Assembly: GCA_013214025.1 (NCBI GenBank)
Contig: JABSRN010000088.1
Span: 1 to 49,192, forward strand
Direction: 5' to 3'
From: Polyangiaceae bacterium
Lineage (GTDB): Bacteria > Myxococcota_A > Polyangia > Polyangiales > Polyangiaceae
Length of the DNA: 49,192 bases
The position numbers and the translations under genes were made by a program. Positions 1-49,192 of this stretch are shown here, in pieces; the stretch's first letter is position 1, and every line of letters starts with the position of its first letter. The notes below the pieces were generated by a model. That model ran no database searches. It was given only the letters and a program-made list of their open reading frames with translations, and was not told the DNA's origin.

Positions 1-1266
1 CTCACAGCTCGGCTCGCTTGCCGCTGATGCTGAGACTGACGCTGGCACGATCTGCTTTCGCCACGCCGAGTGTGGTGCCAGCACGCCGTGGAAGCGCACC
101 AGTGGATGGCGCGGGGGCGGTATCAATGCGCTCATCCTCGCTAAGAACTCAAGCGGCGTCATCACCCGGTGCGTCTGGCTGCGTTTCCACGGGTTGCGTA
201 CCTTGTAAACGACCAACCCTTCTCGACTGACGCTCAATCGGTCCAGCGCGAACGGGCCACGACCGCAGTATCGGAACAGTCGCTCGCGTCCCGCCGCATC
301 GCCAACCTCAACAACCACTCCCGCATGAATGCTGTAGCCGTTGCCATCCCGAGCATGACGGCCGCGCTCTCGAATCCGTGGCGCGGGGGCTTCGTCCGAC
401 TGCTGCGATTCCCCAGTGCTCAACACCCCCGGCTCCTTTAGCTCCACCAGTTTTCCGACCCCGAGTGAGCCCTGGAGGCAGGCGTCTAGCGCGCTCGGCT
501 CCGATGGTTCGACCGGCGACCCATCGTCATCGAAATCGGCGAGGAGACCGCGCTTTCTCAGCCAACGCACCACCCGTACATGAACGGTCTGAGTGATCTC
601 CTGAAGATCCATCGCATCTGGTGCCGGCGCTGGCAAGAATCGACCCGGCCCGCCGTCGTCAGATGCCGTGTAGACGCCGTCCAAAACACAAACATGAAAA
701 TGCACGTGCAAGTTAAGACTGCCCCCGAAGCGATGGTGGAACGCTACGGCTCCACCTCGACTCTTCAAGGCTCCGGTTGAAGCCGCCCGTGCTCGTTGCC
801 AGCGAAATATCTCATCCACAAATACCCGACTGACCAGCGTCAGTGCGTCCGCGCGGGATGCGAGCAATAGCCTCAACTCGAACGGCACCGTGAGGACCCA
901 TTGACGCACACGCTCGTCTGGGAAGACGCGATCGGCGAGGTTGGCCGCGGTGTTGCTCATGCGGCGCGCATTGCAGCTGGGGCAGGCCCCTCGCTTCTTG
1001 CATGAAAAGGCGACAACGATGTCCAGGCCGCAATCACGACAATGGGCCAGCGCAAAACCGTACGCTGGAATGCCGCACTCAAGATAAGCGCGAAACTCTT
1101 GCTCGACGTACTTGGGTAAGCCGCGTGCATGGTTGTCACGGGCTTCCGACAAGAAGCTATTGAGATGCTCTCGGAGGATACGATGCAGCACGCTGTCTTC
1201 GGGACGGCGTGGCCGATACTTGGGGCTTGCACGTGACTCTGCGAAAACTGCGAGGGCGGCGGGCAC
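1..1266 (-). CDS. IS91-family (HUH/Y2) transposase, C-terminus cut by window edge
   Basis: A minus-strand frame stays open from a TAG at 1398-1396 to the left edge. The product would nick and transfer single-stranded DNA in rolling-circle transposition. An N-terminal YRPRRPEDSVLHR segment is followed by the IS91 zinc-binding domain (ECG, HCRDCG, FSCKKRGACPSCNARRM, about 1130-970), then LNLHVHFHVCVLDGV (about 718-674) with the HUH-type histidines. The YKVRNPW...PPPRHPLVRFHGVLAPHSAWR region (about 210-50) is the conserved C-terminal part expected to hold the catalytic tyrosine. No ATG lies in frame; GTG at 1266 is the first plausible start and GTG within EDSVLHR is another. At least 422 residues are present, close to the family's usual core. 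No internal stop or frameshift is seen, so the copy may be intact. Family assignment is firm; activity is unknown. Confidence 0.9.
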   Translation of the reverse strand, partial: MPAALAVFAESRASPKYRPRRPEDSVLHRILREHLNSFLSEARDNHARGLPKYVEQEFRAYLECGIPAYGFALAHCRDCGLDIVVAFSCKKRGACPSCNARRMSNTAANLADRVFPDERVRQWVLTVPFELRLLLASRADALTLVSRVFVDEIFRWQRARAASTGALKSRGGAVAFHHRFGGSLNLHVHFHVCVLDGVYTASDDGGPGRFLPAPAPDAMDLQEITQTVHVRVVRWLRKRGLLADFDDDGSPVEPSEPSALDACLQGSLGVGKLVELKEPGVLSTGESQQSDEAPAPRIRERGRHARDGNGYSIHAGVVVEVGDAAGRERLFRYCGRGPFALDRLSVSREGLVVYKVRNPWKRSQTHRVMTPLEFLARMSALIPPPRHPLVRFHGVLAPHSAWRKQIVPASVSASAASEPSCE

Positions 1267-1491
1267 GCTGTTTCGCTCCGCGAGAAGCGTGCCGAGCGTG
1301 AGGAGCGATTTGTCTCGGGATTTTGGGCATGGCGTGCGGCCACCGCCGACGGTAGACGGGCTACCCGCCGATGTCGGAGCTACCCCCGCTGGCCACTAGT
1401 CAGCTCCGCTCTTTACGCCGCAAGGTCTGGAGACCGCGAGTCCTCTCTCGCGCACGATAGAGAATCGCGCCAGTTGGCGATCGCTTCGAAG

Positions 1492-1524
1492 GCCCCCACA
1501 TGAAGTGAGGGGGCTTTCTTCGCT
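1492..1524 (+). terminator. Rho-independent terminator-like hairpin
   Basis: GCCCCC (1492-1497) pairs with GGGGGC (1509-1514), with a further CA/TG pairing inside around a TGAAG loop. A T-rich run (TTTCTTCGCTT) follows on the plus strand. No plus-strand gene ends just before it, so it may belong to a gene removed or displaced by the adjacent IS91 element. Confidence 0.5.
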
Positions 1525-1586
1525 TCTTGCGACGCCCCTTTGCACGAGTTCCTATCTCTTTGTGCATTTGGTTTGGGGCCCCCGAT

Positions 1587-1628
1587 CCTGAGGATCCGAC
1601 AGCAAGCTATTTGTGTAGGATCCTCAGG
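1587..1628. repeat. 11-bp perfect inverted repeat, possible terIS hairpin
   Basis: CCTGAGGATCC at 1587-1597 is the reverse complement of GGATCCTCAGG at 1618-1628, separated by 20 nt. The left arm region also contains the small palindrome GATCCTGAGGATC. It lies about 320 bp upstream of the transposase start, the side on which IS91/ISCR elements carry terIS. That role is a guess from position only. Confidence 0.45.
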
Positions 1629-1994
1629 CTCCAGCGCCGCCTTGGCGGAGCCGCGTCCTCCGTGTTTTTTAGCTGCTTCGCCCAATGCAGCTCGTTCGGT
1701 TGAACTGGTTCGGCTCCGGGGTAGTTGCAGAACAGCTAACCCCGCCAAAACCCCCAACCGTCACCGTCGACTCGTTCACGAGCGAGCGGGTCTGAGCCCT
1801 TCAACTGGCCAATGGCTAAGGGGGCAATCATCGCCTCGACGGGACAGCGGCCCCGGCATGAACAACGGCCGATTCCAGAGGTGGGCTAATGCCCTACCCA
1901 ATTTGAAACGGTTCATTGCCATCGGTCCAAATCGGGTACACTAGGCCAGACAGCCTGCCCACGCGGCCAGCTTGACCACTGTTCCCGTATTCCG

Positions 1995-2483
1995 ATGTCT
2001 ACAACACGAGTCCGATCGTCAGTCGAGCACTGGCCTGTAGTCACCCTCGACATCAACGCCAGCCCGATGCTCGACCAGGACTTCGAGCGGATGTTCGACG
2101 CCATGACCCGTGTGCTAAAACGGGAGCGTCGATTCACGCTGATCATCGACGCTCGCGGCTCGTCCAGCAAACTGACAGGATCGGTCCGAACCGTCATACA
2201 GTCCGGTCTGTCAAAAATATACGAGGACCTCGGTCGCTATCAAGTCGCAACGGCAATCGTCTTGGAGTCCGCCTACGCGAAAGGCCTCATGACTTCCGTC
2301 CTCTGGATTTTGCAGCAGCTGGGCGATCGCGACCAGCACAACTACGCGGTCTTCGCTACCTACGGCGAAGCCGCCAAGTGGGCCGTGGCCCAGCTCATCG
2401 AAGCCGGCATCACCGAGAGCTCCGAGCGAGCGTCGCTGCTTCGCGGAGTGACCGGAGGCAGCTCGCCCACGGCCAGCCCGTAG
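1995..2483 (+). CDS. STAS/SpoIIAA-like small protein
   Basis: A 162-residue soluble protein with no signal peptide or membrane segment. The pattern fits a STAS/SpoIIAA-like fold: an N-terminal strand (WPVVTLDI), a central strand with a conserved-looking Asp (TLIIDARG), a strand (ATAIVLES) followed by a helix, and a C-terminal YAVFATYGEAAKWAVAQL segment like the end of SpoIIAA/SEC14-type domains. Such proteins often act as signalling or lipid-associated modules, but nothing here identifies a partner. The ATG at 1995 is used; no clear Shine-Dalgarno sequence precedes it. It converges on the P450 gene and stands alone. The serine normally phosphorylated in anti-sigma antagonists cannot be placed with confidence. 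Confidence 0.6.
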   Translation: MSTTRVRSSVEHWPVVTLDINASPMLDQDFERMFDAMTRVLKRERRFTLIIDARGSSSKLTGSVRTVIQSGLSKIYEDLGRYQVATAIVLESAYAKGLMTSVLWILQQLGDRDQHNYAVFATYGEAAKWAVAQLIEAGITESSERASLLRGVTGGSSPTASP

Positions 2484-2525
2484 CTTTCTCCCGCGCAGAT
2501 CCACCCACTTCCCCCCCCGTGCGGC

Positions 2526-3710
2526 TCAGCCGAACTGGACCGGTAGGCGGTCGGGACTGCGGAAGGAGAAGCCGAAGATTCCGCATTCTTCCCCTTCTTT
2601 CAGTCGAAGGTTCGGCAGCCGCTTGAGAAGCGTACTGATGGCAATCTGAGACTCGGAATAGGCAACCCGCGATCCCATACAGAAATGCCGACCGTGACCG
2701 AAAGCCTCGTGGGCTGGTTCGTTGTTTCGGTAAATGTCGAAGCGATCGGGATCGGGATATCGCTTTTCGTCGCGGTTCGCCGAACCGAGAGAAACGTGGA
2801 TCTTGTCGCCCTCCTTCAACTGTACCCCCCCGAGCTCGAAGGACTGGGTAACGACCCTAGACACAATCTGAACCGGTGCTTCCCATCGTAGTCCCTCGTC
2901 AATAGCGGACCGTACGAGTTTTTCGTCCGCCAACACCGCATCAAACTGATCGCGGTTCTTGAGTAGACCGAACATGACCGAACCCAGCAAATGGTATGTG
3001 GTCTCTGCCCCAGCCAAGATCATCAGGCGTAGGAAGTTGACGACCGCCTCATCAGATAGCTGCTCCCCGTCGACTTCAGAGTTGCACAACATGGTGATCA
3101 AGTCAGTGCCCGAGCCACCGCGGCGTTCCGCTACGACAGGAGCGAGATACGCCGCGAACTTAGCGCCTGAGTCCATTCCAAGAAATGGGTCACTCACGAC
3201 GCGACAAAGATCGATGGCCCACTGGTGCACCTGCTCGTAGTCGTCAATCGGCAGGTCTAGAATCGTAGTGAACACGCGAAGCGGGTAGGTGAAGGTAAAG
3301 TCAGAAATCAAGTCCGCCTCTCCCTTGTCGACGAACTCATCGATCAAGTCATTGGCGATCTTGTTGGCCGCGACTTCAAACTTTCCGCGCAACGCACTCG
3401 GAGACAAAAACGGGCTAGCGAGCTTCCGGTGATCCAAGTGAGCCTTGCCATCCATCTCCAGAATCGTCTTACCCAACACCATGCCCACGCCTTCGGCATA
3501 GACCGCGTTGGAAAACACTGTGTCGTTGGCCATTACCTCGTGCGCGAGCTCAGCACTGGTGACGAGATAGAACTCGTAGATCATGCCCTTCACGTAAAGT
3601 ATGGGCGTTTCGCGCCGGAGTCGTGACCAAACCGGATGAGGGTTGGGCAACGGGTCCAGCTCACTGCCGCCAAAGAGATCGTTGATAGTCGGGGGGGTTG
3701 TTTCCGTCAT
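2526..3710 (-). CDS. Cytochrome P450
   Basis: A 394-residue soluble bacterial-type P450, expected to insert one oxygen atom of O2 into an organic substrate using electrons from a ferredoxin/reductase pair. The I-helix oxygen-activation motif AGAETT is at 233-238, the K-helix ExxR is EGLR at 272-275, and the heme loop FGHGRHFCMG is at 337-346 with Cys344 as axial ligand. No membrane anchor is present. It is the last gene of an ADH-ALDH-P450 operon: the gap to the aldehyde dehydrogenase is 22 nt and GAGGAA precedes the ATG. No ferredoxin or reductase gene is near, so redox partners must come from elsewhere. The neighbours suggest hydroxylation of a carbon skeleton followed by oxidation of the alcohol to aldehyde and acid; the substrate cannot be read from sequence. 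Confidence 0.95.
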   Translation of the reverse strand: MTETTPPTINDLFGGSELDPLPNPHPVWSRLRRETPILYVKGMIYEFYLVTSAELAHEVMANDTVFSNAVYAEGVGMVLGKTILEMDGKAHLDHRKLASPFLSPSALRGKFEVAANKIANDLIDEFVDKGEADLISDFTFTYPLRVFTTILDLPIDDYEQVHQWAIDLCRVVSDPFLGMDSGAKFAAYLAPVVAERRGGSGTDLITMLCNSEVDGEQLSDEAVVNFLRLMILAGAETTYHLLGSVMFGLLKNRDQFDAVLADEKLVRSAIDEGLRWEAPVQIVSRVVTQSFELGGVQLKEGDKIHVSLGSANRDEKRYPDPDRFDIYRNNEPAHEAFGHGRHFCMGSRVAYSESQIAISTLLKRLPNLRLKEGEECGIFGFSFRSPDRLPVQFG

Positions 3711-3732
3711 GTTCTATTCCTCAGCTATTTCC

Positions 3733-5214
3733 TCAGCCGCCGCTGCCCCACGAGATAGCCTGAACCTCCAGGTACTCGTGAAGGCCGAACTCTCCGCATT
3801 CGCGTCCGATGCCTGATTGTTTGAATCCACCGAATGGTGCTTCCAACAAGTTAAGCGCTCCGCCAATAGACACGCCACCTGTACGAATTTGTTTCGCGAT
3901 CTCAATCGCTCGCGCAGTGTCTTTAGTCAATATTCCACCGAAGAGGCCAAAGCTCGAATCGTTCGCGATCTGAACGGCCTCTTCGACGCTATCGTAGGGG
4001 ATGACGCTAACAACGGGGCCAAAAATCTCGTCGGTCGCGATTCGCATATCGTTCGTGACGTTGGAGAAGATCGTGGGCTCGAGAAAGTATCCCTTCTTCA
4101 GATGTTCCGGCCGGCGTCCGCCACAGACGAGCCTCGCGCCATCTGCTTTACCCGTCGAAATGTACTTTTCAACAGCCGCGCGCCGTTCTTCACGAATAAG
4201 GGGCCCGAGCATTACGCTTTTGTCATTCGGATCGCCGATCTGAACGAAGGCCTGAACGAACACGCTCATTTTTTCGACGAGTTCGTCGTGTCGAGCGCGG
4301 GACACCAACACCCGCGTATTCATCGCGCAGCCCTGGCCGGCGTGAAAAAAAGCCGGTGAGGCCGCATACGGTGCTGCCTCGTTGAGATTCCAGTCGTCCA
4401 ATATCAAATTGGCGGACTTTCCGCCGAGCTCCAAATGGACTCGTTTCAGAGTGGCTGCCGCACTGCTCATGATCCGTTTGCCCGTCTCGACAGAGCCGGT
4501 AAAGCTGATCTTGTCGATGCTCGGACTTTCGGCCAGTTCGATTCCAAGATCCGGCGACTCTCCAGCAACGACGTTGTAGACGCCCGCCGGTACGCCCGCC
4601 TCCTCCACCAATTCGGCGAACAACAAGTCGACAAGCGGACCGAAAGGCGATGGCTTCGTCACTCCAGTGCAGCCTGCGGCAATGAGCGGACCAAACTTCT
4701 GCACTGTCACGTACAGCGGGAAATTCCACGTAGGAATCAAGCCGCAAACACCAACAGGCTGACGATGCACCATAGAACTAACAGCCATGGTGCCGTTCTG
4801 AGTGGGCGCCGTACCCAATGGCAGCATCTGATCAAACTCGAAGCGAAGCGCGAGATCGGCGTAGTAGCGGAGGAGCTGAACCGGCATCTTCAGGTTGATG
4901 TAGTGGGTCACCCACTCGCAACCGTGTGTTTCGATGAGCAGCTTCCGGAACTCTCTCCGGCGCTCATGCAGCAGGTCAGCGATACGGTGAAGAATTTTCG
5001 ACCTGTCTTGGGGGGTGGTTTGGCGCCAAGGCCCCTTGTCGAATGCACGACGCGCGGCGGCGATAGCCATCTTCATATCCTCGCGGGTTCCGTTGGGAGC
5101 CTCCGCCACGATATCTTCCGTAGCCGGATTGATGATGCCAAATGTGTCGGGCGTAGCCACCCACTTGCCGTCGATATAATTCTTGTAAACGTTGTTATCG
5201 GAAGAGTTACCCAT
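3733..5214 (-). CDS. NAD(P)-dependent aldehyde dehydrogenase
   Basis: A 493-residue member of the aldehyde dehydrogenase superfamily, which oxidises aldehydes to carboxylic acids in the cytoplasm. Visible landmarks are PTWNFPL (161-167) for cofactor and substrate placement, FTGS (238-241) at the nucleotide-binding turn, LELGGKS (261-267) with general base Glu262, and GQGC (293-296) with nucleophile Cys296. Length is normal. TKPSP stands where KPSE or KPAE is more usual, keeping the lysine. AGGAG sits about 7 nt before the ATG. It is the middle gene of the operon, 111 nt after the alcohol dehydrogenase and 22 nt before the P450, and would take the aldehyde made by the dehydrogenase. Substrate class is unknown. 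Confidence 0.95.
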   Translation of the reverse strand: MGNSSDNNVYKNYIDGKWVATPDTFGIINPATEDIVAEAPNGTREDMKMAIAAARRAFDKGPWRQTTPQDRSKILHRIADLLHERRREFRKLLIETHGCEWVTHYINLKMPVQLLRYYADLALRFEFDQMLPLGTAPTQNGTMAVSSMVHRQPVGVCGLIPTWNFPLYVTVQKFGPLIAAGCTGVTKPSPFGPLVDLLFAELVEEAGVPAGVYNVVAGESPDLGIELAESPSIDKISFTGSVETGKRIMSSAAATLKRVHLELGGKSANLILDDWNLNEAAPYAASPAFFHAGQGCAMNTRVLVSRARHDELVEKMSVFVQAFVQIGDPNDKSVMLGPLIREERRAAVEKYISTGKADGARLVCGGRRPEHLKKGYFLEPTIFSNVTNDMRIATDEIFGPVVSVIPYDSVEEAVQIANDSSFGLFGGILTKDTARAIEIAKQIRTGGVSIGGALNLLEAPFGGFKQSGIGRECGEFGLHEYLEVQAISWGSGG

Positions 5215-5325
5215 ATCGGGCTCCTAAGTTTCAGCGTCCAATGGTGGATTCGCCGTTCGAGCATAGGTTGCAGCCGAGCCTTTCAGCCCGCGCCGCGTTC
5301 GCAACCGATTGCAGAAGTTGCACGA

Positions 5326-6402
5326 CTACGCCGGAAACTCGATCACGCTGCGTATGACCGTGCCGGCCTTCAATGCGTCAAAGGCATCGTTGATTTGATC
5401 GAGCTCGAAACGCTTGGTAATCATCGCTTCCAAGTCCAACCGCCCCGCCTGGTATAGGCGGATCAGCCGCCCGAACTCGGTGCGAACGTCTGCCGAACCG
5501 TACACGCTCCCTCGCAGCGTTTTCTCCGAATAAAAAATCTCCATAGCGCTGAACTGAACCATCTGGTCCATCGCTGCGACGCCCAGAATCGTTGTGGTCC
5601 CTCCTCGCCGTGTGGCATCCCATGCGCCACGAACTGTCGCCGCAGAGCCCACTACCTCGAAGGCGTAATCGAAACCCAGTCGCCGTGTAAGTTTTGCCTG
5701 TAGCTCCGGCAACTCATCCGGTGTGATGGCGTGGGTCGCTCCGAACTGCTTCGCCCACTCACGCTTGCTCTCTACCGGATCCACCGCGACGATTTCTGCC
5801 GCGCCGCAAATCTTCGCGCCCTGAATCACCGAGATTCCGACACCGCCAGCTCCGATCACCACCACGTTCGAGCCTGGCGTCACCTTCGCGCCATTCATCG
5901 CCGCGCCCACCCCAGTCGTCACGCCACATCCGATGAGCGCTGCCACGTCGAAAGGCACATCTTTGGGGATCTTGATCGCCGATATTTCGGGAACGACGGT
6001 TTCTTCACAGAAGGTCGCCGTACCAATCGTCGCCATCACGGGTGTTTCGCCCAATCGAAAATGGGGCATGCGCGTCTTCGCCATGCCCTTTTCGCAAAGG
6101 TTGGGCTGGTGAAATCCACAATAGGCGCAGCTGCCACAGGGCGGTCCCCAGGCGATGATCACGGAGTCCCCAGGCTTCACGCGAGTCACGCCTGTCCCGA
6201 CTTCGACAACAACCCCTGCCCCTTCATGACCCAACACGCTGGGTGTCGGCGCCGGCATCCGCCCCTCGATGCAAGAGAGATCTGAATGACACACGCCGGC
6301 CGCGCGCATCCGAATACGTACCTCGCCGGGTCCTGGCCCATCGAGGGAGAGGTCCTGGATTTCGAGACGGCTGCCAGTGGCACCTAAGATGGCGGCTTTC
6401 AT
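5326..6402 (-). CDS. Zinc-dependent alcohol dehydrogenase (class III-like MDR)
   Basis: A 358-residue medium-chain dehydrogenase/reductase that would oxidise an alcohol to an aldehyde with a nicotinamide cofactor. Catalytic zinc ligands are GVCHSD (Cys38) and GHE (His59, Glu60). Structural zinc cysteines are in PPCGSCAYCGFHQPNLC (Cys89, 92, 95, 103). The Rossmann motif is VVIGAGGVGISVIQGA. The sequence resembles the class III and NDMA-dependent group rather than quinone reductases. The open frame extends upstream to 6450, but ATG at 6402 (MKAAILGATG) is chosen because AAAAGGA lies just before it and homologues start there. It is the first gene of the ADH-ALDH-P450 operon, divergent from a MarR-type regulator, with a palindromic operator candidate 43-74 nt upstream. 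Confidence 0.93.
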   Translation of the reverse strand: MKAAILGATGSRLEIQDLSLDGPGPGEVRIRMRAAGVCHSDLSCIEGRMPAPTPSVLGHEGAGVVVEVGTGVTRVKPGDSVIIAWGPPCGSCAYCGFHQPNLCEKGMAKTRMPHFRLGETPVMATIGTATFCEETVVPEISAIKIPKDVPFDVAALIGCGVTTGVGAAMNGAKVTPGSNVVVIGAGGVGISVIQGAKICGAAEIVAVDPVESKREWAKQFGATHAITPDELPELQAKLTRRLGFDYAFEVVGSAATVRGAWDATRRGGTTTILGVAAMDQMVQFSAMEIFYSEKTLRGSVYGSADVRTEFGRLIRLYQAGRLDLEAMITKRFELDQINDAFDALKAGTVIRSVIEFPA

Positions 6403-6444
6403 GTGTGTCCTTTTTACTGGGGTAGACCCTCGGCCTGACCGCGC

Positions 6445-6476
6445 AAACACTACCTACCCCATGGTAGGTAGTGTTT
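6445..6476. promoter_or_regulatory. 32-bp perfect palindrome, likely operator of the ADH-ALDH-P450 operon
   Basis: Left arm AAACACTACCTACC (6445-6458), centre CCAT, right arm GGTAGGTAGTGTTT (6463-6476); the 14-bp arms are exact reverse complements. It lies between the divergent dehydrogenase and MarR-type genes and covers the -10 and spacer of a plausible promoter. No run of T follows, so a terminator is less likely. Binding by the neighbouring MarR protein is inferred from position. Confidence 0.75.
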
Positions 6477-6479
6477 CAA
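6451..6479 (-). promoter_or_regulatory. Candidate promoter of the ADH-ALDH-P450 operon
   Basis: On the minus strand TTGAAA (6479-6474) is followed after 17 bp by TAGGTA (6456-6451), about 50 nt before the dehydrogenase ATG. The -35 match is good and the -10 match weak. The 32-bp palindrome covers the -10 and spacer, which would suit repression by blocking polymerase. Confidence 0.4.
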
Positions 6480-6595
6480 TAGGTAAACCCTGAGAATGCG
6501 GACATTATTCCACCTCTCTACTACGGTGTTCCCAATATTCAGCGATTATTGATGGCGTTGACGAACCAGGGCCGCCGCCGATACAGTTCGCCAAA

Positions 6596-7147
6596 ATGGC
6601 GCGTGCTCCCCGTCGGACATCAAAAAAGAAGCCCTCCAAGCGGCCCGGCCCCGTCCCCGGTCTCGATCAGGCGCGAGCCGCGACCGCTTCAAAGAGTCTG
6701 CTCGGCCCCCTTCAGACCTTATCTCTCGATATTCGAGAGCAGTTCCGCGAAGGCCTGCGCCGCCGCGGGCACACAACTCGGCCTGTCCACTTCCAAGCGG
6801 TGGCCAACCTGCCCCAGGCTGGCGCTCGCCTGACATCGCTCGCTTCCCGGGCTGGCATCAGTAAACAAGCCATGGGCAAGCTGGTGGAAGAGCTCGAAGG
6901 CATCGGCTACGTCGAGCGCATCCCCGATCCGGCAGATGGCAGAGCCCGCCTCGTGCGTTTCACAAAATCTGGAATCGCTCTTATGCGCGACTCCTTAGTA
7001 GTGATCGACGAGATCTGGAGCGAATACGAGGCGATTCTCGGTCCTAAGAAACTCGTCCAACTGCGAGATTCGCTGGCGAAACTAAACCACGGGATCAGCA
7101 GCCAACGCTCCCACAACCTCGCCATGAAACTCGAGCTAGAGGACTGA
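6596..7147 (+). CDS. MarR-family transcriptional regulator
   Basis: A 183-residue protein with a basic, disordered N-terminus (about 1-30, rich in Arg, Lys and Pro) followed by a winged helix-turn-helix. LTSLASRAGISKQAMGKLV is the HTH, with the recognition helix at SKQAMGKLVEEL; IGYVERIPDPADGRARLVRF is the wing typical of MarR proteins, including the DPxDGR turn. Flanking helices would form the dimer interface. MarR proteins usually repress a divergent operon and release DNA on binding a small ligand. Here the divergent operon encodes a P450 and two dehydrogenases, and a perfect 32-bp palindrome lies between them, so this is the obvious candidate regulator. The ATG at 6596 has no strong ribosome binding site; the exact start is uncertain. 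Confidence 0.88.
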   Translation: MARAPRRTSKKKPSKRPGPVPGLDQARAATASKSLLGPLQTLSLDIREQFREGLRRRGHTTRPVHFQAVANLPQAGARLTSLASRAGISKQAMGKLVEELEGIGYVERIPDPADGRARLVRFTKSGIALMRDSLVVIDEIWSEYEAILGPKKLVQLRDSLAKLNHGISSQRSHNLAMKLELED

Positions 7148-7428
7148 TCTCAACCATAGCGCTATCGCGCCGCCGCCGTCCCTCGACCCAGAGGCGCCAA
7201 AATAGAGCCCCAATTCGCCTGCCAGCCTCCGGATCGTCCGATTCCGTTTTCAATGGGCAACACATCTGTCCGCTGGCAGTAGACCGGGCTAGGGCAACAA
7301 TCCGATCGCCCGGGATTACTCCCGCATCACTTAATTTTGATTCGTGCCGCCACAACGCGAGCCCAGCTCGCTCTGATAAACTACCCCGACCTCCCCTTAA
7401 CCTGCCTCACATAAACAAGGTCCAGACC

Positions 7429-9732
7429 ATGCGCTCGTCCCAATTTTTGTTTCAACTCGGCTGCAGCACGGTAGTTTTCGCTCTCGCTTACGGATGTTCC
7501 GAGGCCGGTACGCCAATCAGCGGCACCGACCCAAACACAGGCACCACAGGCGGAAACGGGGGGCAGTATGGCACCGGAAGCGGAGGAAGCGGCGGGCTCC
7601 TAGGCTCCGGCGGCGTCGGCTTTGTCCCCGACAGCAGCGCCGGAACCGGCGGCATGCTGAATTTCGCGGGCTCCGGCGGCACCGGCGATGCGGGAACGGT
7701 AGACGAGGTGATTGTCGACTGCATCACCGATCAGCAATGCGACGACGGCAACGCGTGCACCAGCGACGCGTGCACCGGCGCCGGACTCTGCGACAACGTT
7801 CCCATTGATGGCAATTGCGACGACGGCAGCAGCTGTACGACCAGCGATACTTGCGATGCCGGAATCTGTGTCGGCACCGACACCTGCACAGACGGCAAGA
7901 GCTGCATCGCCGGTTTCTGTTCCAATTGCCGGACGGATTCTGACTGCGATGACCGCAACCCCTGCACATCGGATGTTTGCTCCGCCGGAACCTGCAGCAG
8001 TACCGATCTCGATGCGGGCGAATGCACGGACGGCGTCGCCTGTACCAGCGGAGATCACTGCGTGGGCGGCACCTGCATCTCCGGCGTTGGCGACAACAAC
8101 GTCTGTAACGACAACAACGTCTGTACCGACGACGCCTGCACATCGACCGAAGGCTGTAAAAACACTGGCAATACTGCTAGCTGCGACGACGGCGTCGCGT
8201 GCACCACAGACACATGCTCAAGCAAGGTTTGCGTCGGCGTACCGACAGAGGGCTCCTGCTCGGACGGCAACCCCTGCACCGCTGACATTTGCGACACCGT
8301 CTTCGGCTGCTCCAATCCCGCAGACGACACAGGGTCTTGCAGCGACAACCCGACGTGCACGATGGATAACGCTTGCTTGGCCGGCGTTTGCAAAGGGACC
8401 GACACGTGCAGCGGTGGGCAATTTTGTCCGCCCACAGGCGGCTGCACCGACTGCACAAGCGACACGGACTGCAGCGATGACGACCCCTGCACTGACGACG
8501 TGTGCGGCGGTTCTGGCTGTGAATATACGTTGAACACCGCCAACTGCGACGACGGCGTGGCTTGTACCAACAATGATACGTGCAACGCGGGGATATGCGG
8601 AGGCAGCCCCGACAACGGCTACTGCGACGACACAGAGAACTGCACCACGAATACCTGTGACCCCGCCCAGGGCTGCGTCGTCACCAACAACAGCAATGAT
8701 TGCGACGACGGGTATTCTTGTACTCACGAGGACCGCTGCGTGGGCGGTAGTTGCGGCTCGGGAACTCCGACACCGGCGGACTGCGACGATCAAAACATTT
8801 GCACCACCAACTCTTGCGACACCACCAACGGCGATTTTCTCACCGGTTGCTATACAGTCAACAATTCAAATGACTGCACGGACGACGTCACTTGCACCGA
8901 TGACGTTTGTTATGAAGGTGGCTGCTCGTCAGTGGCCAATTGCGACCCTGGAGAGCAGTGCGTGACCGAGACACAAATGTGTACGATTGTGACGGTCCGT
9001 ATGCATCTCACGTCGGAGAGCGAATTCAAGGCAGTCGAAACCAGCGGGTTGTTTGACCCAGAAGACGCCGCGGTGAGCGATTTTGACCCGGCGACCTTCG
9101 AGTTCAGTAACGAATCCTCGTCCCTCGACGCCGAGTTCGACTGCGGCTGGCTTTGCGGCAATCGCAAAGACAACATGGACGCCATCGCATCCTATGGCGG
9201 GGATCTCGTCGTCTCCTTCGATCGCAGCGGCTCGCTTCCGGATCAAGATGACGTACTCGAACACGAGCTCTGGCTGTACAACGGCGCCACGTGGAGCCTT
9301 TGGCTGGACATCTCCGGAGGGATCGACTGCCGAGGGATCGGCTGCGATGTAAGCCTGGACGCGGCGCACATCATGGCCAACGGCGACGTATACTTCTCCC
9401 TGGGTGGACGGGGCACGATCATCACCGGCGACGTCGACTTCGATGAGGGCGACATCATCCGTCATAGCGGCGGAGTGTATACACGTGTGGCGGTACAGAG
9501 TTCCTATGACGACCGCGATATCGACGGCATCAGCGTCAACCCCATCACCCAGCGCTTCGTCGTTTCGTTTACCAACGACGGCTCCAACGGATCCGCCTTC
9601 GAGCAGGAAGATATCGTCCAGTTGGCGTTCGGTCCCGGTGACATTGCCATCCCAGGAACTACCATGTTCATGGACGGCTCAGCTCACATGGTCGATGACG
9701 GGGGCAACATCAATGGCGTACACATCGAGTAG
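7429..9732 (+). CDS. Large secreted lipoprotein with Cys/Asp-rich repeats
   Basis: A 767-residue protein with a signal peptide ending ALAYGC (Cys23), a plausible but imperfect lipobox. Residues 24-90 are Gly/Ser/Thr-rich. Residues about 96-519 are a long tandem of short Cys-rich units of the pattern CDDGxxCTxDxCxxGxCxG, a repeat style common in secreted proteins of Myxococcota and their relatives; the regular Asp and Cys suggest disulfide-stapled, perhaps calcium-binding, loops. Residues 520-767 lack this pattern and contain three copies of a hydrophobic-VSFD-G-DEDI-like motif (DLVVSFDRSG, DVYFSLGGRG, RFVVSFTNDG), probably a beta-rich domain. No enzyme motif is visible. AAGG precedes the ATG. 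Likely on the outer surface; function unknown. It stands alone, divergent from nothing and followed by a hairpin at 9768. Confidence 0.85.
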   Translation: MRSSQFLFQLGCSTVVFALAYGCSEAGTPISGTDPNTGTTGGNGGQYGTGSGGSGGLLGSGGVGFVPDSSAGTGGMLNFAGSGGTGDAGTVDEVIVDCITDQQCDDGNACTSDACTGAGLCDNVPIDGNCDDGSSCTTSDTCDAGICVGTDTCTDGKSCIAGFCSNCRTDSDCDDRNPCTSDVCSAGTCSSTDLDAGECTDGVACTSGDHCVGGTCISGVGDNNVCNDNNVCTDDACTSTEGCKNTGNTASCDDGVACTTDTCSSKVCVGVPTEGSCSDGNPCTADICDTVFGCSNPADDTGSCSDNPTCTMDNACLAGVCKGTDTCSGGQFCPPTGGCTDCTSDTDCSDDDPCTDDVCGGSGCEYTLNTANCDDGVACTNNDTCNAGICGGSPDNGYCDDTENCTTNTCDPAQGCVVTNNSNDCDDGYSCTHEDRCVGGSCGSGTPTPADCDDQNICTTNSCDTTNGDFLTGCYTVNNSNDCTDDVTCTDDVCYEGGCSSVANCDPGEQCVTETQMCTIVTVRMHLTSESEFKAVETSGLFDPEDAAVSDFDPATFEFSNESSSLDAEFDCGWLCGNRKDNMDAIASYGGDLVVSFDRSGSLPDQDDVLEHELWLYNGATWSLWLDISGGIDCRGIGCDVSLDAAHIMANGDVYFSLGGRGTIITGDVDFDEGDIIRHSGGVYTRVAVQSSYDDRDIDGISVNPITQRFVVSFTNDGSNGSAFEQEDIVQLAFGPGDIAIPGTTMFMDGSAHMVDDGGNINGVHIE

Positions 9733-9767
9733 GGCGCCCCTCGGAGGCACGGGAAACTCAGCTCATC

Positions 9768-9792
9768 GGGGATCCTCATCCAGCCGATCCCC
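9768..9792 (+). terminator. Hairpin after the Cys-rich lipoprotein gene
   Basis: GGGGATC (9768-9774) pairs exactly with GATCCCC (9786-9792) across an 11-nt loop, 35 nt after the stop codon. No T-run follows, so it may be a transcript-end stabiliser rather than a true intrinsic terminator. Confidence 0.4.
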
Positions 9793-9960
9793 CCATTCGG
9801 TAATCAGTGGCAACGCCCCTCGGAGCTTGCGCTGACCGCGCTCCTCTCACCAGGAACTGCCGACAACTAGCCGGAGTCCCGGCGACGATCTCGACGGGCG
9901 CACGCCAATCCCATCACGCCCAGGCGCGTTCGCCCCGCAGTGGTGCGCTATTAGCTGCTT

Positions 9961-10124
9961 CCACCCGCGAATCGCGGCGCTCACCCTTCCGTCTGCTGCG
10001 CACTATCAGCGAATCGCCAGTAGGTCGGAGCGCACAGCCGGCGCCACCCGCGCATTGCCGCGTTCACCCTTCCGTCTCATGGCGCGAATGGCTACACCAC
10101 CCGGCAATCGCCGCGCCCCCCTCG
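9961..10124. repeat. Degenerate direct repeats in a gene-free stretch
   Basis: The gene-free interval 9733-10146 contains a 34-nt unit starting CCACCCGCGAATCGC (9961-9994) that recurs as CCACCCGCGCATTGC (10044-10077); both end TCACCCTTCCGTCT. A shorter relative, CCACCCGGCAATCGC, begins at 10097. Spacings of 83 and 53 nt are irregular and the copies diverge, unlike a CRISPR array. CGCCCCTCGGAG-like words also occur near 9735 and 9811. Function is unknown. Confidence 0.5.
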
Positions 10125-10146
10125 TTCTGACGACGCCCAAAACACG

Positions 10147-10179
10147 ACGGCCCCGCTCACCAAAGGTGGGCAGGGCCGT
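10147..10179 (-). terminator. Rho-independent terminator of the methyltransferase gene
   Basis: Read on the minus strand, ACGGCCC (10179-10173) pairs with GGGCCGT (10153-10147), with CACC/GGTG pairing inside, and GTGTTTTGGG follows. It lies about 40 nt after the stop codon of the 10221-11684 gene. Confidence 0.7.
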
Positions 10180-10220
10180 GCGAGAGCGTTTCCGCTCGAG
10201 TCTCTATCGGTAGAGAGTGG

Positions 10221-11684
10221 CTACTGCTGGGTGGCGACCGTCTTCTTGCCGATCCAGCGCTTCTCGCGGCTGTAGGGTACGGCGCCAGCTTCTTCGGCAC
10301 TCACCGACTCTTTGTCGAGCTTGGTGTTCTTCGCCAGCGTGATCATGAACACGGTGGAACTGCCCTGGGCGCCGATGATGACAGACCAGGAAAGGAACAT
10401 CATCCACATGCGGAACCAACGCTCACCGTACTTGGCGACGATGGCCTCTTCGTTGGACTTCCAGTTGTCGTACCATTTGTGAATGGTCACGGAGTAATGA
10501 ACGCCGCAGTTCTCCACTCGGTGAACTTCAAAGCCTGCTCGTTCACACTGGCTGGTCACGAAACCGAGAGGGCAACTCGCGTCCGCTCCGGGGAAAATGT
10601 ACTTGCCCATGAATAGGCCCCAGACCAAGTCTTCGTACTGCCAAGAGCGACGGAGTCCGGCAATCTGCAGATAGAAGATACCGTCGTCCTCAAGCATGCT
10701 TCGGACTTGGAGCAGGAACTTTTGGAAGTTCTTGATACCAACGTGCTCGGCCATTTCCAAACATGTGATCTTGTCCCACTTCTGGGCGGGTAGATTTCGG
10801 TAGTCGTCCACGATGACGGTGACCTTGTCGGAAACGCCGTCGTTCTTGGCTCGCTCGTGAGCCCAGTCCGCTTGCTCTTGGGCGAGAGTGATCCCGGTGC
10901 TGATGCTGCCGTGATTCTTAGCGGCGTGGCAGACTAGCGGTCCCCATCCACAGCCGATATCCAGGTGGCGGTCGCCTTCCTGCATCTGCACGTACTCGCA
11001 GACTTTTTCCAGCTTGCGTCGCTGAGCGTCCTCCAGAGTATCCTCGGGATCCTCAAAAATGCCGGTGGTGTACACCATCGTGTCGCCGAGGAACCAATTG
11101 TAGAAATCGTTACCGCGGTTGTAGACGTTCGCGATATCGCCTTCGTCGGAAGTCACCGTGTGGGTGACGTTCTGGCCCAAAAATTCACCAAAGTAGAACT
11201 TGGCGTCGCCCCACGTAAAACACATGCGAAACAGCTTGTTGCGCTTCAGCATGGTCTCGTAGACGTCCTGCTTGAAATCGAGCTTTTCGGCCATGTAGGC
11301 CTCGTAGAGGATCTCCATCGGGATCTTCTTGCCGCTCCACTTGGCCGCCATCTTGGCGTCCTTGAACTCGACGAAGGGGGCCCAGTCGACAGCTCCTCCA
11401 TCATGCCTTCGTGAGCCGATGATTAGGCTCATGGCTGGAATGCCCACCAAGACCAACGGAACAGCGATCCATGTGCCAACGAAGACTGGCCAGCCGAGAC
11501 CACTCGCGAACATCGCCGCCGCGGCTATCGCCGTCGGAATCAACAGCAGCAAGAAAACGCTCTGCTCCAATACCCAGAAAATGAAGGGCAGTGCGTGGGA
11601 GCGTCCGGTCTCCGAGTGCTGGGACGCGACCGAAGTGGTCGGCGATGAATTTAAAGGAAGATTGTCGATCGTTGATTGGCTCAT
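10221..11684 (-). CDS. CFA-synthase-family SAM methyltransferase resembling eukaryotic sphingolipid C9-methyltransferase
   Basis: A 487-residue membrane-anchored methyltransferase. Two hydrophobic helices (about 33-62 and 65-90) precede a linker and a cyclopropane-fatty-acid-synthase-type domain. The SAM motif is LDIGCGWGP (241-249), and EMAEHVG (310-316) is the family's acidic motif. The segment GLRRSWQYEDLVWGLFMG with KYIFPGADAS (343-370) and GVHYSVT (394-400) is, from my knowledge of the family, characteristic of fungal sphingolipid C9-methyltransferases, which share the two N-terminal helices and length; ordinary bacterial CFA synthases lack the helices and these words. The likely reaction is SAM-dependent methylation of a lipid chain double bond at the membrane; sphingolipid as substrate is inferred. 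An upstream ATG at 11762 adds 26 residues; ATG 11684 (MSQSTIDN) is preferred because the helices start soon after. A terminator follows. Stands alone. Confidence 0.85.
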   Translation of the reverse strand: MSQSTIDNLPLNSSPTTSVASQHSETGRSHALPFIFWVLEQSVFLLLLIPTAIAAAAMFASGLGWPVFVGTWIAVPLVLVGIPAMSLIIGSRRHDGGAVDWAPFVEFKDAKMAAKWSGKKIPMEILYEAYMAEKLDFKQDVYETMLKRNKLFRMCFTWGDAKFYFGEFLGQNVTHTVTSDEGDIANVYNRGNDFYNWFLGDTMVYTTGIFEDPEDTLEDAQRRKLEKVCEYVQMQEGDRHLDIGCGWGPLVCHAAKNHGSISTGITLAQEQADWAHERAKNDGVSDKVTVIVDDYRNLPAQKWDKITCLEMAEHVGIKNFQKFLLQVRSMLEDDGIFYLQIAGLRRSWQYEDLVWGLFMGKYIFPGADASCPLGFVTSQCERAGFEVHRVENCGVHYSVTIHKWYDNWKSNEEAIVAKYGERWFRMWMMFLSWSVIIGAQGSSTVFMITLAKNTKLDKESVSAEEAGAVPYSREKRWIGKKTVATQQ

Positions 11685-11937
11685 GTTTGGTTCTTGGCGT
11701 TCGCGAGCTGCTCCGAGGAGGATGCTTGCCAGCCGAATGCAGCCAGCATCACCCCCGAACAAATGCGGCCAGACGGCCGCAACGGCGGGACCTTACTCGC
11801 ATATCGCTGTCAGTGCGAGAGGCTCAATCCTTGGCTGTCAAAGAAAGCCGTCGACCCTAGACAAGCCCGGAGCCCCCAGATAAATCTGGCGTTCCGACGC
11901 GGGCCTTGCCCGCGACGCGATCGATGTGACCCGCCCT

Positions 11938-12354
11938 ATGCTTCCTCGCCTCCCCCCACAACTCCTGTTCGCATCCGCCCTGCTTGTACTCGCCTCAGCC
12001 TGCTCTGACGCAGCCGATGGGACCGGCCGAGGCAGCGCGAGCGGGGTCAACCCTTCGGGCACCCTCGGAGCCCTCAGCGAAGCCCAGCGCCGACAGTTGT
12101 GCGATTTTACCCAGAACAACCTGCACGCGGGGACCACACTCCAATGCTCAGGCGGATACACGGTCACCACCGGAAACTACGACCGTAAGGGTGTCGACCA
12201 GTGCGCTCGTCGATTGGACCAATTCCCCTCGGACTGTACCGCGACCGTGAACCACGCCGAGCAGTGCGCTTTAGTAACGGACGGCGACCCCTGTGACAGC
12301 GAGGCGAGCGCGGCGGCATGTGAAACCATCGTTGAGTGCGGCAATCGAATTTGA
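11938..12354 (+). CDS. Small Cys-containing lipoprotein of unknown function
   Basis: A 138-residue protein with a lipoprotein signal: hydrophobic LLFASALLVLASAC with a good lipobox (LASAC), then SDAADGTG, a short flexible tether. The mature part has paired cysteines (LCDFTQ, LQCSGG, DQCARR, SDCTATV, EQCALV, DPCDSE, AACETIVEC) consistent with several disulfides in a small extracytoplasmic domain. ALSEAQRRQLCDFTQ resembles the beginning of small lipoproteins seen in myxobacteria, but I cannot name a function. ATG 11938 is used in place of the in-frame GTG at 11926 because the signal peptide is then of normal shape. Divergent from the C9-methyltransferase-like gene with a 250-bp gap. Confidence 0.75.
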   Translation: MLPRLPPQLLFASALLVLASACSDAADGTGRGSASGVNPSGTLGALSEAQRRQLCDFTQNNLHAGTTLQCSGGYTVTTGNYDRKGVDQCARRLDQFPSDCTATVNHAEQCALVTDGDPCDSEASAAACETIVECGNRI

Positions 12355-12376
12355 GCCAACTCCACGGCGGCTTCAG

Positions 12377-12404
12377 CGAATTGACCCCGTCGAATTGACC
12401 CCGC
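12377..12404. repeat. Two tandem 14-bp units
   Basis: CGAATTGACCCCGT (12377-12390) is followed directly by CGAATTGACCCCGC (12391-12404), with a further CGAATTGA at about 12434. It lies in the 145-bp gap before the DEAD-box helicase gene. It could be a regulator site or chance; TTGACC is also -35-like. Confidence 0.5.
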
Positions 12405-12514
12405 CTGACTGATCCCGCGGCGCCTCGTTGCACCGAATTGAGTGAATCGCGGAATTATGGGCATATTTCGCGCCACAAGCTGGCCTCAAAGCGCATCCCA
12501 TGCGATGGGGGCGC

Positions 12515-13885
12515 GTGACTTTCTCAGAGTTAAAGCTGATCCCCGAGCTTCTCAAAGCGGTGGAAAAGGCCGGCTATACGACGCCGACGCCCATCCAAAA
12601 AGACGCGATCCCCCCTGCCCTGGCGGGCAAGGACATCATCGGTACGGCCCAAACCGGAACAGGTAAGACGGCAGCGTTTTCCCTGCCGGTGCTGCAGCGT
12701 ATCGACGAGATGGCAGGCAAGGAGGTGGAGCTCCGGTGCTTGGTCCTGACCCCCACTCGAGAACTCGCAGCCCAAATCGCCGATAGCTTCAAGACCTACG
12801 GCAGCGAACTCGACATCTATCACACGGTGATATTCGGGGGCGTCAACGACAAGCCTCAAATCCGCGAGCTTCGTCGTGGTGTCGACGTCTTGGTCGCCAC
12901 CCCCGGACGGCTGCTAGACTTGATGAATCAAGGGGTCGTGAACTTGGGCTCTGTCGATATTTTCGTACTCGACGAAGCCGATCGCATGCTGGATATGGGC
13001 TTCTTGCCTGATGTTCGTCGGGTCACTGCCAAGTTGCCCCAGAAGCGACAAACGCTGTTCTTCTCCGCCACCATGCCCGCCGAGATCCGCGAGCTGGCTT
13101 CGGGGCTGCTCTACAAACCCGTCGAGGTTTCGGTCGCTCCTGTATCGGCGACCGCTGAACGGGTCGAGCAACACATGTATTTTGTCGACAAGGGCAACAA
13201 GCGGCACCTACTGGTCGATCTAGTAGAGGCCGACGACGTAAAAAAGTGCCTCGTCTTCAGTCGAACCAAGCACGGTGCGAACCGAATCGTGAAGGGGCTC
13301 CGCGCCGCGAATGTCTCGTCAGAGGCGATTCACGGAAACAAGTCGCAGAACGCACGTGTACGTGCCTTGGAAGACTTTCGAAACGGTGAGGTCAAGGTCC
13401 TGGTCGCCACCGACATCGCGGCGCGCGGAATCGATATCGACGGCGTCAGCCACGTCATCAACTACGATATTCCGAACATCCCAGAGACGTACGTGCATCG
13501 CATCGGACGGACCGCGCGCGCCGGCGCCGAAGGCATCGCGCTGTCTTTCTGCGAAAGCGAAGAGCGCCCCTTCTTGGTCGACATCGAGCGCTTAATTCGC
13601 CGCAACATCCCTCGCGTCGAAGATCATAGCTACCCGCCGAGTGAGCCAGTTCCAGAAGAGACGGATCTGGAACGCAAGGGCCGCGGCGGCGGAGCACGTC
13701 GTGCCGGTGCCGGCAATTCAGGGTCCCGAGGTCGCGGCCCACGGCGCGGCGGTGGCGGTCGGCCCGGTGGTGGTGGTGGTGGTGGACGCGGCGGGCAACG
13801 CCCCGGACGCCCGGGTGGACAGCGTCGCAACGGTGGCGGCTCCTCCGGAAGCGGTCGCCGTAGCTCAGCCTCGAAGAGCCGTTAG
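12515..13885 (+). CDS. DEAD-box RNA helicase (RhlE-like)
   Basis: An ATP-dependent RNA helicase of 456 residues that would unwind RNA secondary structure during ribosome assembly or mRNA decay. Motifs in order: Q motif GYTTPTPIQ, motif I AQTGTGKT, Ia [10 protein letters not shown] doublet, TPGR, motif II DEAD (VLDEADRM), motif III SAT, motif [15 protein letters not shown], motif [11 protein letters not shown] and motif [12 protein letters not shown]. The C-terminal 75 residues are a low-complexity Gly/Arg tail with Gly runs, typical of RNA-binding extensions. GTG at 12515 ([11 protein letters not shown]) is preferred because GGGGG lies just upstream and homologues begin MTFSEL; ATG at 12500 in the same frame adds five residues. 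It is monocistronic. The specific RNA target is not evident. Confidence 0.93.
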
Positions 13886-13980
13886 CCTGCCGGCTCGCTA
13901 GCAACCCTGGCCCGCTGGCGCTGCGGTCGCGCGAATGATAGCGCCCGGGGTTGTAGCCGCAACGACGGGGGTAGTGGGGG

Positions 13981-14053
13981 CTCCAGCGCGTGGACTCGAA
14001 CCACGGACAAGTCGGTTAACAGCCGACCGCTCTACCAACTGAGCTACGCTGGA
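13981..14053 (-). tRNA. tRNA-Asn (GTT anticodon)
   Basis: A 73-nt cloverleaf on the minus strand. Acceptor TCCAGCG (14053-14047) pairs with CGCTGGA (13988-13982), and G is the discriminator. The D arm is GTAGCTCAGTTGGTAGAGC, the anticodon loop CTGTTAA gives GUU, and the T arm contains GGTTCGAGTCC. CCA is not encoded. This charges asparagine. A promoter candidate lies just upstream. Confidence 0.97.
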
Positions 14054-14074
14054 ATATCTCTATTGAGGGGGCGG

Positions 14075-14102
14075 AGACTACCTCGCAGATCCGTCTGGTC
14101 AA
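14075..14102 (-). promoter_or_regulatory. Candidate promoter of tRNA-Asn
   Basis: TTGACC (14102-14097) is followed after 16 bp by TAGTCT (14080-14075), then CCGCCCCC, a GC-rich discriminator of the kind found at stringently controlled stable-RNA promoters. The tRNA begins about 20 nt further on. The -10 is a weak match. Confidence 0.4.
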
Positions 14103-14147
14103 GCGGAATTCTGGCTCATCTCATACGTATCTGGTCCGCGGCGGACT

Positions 14148-15812
14148 TTGCTTGCCGTCGTCCTGCCGGCCGGGTTGACGTCTTCGCCCGCCCGATGCGA
14201 TAGCCGTGTCGCTTTGGAAGACTCGAAATCGACGGCGGCCCCGTCCACCGCTGATGCTGTGCCCGTCAAGGGCGAAACCGCCAGTCAAGAAACGACCCGC
14301 AAGGCAGGCAGAGGGGGGCTCGCCCTCGCCGCCGGCAAGATCTATTTTATCTTCCTCGGCCTGATCCAACAGATCGTGCTGCAACGAGTGCTGGGGCTCG
14401 ATGGTTACGGCGGTCTCTCCACCGTGCTCAGCCTGGCGAGCATCACTTACAATCCCATCGTATCGTCATCCATCCAGGGCGTGAGTCGTGCGGTCGCGCA
14501 AAGCCCCGACGCTGAGCGGCCCCAGGCGCTCCGGCGGACCGTGGGCATTCATTTCCTTTTGTCTGTGCCCGTCGCCCTTGCTTTCTTTTTCGCGGCCCCC
14601 CTTGTGGGCGAGAGCTTGCGGGCTCCGCATCTGGTGAGCGCTCTTCGAATCGTCTCGTTCGTCATCTTGTTCTACGGGCTGTACACGCCTCTGGTCGGTG
14701 CTCTGAACGGACAACAAAAGTTTTTTCATCAGGCCGGGCTAGACGCCGCTGCCGCCACCCTTCGAACCTGCGGCCTGGTGGGGCTCGGTTGGTGGGGGGC
14801 TACCCAATTCGGTCGCGGTGTGGATGGAGCCGCAACCGGCTTCCTGCTCGCCTCCGCGACGGTCTGCCTTCTCGCCTGTGGCATCGTTGGGTTCGGAAAG
14901 CCCGGCGAGGGAGGCCCGAGTCTCAAGGCTCACCTCGGATTTATTGCGCCCCTGGTGTTGGGGTGGATCGTCTTCAATCTACTGCTTCAAGCAGACTTCA
15001 CCATGCTCCGCCGCCTAGCGGCTGATGCCGCCATTGAGTCGGGCGGGCTGGCGAAAGACGCCGACAAACTAGCCGGCGCCTACCGAGCCACGCAGCTGTT
15101 TTGTTTTCTTCCGTTCCAGATGTTGCTCGCCGCGACTTTCATTTTATTCCCGATGCTCGCCCAGGCGCACCGCGACCGCGACAGAGAGGCGGTCGCCCGC
15201 TACGTGCGCCACGGTGTGCGCCTTGCCGTCATTCTTGCTGGGCTGATGGTGAGTGTCAGCTCGGGGCTTTCCGCATCGCTACTGCGACTCGTGTTCAGCG
15301 ACGAGATCGCAGATCTTGCCGGCGAATCGATGCAAGTATTGACCTTGGGATACTGGTTGTTCGCCATCTTCCTGGTGTTCACAACCGTGCTCAATAGCCT
15401 CGGCCGCGAACGGATCAGCATGGCCATCACGGCGAGTGCCTTCGGCTTGGTCGTAGTCCTATGCTTCGTACGAGTGCCGGGAACCCCCTTCGGCAAGGAG
15501 CTGCTCTGGCAGACTGCCACCAGCACAAGTCTCGGAATCTTTTTCGCCACGAGCATTGGCTACCTGGCCGTCAAGCGCGTTGCCGGTAGCGTCGTCTCCT
15601 GGCTCAGCGTCGGGCGAGTGGTACTGGCCATGACCGTCAGCATTTCCTTGGGTCGATGGCTCCCCTACGAAGGCAAGCTCTTCACCCTCGTGCACTGCGC
15701 AATAGTGTCAATTTGCTACTGTGCGCTGTTGATAGGCTCTCGGGAGATCGGCCGCAACGAGCTGGGGATGCTAAAAACCATCCTGGCCAAGACGCCAACC
15801 CCTGCAGCTTAG
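14148..15812 (+). CDS. Polysaccharide/oligosaccharide flippase (Wzx/MOP superfamily)
   Basis: A membrane protein of up to 554 residues with about 12-14 hydrophobic helices starting near residue 57 (GGLALAAGKIYFIFLGLIQQ). VLQRVLGLDGYGGLSTVLSL is typical of MATE/Wzx-like polysaccharide exporters, which flip lipid-linked sugar repeat units across the inner membrane. Later helices include VLGWIVFNLLLQADFTMLRRL, typical of the central part of these transporters. The start is unclear: the open frame begins with TTG at 14148, no ATG is in frame before the first helix, and GTG at 14259 would give 517 residues. The Ala/Thr-rich N-terminal stretch is not conserved in the family. No glycosyltransferase or other polysaccharide gene is adjacent, so it is an orphan flippase. 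It converges on the ABC ATPase gene. Confidence 0.8.
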   Translation: MLAVVLPAGLTSSPARCDSRVALEDSKSTAAPSTADAVPVKGETASQETTRKAGRGGLALAAGKIYFIFLGLIQQIVLQRVLGLDGYGGLSTVLSLASITYNPIVSSSIQGVSRAVAQSPDAERPQALRRTVGIHFLLSVPVALAFFFAAPLVGESLRAPHLVSALRIVSFVILFYGLYTPLVGALNGQQKFFHQAGLDAAAATLRTCGLVGLGWWGATQFGRGVDGAATGFLLASATVCLLACGIVGFGKPGEGGPSLKAHLGFIAPLVLGWIVFNLLLQADFTMLRRLAADAAIESGGLAKDADKLAGAYRATQLFCFLPFQMLLAATFILFPMLAQAHRDRDREAVARYVRHGVRLAVILAGLMVSVSSGLSASLLRLVFSDEIADLAGESMQVLTLGYWLFAIFLVFTTVLNSLGRERISMAITASAFGLVVVLCFVRVPGTPFGKELLWQTATSTSLGIFFATSIGYLAVKRVAGSVVSWLSVGRVVLAMTVSISLGRWLPYEGKLFTLVHCAIVSICYCALLIGSREIGRNELGMLKTILAKTPTPAA

Positions 15813-15887
15813 CCCTACGGCTAGCTGAGCTTCCGTCGCATTCCCGACAGCTGGACCCGCTGCCGGATCACCCGGGCCACCACGTGA

Positions 15888-16853
15888 TCAGCGACTCGCC
15901 GATTGTTCCGCGGGCGGGGCTTCGCCGCTTTCGATCGCCTCACGGACAAATAGATCTTCCAAGGTTTCGTGAACGGGAGCGACCTCAATGATCTGGGCCG
16001 ATTCGTCAAGGGCTGCTCGCACCACCGCCTGTACGTCAGCCCCTCCGTCAACAGTGACCACCAGGCGACCCGGAACTCGACGAAGCTCGTGGTTCATAGC
16101 AGCGAGTTGCGACTCAAGAGCCTCGCCGACGTCAGCCAGCACCACATTCGTGTGGCGGACGTCCCGGTTCAGCAATTCGCTCAACTTGCCGGTCACCACC
16201 ACCTCGCCCTTACGAAGGATGGTCACCCGATCGCAAAGGGTCTCTACATCTCCCAAGATGTGACTCGAAAAAAAGATCGTCCGACCCGCGGCACGCTCGG
16301 CCAAGATCAGTTCTCGTACCTCTTTGCGACCCACCGGATCCAAGCCGCTCATCGGCTCATCCAGGATCAGCAGCTCAGGATCCGCCACCAGTGCCGAGGC
16401 CAGGCCGGTGCGCTGCAACATGCCCTTCGACAAGCGCCGAACGGGACGATCTGCTGCGTACAAAACCCCCGTCTGACCGAGAACCTTCGTCGCCTGAGCT
16501 CGCGCGTCTTTGCGGCTGAGTCCCGACAGTTGCGCACACATCTCGACAAACTCGCGCGGCGTCAAAAAGGGGTACACATACGGGTTCTCGGGCATGAAGC
16601 CCACGCGTGCCATCGCGCGAACGCTCGGAATGGGATCTCCAAAGATGGTCGCATCGCCCGAAGTCGGGGATATCAACCCCGTGATCATCTTGATAGTCGT
16701 CGTCTTGCCGGCACCATTGGGGCCGAGAAAGCCGAAGATTTCACCCTGCCGCACCTCAAGGGAGACATCCTTTACTGCGTCCACCCGGCGCCTCATGAGC
16801 CCCAGTCGAAACACCTTTTGCAGCCGGTTCACCTTGATCAGAACATCAGACAT
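15888..16853 (-). CDS. ABC transporter ATP-binding protein (NatA/CcmA-type)
   Basis: A 321-residue ATPase that would drive an ABC exporter. Walker A is GPNGAGKTTT, the signature LSKGMLQR, Walker B LLILDEPMSGLDP, and the H-loop SSH (FFSSHIL). The N-terminal phrase VRQGEIFGFLGPNGAGKTT and the C-terminal extension of about 90 residues match the NatA/YhaQ group, which works with an ABC-2 type permease. No permease gene is in the window next to it, so its partner is elsewhere, or the protein serves a permease in trans. The C-terminal tail ends with a Glu/Ala-rich stretch. Divergent from the OmpA-family gene with a 188-bp gap. Confidence 0.9.
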   Translation of the reverse strand: MSDVLIKVNRLQKVFRLGLMRRRVDAVKDVSLEVRQGEIFGFLGPNGAGKTTTIKMITGLISPTSGDATIFGDPIPSVRAMARVGFMPENPYVYPFLTPREFVEMCAQLSGLSRKDARAQATKVLGQTGVLYAADRPVRRLSKGMLQRTGLASALVADPELLILDEPMSGLDPVGRKEVRELILAERAAGRTIFFSSHILGDVETLCDRVTILRKGEVVVTGKLSELLNRDVRHTNVVLADVGEALESQLAAMNHELRRVPGRLVVTVDGGADVQAVVRAALDESAQIIEVAPVHETLEDLFVREAIESGEAPPAEQSASR

Positions 16854-17041
16854 GAGCCTTAGATTATCCGGGATTCTGTATCTTGCCTAGAAACCCATAT
16901 GTCGATGACATTACACAAGTTAAGTCACTCCCCCGCGAGATCTGAAATCCCTCCCACGAGGGAATCATCGCGGCAAGATCTGCGCTGGCTGGGTGGGAAA
17001 CGGTGGTACAAGTGAAACACCTCACATACTCAACAGTATCT

Positions 17042-19687
17042 ATGCGCTCTCTATCTCGTTCTCTTATTCCCAGCCTCCTGATCAGCGCCCTGACGTCCAC
17101 CACCGCAAGCGTCGGGCAGCCTGGCCCACCGCCCGGACCGGCTGGGCCTCCCCCGGGACCGGCAGCTCCGACTCCTCAACCTGCGCCGCAGCCGGCCTAC
17201 GGCGGTCAAGCCCCCGCCCCCACCGAATATCCAGCTCCCGGTGGTTACGGTGTCCAGCCCGGCTACAACCCCAGCGGCAGCCCAGCTCCGGCCCAGCCTC
17301 AGACGATGGTGCCGGGACAGCCCGCCTACGGTCAGCCAGCAGACCCCGCCCCGCAACAGCCAAGTCCTGGCACAGGCTTTGAGGGCCAGACTCAGTTCGG
17401 CACCAACGGCATCGAAGCAGGCGTGGCCGGCCCGGCGGTGCCAGAAGATTCCGAAGAGAGCTCAAGCAAGAGCCCGGACTACCGAGCGCTGTCGCTAACG
17501 CGCCACAACGGACTCGAAGCCTCCACGGGGCTGTGGCGAGTGCGCGCGGCCGACTCCGGAGCACCCGGGACATTCCGCTTCAGTCTCTCATCTGCCTACT
17601 ACGCGGGCAGCAGCTTCTTGTGCCCGCAATGTGAAACCACCAGCGGAACGCCGAACGTAATCGACGAGGTCGAACGCGTCGGAGCCCACATTCAAATATC
17701 TGCGACCCCCGCGTCCTTCCTCGAGGCGCACATCGGCTTTCATTCAAGCGCCACCTCCAACGACTTAGGCCTCCCCACGCTCCTTCAGGTGCTCGGCGAT
17801 GCCAATATCGGACTGAAGGGTTTCATGCCGCATGAACCCGACCAACTATTCACCGCAGGCGGCGGTGTCGATCTGGTGCTTCTGAACGGCACCGGATCGG
17901 TGGGTGTGGGCAACGCAAACTTTCGGATGAATGCTCTGGCAACCGCCGATTTCTCGAACAAGCGTCAAGAATCAGAACGAGTACCCCTTCGTGCCCATTT
18001 GAACATGGGCTACTACTTCGACAACTCCGCGAACCTCGTCGAAGACGTAGAAACGGCCCGGGGGGGCTCACGCATTACGAGGATTGAGCGCTTCGGGCTC
18101 GGCATCAACCGAGTGGATCGATTCGAGATCGGACTTGGCCTCGAAGGGGTGTTCGAATACGTTCGGCCTTTCGCCGAATGGACGATTGGTATCCCCTCCA
18201 ATCGTCAGGGCTACGCTTGCGATCGCCTGGACACCAATCTGGGAGACCGCTGTCTGGGGGACGAGAGCAACTTCGGTCACACCCCATCGCGATTCACCCT
18301 GGGGGGGCGTGTGCTGCCTCCCTTCCTCGAAGGGCTATCGGGCTTACTGGCGCTAGATATCGGAACCGGCGCCACTTCCCAGTTCGTCGAGGAAGTCGCG
18401 CCGGAGGTGCCATGGAATCTCCACATGGGGATCGGCTATGCCGTCGATATTCAACCGCGCGTTCAGATCAAGGAACTGCCGCCGGAAGCCCCCGTCGCCA
18501 CCGAAACCGTCCGGTACTTTATCGAGGGTAGCGTCGTAGAAAAAGGCACAGTCATCGCCGTCGCCGGAGCTATACTTCGCTACGACGGAAATGAATTGAC
18601 CGGCATGGTCGCCAACACCCACGGACATTTCCGCTCCGCAGCTCTCGAGCCGGGCAATTATACGCTCAGCGTCGACAAAGACGGCTACCACACCGGAAGC
18701 TGCGTCGCCGCCGTCGGCCCGCAGCCTCCCTACGTGCCCACGGGCTACGGTCAAGCTCCAATCGTTCCAGGGCAAGCAGCCCCCGGCTACGGCGGAGCCT
18801 ATGGGCAAGCCAGCGCGTACAATGGCCAACCGTACGGGGCGCAACCGCAGAGAGGGCAGCCGGGCACGGCTCCCCTCGCCCAGCCAGCGTACGGGCAACC
18901 GGGAGCGATGGGCCCCAATCCCATGGGACCGGCCTATCCCGGGGGGCCCGTGCCCGCAGACGGCGCTGGCTACGGCTCTCCTCCGCCAGCACCTGAGCTG
19001 ACCGGACCGCAGATCACTTCGATTCGCTGCGAGCTCCAGGCTCTGCCCCAAGTCGGACACATCGACGGCGTCGTCACGGACGCAGAGTCCAATGATCCGG
19101 TGGCAGGAGTGGGTATCAAGATCACCGACAAACGGGACCGAAGCCTCGATATCGTTGCAGACCAGTCAGGAACCTTCCGCTTCGAAAACATTCCCCCGGG
19201 CACGGTCACTCTAGCCGTAGAGGCCGACGGCTACCTACGCACAGTGATCCAGGTCGATGTGGCCGCTCGCAAGGAGCAGCGCGTTTCAATCCCGATGGCC
19301 AAACGCCCAGCGCGATCGAACGTTGTGGTGACGACAAAAGAAATTCGGCTCAAGAAACAGGTTCACTTCGCTCACAGCAGCGCGGAGCTCATGCCTGACT
19401 CCATCGCCATCATCGCGGAAATCGCAGAAGTGATGTCTGACCACAGCGAAATCGAGCGGATCGAAGTTCAGGGGCACACCGACAACACCGGCTCCCCCGC
19501 CTACAATATGAAGTTGAGCGCCGACCGCGCCGCAGCTGTGCGAGAAGCGCTAATCGTGAACGGCGTGGCCCTAGGACGCATTACTGCCAAGGGATACGGC
19601 GACACCCAGCCGCTCGCTCCGAATGTTTCAGACCGCAACCGCTCCCGGAACCGCCGCGTACAGCTGGTCATCAAACGACGGCGCTGA
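17042..19687 (+). CDS. Large OmpA-family outer membrane protein with carboxypeptidase-regulatory-like domains
   Basis: An 881-residue exported protein. A signal peptide (MRSLSRSLIPSLLISALTS) is followed by about 120 residues rich in Pro, Gly, Gln and Tyr (QPAYGQ-like units). Residues about 150-490 are rich in alternating hydrophobic and aromatic residues, as in a beta-barrel or beta-sandwich. Two carboxypeptidase-regulatory/PEGA-like beta-sandwich domains lie near 490-556 and 672-740, separated by a second GQ/AY-rich linker. The C-terminus (about 773-881) is an OmpA peptidoglycan-binding domain: LMPDSIAIIAEIAEVM, VQGHTDNTGS, NMKLSADRAAAVREALI, GYGDTQP and NRSRNRRVQLVI. The protein should tether the outer membrane to the cell wall. 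The open frame extends to 17003, but ATG 17042 gives a normal signal peptide. Monocistronic. Confidence 0.87.
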   Translation: MRSLSRSLIPSLLISALTSTTASVGQPGPPPGPAGPPPGPAAPTPQPAPQPAYGGQAPAPTEYPAPGGYGVQPGYNPSGSPAPAQPQTMVPGQPAYGQPADPAPQQPSPGTGFEGQTQFGTNGIEAGVAGPAVPEDSEESSSKSPDYRALSLTRHNGLEASTGLWRVRAADSGAPGTFRFSLSSAYYAGSSFLCPQCETTSGTPNVIDEVERVGAHIQISATPASFLEAHIGFHSSATSNDLGLPTLLQVLGDANIGLKGFMPHEPDQLFTAGGGVDLVLLNGTGSVGVGNANFRMNALATADFSNKRQESERVPLRAHLNMGYYFDNSANLVEDVETARGGSRITRIERFGLGINRVDRFEIGLGLEGVFEYVRPFAEWTIGIPSNRQGYACDRLDTNLGDRCLGDESNFGHTPSRFTLGGRVLPPFLEGLSGLLALDIGTGATSQFVEEVAPEVPWNLHMGIGYAVDIQPRVQIKELPPEAPVATETVRYFIEGSVVEKGTVIAVAGAILRYDGNELTGMVANTHGHFRSAALEPGNYTLSVDKDGYHTGSCVAAVGPQPPYVPTGYGQAPIVPGQAAPGYGGAYGQASAYNGQPYGAQPQRGQPGTAPLAQPAYGQPGAMGPNPMGPAYPGGPVPADGAGYGSPPPAPELTGPQITSIRCELQALPQVGHIDGVVTDAESNDPVAGVGIKITDKRDRSLDIVADQSGTFRFENIPPGTVTLAVEADGYLRTVIQVDVAARKEQRVSIPMAKRPARSNVVVTTKEIRLKKQVHFAHSSAELMPDSIAIIAEIAEVMSDHSEIERIEVQGHTDNTGSPAYNMKLSADRAAAVREALIVNGVALGRITAKGYGDTQPLAPNVSDRNRSRNRRVQLVIKRRR

Positions 19688-19792
19688 GGGCCGACAGCGC
19701 TGAGGGCACGGCCGGGGTGCAGCGGCTAACGCCCGTGCTGCACAAGTCGCGTCGCAGCTCCGACTCCTACTTCTGAACGCGCTCAACCCTGG

Positions 19793-20188
19793 CTAGGAGC
19801 CTTCGGGGCCCGGCTCATCCTCGGCCGCCGAAGGCAACGGTCCCACCTCGTCTAGGATTTTCTGAACATTTCGCTGCGCTTCGGGACCCACGTCATACTC
19901 GAAACGGAGTTCCGGCACTCGCTTGAGCTTGAGGTGCTGCCCCAGCCCTTTGCGCAATTTGCCAGCCGCGCCCTTCACACTCGCCACCGCATGGCGGCGC
20001 ATGCGAGGGTCGTCGTCCCCCACTAAGAGTACGAATTTTACCCAAGCCACGCCGAGGTCAGCTGGCAACTTCACGTCAGTGATTACCAGACCAGCGAGAC
20101 GCGGATCCTCCAAGGTGCGGGAAAGCTGCGCGCCGATATAAGCTCGGATCTGCTCAGCTACGCGACGCGGACGTCGACTGTCAGCCAT
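19793..20188 (-). CDS. rbfA: Ribosome-binding factor A
   Basis: A 131-residue KH-fold protein that binds the 30S subunit and aids 16S rRNA 5'-end maturation. RRPRRVAEQIRAYIGAQLSR, DPRLAGLVITDVKLPADLGVAWVKF and RVPELRFEYDVGPE are the family's conserved segments. It is the last gene of rimP-nusA-ylxR-infB-rbfA, 66 nt after infB, as in many bacteria. The C-terminus is a short acidic tail. No truB follows; the next gene converges on it. Confidence 0.94.
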   Translation of the reverse strand: MADSRRPRRVAEQIRAYIGAQLSRTLEDPRLAGLVITDVKLPADLGVAWVKFVLLVGDDDPRMRRHAVASVKGAAGKLRKGLGQHLKLKRVPELRFEYDVGPEAQRNVQKILDEVGPLPSAAEDEPGPEGS

Positions 20189-20254
20189 AACGGTGCGTTC
20201 CTCCGAGCAAGGCAGCCAACCGACAGAAAATCATTCGGTCACCACCTCGCCCGC

Positions 20255-22882
20255 TCAATCGAGCGTCTGGGGAACCTCTTTGAGTTCGTATGCCTGAATG
20301 ATGTCGCCCTCGGCGACATCGCTATGGCCATCCAGCGACATGCCGCAATCGAAGCCCTCTTTGACCTCTTTCACGTCATCCTTGAATCGCTTGAGACTGT
20401 CGAGCTTGCCTTCAAAGATCTGCTCGCCAGCGCGCACCAATCGAACGTGCGCAGAGCGGCGGACCATGCCCTTGACGATCATGCAACCAGCGATGATGCC
20501 GGCTTTGGTGATCTTGAACACCTGCCTGACTTCCGCCTCACCGAGTGCCTGCTCTTCGTAGATGGGCGCCAGCATGCCTTCCATGGAGTTGCGAACATCG
20601 TCGATCACTTCATAGATAATGCTGTAGTTGCGAATCTCGATGCCCTCTTTTTGGGCGAGAGAACGCGCCTTGCCGGCGGGGCCAACGTTGAATCCGATAA
20701 TCACGGCCTTGGCCGCGGCCGCGAGGTTCACATCGCCCTCGGTGATCGCGCCCACTCCGGAATGAACCATCGTGACGCGAACCTTGTCGCCGGATAGATC
20801 CACCAGGCTCTGCTGGAGCGCCTCCACGGAACCCTGAACATCACCCTTGATGATCAGCTTGCATTCCAGCTGGTTGGCTTCGTGCATCGCCTGGGCCAAG
20901 TCATCCAAGGAGACTTTAATGGTAGTCGACATCAGGCTCCGACGCTCTTTGGTACGACGGCCTTCCGCAATCTCTTGCGCGTCCTTTACGTTCTTCACCC
21001 AGTGAACCGGATCGCCGGGAGAAGGGACTTCGCCGAGACCGATTACGGAAACCGGTGTGGCGGGGCCCGCCTCTTTGATGTTCTTGCCGAGGTCGTCGAC
21101 AATCGCGCGGATCTTGCCGAAGGCGCCACCTGCCAGAACGACATCTCCGCGTCGCAACGTGCCTTCGGTAACCATCACGGTCGCCACCGGGCCGCGTCCA
21201 CGGTCAAGCTTAGATTCGACAACAACACCGCTTGCCGGCCGGTCCGGGTTTGCCTTCAGCTCCATGACTTCCGCTTGAAGCAGCACGGTGTCCAGCAATT
21301 GGTCGATGCCTTCGCCGGTCATCGCTGAGACCTCAGTAAACAGAGTGTCTCCACCCCATTCTTCTGGGACTAGGTCCAGCTCACCGAGCTGACGACGAAC
21401 ACGTTCCGGCTGTGAGCCTTCTCGGTCGATCTTGTTGATCGCTACGATGATCGGAACCTTGGCTGCCTTGGCATGGGAGATGGCCTCTTTGGTTTGCGGC
21501 TTCACCCCGTCGTCAGCTGCGACTACTAGAATGACGATATCTGTCGCGTCCGCACCACGAGCCCGCATGGACGAGAACGCGGCATGTCCGGGAGTGTCCA
21601 GGAACGCGATACGGCCTTTTTTGGTCGTTACCGAATAGGCGCCAATGTGCTGGGTGATGCCGCCAGCTTCGCCGGACGTCACGTTGCCGGAGCGGATCTT
21701 GTCGAGCAGGCTGGTTTTGCCGTGATCGACATGGCCCATGATGGTGACGATGGGCGCGCGAGCTACTCGACCGGCATCTTCCTCGTCTGATTCTTGGCCC
21801 TGAGCCTTGACGATGGCCTCGGCTTCACTGACCGCGACATCTTCAATGTCCCAACCAAATTCCTGGCCAACGATCTTGGCCGTGTCGGCATCGAGGGTCG
21901 TGTTGATGTTCACGCCGGTCATTCCGAGACTCAGCAACTTCATCAGTACTTCGCCGGACTTGGCGCTGATCTTCGCAGCCAACGCCTGTACGGAGATGCT
22001 CTCCTCGATCTTGACGACCTTCTTATGCGCTGAACGTTCCTGAGTAACGCTACCTCCACCACCGCGGCGGGGCGCGAAAGATCCGATACCGCGGCGCGGG
22101 CCACGGCCCATTCGGCCGCCCATCATCGGTCGGCCGCGATGCCCACCACCTGGGCCTCCGCCACCGGGACCGCCGGTCTTCGCGTCGTACTGAACCCGGC
22201 GAGGGCCAGCGCTCCGCGGAGGTGTCGGGCGAGGCACGCCAGGGCGGCCCTCCCAAACGTCGATACCCGTGCGCGGCGCCGTCGAGGGACGGGCTGCGGC
22301 ATCCGCACCTGCGGGCGCAGGCGCAGCTGGAGCTGGCTCGGCCGGCGCGGCGGCCGCGGCGGCCGCGGGAGGTTCAGGAACCGGAGCGGGGGCTGCCGCT
22401 GGCGCCGAAGGCTCAGGGGCTGCTGCCGCTGGCGCAGACGGCGCTGCGGCTGGCGCAGACGGTGGCGAGGCGGCGGCGGGCGCGCTCGGAGCGGCAGCAG
22501 GCGCGCTCGGAGCGGCGGCAGGCGCGCTCGGAGCGGCGGCAGGCGGAGGCGCCGCTGCCGGCACTGCTGCCGGCACTGGCGCTGCTGCCGGGGCAGACGC
22601 TGCCGGGGCAGACGCTGCCGCGGCAGCAGAAGCCGGAGGCGCCTCCGTGGCGACCTTCCGAGTCCTACGCTTCACGACGCCGTGGCGAATCTGCTCTTCG
22701 ACCGCCTTTTCGCCACCTTGTCGAGCCAGTTGCCGCTTTACACGGTCAACCGCCTCAGGCGCGACAGCGCTCATATGGTTTTTCACATCTGTCACGCCGA
22801 CGGACTGAAACAAGGCAACCAGTGACTTGTTGTCGACTCCGAGATCCCGGGCCACCTGGTATACGCGTACCTTGCCGCTCAT
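20255..22882 (-). CDS. infB: Translation initiation factor IF-2
   Basis: An 875-residue GTPase that recruits fMet-tRNA to the 30S subunit and promotes subunit joining. The N-terminus ([21 protein letters not shown]) is the IF2_N fold. Residues about 75-260 are an Ala/Pro-rich linker with tandem PSAPAAA units, then a Gly/Arg-rich stretch. The G domain begins near residue 376 with [14 protein letters not shown], and DTPGH and NKID follow; domains II to IV and the C-terminal initiator-tRNA-binding domain complete it. The long repetitive linker is longer than in Escherichia coli but common in Myxococcota and other high-GC bacteria. Its ATG overlaps the ylxR stop codon by 4 nt (ATGA), so translation is probably coupled. 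Confidence 0.97.
22480..22542. repeat. Three tandem 21-bp units inside infB
   Basis: GCGCGCTCGGAGCGGC(A/G)GCAG occurs three times head to tail (22480-22500, 22501-22521, 22522-22542). It encodes the 7-residue PSAPAAA unit of the IF-2 linker. In-frame units suggest length variation by slippage or unequal recombination without loss of function. Confidence 0.85.
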
Positions 22883-23520
22883 CTATCCTCCATGGGTTGA
22901 GCGCTCATACCGCCCAACCGCGAAATCATCTCGGCTCGGCGAATTTCTCTGCCGAGCCGGTTGTCCAAAAGGGCCACGATCGCGATTTCATCGCGTCCGC
23001 ATGCCAGCCCAAGAATCTGTTTTGTACCCCACGCGATAGCCCGACCGTCAGCGATACATCGCTGCACGTAGTCGAGGGTCGCTGTGGCGGCTGCGTCGCG
23101 TGCGACGATGCACAGTTCGCTCTTTCCCCCGATGACAGCATCTTTGGCAGCATCGGCCCCGGTCGCTGCATGGCGCGCGCTTACCGCGGCGCTCAGCAAA
23201 CCAGCGATTCGGCGATCCGCGCCGTCCGCGAGCAGAGCGAAAAGCACCGGCAAGTCGCAATCAACCGCGGTGCGAAAACTACGGGCGAAGCCCCGCTGCG
23301 CAGCCTTCTTGAAACATGAGGGGCTGACGTGAACCCAGGCACCGCGACCGAAGGCCCCCCCTCCGAGATCGGGCAGAAGCCCGCCGTCCGGTCCGAGTAC
23401 AATTCGTACCAGCTCGCGCTGCTCGGTTCGCTCACCACAGCCGACGCAGCTACGCGTAGGAACTCGCTGGCGCTCCTTACTGCTGTGCCGTTTAGGCTTG
23501 GTCATTGTGCTTAACTGCAT
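22879..23520 (-). CDS. YlxR (DUF448) fused to an L7Ae-like domain
   Basis: A 213-residue nucleic-acid-binding protein. The N-terminal YlxR domain has the conserved RSCVGCG, ELVRIV and GRGAWVH; this family binds RNA and has been proposed to modulate RNase P or nusA-operon processes. Residues about 105-205 resemble ribosomal L7Ae/L30e folds (ADGRAIAWGTKQILG). A single polypeptide joins the two, which are separate ylxR and ylxQ genes in Firmicutes; the fusion is known in several proteobacterial lineages. It sits between nusA and infB as usual. The ATG at 23520 has AGG just before it; the in-frame ATG at 23505 (MTKPKR) is another possibility. Its stop overlaps the infB start. Confidence 0.88.
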   Translation of the reverse strand: MQLSTMTKPKRHSSKERQRVPTRSCVGCGERTEQRELVRIVLGPDGGLLPDLGGGAFGRGAWVHVSPSCFKKAAQRGFARSFRTAVDCDLPVLFALLADGADRRIAGLLSAAVSARHAATGADAAKDAVIGGKSELCIVARDAAATATLDYVQRCIADGRAIAWGTKQILGLACGRDEIAIVALLDNRLGREIRRAEMISRLGGMSAQPMEDR

Positions 23521-23552
23521 ACCTGATATTCACGGAACACGGTGGTCGTCGT

Positions 23553-25190
23553 TTAGACGGTCTCCGACTTCTCTGGCTGAGGGATCTTGAGACGCGCCGC
23601 ATCGATTTGAGGCGCCTCATCCCGTAGAAATTCGTTGGCTGAAGCCTGAACTCGTCGGGCCTTCTTGTTCGCGAGACCGCTTCGAATACTCAGTCGGTCG
23701 GCGTCTTCCTTGATCACCTCGGCGATCGATCGATAGCCGCCTTCTTCGAGGAGCTGCAGCGTCCTGAGACCGATACCACTCACTAAGCGTAATACCTCCT
23801 GATCGGTCGGGGGCTCCACTCGGGTACTTGCTTCGACAACGCGCTCTTTGCGTAGGCGCTCCATCGTCTCGGCGGCACCTGATTTGAGAGTATCCGCGTC
23901 CTCTTTCGCCGCGAGGCCCTCGACCGCGTGAAGCTCCTCCACGTCGGCTTCGGCGACCTCTTCGAGCGCACGAAAACCCAGCCGATACAGCCCATTGGCG
24001 ACGTCGTCGGTCAGGCCCTCGATCTGGCGAAAGGCATCCAAGCTTTCGTTCTCCATCTGCTTGAATTTGCTATCGCTAATGATGTCTAGTTTCCAACCCG
24101 TGAGCTGGGAGGCCAGGCGTACATTCTGGCCCTTGCGACCGATCGCCAGGCTCAGCTTCTCGTCCGGAACTACTAGTTCCATTCGATTGTCAGCCTCGTC
24201 GATGATGACCTTGTTTACATCGGCAGGCTGAATTGCCGCGATAATGTAACGAGCTACATCCTCGTCGAAGGGAACGATATCGATCTTTTCCCCGCGCAAT
24301 TCCTGGACAACAGCCTGAACGCGAGAGCCCTTGATGCCGACACAAGCGCCGACCGGATCCACGTCACCATCCCGAGTCGCCACGGCGATCTTACTGCGGA
24401 AACCCGCTTCGCGAGCCACGTTCACGATGCGCACGATTCCTTCGTAGATCTCCGGGACCTCGGCCTCGAACAACTTCTCGACTAGATGGGGATCGCTGCG
24501 ACTCAGCAGAACCAACGGTCCCCGCGCCTCTCGGTCGATATCCTTCACGTACGCGACGATGCGATCACCGGGACGGTAGGTCTCCCGCGGCGTTTGCTCT
24601 CGGTAGGGGAGAATGCCTTCGGTCTTGCCGAGATCGACAATCACATTGTGACCCTTTTCGAAGCGCCGAATGATTCCGCGAATGAGCTCGCCCTTGCGGT
24701 CCTTGAACTCGTTGAAAATCAGATCACGCTCGGCATCGCGAACGCGCTGCAGCAAGACTTGTTTTGCCGTCTGGGCAGCGATGCGGCCGAAGGTGCTCCG
24801 CGCTTGTTTGATGTTGAGCACATCTCCAAAGTCTCTTTCTTGCTGGGCCGCCTTCTCCGCGTCCTTCGGGTGCCAAAACACCTGAAAACCAAGCTCTTCG
24901 CCAATTTCCGCTTCCAAGCCGTGAGAGCGGGCCAGGGCCGCAGAGATCTCATGTTCGCTCTCGTCGACTTCTTCAACCACCGTCATGTACTGAAACAAGT
25001 CGATGTTCCCGGACTCTTCATTGAAGTGCGCTTCGAACTCACGCCCCATTCCGAAAGCAGCTTGAGCCGCCTTGAGGATGGCAGCTTCCATGGTTTCGAT
25101 CAGGATCTGTCGATCGATGCCCTTTTCGGCGGCGACCTGGTCGACGATTCCACCTAGGTTTGCTTCGAATGCTTCAGCTTTGCTTGCCAT
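23553..25190 (-). CDS. nusA: Transcription termination/antitermination protein NusA
   Basis: A 545-residue RNA polymerase-binding factor that controls pausing, intrinsic termination and antitermination. Order: N-terminal RNAP-binding domain, S1 domain ([19 protein letters not shown] and [10 protein letters not shown]), two KH domains ([19 protein letters not shown], and [18 protein letters not shown] with GRKGQN as GXXG), then C-terminal helix-hairpin-helix repeats ([18 protein letters not shown] and [19 protein letters not shown]). The C-terminal repeats are those that bind alpha or antitermination factors in other species. It lies 9 nt after rimP. In E. coli NusA autoregulates this operon; a terminator-like hairpin upstream of rimP could be the target here. 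Confidence 0.97.
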
Positions 25191-25199
25191 TGAAATTAC

Positions 25200-25772
25200 C
25201 TACTTCGCTGCGGCGCCCTTACGCCGCCGGTGCCCAGGATTGCGATTCTTTACGGATCGCTCGCCTTTTGGCATGTCTAGGACGAGTTGTGCACGCTCAA
25301 TGAGCGCATAAGAAACGTTAGTGGATCCAATATCCGCATCGATCGCAATTTCCGTACCGTCTTCGCTCACTCCGGACAGCGGACCGCGGAGGGTGAACTC
25401 ACCATCGATGGGCTCAGACATTTTTATCTTGGCGACGCTGCCCTTAAACCTACGAAAATCATCGATGGAGTAAAGCGTTCGGTCCAGACCGGGCGACCCG
25501 ACGTCAAGCCGATAGGCCGCTTTGATGACGTCAGCAACGTCGAGCGCCGCGGAGATATCTCGGGAGACCTCCGAACAGAGATCTAATGTCACTCCGGCAG
25601 CCGGCTCGGTCGCGTCCGGCCGTTCGATGGTGACGTACAACACGTGAGAGCCATCATCCCGCTTCCATATGAGTTCAACACCGACCACGCCATGCGCACG
25701 CAACACCGGCTCAATCAGCGAAACCAGACGGTCCCGGTCGAGGGTTTTGAGTCGTTCAAACGCGAAAGGCAT
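25200..25772 (-). CDS. rimP: Ribosome maturation factor RimP
   Basis: A 190-residue factor for 30S subunit assembly. The N-terminal alpha/beta domain (LVSLIEPVLRAHGVVGVELIW, VTLDLCSEVSRDISAALDV, YRLDVGSPGLDRTL) and the C-terminal SH3-like domain (GSVAKIKMSEPIDGEFTLRGPLSGV) match the family. Its tail is basic (NRNPGHRRRKGAAAK). The open frame continues upstream to 25952, but that part contains the hairpin and A/T run of the leader and is not conserved in the family. ATG at 25772 is used. It opens the nusA-infB operon. Confidence 0.92.
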   Translation of the reverse strand: MPFAFERLKTLDRDRLVSLIEPVLRAHGVVGVELIWKRDDGSHVLYVTIERPDATEPAAGVTLDLCSEVSRDISAALDVADVIKAAYRLDVGSPGLDRTLYSIDDFRRFKGSVAKIKMSEPIDGEFTLRGPLSGVSEDGTEIAIDADIGSTNVSYALIERAQLVLDMPKGERSVKNRNPGHRRRKGAAAK

Positions 25773-25831
25773 GACAGAGGAACGGAGCGACGAGAGCAGG
25801 AGAAAAACTGGGCTGAGAAAAGCTGGTTGAG

Positions 25832-25864
25832 AAAAAAAAAACGGACCGCCCATGAGGGAGTCCG
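25832..25864 (-). terminator. Terminator-like hairpin in the rimP operon leader (possible attenuator)
   Basis: On the minus strand CGGAC-T-CCC-TCAT-GGG-CG-GTCCG (25864-25842) can fold, and is followed at once by ten T (25841-25832). It lies about 60 nt upstream of the rimP ATG and no gene ends just upstream, the nearest stop being at 26039. An intrinsic terminator in the leader of the nusA operon would suit NusA-dependent autoregulation; this is inference. Confidence 0.65.
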
Positions 25865-26038
25865 ACCATCCATCCGAATTCGCGGCGCGAAACTTATCCA
25901 ACGGTTCAGCACTATTCAAGTACTGCTCCCGGCGCTCGAAAAGCGCCACCACCGGATCGGGGGACCGCCTCCTACACCGGATTTAGGAAAATTCCCAGCC
26001 CCACAAGCACAAAGTAGCGAAAATATAGGAAGCTTTCG

Positions 26039-26530
26039 CTATTTACCGGCAATCGGATAGGTTTTGCCGGCAATTTCCACCACCAAGGTGCCGTCAGCAG
26101 CGGTATCCAGCCACGGTCCCAACTCAAGCTGGGCGGTACGGCTGAATTTAGCGTCAAAACTCTGGGATTTCACACGCACCAAAAGCACATCATCCTCGAC
26201 AATCCTCAAGGATTCGACATCGAGGGGTTCCTCGGAGCCGTCACTGAGCACCGCCCGCACGGCATCCCCATGTTCGCGCAATCCCTCGACAAAATATGGC
26301 GTGCCCTGGACGTCCAAATAGGTCCAGTCGTATCCGTTGCTCAGGATCCAGCGCTCATCGTCCGGGTGCCGGCGCAGCCACGATGCAAACGCCCGAGCCA
26401 TCGCACGCCGTTCCACCTTCGCGCCATCGTGCCAAAACTGGCCCTGGGCATCGAGCACGATCGTGCTTTCCCGCGACTGGCCCTTAGGCGGCGGGAAGCG
26501 AAAGAATTCGGGATGATCGCCGGGGCGCAC
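26039..26530 (-). CDS. DUF1285-like protein
   Basis: A 163-residue soluble protein with no signal peptide. The sequence pattern STIVLDAQGQFWHDGAKVERRAMARAFASWLRRHPDDERWILSNGYDWTYLDVQGTPYFV agrees with DUF1285-family proteins, which have a two-domain beta-rich fold of unknown role. SDGSEEPLDVESLRIVEDDVLLVRV continues the beta-rich part. It begins with GTG at 26530; the frame has a TGA two codons upstream, so no earlier start exists. It stands upstream of the rimP operon in the same direction with about 270 nt between, and may not be co-transcribed. Confidence 0.65.
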   Translation of the reverse strand: MRPGDHPEFFRFPPPKGQSRESTIVLDAQGQFWHDGAKVERRAMARAFASWLRRHPDDERWILSNGYDWTYLDVQGTPYFVEGLREHGDAVRAVLSDGSEEPLDVESLRIVEDDVLLVRVKSQSFDAKFSRTAQLELGPWLDTAADGTLVVEIAGKTYPIAGK

Positions 26531-26696
26531 CTCTCAACCCTAGCACCAGCAGAATATTCGACTGCCGACAATCTCGCTCGCTCTGCCTGCCACGGCTGAT
26601 TCGGCATCACCGAACGCGGCCTCACCCGCGCCGGCCCCTCCCGCGAAAGCTGCGATTTTCGGTAGCGCCAAAGCACCGGAGTGTTAAGTCCCTGCC

Positions 26697-27434
26697 ATGA
26701 ACGCCACCGGAACTGACGACGCGAATCGAGCGTACTACGACGCCTTCTCCAAGGGCTACGAAGACCAACGTGGAGCCAACGCCCCCGACGGCTATCACGA
26801 GCTCCTGGACGAATTAGAAACGGGTTTCGTCCGCCGTTACGGCCGGGGCGCCAACATCCTCGAAGTTGGCTGCGGGACCGGTCTGGTGATGCGACGAATT
26901 TCTGAATTCGCCCGAAGCACTCAAGGCGTCGACATCTCTCCCGGCATGCTGGAGAAAGCGCGAACCCGTGGGCTCAACGTCCAGGAGGGCTCCGCAACCA
27001 AGCTGCCCTTTGAAGACAACAGCTTCGATCTGACCTGTTCCTTCAAGGTACTCGCCCACGTTCCCGAAATTGGAACCGCACTGTCCGAGATGGCCCGAGT
27101 CACCCGGCGCGGCGGCATCGTGCTGGCTGAGTTCTACAACCCCCACAGCCTCCGCGGGCTGGTGAAGCGTTTCGGCCGAGCCGGGGCAATTTCCGACGAG
27201 AAGAATGAAAGCGACGTGTACACACGCTTCGACTCGCCAGCAGAGATCGAGCGAATCATGCCCTCGAACTGCGAACTAGTGGACGCCCGGGGCGTGCGAA
27301 TCTTCGTCCCCACCGCCCACACCATGAACCTGCCGGTGGTCCGAAGTATCTTCCGCTGGGCGGAACGAAAGAGCTGCGATTCGCGATTGTCGCGCTTCGG
27401 CGGCTTTTACATCGCGGCCATGCGCAAGCTCTAG
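26697..27434 (+). CDS. Class I SAM-dependent methyltransferase
   Basis: A 245-residue protein of the UbiE/Methyltransf_11 type. Motif I is ILEVGCGTGLVMRRI, motif II is the GVDISPGMLEKAR segment, and motif III is LPFEDNSFDLTCSFKVLAHVPE. A C-terminal segment GVRIFVPTAHTMNLP may contribute to substrate binding. The first residues ANRAYYDAFSKGYEDQRG are typical of small-molecule or sugar-lipid methyltransferases. Substrate is unknown. It is monocistronic, divergent from the DUF1285-like gene and convergent with the TPR protein gene. Confidence 0.85.
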   Translation: MNATGTDDANRAYYDAFSKGYEDQRGANAPDGYHELLDELETGFVRRYGRGANILEVGCGTGLVMRRISEFARSTQGVDISPGMLEKARTRGLNVQEGSATKLPFEDNSFDLTCSFKVLAHVPEIGTALSEMARVTRRGGIVLAEFYNPHSLRGLVKRFGRAGAISDEKNESDVYTRFDSPAEIERIMPSNCELVDARGVRIFVPTAHTMNLPVVRSIFRWAERKSCDSRLSRFGGFYIAAMRKL

Positions 27435-27489
27435 TCAGCGTACCCCGCGGACGGCTGCCACGGTTCCCCCGACCGAGGAGCCCCGCCAC

Positions 27490-28494
27490 TTAGAAGCGTG
27501 CGCCCCATCCGATAGCGAAGCCATCCTGGCTCGCCATCAGCTGCGTCCCCAGACCCGCAGCTGATGGCTTCTTACGCCGGAGCTCCTTCGGGAGCTTTCG
27601 CCGACGCTCACTCTCGTGTTCCGGCACGTAGGAGGCGTGCGCCTCAATGATGCCCGTGATGGCCGTCACCGCTAGGGCGCCGGCAGACCAGAGAAATACC
27701 TGGTGAGCCACCTGAAGGTTTTCGTTCAACACATCGGTGTCTTCTAGATCGCGAGCTCTCTCGGCGGCCTGATGGTGCAAATCCAACTCGATGGCGGCCG
27801 CACTGATGGCCGTCACACCCAGCGCCGTCTCAGCCCCGAAGAATATCCATCCCAGGAGCGGGTCTCGATTCTGGAACTGCCCCACGCCGAAGGGCATCGA
27901 GGCGAAGGACCGGCGATGTCGCTCAACCACCGGCTGCCGTTCCGCAAAGGATTCCAGACCCAAAATACGTTGTCGCTCTGCCGCCTCCCTCGCCTCGGCG
28001 GAGCGACGCGCCGCCTCGGCTCGCGCCAGACGCTGATCCTGCGCGCGGGTGATTTCTGCCAATAGCGTCTCCCGAACAGCAAAGAATCGATCGATGACAG
28101 GGATCGGGAACACGATGCCATCGGGAGGTGACATTTGAGGGTTCTCCTGAATAGCCAAACGAAATTGTTCGCTGGCACTCTTCTCATGACCCAGCGCCAG
28201 CTGACAGGCCGCCAGGTACGTGCGAGCCTGTTCGCGAGATTTCGGCTCACGAACGCCGTCGTGCTTGAGCGCGCTTTCAAAAGCCGTCACACACTCTTCG
28301 TAGCGACCGGCTTCGAAGTACGTCGCAGCCCGGTCGACGAGCTGCCCTTCCGACGGCGCTACGTCGACGACGGGCGGCGTGTCCTCCACGGCTGCTGCGG
28401 GCTGCGCGACCGCAGACCCAATGCCGGCAGTCGCGCACGCCAGCACGCCCCCGGCGGGGAGCCGCAAGAAGACTGATAGGGAGAGATGTCTCAT
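27490..28494 (-). CDS. Exported TPR-containing protein
   Basis: A 334-residue protein with a signal peptide (LPAGGVLACATAGIGSAVAQ). Residues about 45-125 carry TPR-like helices (ATYFEAGRYEECVTAFESAL, ARTYLAACQLALGHEKSASEQFRLAIQENP). A charged Arg/Ala/Glu-rich segment (about 145-190) looks like coiled coil, and two hydrophobic segments follow (WIFFGAETALGVTAISAAAIEL and VFLWSAGALAVTAITGIIEA). FGVGQFQNRDPLLGWIFFGAE resembles membrane-embedded parts of proteins of the DUF5683 kind. The C-terminus is short and ends in Phe. It follows the Ser/Thr kinase gene by 45 nt in the same direction, so the two are likely co-transcribed, perhaps as sensor partner or target. Confidence 0.75.
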   Translation of the reverse strand: MRHLSLSVFLRLPAGGVLACATAGIGSAVAQPAAAVEDTPPVVDVAPSEGQLVDRAATYFEAGRYEECVTAFESALKHDGVREPKSREQARTYLAACQLALGHEKSASEQFRLAIQENPQMSPPDGIVFPIPVIDRFFAVRETLLAEITRAQDQRLARAEAARRSAEAREAAERQRILGLESFAERQPVVERHRRSFASMPFGVGQFQNRDPLLGWIFFGAETALGVTAISAAAIELDLHHQAAERARDLEDTDVLNENLQVAHQVFLWSAGALAVTAITGIIEAHASYVPEHESERRRKLPKELRRKKPSAAGLGTQLMASQDGFAIGWGARF

Positions 28495-28539
28495 GATTGC
28501 GCTCGGCGACAGCTCCCGAACGCTACGCGCCAGAGTCGC

Positions 28540-30339
28540 TCAGCGCCAGTTTAGCTGTGTTCGCTGACCGGGTCGAAGCGTAACCTCCAAAGCCTTCGCC
28601 GGTATACCTTCCGTTCCTGGAGCTGGCTGGAGCTCACAACGAGCGCTTATCGAAGGGCGGGACATCGGTACCAAGCGCTCTCCAGGAGCCTCCATCGAAC
28701 CCAAAAACAACGTGGGGCACAGCACTGAACCCTTACCCGCCGGGACAGCCAGCGTCGCGTCCCGGTAGGAGATGCGGCCGACAACCCGGAGTTCGTCCTG
28801 TCCCGCCGCGATCTTCACGGTCTTTCTCTCACCGGTGCAGCAAGCAGTATTCGGCGGCAAGAACTCGAACTCGTGCGAACCGACCGATAGATCGTGAGAA
28901 CGCGCAAACCATTGGCGTGGCTTTCCGTCGATCAGCAACCGGCCGCCGGGACCCGCTATGTGCACCCGAACCGCACGCATGCCAGCCAGCGCATGGGATG
29001 CCTTGCCTCTGGGTGCTATCGGCCGGGGCACTGCCTTGCGTGGGGGAGGGCGACGGGGCTGCTCCGACGCCACTGGTCGGGCAATAGCCGTCGGGACCGC
29101 CGGACTGTCCCCAGCGACCTCAGTGGGGCCAGCGGGCTCGCTGAGGGTTGGCGGCGGCACACTCCCCGCCCGCTGTGCGAGCCCCATCCACACAGCGCCG
29201 ACAACACCCACACCGAGAGCGCCAACGACCACGCGCCGAAAGGCCCGGCGCAATTGGCGACGGCGTGCGAGTGAACCGACCGCTGCGAGGATTTCCGAGT
29301 CCCCGGGCTTGTAGGCCAGGGCGCGGTTGTACTCCGCCGAAGCGATTTGAACATCGCCTGCCTCGCGCGCCCTGCACGCCCGAGACAGCAGCTCCGGGAC
29401 CACACGCGCCGCGTAACTATCGGCATACTGAGTGCTGTCCGCCAGGTACTCACCCAACACGACCATGGGCTCGTCCAAGTCGAAGGAGTTCAGCTCGTTG
29501 GATAACGCCATAGCGAACTCGTCGATACTTGAAAATCGTTCTTCCGGCGCCACGCTCAGTGCTTGTTCGAGGATGTCGCTCCAACGCGCCCCCACGCTGG
29601 CTCTCTGTTGCACCGCGGTCGGGTGCTCTCCGTCCAACACCCGCCGCAACACCTGCGCCGGGTTGCTGCCAACAAAGGGGAGCTGCCCCACCATGCACTC
29701 GTACAGCAATACCGCCAGACCAAACACGTCGGCGCGGACGGTGACTTCTCCGCCCTCGATCTGTTCCGGCGCCATGTGGGCGGGTGAACCGAGCACCTGC
29801 CCCGTCGAAGTAATTCCCTGGGCATCCAACATCTTCGCGATGCCGAAATCTGTCAGCTTGATACTGGGAAGCATGCCGGGCTCTTCGTCCCTGGGCAGTT
29901 CGACGAGCACGTTCTCTGGCTTGATATCGCGATGGATGACGCCGTTTTCGTGAGCGTGAGCGAGCGCAGCTGCGACCTCAAGAACCGCCATGACAGCGAC
30001 CTCCGCCGGCATGGGATGATGCCGGTCCAACAACTCCCGCAGGGAGGCACCCCGAACCAACTCAACGATCAAATAACGTTCGTCGGTTTCCTCGCCGGAG
30101 ACGTCGAACACCTGAACGATGTTTGGGTGACGAAGCTTCGCCACGGCCTGGGCCTCACTGACGAATCGCTGAGAGACTTCCTCGTTCTCCCGCAAATGCC
30201 GATGAATCAATTTAACGGCGACATCGCGCTGGAGCCGCTGATCGTGGGCACGGTAAACCGTCGCCATTCCCCCGTGACCGATCTCCTCGAGCAGATCGTA
30301 CTTCTGAATCCGTGGGACTGATTGGATGGCGGTAATCAT
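28540..30339 (-). CDS. Membrane Ser/Thr protein kinase with PEGA-like C-terminus
   Basis: A 599-residue eukaryote-type (Hanks) kinase. Gly loop EIGHGGMATVY, ATP lysine Lys43, catalytic HRDIKPEN (Asp138), DFG at 164-166 and APE-like APEQIEG near 190 are all intact. Residues about 290-365 form a cytoplasmic linker with a TPR-like stretch. One membrane helix lies at about 369-388. A Pro-rich stretch and an extracytoplasmic domain (about 450-599) with HIAGPGGRLLIDGKPRQWF and VGSHEFEFLP in PEGA-like beta-sandwich style follow. Myxobacteria carry many kinases of this design for sensing envelope or nutritional cues. The ligand is unknown. The exported TPR protein gene follows in the same direction. 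Confidence 0.93.
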   Translation of the reverse strand: MITAIQSVPRIQKYDLLEEIGHGGMATVYRAHDQRLQRDVAVKLIHRHLRENEEVSQRFVSEAQAVAKLRHPNIVQVFDVSGEETDERYLIVELVRGASLRELLDRHHPMPAEVAVMAVLEVAAALAHAHENGVIHRDIKPENVLVELPRDEEPGMLPSIKLTDFGIAKMLDAQGITSTGQVLGSPAHMAPEQIEGGEVTVRADVFGLAVLLYECMVGQLPFVGSNPAQVLRRVLDGEHPTAVQQRASVGARWSDILEQALSVAPEERFSSIDEFAMALSNELNSFDLDEPMVVLGEYLADSTQYADSYAARVVPELLSRACRAREAGDVQIASAEYNRALAYKPGDSEILAAVGSLARRRQLRRAFRRVVVGALGVGVVGAVWMGLAQRAGSVPPPTLSEPAGPTEVAGDSPAVPTAIARPVASEQPRRPPPRKAVPRPIAPRGKASHALAGMRAVRVHIAGPGGRLLIDGKPRQWFARSHDLSVGSHEFEFLPPNTACCTGERKTVKIAAGQDELRVVGRISYRDATLAVPAGKGSVLCPTLFLGSMEAPGERLVPMSRPSISARCELQPAPGTEGIPAKALEVTLRPGQRTQLNWR

Positions 30340-30542
30340 CGAGGTATCGAGGACAGCTGTCTCGCCGACCCGTCACTGCTGTGAGACTATCAATTCTCGC
30401 ACTGTTAGGCCGCCTGAGCCCAGGTGAAATGTGCCCCGAGAAGGAGCGGACAGGGGAGAAAGTTCCGTTTTGACGCCGTCCCAGGCTCCCAGAAAGGAGG
30501 GTCTGGCGCCCCCAGCAGCCCCATTGATCATTCGCCTAGGCT

Positions 30543-30564
30543 CCCCTGCCCTGCTAATCAGGGG
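30543..30564 (+). promoter_or_regulatory. Hairpin over the lysA ribosome binding region
   Basis: CCCCTG (30543-30548) pairs exactly with CAGGGG (30559-30564), and the ATG follows after 2 nt. The AGGGG would be the Shine-Dalgarno sequence, so folding could hide it. The 2-nt spacing is short, which leaves open that translation starts further down. No riboswitch was recognised upstream. Confidence 0.4.
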
Positions 30565-30566
30565 CC

Positions 30567-31817
30567 ATGTCTGGCTTTCAGCGAAATTCCTCAGGGCAAG
30601 CGGTGATCGGCGCGGCGGTTCTCCAACACATCGTCGAGACCGGCACGCTCACCACTCCAGCGTACATCTACGATTTGGATGGAATCGAAGAGGGGGCGAA
30701 AGCCCTGGTGGACGCCCTAGGCCACGACAACATCGTCGCCTACGCAGTCAAAGCGAACACAGCAGGCTCGGTCGTCAAGCGCGTCGCCCGCGCCGGTGCT
30801 GGAGCCGACGTGGTCTCAGCGGGTGAGCTTCAGGTAGCCCTGGCATGCGGCGTCCCCCCGGCTCGAATCGTGATGAGCGGCGTTGGAAAAGACACGGCCG
30901 AGTTTGACCAAGCCATCAGTGCCGGCATACGCGGAATCCAGGTGGAGAGTGTGGAGGAGATCGCGCGACTGGCTGCCCGGGCTTCCGCGCTGAGTCATGA
31001 CGCGAACGTTTCAATCCGTATCAACCCCAGCGTGGAGATCGATTCGCACTCGCATATCGCGACGGGCCACGACGAAGCCAAGTTCGGCGTGCACCTCGAT
31101 GATCTCGACCGCGCTTGGGCCGCCATTGATGCCGCGCCTCACTTGAAGGCTGTCGGCGTCTCAGCCCATGTCGGCTCGATGTTGACGTCCCCGGAGCCCT
31201 ACGTCGCGTCCGCGAAAGTTGTGTGTGACTCGGCCAAGGCTCGGCGTGCCATGGGCAAAATGTTGGAGTTCGTGGACCTCGGCGGTGGCTTCGGCATCGA
31301 TTACGGCGGGCAACCCGCGCAGCCGCCCACGGTGTTCGCCAAGGCAGCTCTGCAATTGCTCGCCGAACAAGAACTCGCGGACCACCAGCTGGTAGTCGAA
31401 CCCGGTCGTTCCATCGTCGGCCCCTACGGGGTGTTGCTGACTCGCGTGCTCCAGTCGAAGACCAGCAGCCCCCGTCGCTGGGCAATGATCGATGCGGGCA
31501 TGAACGACCTACTGCGCCCGGCCCTGTACCAAGCTCATCACCGAGTCGAATCCCTCAGTGCGCCACCTTCGGGTACGCCCTGGCGAGTGGTCGGTCCCGT
31601 CTGCGAAAGCTCGGACGACTTCGGTCTGCACGCCATCAGTGAGACGCTGCCCGACTACGTGGTCATTCGAGACGCCGGAGCCTACGGCTTTACACTCGCC
31701 AGTGAGTACAATGGCCGCGCCTTAGCCGCCGAGGCATTCATCTCCAAGGGGCAGATCGAATCCATTAGCGCATCCCCTGGTGTGGATGCATGGATCAAGA
31801 GCCGCCTCGACGCTTGA
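30567..31817 (+). CDS. lysA: Diaminopimelate decarboxylase
   Basis: A 416-residue PLP enzyme that decarboxylates meso-diaminopimelate to lysine, the last step of lysine synthesis. PLP lysine Lys62 is in AYAVKAN. SAGELQVAL and the VDLGGGFGIDYGG barrel strand follow, then EPGRSIVGPYG, with VGPVCESSDDF near the dimer interface supplying the active-site cysteine, and DAGAYGFTLASEYNGR near the end. Length is normal. A GTG at 30603 gives a shorter form beginning IGAAVLQHIVE. It stands alone, divergent from the kinase gene, with a 227-bp gap. Confidence 0.95.
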   Translation: MSGFQRNSSGQAVIGAAVLQHIVETGTLTTPAYIYDLDGIEEGAKALVDALGHDNIVAYAVKANTAGSVVKRVARAGAGADVVSAGELQVALACGVPPARIVMSGVGKDTAEFDQAISAGIRGIQVESVEEIARLAARASALSHDANVSIRINPSVEIDSHSHIATGHDEAKFGVHLDDLDRAWAAIDAAPHLKAVGVSAHVGSMLTSPEPYVASAKVVCDSAKARRAMGKMLEFVDLGGGFGIDYGGQPAQPPTVFAKAALQLLAEQELADHQLVVEPGRSIVGPYGVLLTRVLQSKTSSPRRWAMIDAGMNDLLRPALYQAHHRVESLSAPPSGTPWRVVGPVCESSDDFGLHAISETLPDYVVIRDAGAYGFTLASEYNGRALAAEAFISKGQIESISASPGVDAWIKSRLDA

Positions 31818-31937
31818 GCGCATCGGCTGCATTGCCGCGTTGGTTTTCCGACGCCCACTCTACCCCGCCGGCATCCAACACCAGCGATGCACGTTTTCCC
31901 GAGGGCTAGGCTCCCGGGGGGCTAGGGGCAAAGTCGT

Positions 31938-34208
31938 TCACTTGGCTTTTTGAGCGGCTGTGCTGGTTGACGACGCTCGTTTTTGCGTTGTCGTGGACGA
32001 TGCTCGCTTTTGAGTTGTTGTACTCGCAGCGGACGCCCGCTTTTGTGCGGGCAAACTGGTGGAGGACTTTCGCTTGGCAGCCGGCATAGCCGCCGCCGAC
32101 TTCCGACGGCGCGTCCCGCTTTGACGGCGGTCGGGTGCCACGGAAACGCGCCGCGCCGGGGGCGCAGTGGAGCGCGTGCGGTAGGCCTCGCCGTCGAGGT
32201 AAACCTCGATGCCCAAAGCACGACAGCGGGACGCAATTCGTTCGATGTCCACGCCGGCGCAAACCAGAAGACCGCCAGGCGGCGAGGGGTCGACGAACAT
32301 CTCCGAGGTCTGGCGGCGGCTGCGGAGCAATTCTCGCAATTCGGGGTCGTCCACCCAGAGGAAACCTTCGGAGGCGACGAACTCCGCTCGACCCAATACC
32401 GTGCTGGCTTGGGTGAGCATCCGTTGAATCGGGTCCGAAAGTGCCGCGACCGCAGCGATTCGCCGCTGAATGGAGTCTCCGGATAGACCGCCACCCAAAG
32501 CGCGTGCTACACCTGCCTGGTTGATCACCACATCGAGATGATTGGTGACGCCCCCCAGATCGATGAAGGGGGCGAGGGCAATGACGTCCCCGACTTTTGC
32601 GTCAGCACCAATACGTAGAGCCTGATTGTCCAAGAAGCGAGACTCGGCACCCGCTGGAAGGGCCTCGTCACTCAAGAAGGCACGCGCGCGCGCCGTGATG
32701 CGGAGGGTCGGGCTCATCTCCGGGTCCGAGTCGTCGTCCATGCCCACGTCGCCCAAGTCCACAGCGCCCAAGCGATGCAGGGTTTCCAGAGCGATGCGCT
32801 GAGCGACCTCAGCAGGAGTCATCGTCTCTACCCCGGAGCGCTGTGCCCATCGTTGCAGGAGTCGACCCACGCCAGGGGTTCGGCTGTCGGTTCGCACATA
32901 GCCAGCAAGTGCTTCCCACGGTACCCAGCGGCCCTCACCGAGCTCACCGAGCGCGTCGACCACCATCTCGCGAAGAACACCAACGGCGCTGGCTTCCCGG
33001 GCGCCTCGTAGAACTTCGCCTTCCGGGCGAGCGTCGTCCCACGCTCCACCTTGATTCCAAGCATGGAACAATCGTTGGCCTAGCTCGCCAACAGTCCAGG
33101 AACCGGGAGGAGTGCCGGCGTCAGCAGCCGAGGTGTCCCAGAGACCGATCGCCCGACTCAACGCCGCGATCAGTGCGACGTCCTCAACATCTCGCCCGAG
33201 GCGAGTGGCAAATTTTTGAACTAGTGATCGCGGTGTACCGACATCAGCGCGAACCGCGTTGGCCGACTCGCGTACCAAGATCGCCATGGCCAATGCCAGA
33301 GGAACCGGATCGGCAGCGAACTGCGCACGGCGCGGAGCATGATCTTCACCGAGCACAAAGGTTCGGATCTCCCCTCGGCGCGCGTTGCGCTCGTTGCGCT
33401 GGCGCGCGCCAACCACTCGCCCGACCTCGCTGGGGACGATGTGACGGTTGGGGTGAATCGGCACGAGAAAGCCACGACGCTCCAGTGCGAATCCCACTCC
33501 ACGACGGGATGGAGTCGCGCCCCCTGCTCCGCGGAGGCGCATCGGTTCGCGCTCGAGATCGAGCAGCTCTTCCGTGTCTACCTCGCCACCCAACTGTTCA
33601 ACAGCCTCCAACAATTTGCGTTCGAGAGGCGCCAAGCGAGCGACTTCCTCGTCCAAACGCTGGGGATCGTTGAGAGCCTCCCATGCCGGCTCCAAGGAGA
33701 GGGAAATGGGCGGAGTCGCTGGCCGACCCAAATAATGCGTGGCGATGCTGCTCGCGACGTCCGGGGAAACCTGAGACAGCAGCGCGCGGAGGCCTCGCGG
33801 GTCATCGCCTTCCCATGTGCGGAGCTGCACGAGGTACGCGATCGGGAGAAGTAGTTCTACGCCGCCATTGTCGCCACCACGGGCGAACACCATGCCTCGA
33901 GCCACGAGGGGCTCAACCGCGGCCGGCAAAGCTTCGACCTCCAACACCCCGCGAGCTTCGCAAATCCGATGCAAGAGCTCGATGGTGGACATCGGGAGAC
34001 GCGCGGGGTCGCGGGCTTCTGGCAGAGCAACCAAGGCGCGCGCCACCTGGGACGCGGTATCAATCCGCTTGGTGGGGTCGATGTTGATCTTCAACCGGTC
34101 CGTAAGATGTTTGATCTCCGATTTCGGTAAAACGCGGAGAACGTCCGTCAAGCGCAGCGCGCGCGGAGGCGATTCGATCTCAGGTTCATGTGTGTCTTGC
34201 TTGCCCAT
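31938..34208 (-). CDS. Helicase-associated (XPB/Helicase_C_3-like) domain protein with histone H1-like tail
   Basis: A 756-residue cytoplasmic protein without helicase motor motifs. Residues about 1-520 are helical with winged-helix-like segments. The part from about 520 to 690, including LRIGADAKVGDVIALAPFIDL, LSGDSIQRRIAAVAALSDP and LLVCAGVDIERIASRCRALGIEV, resembles the helicase-associated domain (Helicase_C_3 type) found in XPB-like and standalone bacterial proteins. The last about 75 residues are a Lys/Ala/Ser/Thr-rich tail with repeats (TTTQKRASS, STTTQKRASS), like histone H1 or bacterial KA-rich DNA-binding tails. The frame begins at 34289; ATG 34208 (MGKQDTHEPE) is chosen because GGAGAG precedes it. 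A role on DNA is inferred from the tail. Confidence 0.7.
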   Translation of the reverse strand: MGKQDTHEPEIESPPRALRLTDVLRVLPKSEIKHLTDRLKINIDPTKRIDTASQVARALVALPEARDPARLPMSTIELLHRICEARGVLEVEALPAAVEPLVARGMVFARGGDNGGVELLLPIAYLVQLRTWEGDDPRGLRALLSQVSPDVASSIATHYLGRPATPPISLSLEPAWEALNDPQRLDEEVARLAPLERKLLEAVEQLGGEVDTEELLDLEREPMRLRGAGGATPSRRGVGFALERRGFLVPIHPNRHIVPSEVGRVVGARQRNERNARRGEIRTFVLGEDHAPRRAQFAADPVPLALAMAILVRESANAVRADVGTPRSLVQKFATRLGRDVEDVALIAALSRAIGLWDTSAADAGTPPGSWTVGELGQRLFHAWNQGGAWDDARPEGEVLRGAREASAVGVLREMVVDALGELGEGRWVPWEALAGYVRTDSRTPGVGRLLQRWAQRSGVETMTPAEVAQRIALETLHRLGAVDLGDVGMDDDSDPEMSPTLRITARARAFLSDEALPAGAESRFLDNQALRIGADAKVGDVIALAPFIDLGGVTNHLDVVINQAGVARALGGGLSGDSIQRRIAAVAALSDPIQRMLTQASTVLGRAEFVASEGFLWVDDPELRELLRSRRQTSEMFVDPSPPGGLLVCAGVDIERIASRCRALGIEVYLDGEAYRTRSTAPPARRVSVAPDRRQSGTRRRKSAAAMPAAKRKSSTSLPAQKRASAASTTTQKRASSTTTQKRASSTSTAAQKAK

Positions 34209-34816
34209 AGTGACTCTCCGCCGACTGTTTCGGTCAGCATATAGCGCGAGGACTATCGCAGTTTCGTTCGTGTCAGTCCAGGCCCCCACCCGTGTGTGGA
34301 CGCTATGAGCGAGGCTCGAAGACGCGTGTTTCTATTAGCGAGCGCCTATAAAAACTATAAACGAGCGCGCAAGTTATTCAGTTCTTGCGACACACATTTC
34401 AAAGCTGCAATGAGCACGTTTCATCAACGTAAGACTCGCGCCTAAAGTTGCCAGGGTCGTTTTGTCCACTGCGCAAAGAACTCATAGCGCCGACAATTTA
34501 TTCCCTCGGAGTCAAGCGCAAGTTTTCCCAAACGCTCTCAGGTACTTGGCGGGATCAAGCACGCGTCCCGCCGTGCCATTCCTGTCAACACGAATTGCGT
34601 GCCCGCAGAATTTTCGCCCCGGCAGCCAAACGCTGCACACGGGGTGGCGGAACACCCCCCGATCGGGAAAAGATCCGGAAACAGATGCGCCGTAGGGCAA
34701 AAATTGCCGGAATATCCGCGCCGACGACGTTCGAAATAACCAAAAATAGGCTAGAGCTAGTCGCCCGTGCCGGCCGAAATATTCCTCCCTTCGCCTCCAA
34801 AGCGCAATAATCACTC
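34209..34816. other. Gene-free divergent intergenic region
   Basis: About 600 bp between the helicase-associated protein gene and the HD phosphohydrolase gene. Open frames of 60-160 codons occur but have no domains, and they overlap each other on both strands. An AT-rich island (TATAAAAACTATAAACGAG, about 34347-34365) sits between two CGAGCGC words and is the best place to look for promoters of both genes. Nothing else was recognised. Confidence 0.5.
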
Positions 34817-36133
34817 ATGATTCTTCGCGATCCTGTTCATGGCCTGGTGACCTTCGAATCGGACGAAGTTGAGATTATCCCGACGTTGCTCGCCACTCGC
34901 GAAGTGCAACGTCTGCGCCGAATTCGCCAACTGGGACTCGCCAGCTACGCCTATCCCGGCGCCGATCACACTCGTTTTTCCCACGCCTTGGGAACAGCTC
35001 ACGTGATGACACGGTACCTTCGGCGACTTCGCGACATCGATCAAGAGCTCCCCTACTGGCAACGCGTCACCACCGAGAACGCGCGCGATGCGGTCGCCGC
35101 CTCGTTGTTACATGACGTCGGTCACGGCCCCTTTTCGCATCTCTTTGAGGACGCCATTCCCGAAGGGCCCAGCCACGAGGAATGGAGCGCGCGATTGGTG
35201 ATGTACCCCGATGGCGAACTCCACCGATTGTTGTCTTCCTACGACACCAGTTTGCCCGAACGCGTGGTGGGATTGATTCGCGGCAAACATCGACTCAGTT
35301 ACCTGTCGAGTGCGGTGAGTGGCACCTTCGACGTCGACCGCTGCGATTACTTGTTGCGCGACGCTCATTTTACCGGCGTCAGTTACGGAGCCTTCGATCT
35401 GGATTGGTTACTCCGGAGCCTTCGCTTCGGTCACACGGGCGGCGACGGCCCAGCGCCCCCCATTGCCATCGATGGCTCCAAAGGACTGCCCGCTATCGAG
35501 TCCTTCATCATGGCTCGGTTGTTCATGTTCCAGCAGGTGTACTTCCACAAGGCCACGCGGGCGGCGGATTGGATGATGCGCCAGGTCCTCGGCCGTGTGC
35601 GAGAGCTGGTGCTCGACGGAACGCGGGTGGGATCCGTGCCGCCCGCAATGGTGAGCCTGCTCCGCGACGGCGACACCACCTGCGCCGAATATTTAGAGAT
35701 CGACGACATCGCCTTGCTTGCGGCCATGTCCGAATGGCGACACTGCAGCGATCCCTACCTCAGCGAGATGTCGACGCGCTTGCACGAGCGGAAACTTTAC
35801 AAAACCTACGAACTGCACGGGAGCCAGAGAGACCAGGGCCCGGAGTTGTTGCAGATCGCTCAAGATATCGCATCGAGTCAAGGCTTCGATGCGGAGCGGC
35901 ACGTGGGCCTCGACGAGGCGTCGGACACGCCCTACGACGAAGAGGACAGTCCGCTACGGGTGGTGTTTCCGTCCCATAGCCCCCGGCGTCCCAGTCAGGT
36001 TTCGTTCATCCTGGGGCGACTGTCCGGCGAGAAGTTACGCCGTGTTCGGCTCATCTTCCCCCCGAGCCTACGCGACGAGATCGAGAAAGCGGTCGCCAGC
36101 ACTACCTTGGCGAGTAGCTCCGCTGCGACCTAG
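34817..36133 (+). CDS. HD-domain phosphohydrolase (SAMHD1/dGTPase-like)
   Basis: A 438-residue metal-dependent phosphohydrolase. The HD signature is spread over HTRFSHALGT (His56), LLHDVGHGPFSHLFE (His99-Asp100) and a later Asp in VDRCDYLLRD. DPVHG and the TREVQRLRRIRQLG segment near the N-terminus match the YdhJ/SAMHD1-like group, which hydrolyse dNTPs or related nucleotides. Substrate cannot be told. The C-terminal third has alternating helices and a charged tail and is less conserved. It is monocistronic, divergent from the helicase-associated gene. Confidence 0.88.
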   Translation: MILRDPVHGLVTFESDEVEIIPTLLATREVQRLRRIRQLGLASYAYPGADHTRFSHALGTAHVMTRYLRRLRDIDQELPYWQRVTTENARDAVAASLLHDVGHGPFSHLFEDAIPEGPSHEEWSARLVMYPDGELHRLLSSYDTSLPERVVGLIRGKHRLSYLSSAVSGTFDVDRCDYLLRDAHFTGVSYGAFDLDWLLRSLRFGHTGGDGPAPPIAIDGSKGLPAIESFIMARLFMFQQVYFHKATRAADWMMRQVLGRVRELVLDGTRVGSVPPAMVSLLRDGDTTCAEYLEIDDIALLAAMSEWRHCSDPYLSEMSTRLHERKLYKTYELHGSQRDQGPELLQIAQDIASSQGFDAERHVGLDEASDTPYDEEDSPLRVVFPSHSPRRPSQVSFILGRLSGEKLRRVRLIFPPSLRDEIEKAVASTTLASSSAAT

Positions 36134-36145
36134 CCGGAGCCGAAT

Positions 36146-37297
36146 TTAAGGCTTAAGTATCGGGCGTTTCGCTTCCTGCTCGAGGTGCGCCCGAATCGCA
36201 TCCCCTTCGCGGCCCAGGAAATCATCGATAGCCACGCGCAGTCGCGAGTCTTTGAGCCAGTGGTTGCTGTAAGTCAGCGTGGGCTCGAAGCCGCGTGCCA
36301 GCTTGTGTTCCCCACCCGCTCCTGGCTCAAAAAGCTGCAATCCGTGTTCGATGCAGTACTCAATCCCGGCGTAGTAACAGACGTTAAAATGAAGGTAGGG
36401 GCGGTCTTCGCATGACCCCCAATAGCGGCCGTAGAGAGAACGAGTTCCCAGCCAGTTGATTGCGCCGGCGACCGCTTTTCCACTCGATGAATCCCGCGCC
36501 AGCACCAACTGGATAGCCTCTGGCATGCTGGCACTGAGCTCCTCGAAAAATTCGCGGCTCAAATACCGGCGCCCGTAATAGTACTTGCCAACAGTGGTCA
36601 CGTAGAAGGAGAACGCCTCGTCCATGGACGTCGGCGTCAAAGCATCGCCGCTCAGCAACTCCATCGACAAGCCCTGCTCGACGAAGCCCCGTCGCTCCCT
36701 ACGAATCTGATTTCGACGCTTCGAGTTGAAGCGTGAAAGGAAGGCCTCGAAATCAGCGTAATCGCGATTGCGCCAATGGTACTGAATGCCCAGTCGCTGA
36801 ACTAATCCGGCACCCGTTAAGGCCGCCGATTGCTCTGGCTCGCTAAACAAGACGTGGGCGCCGGAGAGCTCCACGTGTTGAGTAAATCGTTGGAGCCCCG
36901 CTGCCAGAGCGGCCAGTAGCTGCTCGCGATCGCTCCCGGCACTACACAGCAACCGTGGACCCACGGCGGGAGTGAAGGGCACCGCCACAATCAACTTTGG
37001 GTAGTAATCGATCCCCAAACTTTGATGCGCAAACCTGGCCCAGTTGTGATCGAAGACGAACTCGCCTTCGCTGTTGCCCTTGATATACGCGGGGGTCGCG
37101 CCCACGATCGCTCCGTCTTCAGACAGCGTAATGTGCGCCGGCAACCAGCCGTGTTCGGGGCTGATACAGCCACTCGACTCCAGGGCATCCAGGAAGGCCC
37201 ACCTCATGAAGGGAGGGTCCCCCGGTGCCAGCAAGCTATCCCACGTCGTTTCGTCGATCTCGCGGATCGATTCGTGAGTGCGAAATGCTATCGACAT
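36146..37297 (-). CDS. FemAB-like/GNAT-fold acyltransferase (DUF482)
   Basis: A 383-residue soluble protein of the DUF482 group, related to FemAB peptidyltransferases with a doubled GNAT fold. Typical segments are WDSLLAPGDPPFMRWAFLDALESSG at the N-terminus, FDHNWARFAHQSLGIDYYPKLIVAVPFTPAVGPRLL, FLSRFNSKRRNQIRRERRG, NFVYYAGIEYCIEHG-like NVCYYAGIEYCIEHG and FEPGAGGEHKLARGFEPTLTYSNHWL. The family may transfer aminoacyl or acyl groups, but its reaction is not established. No neighbours share its pathway: the HD hydrolase gene converges and the symporter gene lies upstream. Confidence 0.82.
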   Translation of the reverse strand: MSIAFRTHESIREIDETTWDSLLAPGDPPFMRWAFLDALESSGCISPEHGWLPAHITLSEDGAIVGATPAYIKGNSEGEFVFDHNWARFAHQSLGIDYYPKLIVAVPFTPAVGPRLLCSAGSDREQLLAALAAGLQRFTQHVELSGAHVLFSEPEQSAALTGAGLVQRLGIQYHWRNRDYADFEAFLSRFNSKRRNQIRRERRGFVEQGLSMELLSGDALTPTSMDEAFSFYVTTVGKYYYGRRYLSREFFEELSASMPEAIQLVLARDSSSGKAVAGAINWLGTRSLYGRYWGSCEDRPYLHFNVCYYAGIEYCIEHGLQLFEPGAGGEHKLARGFEPTLTYSNHWLKDSRLRVAIDDFLGREGDAIRAHLEQEAKRPILKP

Positions 37298-37360
37298 GGC
37301 CAGAACGGAACGAAAGAGTTGTTGGGCGATGCCCCGTAAGCAGCGGCACCCATCAGCCGG

Positions 37361-38644
37361 CTAGCTGCTGCTGCTCGGAGCTTGCAGCACGTCTTCTTCG
37401 CCCTCAAGTCGCGCGATCACCACAGCCGCCGTGGAGTCACTGAACACGTTCACTGCCGTCCTGCACATGTCCAAGACACGATCGACTGCGAGGATAAGCC
37501 CGATAGCCTCAACCGGCAGACCGATCGTCGTCAGTATCAGCGTAATGGCCACCAGGCTGGCTGCGGGAATTCCCGCCACGCCAATGGAAGTCAGCAATGC
37601 GACCAATACCACTGTAAATTGCTCGGTGGGCCCCAGCTCAAGTCCGTACGCCTGCGCGATAAACAACGCGGCAACACACTCGTAGAGCGCCGTACCATCC
37701 ATGTTCACGGTGGCCCCCAAGGGGAGTGTAAAACTGGAGACTCGCTTGGAGACTCCGGCGCCATTCTGAACTCGATCGATGGTCAGCGGGAGCGTGGCAG
37801 AAGATGATGCCGTGGAAAATGCCATCAGCATAGCCGGAGACATCGCACGGAAGTGACGCAAGGGGCTGACTCGCCCTACGGTCCAAAGCAGCAACGGTAA
37901 CACCACAAACGCGTGGATACCGAGGGCCAGAACCACCGAAAAGAAGAATGCTGCGAGGGGTTTGAGGGCTGCCATCCCCGTCATCAACACGACTTTGGCG
38001 ACCAAGCCAAATACGCCAATGGGCGCGAAAGTCATCACCCAATCCGTGATGCGCAACATCACATCGTTGCCGCTTTGGGTGATCGCCAGAAGAGGGGCGC
38101 GTCGCGCCTCGGGGAGCTGCCCCAAGAAAAAGCCAAACAGTAGGCAGAAAAAAATGAGCCCCAGCATCTGGCCTTCCGCCGCTGCCGCGATCACATTCAC
38201 CGGAATCATACGGAGAAACACTCCGACGACATCCCCCGCTGTCTTTCCCTCGACCTTCGCCGCCACCTCACTCATCTCGCCGGAGAGGCCAATGCTCTCG
38301 CGGGCGGGTTCCCCATCGACGATCCCCGGCGCGATCATCTGGACCACGAAGAGGCCGATCAAAATCGCGAGGGTGGAGGTCGTTACATAATAGGCGGCGG
38401 TCTTCAGCCCGAGACGACCCAAGGTTTTGCTGTCACCCACTCCCGCAATCGCAACGATCACCGAGGTCACGATGAGCGGGACCACCACCATCTTGAGTGC
38501 TCGGAGGAACATGCTGCCCACGAAGTCGCAGACAGAAAGAACCGTCACTCCGAGGATGGACGTGGTTGCGTCCGCGACAAAACCGAGCAAAGCGGCCGCA
38601 ATGAGGGCTACCAATATCTGCCAATGAAGAGCTAACTTGGGCAC
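37361..38644 (-). CDS. Dicarboxylate/amino-acid:cation symporter (DAACS)
   Basis: A 427-residue inner-membrane transporter of the GltP/DctA family, which imports dicarboxylates or acidic amino acids with Na+ or H+. About eight membrane helices and two re-entrant loops are visible. The serine-rich hairpin is AFSTASSSATLPLTIDR, and the cation/substrate helix carries VNMDGTALYE. GVAGIPAASLVAITLILT and VDRVLDMCRTAVNVFSDS complete the core. It starts with GTG at 38644. The acidic C-terminus is short. The substrate is not settled by these motifs. It is likely monocistronic, 63 nt upstream of the FemAB-like gene. Confidence 0.93.
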   Translation of the reverse strand: MPKLALHWQILVALIAAALLGFVADATTSILGVTVLSVCDFVGSMFLRALKMVVVPLIVTSVIVAIAGVGDSKTLGRLGLKTAAYYVTTSTLAILIGLFVVQMIAPGIVDGEPARESIGLSGEMSEVAAKVEGKTAGDVVGVFLRMIPVNVIAAAAEGQMLGLIFFCLLFGFFLGQLPEARRAPLLAITQSGNDVMLRITDWVMTFAPIGVFGLVAKVVLMTGMAALKPLAAFFFSVVLALGIHAFVVLPLLLWTVGRVSPLRHFRAMSPAMLMAFSTASSSATLPLTIDRVQNGAGVSKRVSSFTLPLGATVNMDGTALYECVAALFIAQAYGLELGPTEQFTVVLVALLTSIGVAGIPAASLVAITLILTTIGLPVEAIGLILAVDRVLDMCRTAVNVFSDSTAAVVIARLEGEEDVLQAPSSSS

Positions 38645-38907
38645 GGGCGGACTCTACCCTATCGCTGGCACACGAGCGTCGGAAGCGCCCGGCCAGTGGG
38701 CGGAGGGTTTCCAGCAACGGTGAGCTACGGCTAAAGCCCGCGGCTATCCCCGTCGCCGGCTCCGGCAGCTCAGCGCGAGGAGCAGTTCGTGCAGCCTGAT
38801 GGGGAAAAGGACTTGCACCGCCGCCCCTAGCAATCGGACTATCTGGCGCTTTTCGCCGCCGGAATCCTTGTGACGCAATATAACGAGCCGACGGGAAGTG
38901 GGACTAG

Positions 38908-39864
38908 ATGACGCTTGATCTACTGCGGCTCGCGCTTGGGGGCGTGATGCTCTACTTCGGAGCCGAATGGTTAGTCCGGGGCGCAGCCGGTGTCGCCAAA
39001 TCATTTGGCGTAGCTCCCCTCGTCGTCGGGCTGACGGTCGTGTCCTACGGCACCTCAGCTCCCGAGCTCGCTGTGAGCGTCACCGCCACCCTGGACTTCA
39101 AGGGAGCTATCGCCCTCGGCAATGTGGTCGGCTCCAACATTGCCAACATCGGTCTGATACTAGGTTTGGTCGCGCTCATCGCCCCGCCGAAAGTAGACGG
39201 CGGTCTGATCCAAAGGGAGCTCCCCCTACTCTTGCTCGCCTCCGTGGCACTTCCGCTAATGTTGATTGACGGTCAACTGGGAAGAATAGACGGACCGCTG
39301 CTGTTCTGTTGCGCCATTGTCTTCACCGTCGCTACTTTTCGTCGCGTGGCGCATCCCAGTGATGCGTCCCATAGCGAAAGCCCACCCGCCGAAGAGGAAA
39401 AGGAGGAGGCGCTCGGTCGAACTCCGCTCATGGCCTTGCTTGCGGTCGGGCTCGTGGTTCTCACCGGCGGCGGCTACTTCTTCGTCGACGGCGCCGCTAA
39501 CATTGCCGAATCCCTGGGAGTCTCGCACCGCGTCATCGGCCTGACGGTGGTGGCGTTTGGCACTTCGGTGCCGGAGTTGGCGGCATCGCTAGTGGCAGCC
39601 CTTCGTGGACACTCGGACATCGCTGTGGGCAACGTGATTGGTTCGAACCTGTTCAATATCCTGCTGATTCTGGGCATCACTCCGATGGTTCGCCCGCTGC
39701 CAGGCTCCCTCTCCGTGCTGAGCTTCGACATCGGCGTCATGCTTCTGTTCACGGTAGCCACCATGGTCAGCATGAGGAAATCCAGGCGAATTGGGCGTCC
39801 CGAGGGTGCTTTGTATCTGATCGGCTACCTCAGCTTTATCGGCGCTCTCGCCTACAGCAGCTAG
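38908..39864 (+). CDS. Na+/Ca2+ exchanger (CaCA family, YrbG-like)
   Basis: A 318-residue membrane antiporter with two inverted halves. The alpha repeats are GTSAPELAVSV...GNVVGSNIANIGLILG and GTSVPELAASL...GNVIGSNLFNILLILG, each carrying the cation-coordinating Glu and the GSN motif. An acidic loop (PPAEEEKEEALG) joins the halves. It would exchange cytoplasmic Ca2+ for Na+ or H+. The FlhB-like gene follows 14 nt after the stop, so the two are probably co-transcribed. Confidence 0.93.
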   Translation: MTLDLLRLALGGVMLYFGAEWLVRGAAGVAKSFGVAPLVVGLTVVSYGTSAPELAVSVTATLDFKGAIALGNVVGSNIANIGLILGLVALIAPPKVDGGLIQRELPLLLLASVALPLMLIDGQLGRIDGPLLFCCAIVFTVATFRRVAHPSDASHSESPPAEEEKEEALGRTPLMALLAVGLVVLTGGGYFFVDGAANIAESLGVSHRVIGLTVVAFGTSVPELAASLVAALRGHSDIAVGNVIGSNLFNILLILGITPMVRPLPGSLSVLSFDIGVMLLFTVATMVSMRKSRRIGRPEGALYLIGYLSFIGALAYSS

Positions 39865-39878
39865 TTTTCAGGCCGACA

Positions 39879-40835
39879 ATGAGCGATCCCCTGCGGAGCT
39901 TCGCTGCCACGCCAGCTCGACTGCGTCGGGCGCGCGAATCGGGGGATTATCCGCTGTCACATATCCTGTTGAGCGGGGGCTCCCTGATAGCTGCAGGCAT
40001 CACCGCGTCCGCTGTCGCCAGCTGGACCGTGACCCAATTTTCCCTCTGGCTAAAACGGGCCCTCGCCGTCGATCCATCCTTCACTATCCGCGAGTTCGCC
40101 AACGGTATCGTTCCCGGCATCCTACTGATCGGCTCGACGGCAGCTGGCATCAGCCTCGTGATCGTGCTGTCCCAAACCCACGGTCAGCTGCTGTGGGGGC
40201 CAAGACGGCACCAGCGGACCGACGGGGCTCGACGAGCATTCACCGCCCTATTCATCGGCGCCACGGGTCTGTCATTGCTCGTCAGCCATAGTGCGGATGT
40301 CATTCGGAGTTCGGGAGACATCAGCCGGCGTTTGGTCCTGATCGGCGAGCTCGGCGAGCAGCTGCTCTGGCACTGTGCTGTCGTGGTGGCCCTCATGGCC
40401 ATCGTCGACCTGTGGTCGGGACACGCCAACTGGCTCGAACAGCATCGGATGACCGCGTCGGAGCATCGCCAGGAACTACGCGATCAAGAGGGCTCCCCCG
40501 AGGTAAAACGTCGAAGGAAACAAATCGCCGCTCAACTCGCAGGTGCCCACGGCCTGACGAGCCCCGGTCATCGACTGGCGATTTCCGACGACGACGAATT
40601 CTGTATTGTTCTGGGCTACGATCCATCACGCCACGGGGCTCCGATCGTTCTCGATCATGGGCGCGGCCCCCGAGCTAGCGGCCTTCGTCGGCAGGCAGCG
40701 GCTCTAGGAATCGAAAGCGTGAGCAACAGCTCGCTCACCCGCCGGCTGAGCTCCGTGCCATTGGGCCAGACAGTTCCTGAAGACACCTACGCAGAAATCG
40801 CTGCCCTCCTGGTATCCGAGGACGGTCAGGGCTGA
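39879..40835 (+). CDS. FlhB/SctU-like type III export membrane protein lacking the NPTH autocleavage site
   Basis: A 318-residue protein with the layout of flagellar FlhB and type III secretion SctU. The N-terminus TPARLRRARESGDYPLS matches the family's TPKRLREAREEGQVAKS pattern. Four membrane helices lie near 28-58, 72-99, 118-138 and 156-178. The linker MTASEHRQELRDQEGSPEVKRRRKQI (191-216) corresponds to the MSKQEVKDE...EGDPEVKGRIR linker. The cytoplasmic domain aligns (FCIVLGYDPSRHGAPIVL, LRRQAAALGIESVSNSSLTRRL, LGQTVPEDTYAEIAALL), but where autocleaving members have NPTH this one has DDDE (237-240, bases 40587-40598). Cleavage is therefore not expected. No other flagellar or secretion gene is in the window, so it is an orphan. 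It follows the Ca2+ exchanger gene by 14 nt. Export function is uncertain. Confidence 0.87.
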   Translation: MSDPLRSFAATPARLRRARESGDYPLSHILLSGGSLIAAGITASAVASWTVTQFSLWLKRALAVDPSFTIREFANGIVPGILLIGSTAAGISLVIVLSQTHGQLLWGPRRHQRTDGARRAFTALFIGATGLSLLVSHSADVIRSSGDISRRLVLIGELGEQLLWHCAVVVALMAIVDLWSGHANWLEQHRMTASEHRQELRDQEGSPEVKRRRKQIAAQLAGAHGLTSPGHRLAISDDDEFCIVLGYDPSRHGAPIVLDHGRGPRASGLRRQAAALGIESVSNSSLTRRLSSVPLGQTVPEDTYAEIAALLVSEDGQG

Positions 40836-40839
40836 CGGC

Positions 40840-43839
40840 TCAGCTGGAAGGGGACGCCACTCCAGCCCGCTCCCACTCTTCTGCCACATCATTCTCGCCA
40901 ACTCCACGAGCCAGGCGAGCGATCAGCGCTGCGCTGGCTCTCTCCCCGCGTGAGTCTTCGCCTTCGCGGGCGAGAGCCAATCCCCGAAGCGCCTCAAGCA
41001 AAGCGTCTTCCTGACGTCCAGCGGCAGATAGCGCGACGGAAAGCGCCAGTCGGGTTCGACACTGATCGGCCTTGGACCCTTGTTCGCCAGCCTCCCGCGC
41101 CGCCTCGGTCAGCGCTCTGAGCGCCTCGGTGGTCTCCCCCCGGGCCAGGGTCGCCAACGCATCCAATCGATTGGCTAGGTCGACCCGCTTACCCGTATCT
41201 CGCAGTGCTTGCGTGACCCGCGCCACTTCATCCAAATCCCCCGAAGCCAAGGCCACGGATACCGACAACCTCGCACCGCCCTCGGTGGGAACCGCCCCAG
41301 AAGGAGCGGGAACTTTGGGAGCAGCCGCAACTTTGGGGATATCGGGGACTTTGGGAGCAGCCGCAACTTTGGAAGGAGACGCACGGTTAGCTACCTGCGC
41401 CGACGTGGGGGGAGGCTTAGCCGTCTTGCTCTTCGCTCCGGCCACAGGACGCGGAGGCAAAGGAGGAGCTGCCTTGGAGGGGCGCTTGGGTTCGGTCAGC
41501 CGGCGCTTGGTGGCGCTCGCTGCGGGAGGGGGAGGGGGAGGGGACGCTGCCACCTCCCCTGGCGGAGCTACACTCTTTTCCAATCTGGCGTCAGGTCTTG
41601 CCGAATCTGTTCGCGGTAGCTCGACGGCGGGCCTCGGGTTCCTGGGCGCCGGTTTGGGCATCGGCCCATCTGGGATGGTTTCCATCTTCCGGCGCACCAT
41701 CTTGATTCGAGCCAAGGCCAGGGGCGCGCCGGAGTCGCCGTCGGTGGATGCGAAGGTGCCGCGCAACTCCTCTGGCTGCGCGGCAGGAGCTGCCGGTCGC
41801 GACAACAGGCTCGATTGCGGAGCCGGTGGTTCTGCGTGTTCTACATCTTCTGCAAGGCTCTCTGCTTTGGACTCCGCCGGCGGGAGCGGCGCGGGTCGGC
41901 CGGAGCCAACTTGTCCGTCAAAAAGCTCCGCTGTTTCCCAGCGAATGGTGCCGCGAGAAATGAGCTCATCCAACGTGCGCGCACCGGCGAGCGCTGCGAT
42001 CGCCGGCACGGTTTCGTCAAGCTCGAGAGTCTTGGCGGCGTCTGCCGCCCTCGCCGCGAGATCGGCAGCGCGCCCCGGATCGCCCGCCAGTAAGGCATGG
42101 ATGGCGGCGGCGGCCGCCGCCATCGGCCGGCTGCGGGCGCCGAAGATGTTCATGGCACGCACGTGCCAAAGCTTTCGGGCCTCGACCGGAATCGACTCCA
42201 GAACGACCTGGAAGCTAGACCGTGTGCTGAAGTTGAGGTCCCCGCCCGCCGATCGGTTGAGCCATCCCACTTCACAAAGTTTGTCCACTGACGCGTCCGC
42301 CGTATCGGAAGCAATGTTCCCCGCCTCTAGCACGCCGTGCAGGTCCCGCTTCTCAGCTTCGCCACCGAGTACAGCGATGGCACGCAATACATCGACGGCT
42401 GCTGAATCCTGAGAGCCCAACCATGCCAAGCGCCGGGAATAGACCAAAGACGGCTCCGCTCCACTCGCGCGTTCTCCTGGCTGTCCGGATGCCTTAAATT
42501 TTCCATCGGACAGGGAAACGTCACGGAGTTCAAGCGCCTCTTCGAGGCACGCCTTCACAGTAGCCGGTACATTGTGACCCCTGGCTGCCCACACAGCCGC
42601 CTGAGGATCGGTGAACTCGGAACGCGTGAAGCCGTGCACGAGTTTCACGCCATCTTCCGGCGTCTCCAGAGGACCGACATTCAGCTGCGGCCCCAACGGC
42701 ACCGCGTCGGCGATCACTGAAGGCAGTTTCATCCCCGAGGCGATGCGCGCGACGATACGGAACGGCACGATAGCCAGAGTGATCGAGCTACCGATGACGT
42801 CTAGGGAATCTGCGTCCACTGCATCGACATCATCGATCAGAACTACCCCGCTCGGATCGTCCTCGTCCGCTGGCGTCAGCCAAGCCATCAACAGACCGGC
42901 GAGCTCGCCGCTGCTAACTCCTTCTCCTTTGACGATCGCGTCCAACACGGCCTGTTCGTCCGCGTCCAACTTCTGAGGTGCGTCCCCTGCCCCGCTCGCG
43001 CGCACCAATGCGCGGGTCAACGCCCCGAGAGGCTCCCCGGCAATGCCCGGACGAACGCGCAAGGTGCGGGTCGCTGCTAGTTCGAGGCCCACTCGCTCCA
43101 AGAGAGCAGAGCCGCCGTTCCCGTTTGGGCAGCGAACAATCCCCATGGTGCCAGACGGCACGCGCATTCGCGTCACTTCTTGCTGACGCCCGACAAACTC
43201 CGACGATGACGCCAGAGGAACCGGAGCCGCGGTATCAGCCGTGCTCGTCGCCGCTCTGTCCAGCGAGGCGCCTGTAGGCAACGCTAGTGGCGGAGCTCGA
43301 CGAGGCGGGGCGGAAGCGTCTACCGCCGGCGCAGTACTGCTGTCTGCAGCCGACGACGATACATCCAGTGCCGCCGCCCAGGGGTCGGCAACGTTTAGTC
43401 TAGCGGCCTTGAACGCTTTCTTCGAGAATTTACCAGGCCGCGACGGCGCCAGATTCAAACCCGCGCGACCGGCTGACACGGAGGCGTCTATCCAAACCTC
43501 ACCTGCGATAGCACGCTGGATAATGATGTGGGCTTGCACAATCGCCGGTCCCCAGCTGATCGTCGTCCGGCCGACACTGACTTCATCCCCCAGCTCACCG
43601 TTCGCTACCCCCACAGCGTACAGCGGCGCATCCTTTCCGAGAGCTTCCTGCACGCACTCCACCACGTCCCTCAGCTGAGCGGTGGCGAACTCGAACATCG
43701 ACTCCATCGCTCCCCAAGAGAGCAAACGGCCTCCCCGCTCCTCAACGGCTCCTACCAGGGCGACGGCCTCCGCCGCCGGGTCGTCCTGTTCCGTGGGGAC
43801 GCCGATCCTAAGAAAACAAACAACCAAACATTGGGTCAT
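40840..43839 (-). CDS. Degenerate cyclase-fold / P-loop ATPase / TPR signalling protein
   Basis: A 999-residue cytoplasmic protein. Residues 1-150 follow the strand-helix order of a class III nucleotide cyclase (LLSWGAMESMFEFATAQLRD, YAVGVANGEL, ISWGPAIVQAHIIIQRAIAGEVWIDASV), but the metal-binding aspartates are missing. Residues about 213-480 look like the AAA/STAND ATPase that often follows such domains (EFVGRQQEV). Its P-loop is CPNGNGGS (237-244) where GxxxxGKS/T is expected, so the key lysine is absent, while Walker B (GVVLIDDVDA, 331-340) is present. About 480-630 are helical; 650-870 are Pro/Ala/Lys-rich with a repeated 12-residue unit; 870-999 are TPR-like helices. The ATG overlaps the pspA stop (ATGA), so translation is coupled. 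Probably a scaffold or sensor acting with PspA; function unknown. Confidence 0.75.
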   Translation of the reverse strand: MTQCLVVCFLRIGVPTEQDDPAAEAVALVGAVEERGGRLLSWGAMESMFEFATAQLRDVVECVQEALGKDAPLYAVGVANGELGDEVSVGRTTISWGPAIVQAHIIIQRAIAGEVWIDASVSAGRAGLNLAPSRPGKFSKKAFKAARLNVADPWAAALDVSSSAADSSTAPAVDASAPPRRAPPLALPTGASLDRAATSTADTAAPVPLASSSEFVGRQQEVTRMRVPSGTMGIVRCPNGNGGSALLERVGLELAATRTLRVRPGIAGEPLGALTRALVRASGAGDAPQKLDADEQAVLDAIVKGEGVSSGELAGLLMAWLTPADEDDPSGVVLIDDVDAVDADSLDVIGSSITLAIVPFRIVARIASGMKLPSVIADAVPLGPQLNVGPLETPEDGVKLVHGFTRSEFTDPQAAVWAARGHNVPATVKACLEEALELRDVSLSDGKFKASGQPGERASGAEPSLVYSRRLAWLGSQDSAAVDVLRAIAVLGGEAEKRDLHGVLEAGNIASDTADASVDKLCEVGWLNRSAGGDLNFSTRSSFQVVLESIPVEARKLWHVRAMNIFGARSRPMAAAAAAIHALLAGDPGRAADLAARAADAAKTLELDETVPAIAALAGARTLDELISRGTIRWETAELFDGQVGSGRPAPLPPAESKAESLAEDVEHAEPPAPQSSLLSRPAAPAAQPEELRGTFASTDGDSGAPLALARIKMVRRKMETIPDGPMPKPAPRNPRPAVELPRTDSARPDARLEKSVAPPGEVAASPPPPPPAASATKRRLTEPKRPSKAAPPLPPRPVAGAKSKTAKPPPTSAQVANRASPSKVAAAPKVPDIPKVAAAPKVPAPSGAVPTEGGARLSVSVALASGDLDEVARVTQALRDTGKRVDLANRLDALATLARGETTEALRALTEAAREAGEQGSKADQCRTRLALSVALSAAGRQEDALLEALRGLALAREGEDSRGERASAALIARLARGVGENDVAEEWERAGVASPSS
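41313..41372. repeat. 24-bp exact direct repeat within the degenerate ATPase gene
   Basis: The same 24 bases, beginning CTTTGGGAGCAGCCGCAAC, occur at 41313-41336 and 41349-41372, a 36-bp period. On the coding strand this gives the PKVAAAPKVP-type repeat of the Pro/Ala/Lys-rich linker, twelve residues apart, in frame. Confidence 0.85.
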
Positions 43840-44561
43840 TTGGGTTTGACTCGCACTCGAGTCTTGAGAGCGTTTAGTTCTGCGTCGATGGCGGCATCAC
43901 CGGTTGCAAGGACCGCGCTGTTATCTCCCAGTTCCAGCGCGCGGAACTGGGCATCCACCTCTTCCCGAGTCATGCCCGTGGGACCCGAAGTTGGGCGCAA
44001 TAGCTCTTCTACTTCTTGGTGAGCGTCTATGGCAGCGTCCACGCCATCCAGCTCCTGCTCCACCTGCCGGAACTCACCGAAGGCATCGGCCTGGGAAGCC
44101 TTGTCCCCTGCGCCGCTAGACAACGCCTTCTGCTTGTTGCGGATTAGTTCTGACTTTTGCGCTTGAAATTTCTCTAGGCGCCGGCCCATGTCTTCAAGAT
44201 CTTCCTTCATTTGGAGAGCCAATCCCCGAGCTTCTACCCGGAGCTGTTCCGCATGTGTCGCTTCGTCGACTACGCGACGTTTTTGCAACAGCGCTTGGCG
44301 GGCCAGTGGCTCATCCCCATGCTTGAGCGCCAACTCCGCCCGTCGCTCCCAGGACTTGAGTTCCTTATCGAGCTCGGCGATGCGAATTTTCAGCTGCTTC
44401 TCCGCCGCCACCGCTGACACCACCTCGCGGCGGGCGTCTCGCAGCGCTCCCTTGAGCTCCTGAAGCGACAGCTCCACGCTCTTTTTCGGGTCCTCAGCAC
44501 CGTCCAGTAAGGCGTTGAAGTTAGACGCAATGACCCGAGAAGCCCGACCGAAAATGCCCAT
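43836..44561 (-). CDS. pspA: PspA/IM30-family membrane-stress protein
   Basis: A 241-residue protein, almost wholly alpha-helical coiled coil, of the PspA/Vipp1 (ESCRT-III-like) family. The amphipathic N-terminus MGIFGRASRVIASNFNALLD binds membranes; DPKKSVELSLQELKGALRDARREVVSAVAAEKQL is the diagnostic first helix pair, and long Arg/Glu/Ala-rich helices follow. Such proteins assemble on inner-membrane surfaces under stress to limit proton leakage. ATG 44561 is used; the frame reaches a GTG at 44579. No pspB, pspC or pspF homologue is adjacent. The stop overlaps the start of the degenerate ATPase gene by 4 nt, suggesting a joint function. Confidence 0.93.
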   Translation of the reverse strand: MGIFGRASRVIASNFNALLDGAEDPKKSVELSLQELKGALRDARREVVSAVAAEKQLKIRIAELDKELKSWERRAELALKHGDEPLARQALLQKRRVVDEATHAEQLRVEARGLALQMKEDLEDMGRRLEKFQAQKSELIRNKQKALSSGAGDKASQADAFGEFRQVEQELDGVDAAIDAHQEVEELLRPTSGPTGMTREEVDAQFRALELGDNSAVLATGDAAIDAELNALKTRVRVKPK

Positions 44562-44601
44562 TGGGGGCGATCGTGCCACGGTCCGGAGAGCCTCGGGACC
44601 A

Positions 44602-44660
44602 GAAAAATGCGGGTCTGGCCTCTCGGGGCTATCTCTTCCGCTTTTCCGCGGAAAAGCCCC
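44602..44660 (-). terminator. Double-stem hairpin between lpd and pspA
   Basis: Read on the minus strand, GGGGCT (44660-44655) pairs with AGCCCC (44630-44625), and inside it TTCCGC and GCGGAA pair across GGAAAA. A TTTTT run lies at 44607-44603, about 17 nt after the stem. It sits about 60 nt after the lpd stop and 60-100 nt before the pspA start. A terminator for lpd or a control site for pspA are both possible. The 16-bp palindrome CTTTTCCGCGGAAAAG (44641-44656) is part of it. Confidence 0.5.
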
Positions 44661-44717
44661 TAGGAATCTTCGATGGCGGTGGCCCCAAAATCCAGTAGAT
44701 TCGCAATTTTAGAGGAG

Positions 44718-46130
44718 TTACCGATTCACGATGTGAATTGCACGGCCCAAGGACGCCGCGCTGGCCTCCATCAGCGCTTCGCCGAGGGTCGGGTGCGGAT
44801 GAATCGTCAACGCCAGATCTTCGGAGGTAGCGGTCATTTCGAGGGCCAAGGCGGCCTCGCTAATGAGATCGCTCGCCGCCGGTCCGACGATGTGGATCCC
44901 GAGCACTCGGCCGCTGCTGCTCTCCGTTACCACCTTCACAAATCCGTCCGTCTCACGGATGCTCATGGCGCGACCCAGAGCAGCGAATGGGAATTTGCCG
45001 ACGGAAACATCGATGCCTTCTGAACGAGCTTCCTCAGCGGTCTGCCCAACACTGGCGATCTCGGGATCCGTAAACACCACCGACGGGACAGTGACCCAGT
45101 CCTTACCCGCTTTTTCGCCGGCCACTACCTCGGCGCAAACTTCGCCCTCTTTGGACGCCTTGTGCGCCAGCATGGGAGCCCCGCTGACATCACCGATAGC
45201 GTAGATGCCCGGTACGTTGGTCTCGCAAACATCGTTGGTCGGCACAAAACCTCGGGGGTCGATTTCTACGCCGAGATCTTCGAGCCCGAGTCCAGCGGCT
45301 CGCGGCTTCATGCCGACCGCAACCAAACACACGTCACAGTCGATGGCTTCCGTCGCGCCGTCCCGAGTGACCGAAAGGGTCAAGCTGCCATCGTCGTTTT
45401 TGGTGATCGAATCTGCCCGAGTCTCCGTAAGAATCTTCGCGCCGCGCTTCTTCACCGAACGCTCCACGACCTTGCGGCACTCGACATCAATTCCCGGCAA
45501 CAGCGCGGCGGTCAGTTCCACCACCGTGAGATCACTACCGAAGGTCTGGTAGACCATGCCGAGCTCCAGCCCGATAACTCCCCCACCGACTACGACCAGG
45601 CGCTTCGGAATCTTCCGCAAACTCACCGCTTCTCTGGCGCCAATAATTCGCTCGCCATCGAACTCAAATCCCGGGACCTGAATCGTGGCCGATCCCGTCG
45701 CCACGATGATGGCTTTCTCGGCGGTGAGCGTCGATACGCTGCCGTCATCTGCCGTGACCTCAACCGTGTTCTTGCTGGTAAGCTTGCCCTTGCCCCAAAC
45801 GATAGTGGCGCCGTTCGCTTTGAGCAGTGAACGGACACCGCCGGTCAGCTTCTTGACGACACTGGCCTTCCACTCCTGCATTTTCTCTACGGAAAGCTCA
45901 ACGCCGCTGACGCTGATGCCCACATCCTCTGAGTGCTGCGCCTTGTGGTACAGATGAGCGTTGCTGATGAGCGCCTTGCTGGGGATACAGCCCCAGTTGA
46001 GACATACGCCGCCGAACTCCTCTAGCTCCACGACCGCGACCTTTTGGCCCAATTGAGCCAACCGGATACCGCAGACGTAACCCGCCGGGCCACCACCGAT
46101 AACAATAGCGTCGTATTTGGAATCGCTCAT
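44718..46130 (-). CDS. lpdA: Dihydrolipoamide dehydrogenase (E3)
   Basis: A 470-residue flavoprotein that reoxidises dihydrolipoamide in 2-oxoacid dehydrogenase or glycine cleavage complexes, passing electrons to NAD+. FAD-binding AIVIGGGPAGYVCGIRLAQ, redox disulfide GGVCLNWGCIPSKA, NAD-binding VVVGGGVIGLELG, second FAD motif GIYAIGDV and the catalytic HPHPTLGE near the C-terminus are all intact. No E1 or E2 gene is adjacent, so it serves complexes encoded elsewhere. It is followed by pspA in the same direction, with a hairpin between them, so joint transcription is doubtful. Confidence 0.96.
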   Translation of the reverse strand: MSDSKYDAIVIGGGPAGYVCGIRLAQLGQKVAVVELEEFGGVCLNWGCIPSKALISNAHLYHKAQHSEDVGISVSGVELSVEKMQEWKASVVKKLTGGVRSLLKANGATIVWGKGKLTSKNTVEVTADDGSVSTLTAEKAIIVATGSATIQVPGFEFDGERIIGAREAVSLRKIPKRLVVVGGGVIGLELGMVYQTFGSDLTVVELTAALLPGIDVECRKVVERSVKKRGAKILTETRADSITKNDDGSLTLSVTRDGATEAIDCDVCLVAVGMKPRAAGLGLEDLGVEIDPRGFVPTNDVCETNVPGIYAIGDVSGAPMLAHKASKEGEVCAEVVAGEKAGKDWVTVPSVVFTDPEIASVGQTAEEARSEGIDVSVGKFPFAALGRAMSIRETDGFVKVVTESSSGRVLGIHIVGPAASDLISEAALALEMTATSEDLALTIHPHPTLGEALMEASAASLGRAIHIVNR

Positions 46131-46212
46131 CGTGCCGCTCTAACCCATTGTGATGATGAATATCGAGGGAAAACCGCCCGGAAGCCTGAAGCGAGAGCCC
46201 GACGCCCCCAGT

Positions 46213-47247
46213 TCAGCTGGTTCCCGCAGATTTCAGGCTGGCGAGAGCCTCCTCGACCAACTCGGGATCAGCGCGCCGCGGCTGATTTCGCATGCGCTCC
46301 AGGGGGCCCTCCGCGGCGGCTAATGCTGCCGACCCAGCGGCCATCACCGCCATATTTCGCGCGTGGCGCGTCCATGCCGACAGGTCGCCGAGGATCCCGG
46401 ATATGACCCCAGCGTCTCCCAGTTTCGCCAGCGCCACTCGAGCGTCGAGACCGTGAGGATCCGGCACCAAACGAAACCCCGTGTGCGCCCGTTTCATTAG
46501 GGCCTCGCGCGCTGACTTGTAGCCTTGGGCTCCACATAAGGAGATGGCCGCACTCACATCATCGTGTTCGAGATCTCGACCGCCGATCGCTCCCGCCAAG
46601 TGCGCTTCGGCTCGACTGTCTCCAGCCCGACCGAGAATCAATGCGGCTGCCACACGGACCTTATGACCTTCGTCGTTCAACGCTCGGCCGGCGATAGTGA
46701 CCTTCTCGCTCTCGGAGATCTGCTCGAAATCCGATTCGTCCAGCAGTCGCAGCGCTAGGTAGCGCAGCTCGAGATCCTCATCGCTCAGTGCCGTCTCGAG
46801 AGCCTTCGCCAACTCAGCGGGTACAACCCGGCGCGCGGCGATCAACGCTTGATAGCGCATGGCGGCCTCCGTCGAGACCAAAGCCTGTCGAATAATAGAG
46901 CTGGCGACAGCATGCCCGGCGGGAGCCAGCTCGCCCAACGCAACGACCGCCATCTGACGCACCCGAGGCTCGTTGTCATCTGCGCCGCGAAGGATCACGT
47001 CGAGGGATTCCGTGGCTGCCGAATCGGCGAGGGCGAGCAGCGCGTCCGCACGTAAGTTAACGATGGGATCGTCAATAGCTCGCTGCTCCAAGGCCCGTAG
47101 CACTTCGTCTCGCCGCTCCCCTTCGGCATGGCGGACCAAATCACGTAGAACGGACCGCCGCACCCAAGTCTTCGGATTCGAGACATCCCGCAACGCGGCG
47201 GGCAATGAGCGTGGTAACTGCAGGGGCTCAAACACCGCGCTGGACAT
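46213..47247 (-). CDS. HEAT-repeat protein
   Basis: A 344-residue soluble protein made almost entirely of paired helices of the HEAT/PBS-lyase type. Repeat cores include RRSVLRDLVRHAEGERRDEVLRAL, DPIVNLRADALLALADSAA, EPRVRQMAVVALGELAP, DLELRYLALRLLDES and GHKVRVAAALILGRAGDSRAEAHLAGAI. Such solenoids mediate protein-protein contacts. No catalytic motif is visible. ATG 47247 (MSSAVFEPLQ) is used; the longer frame would begin with TTG at 47310. It is divergent from the DedA/VTT gene (66-bp gap from the ATG) and upstream of lpdA in the same direction (82 nt). Confidence 0.82.
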   Translation of the reverse strand: MSSAVFEPLQLPRSLPAALRDVSNPKTWVRRSVLRDLVRHAEGERRDEVLRALEQRAIDDPIVNLRADALLALADSAATESLDVILRGADDNEPRVRQMAVVALGELAPAGHAVASSIIRQALVSTEAAMRYQALIAARRVVPAELAKALETALSDEDLELRYLALRLLDESDFEQISESEKVTIAGRALNDEGHKVRVAAALILGRAGDSRAEAHLAGAIGGRDLEHDDVSAAISLCGAQGYKSAREALMKRAHTGFRLVPDPHGLDARVALAKLGDAGVISGILGDLSAWTRHARNMAVMAAGSAALAAAEGPLERMRNQPRRADPELVEEALASLKSAGTS

Positions 47248-47312
47248 AGCGAGCTTGCCCGAGGGCGTCCACCGTTCTACGTCGACGCGGTGAGCCCGCT
47301 TGGGCGACAATC

Positions 47313-47966
47313 ATGACCCGCCCACCTTCTGACCCCAGCGACAACAGCTCGACAGAGCCACCGACCCCGGATCCATCCGAGGGGGGCGAGTTTTCATACG
47401 TCCAGCGCAACGTCGTCTTGACCGCTGTCAGCCTGTTACTGCTGTTTGTTGGTGTCGGCGTTCTGGGGATTTTTTTTGAAGAGCGGCTTCTGGACGCGAC
47501 TAGCGCCATCTACGACGTTTTGGGATTGCCCGGCTTGCTCGCGATACTATTCGTTAGCGACGCGGTGATATCGCCGGTGCCGCCGGACGTTGTATTGATT
47601 GTATTGGCGAACAGCCCGGCGCACGCGATCTGGACCTACTTGATCCCCGCCATCGGCCTAATGAGCGCCGCCGCCGGCCATATCGGCTGGAAACTTGGCG
47701 GCCTGCTTCGCCACACACGTTCTCTCCAAGTGGTTTTCGCCCGTAGCTCATCGAAAAACACCGACTTCGTGAAACGATATGGCGGATGGGGCGTCGCCCT
47801 AGGAGCGTTAACGCCCGTGCCCTTTTCGATCACTTGCTGGGCCGCCGGCATCGTCCAGGTGCCGTACAAACAATTCTGGTGGGCGACCTTGCTGCGCATT
47901 CCCCGCTACGTCCTCTTCTACGCCGCCATCGCCTACTCGACCGAGATCCTAAGCGCGCTGAGCTGA
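47313..47966 (+). CDS. DedA/VTT-domain membrane protein
   Basis: A 217-residue inner-membrane protein. About 27 polar residues at the N-terminus are followed by a helix (NVVLTAVSLLLLFVGVGVLGIFF) and the VTT (SNARE-associated) core. FVSDAVISPVPPDVVLIVLA is the re-entrant loop with prolines; KRYGGWGVALGALTPVPFSITCWAAGIVQVPYKQFWWATLLRIPRY is the second loop and conserved Arg region. DedA-family proteins act in lipid scrambling or undecaprenyl-phosphate recycling and proton-motive-force homeostasis. This is the only DedA-like gene in the window and has no operon partner. The exact substrate is unknown. Confidence 0.85.
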   Translation: MTRPPSDPSDNSSTEPPTPDPSEGGEFSYVQRNVVLTAVSLLLLFVGVGVLGIFFEERLLDATSAIYDVLGLPGLLAILFVSDAVISPVPPDVVLIVLANSPAHAIWTYLIPAIGLMSAAAGHIGWKLGGLLRHTRSLQVVFARSSSKNTDFVKRYGGWGVALGALTPVPFSITCWAAGIVQVPYKQFWWATLLRIPRYVLFYAAIAYSTEILSALS

Positions 47967-47990
47967 GTTCATAGCCCGGACGCGCCAGTA

Positions 47991-48794
47991 CTAATGGCTG
48001 GCGGGCACAAACACGCGCCGCAAGCCTTCGCTCGCGATCTGAAGAGAGCCGCTCACCAAGATCACTGCCACCGATCCGACAGCAAGCACGTGCGGGGCCC
48101 GCAGCATGCCGAGGGTCCCTTGTTCGAGTAAGGCGCCCAGGCTCACGCCGTCTGGGGGCCCCAAGCCCACAAATCCGAGAGCGGTTTCCCCCAACACAAC
48201 GCCAGCCGCGGCTGTACCAAATTGAACGGCGACCGGTCCGAGCAAGTTGGGCACAATATGACGCGCCAAGACTCGCCGTGGAGCCATACCGAGGCCGCGC
48301 GCGGCCTCGACGAACTGAGCCTCCCGAAGGGACCGGGCCTGGGCAGCAGCGATGCGAGCGAAAGGAGCCCAAACCGAAACACAGAAGACCGCGCCGATGT
48401 GCCACCGCGAAGGGACGCGCACAGCGGACAACACAGCCAGAGCGAGCAAGAAGCTTGGGAACGCTTGCACCAAGTCGCAGGCTCTCAGCATCCATCGCTC
48501 GCTGCGGCCACCCATGAGCCCTGCGGCGGCGCCCAGCGGCGTGCCGCTAAAGAAGCCCACTAGAGACACGGCTGCGGCCAAGCCCAGCGCTCGCCAAGTA
48601 GCGTGGCTGACGAGCGCGAGCAGATCGACTCCGCCATCGCCGCTGCCCAGCGGGTGCTCCCACGACGGCGAGGCCCACGCAAACTCCAAACTCAAACGAT
48701 CCGGCGGCACGCTCCACAGCTGGGACCCCGCCAGCGCTACGCACAACAACACAAGGCTTGGCGAGAACAGCACGGCGCTGCCACGAGATTTCAC
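47991..48794 (-). CDS. Dpp/Opp-type ABC permease (DppC-like)
   Basis: A 267-residue inner-membrane permease of the peptide/nickel importer class. An N-terminal helix is followed by the HPLGSGDGGVDLLA segment, equivalent to HPLGTDDLGRDVLS in DppC. Four to five further helices follow, and the coupling EAA loop EAARGLGMAPRRVLARHIVPNLLGP would contact the ATPase. The ATG overlaps the stop of the upstream permease gene by 4 nt (48791-48794), so the pair is co-translated. The substrate-binding protein and ATPases are expected beyond the right edge. Some conserved positions in the periplasmic segment differ (GGVD in place of GRDV). Confidence 0.85.
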   Translation of the reverse strand: MKSRGSAVLFSPSLVLLCVALAGSQLWSVPPDRLSLEFAWASPSWEHPLGSGDGGVDLLALVSHATWRALGLAAAVSLVGFFSGTPLGAAAGLMGGRSERWMLRACDLVQAFPSFLLALAVLSAVRVPSRWHIGAVFCVSVWAPFARIAAAQARSLREAQFVEAARGLGMAPRRVLARHIVPNLLGPVAVQFGTAAAGVVLGETALGFVGLGPPDGVSLGALLEQGTLGMLRAPHVLAVGSVAVILVSGSLQIASEGLRRVFVPASH

Positions 48795-49192
48795 GACTCA
48801 CTCCCCCGGGGATCGAGCCAAGCTTGAAGCGCGGCGGCGGCGGCTTGAGCGAGCACGAACAAAAAACCTGCGGCCACCACCGATGCCTCTAACACCGGCA
48901 GGTCCCGTGAAGCGTAGGCATCCAACATCAAGCTGCCGAGACCGGGCCGCTCGAACAGCCGCTCCAGCACGACAGCTCCTCCGAGCAGAGCTCCGAGTTG
49001 TGTCGCCACCACGACCGCTATGGGCGCCGAGGCCACGGGCAAGGCATGCACCACCCACGTACGGAAGGGGCTCGCCCCTTTGGCCGCCACCACGGCGAGG
49101 TACTTTTCGCGACTCTGCTCGAGTAGCGTCGCGCGGCCAATTCGAGCCACCTGCGCGGCCAACGGAAGTGCCAACAGACCCGAAGCAAAACA
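48791..49192 (-). CDS. Dpp/Opp-type ABC permease (DppB-like), N-terminus cut by window edge
   Basis: The frame remains open to the right edge; the TTG near 49174 is not a likely start because residues continue upstream (FASGLLALPLAAQVARIGR). The 133 residues present hold the C-terminal half of a DppB-type permease: REKYLAVVAAKGASPFRTWVVHALPVASAP is the EAA loop, and VVVATQLGALLGGAVVLERLFERPGLGSLMLDAYASRDLPVLEASVV is the conserved end. It is the upstream partner of the DppC-like gene, with an ATGA overlap. Start and full length lie outside the window. Confidence 0.85.
   Translation of the reverse strand, partial: CFASGLLALPLAAQVARIGRATLLEQSREKYLAVVAAKGASPFRTWVVHALPVASAPIAVVVATQLGALLGGAVVLERLFERPGLGSLMLDAYASRDLPVLEASVVAAGFLFVLAQAAAAALQAWLDPRGSES

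Follow-up and report, generated by a model that had tools for sequence, protein, structure and literature searches.

The window (the whole 49,192-nucleotide stretch of DNA analyzed) carries a gene whose product had been likened, in an earlier note made from the sequence alone, to fungal sphingolipid C9-methyltransferase (EC 2.1.1.317). The locus raises the question of whether a bacterium encodes an enzyme of this type distinct from the cyclopropane fatty acid (CFA) synthases and, if so, on which lipid it acts. The open reading frame was found as the note had described it, on the minus strand at positions 10221 to 11684 and encoding 487 amino acids. Based on the list of open reading frames, Pfam and alignment, the product was classed as a membrane-anchored C-methyltransferase of the CMAS family, in a long-form (LF) clade. 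Translation from the ATG at position 11684 fits an alignment of relatives, whose N-termini differ by about 10 residues. The genome (G000) is 5.77 Mb in 184 contigs with a completeness of 97%.

Two N-terminal hydrophobic segments were detected by hydropathy at residues 42-60 (11505 to 11561, minus strand) and 73-91 (11412 to 11468, minus strand) and were matched by helices at residues 43-61 and 65-94 in a structure model of the protein (mean pLDDT 79.4), in agreement with the two membrane helices claimed for this region. The CMAS domain (PF02353) was located at residues 178-435 (10380 to 11153, minus strand) with a Pfam score of 215.9 bits (E 8.9e-64; cut-off 27), which is far beyond chance. 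The sequence words on which the likeness had been based, QYEDLVWGLFMG, KYIFPGADAS and GVHYSVT, were all present. Among the minus-strand features defined by alignment, QYEDLVWGLFMGKYIFPGADAS (residues 349-370; 10575 to 10640) was strongly conserved in LF proteins and partially in short-form (SF) relatives, GVHYSVT (residues 394-400; 10485 to 10505) included a His396 and Tyr397 that were invariant in 20 LF and 59 SF rows, and a C-terminal tail specific to LF (residues 454-487; 10224 to 10325) ended in TQQ, with T485, Q486 and Q487 invariant in 8 of 8 aligned LF rows. Across the 8 aligned LF rows WGLFM was invariant and FPGADAS nearly so; the text string FPGADAS was not found in a literature search.

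The distribution of the family was determined by searching 282 genomes of a phylum sample with the window protein at a match line of E <= 1e-20. By this approach, 85 of the 282 genomes were found to match, 8 with long forms, 15 with short forms (G244 counting under both) and the rest with CFA-type proteins. The long forms, which include that of the window's own genome, were 65-73% identical to the window protein in the other seven genomes. Short forms were 42-48% identical and started mostly near residue 103 (that of G081 being a fragment), and the CFA-type proteins of the remaining matching genomes were at most 38% identical. From a scan of named genomes, the top 80 of 198 relatives were used (19 LF and 61 SF), which brought the LF set to 20 genomes including the window's own, with 8 inside the phylum sample and 12 outside. 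Among these best 80 of 198, the LF genomes were titled Myxococcales, Polyangiaceae, Sorangium, Archangiaceae or, more vaguely, deltaproteobacterium, proteobacterium or bacterium, and the SF hosts included Myxococcota, Bacteroidota, Ignavibacteria (Ignavibacteriota), Chlorobiota, Kapaibacteria, Kiritimatiellae, Oligoflexia and others. The SF proteins resembled the window protein in sequence (43-51% identity, mostly from residue ~102 to 455-485), in an FPGADAS-type motif and in having desaturase neighbours. By contrast, an N-terminal hydrophobic segment was detected in 0 of 59 SF rows and, upstream of the core, in 20 of 20 LF rows (18 with at least two, 2 with one above threshold). Two of the 81 loci, the SF loci L071 and L096, had no open reading frame fitting the motif filter and were left out of the hydropathy count and of the tree. 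Viral relatives were also considered and rejected, as 0 of 47 pattern matches in viral contigs were confirmed.

A quick tree rooted on CFA, with 86 rows (20 LF, 59 SF and 7 CFA including E. coli Cfa), showed LF as monophyletic (SH-aLRT 100, stem 0.88) and placed it inside SF with moderate support (forks 81-91). The split of LF plus SF from CFA had a support of 91, with the CFA rows on long branches. A position deep among ordinary bacterial CFA synthases, the finding that the earlier note had named as speaking against its reading, was thus not observed, and the window protein fell outside the CFA rows. What is best supported overall, in narrower terms than those of the earlier note, is a membrane-anchored C-methyltransferase that belongs to a bacterial family separate from the CFA synthases and probably acts on a lipid chain together with a desaturase.

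The structural comparisons bear on an alternative, a CFA synthase with an acquired membrane anchor. The closest solved relatives by sequence were CFA synthases (5z9o, E 6e-47; 7qos, E 8e-47), and the predicted fold was closest to the CFA synthases 7qos, 5z9o and 6bqc, followed by mycobacterial mycolic acid methyltransferases and UmaA. Domain, predicted fold and the active-site Glu and Tyr are common to the window protein and the E. coli (Cfa, 6bqc), Aquifex (7qos) and Lactobacillus (5z9o) enzymes. In addition, the window protein was the only strong match to PF02353 in G000 (the other four were at or below 30 bits), and because of this it might be the CFA synthase of the organism. By contrast, it differs from CFA synthases in its N-terminal hairpin, in three active-site columns and in its separate clade, is 26-29% identical to them in fold alignments, and scored far under the cut-offs of the NCBIfam CFA synthase models (198.3 of 600, 187.1 of 400 and 184.5 of 650 bits). 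The columns concerned belong to the set Cys139, Glu239, His266, Ile268 and Tyr317 of E. coli Cfa, residues that we take to hold bicarbonate in CFA synthases. Of these, Glu239 and Tyr317 (Glu313 and Tyr397 of the window protein) were retained in every LF and SF row. The Cys139 column was Ser/Thr in 17 of 20 LF and 58 of 59 SF rows, the Ile268 column was Ala in 20 of 20 LF and 48 of 59 SF rows, and the His266 column was Gln in all LF (20 of 20) and SF rows, a residue also found there in 4 of 6 CFA rows of the phylum. This pattern fits, and does not prove, an altered outcome from the same intermediate. Furthermore, one genome (G244) carries an LF protein, an SF protein and a separate, CFA-like protein. 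Given its place in the tree, its scores under the NCBIfam cut-offs and its changed active-site columns, an ordinary CFA synthase was lowered as the whole answer for the window protein, and the anchored CFA synthase is considered improbable.

Fungal C9-methyltransferases carry PF02353 as well. PMC9325734 describes N. crassa scumbo (NCU07859) as a 525-residue protein in which two helices (53-75 and 87-109) precede the methyltransferase domain (266-367), with a conserved EHV located at residue 341; the same source notes an earlier annotation of the fungal enzyme as a CFA synthase and calls the C9-methyltransferase "only found in fungi". Other reports agree: C9-methylation "appears to be a unique feature" of fungal neutral glycosphingolipids and follows Delta4 and Delta8 desaturation (PMC12942302), C9-methyltransferases are counted among fungal-specific enzymes (PMC13161914), and the enzyme is treated under fungi-specific LCB biosynthesis (PMC6920741). 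A report of a bacterial C9-methyltransferase was not found in the titles and abstract openings searched, a scope that most subscription journals lie outside. NCU07859 and the window protein have in common a methyltransferase domain and two N-terminal membrane helices. When measured from EHV, which is at residue 313 of the window protein, the helix centres lie 277 and 243 residues upstream in N. crassa and 262 and 231 in the window protein, the domain centre lies at 24.5 and 25, and the distance from EHV to the end is 184 versus 174. The helix distances thus differ by no more than 15 residues between the two proteins and those of the domain centre by no more than 1, and the window protein has both the CMAS domain and two N-terminal helices at about the published fungal spacing. 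Judged by these sequence landmarks, the likeness drawn to the fungal enzyme holds good for the layout of the window protein, which resembles that of the fungal sphingolipid enzyme more closely than that of ordinary bacterial cyclopropane synthases.

An approximate fungal sequence, which may be wrong in places, scored 285-353 bits against LF, 345-403 bits against SF and at most 160 bits against CFA proteins. In the tree this same approximate sequence was placed inside LF plus SF and not beside LF, a result that is a lead only. The shared two-helix layout and landmark spacing would also be expected if a eukaryotic C9-methyltransferase gene had been acquired from a fungus, a possibility raised with the original likeness. 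This explanation is highly improbable, as LF is nested among bacterial SF rows (at the forks noted above), is spread over at least 20 genomes and was not joined by the approximate fungal sequence, lead though the latter is.

We examined whether LF proteins occur together with a desaturase. The query was L139, a desaturase encoded on contig C163 of the window's genome at a locus apart from the methyltransferase gene, and the same 282 genomes were searched at a line of E <= 1e-50, which 27 genomes passed. An L139-type desaturase was found in 8 of 8 LF genomes versus 19 of 274 others (Fisher p 2.5e-9, shared ancestry ignored). It was also found in 9 of 15 SF genomes, giving 16 of 22 genomes with LF or SF versus 11 of 260 with neither (Fisher p 1.5e-14, shared ancestry ignored). 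Among LF genomes that were not part of the sample, the desaturase was detected in 10 of 12 at E <= 1e-50 and in 11 of 12 at 1e-15; at E <= 1e-50 it was missing from G287, with no match, and from G293, with a best match of 1.7e-42. Solved-structure relatives of the L139 desaturase were not found at E <= 1.

Desaturase-like genes were also detected directly beside the methyltransferase genes of relatives. By BLAST, 3 of 20 LF loci had such an open reading frame, located 27 bp (L046) and 10 bp (L051) after the LF gene on the same strand and 6 bp from it in convergent orientation (L050). Because L050 and L051 are close relatives, these amount to about two independent cases. Within 521 bp of the SF gene, a desaturase-like open reading frame was detected by BLAST at 8 of 61 loci (L057, L067, L076, L083, L090, L092, L106 and L110), of which L090 and L092 are near copies. 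Pfam FA_desaturase was confirmed for those run (L051, L067, L076 and L057). The chance of an adjacent desaturase is roughly 0.45% per gene, a figure based on the density in the window's own genome and an assumed one gene per kilobase. In a desaturase tree, where G000 was represented by 9 intact desaturases out of its 13 matches, 6 of the 8 SF-neighbour desaturases (all except those of L057 and L076) grouped with L139 (34-38% identity, SH-aLRT 96), and the desaturases beside the three LF genes formed a sister group, 29-32% identical to L139. Based on this grouping, the type adjacent to SF is the type that co-occurs with LF, and the type adjacent to LF is a cousin.

The fungal Delta8 sphingolipid desaturase is a cytochrome b5 fusion. 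Unlike the fungal system, LF is hosted by bacteria and its co-occurring desaturase is not of the cytochrome b5 front-end type. A front-end desaturase of that type was lowered as a general partner, since it was found in 1 of the 8 sample LF genomes, the window's own, with the other 7 having none. This G000 enzyme is encoded on contig C97 (L145:9317-11095) beside a large open reading frame that is polyketide synthase-like by eye, and within the phylum sample its relatives at 58-62% come from 5 genomes of a single further genus.

Taken together, these findings suggest a SAM-dependent C-methyltransferase, anchored by a hairpin, that acts on a lipid chain after an L139-type desaturase. The two-helix hairpin would hold the methyltransferase on the membrane, the L139-type membrane desaturase encoded elsewhere in G000 would desaturate a lipid chain, and the window enzyme would then methylate the new double bond, using SAM as the methyl donor, to give a methyl-branched product, with the desaturase as its direct supplier. 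The order would be that of fungi, where desaturation comes first and sphingolipid C9-methylation follows. The desaturase and C-methyltransferase probably act on a lipid chain, either sphingoid or acyl. We regard a general scheme of desaturation followed by methylation as fairly likely, an estimate that was slightly reduced because the desaturases adjacent to LF are a sister subfamily; the whole explanation as set out for the window protein is favored by somewhat better than an even chance.

We next considered the substrate. The earlier note had also made its reading depend on sphingolipid pathway genes in the genome, and these were found in G000 as a serine palmitoyltransferase and a Lipid_DES domain. 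The best solved matches of the former were to Sphingobacterium-type serine palmitoyltransferase (371.9 and 371.8 bits; best other name 266.8), and in NCBIfam the Bacteroidetes-type serine palmitoyltransferase ranked first, under its cut-off (451 of 640). In PMC9386255, myxobacterial serine palmitoyltransferases are stated to group with those of Bacteroidetes. Downstream of the G000 gene is a 375-amino-acid protein without Pfam or NCBIfam match, and 7 of the 11 other LF loci have a relative of it next to serine palmitoyltransferase; we infer that this protein may be the bacterial ceramide synthase. The Lipid_DES domain (PF08557) on contig C101 scored 64.1 bits (such a domain was found in 0 of 14 control genomes) and lies in a DES1-like Delta4-desaturase gene (L159, about 9274-10193) that is split into two frames in G000, by either an assembly error or a genuine break, and has intact copies in other LF genomes. 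Because G000 has both a serine palmitoyltransferase and this frame-broken Delta4-desaturase-like gene, a sphingolipid substrate is plausible.

Across LF genomes, however, sphingoid chains may not be the rule. A clear serine palmitoyltransferase, defined as about 299 bits or more by a line set post hoc (next lower score 280), was found in 12 of 20 LF genomes, and Lipid_DES was found in 5 of 20, all among those 12. Thus, the proposed resemblance to the fungal enzyme over CFA synthases held for layout and for the position outside the CFA rows, and its sphingolipid part was borne out only moderately. Within the phylum sample, a clear serine palmitoyltransferase was found in 4 of 8 LF genomes versus 57 of 274 others (Fisher p 0.07) and in 10 of 22 genomes with LF or SF versus 51 of 260 (p 0.008), and Lipid_DES was found in 2 of 8 LF versus 7 of 274 non-LF genomes (p 0.02), shared ancestry being ignored in all three tests. 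At single loci, the SF gene of L076 is flanked by an FA_hydroxylase gene and a Lipid_DES desaturase gene, and a clear serine palmitoyltransferase was not found in its genome (G090). At L054, a GT21 glycosyltransferase gene precedes the LF gene by 22 bp in the same orientation, and the serine palmitoyltransferase of this genome scored 358 bits. Both solved matches of this GT21 were ceramide glucosyltransferases (E 2e-29). Its assignment as a certain ceramide glucosyltransferase was rejected, as HpnI was the best NCBIfam family (237.4 bits, under the cut-off of 310).

The same two steps could instead act on a glycerophospholipid acyl chain or another non-sphingoid lipid and yield a methyl-branched fatty acid. 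The eight LF genomes with no clear serine palmitoyltransferase (G139, G019, G122, G156, G284, G286, G291 and G292) all have an L139-type desaturase at E <= 1e-50, and because of this LF and the desaturase as a pair need no sphingolipids. In NCBIfam runs on the best candidate of each of these genomes (a single hit each for G019, G122 and G156), the top-ranking family was BioF or glycine acetyltransferase in G284, G286, G122, G156 and G019. SF relatives in groups such as Ignavibacteria and Kapaibacteria, and a WS/DGAT acyltransferase 434 bp from the LF gene of L050, may also point to an acyl substrate. By contrast, the candidates of G291, G139 and G292 ranked first as serine palmitoyltransferase, narrowly and far under the cut-off (323 of 640 bits), and the p values of 0.008 and 0.02 reported above indicate that serine palmitoyltransferase and Lipid_DES are somewhat enriched with LF or SF. 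An acyl or other non-sphingoid chain is a real possibility that we place well short of even. For the organism of the window, a ceramide or other sphingoid substrate is a plausible reading of the same scheme, at rather less than an even chance.

A broader proposal, that myxobacteria make C-methylated desaturated ceramides by a bacterial enzyme pair and that the fungal C9-methyltransferase, regarded as an invention of fungi, was derived from the bacterial LF and SF stock, is tentative and on balance doubtful. If it were true, a bacterial family with the fungal layout and a link to a desaturase would point to bacteria as a possible source of the fungal enzyme, methyl-branched sphingoid bases would be weaker as a fungal-only marker, and a bacterial system would become available for testing how CMAS enzymes choose between a ring and a methyl branch.

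Several observations were made on the surroundings of these genes. The neighbours immediately flanking the window gene included no lipid genes by eye. A conserved neighbourhood was rejected: the recurrent clusters, counted when present in at least 3 loci, consisted of the methyltransferase, its shadow-like open reading frames, the desaturase and large families (ABC-transporter-like and kinase-like by eye), with the neighbourhood of L038 judged in part, as a shadow open reading frame was taken for the methyltransferase there. A DEAD-box helicase-like open reading frame (by eye) is near the LF gene both in the window (12500 to 13885) and at L040 (12210-13760), in differing arrangements. A 767-amino-acid cysteine-rich repeat protein with many C.DG..CT-like repeats by eye (7429 to 9732) adjoins the methyltransferase gene. 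On contig C163, a 1618-amino-acid open reading frame with IDO, cytochrome b5 and FAD/NAD reductase domains (L160:10055-14911) lies convergent to and 20 bp from L139 and is a possible electron donor. In all, G000 has 13 FA_desaturase matches on 11 contigs in 5.8 Mb, of which one is under the cut-off and two are pieces of the one broken desaturase gene on C101.
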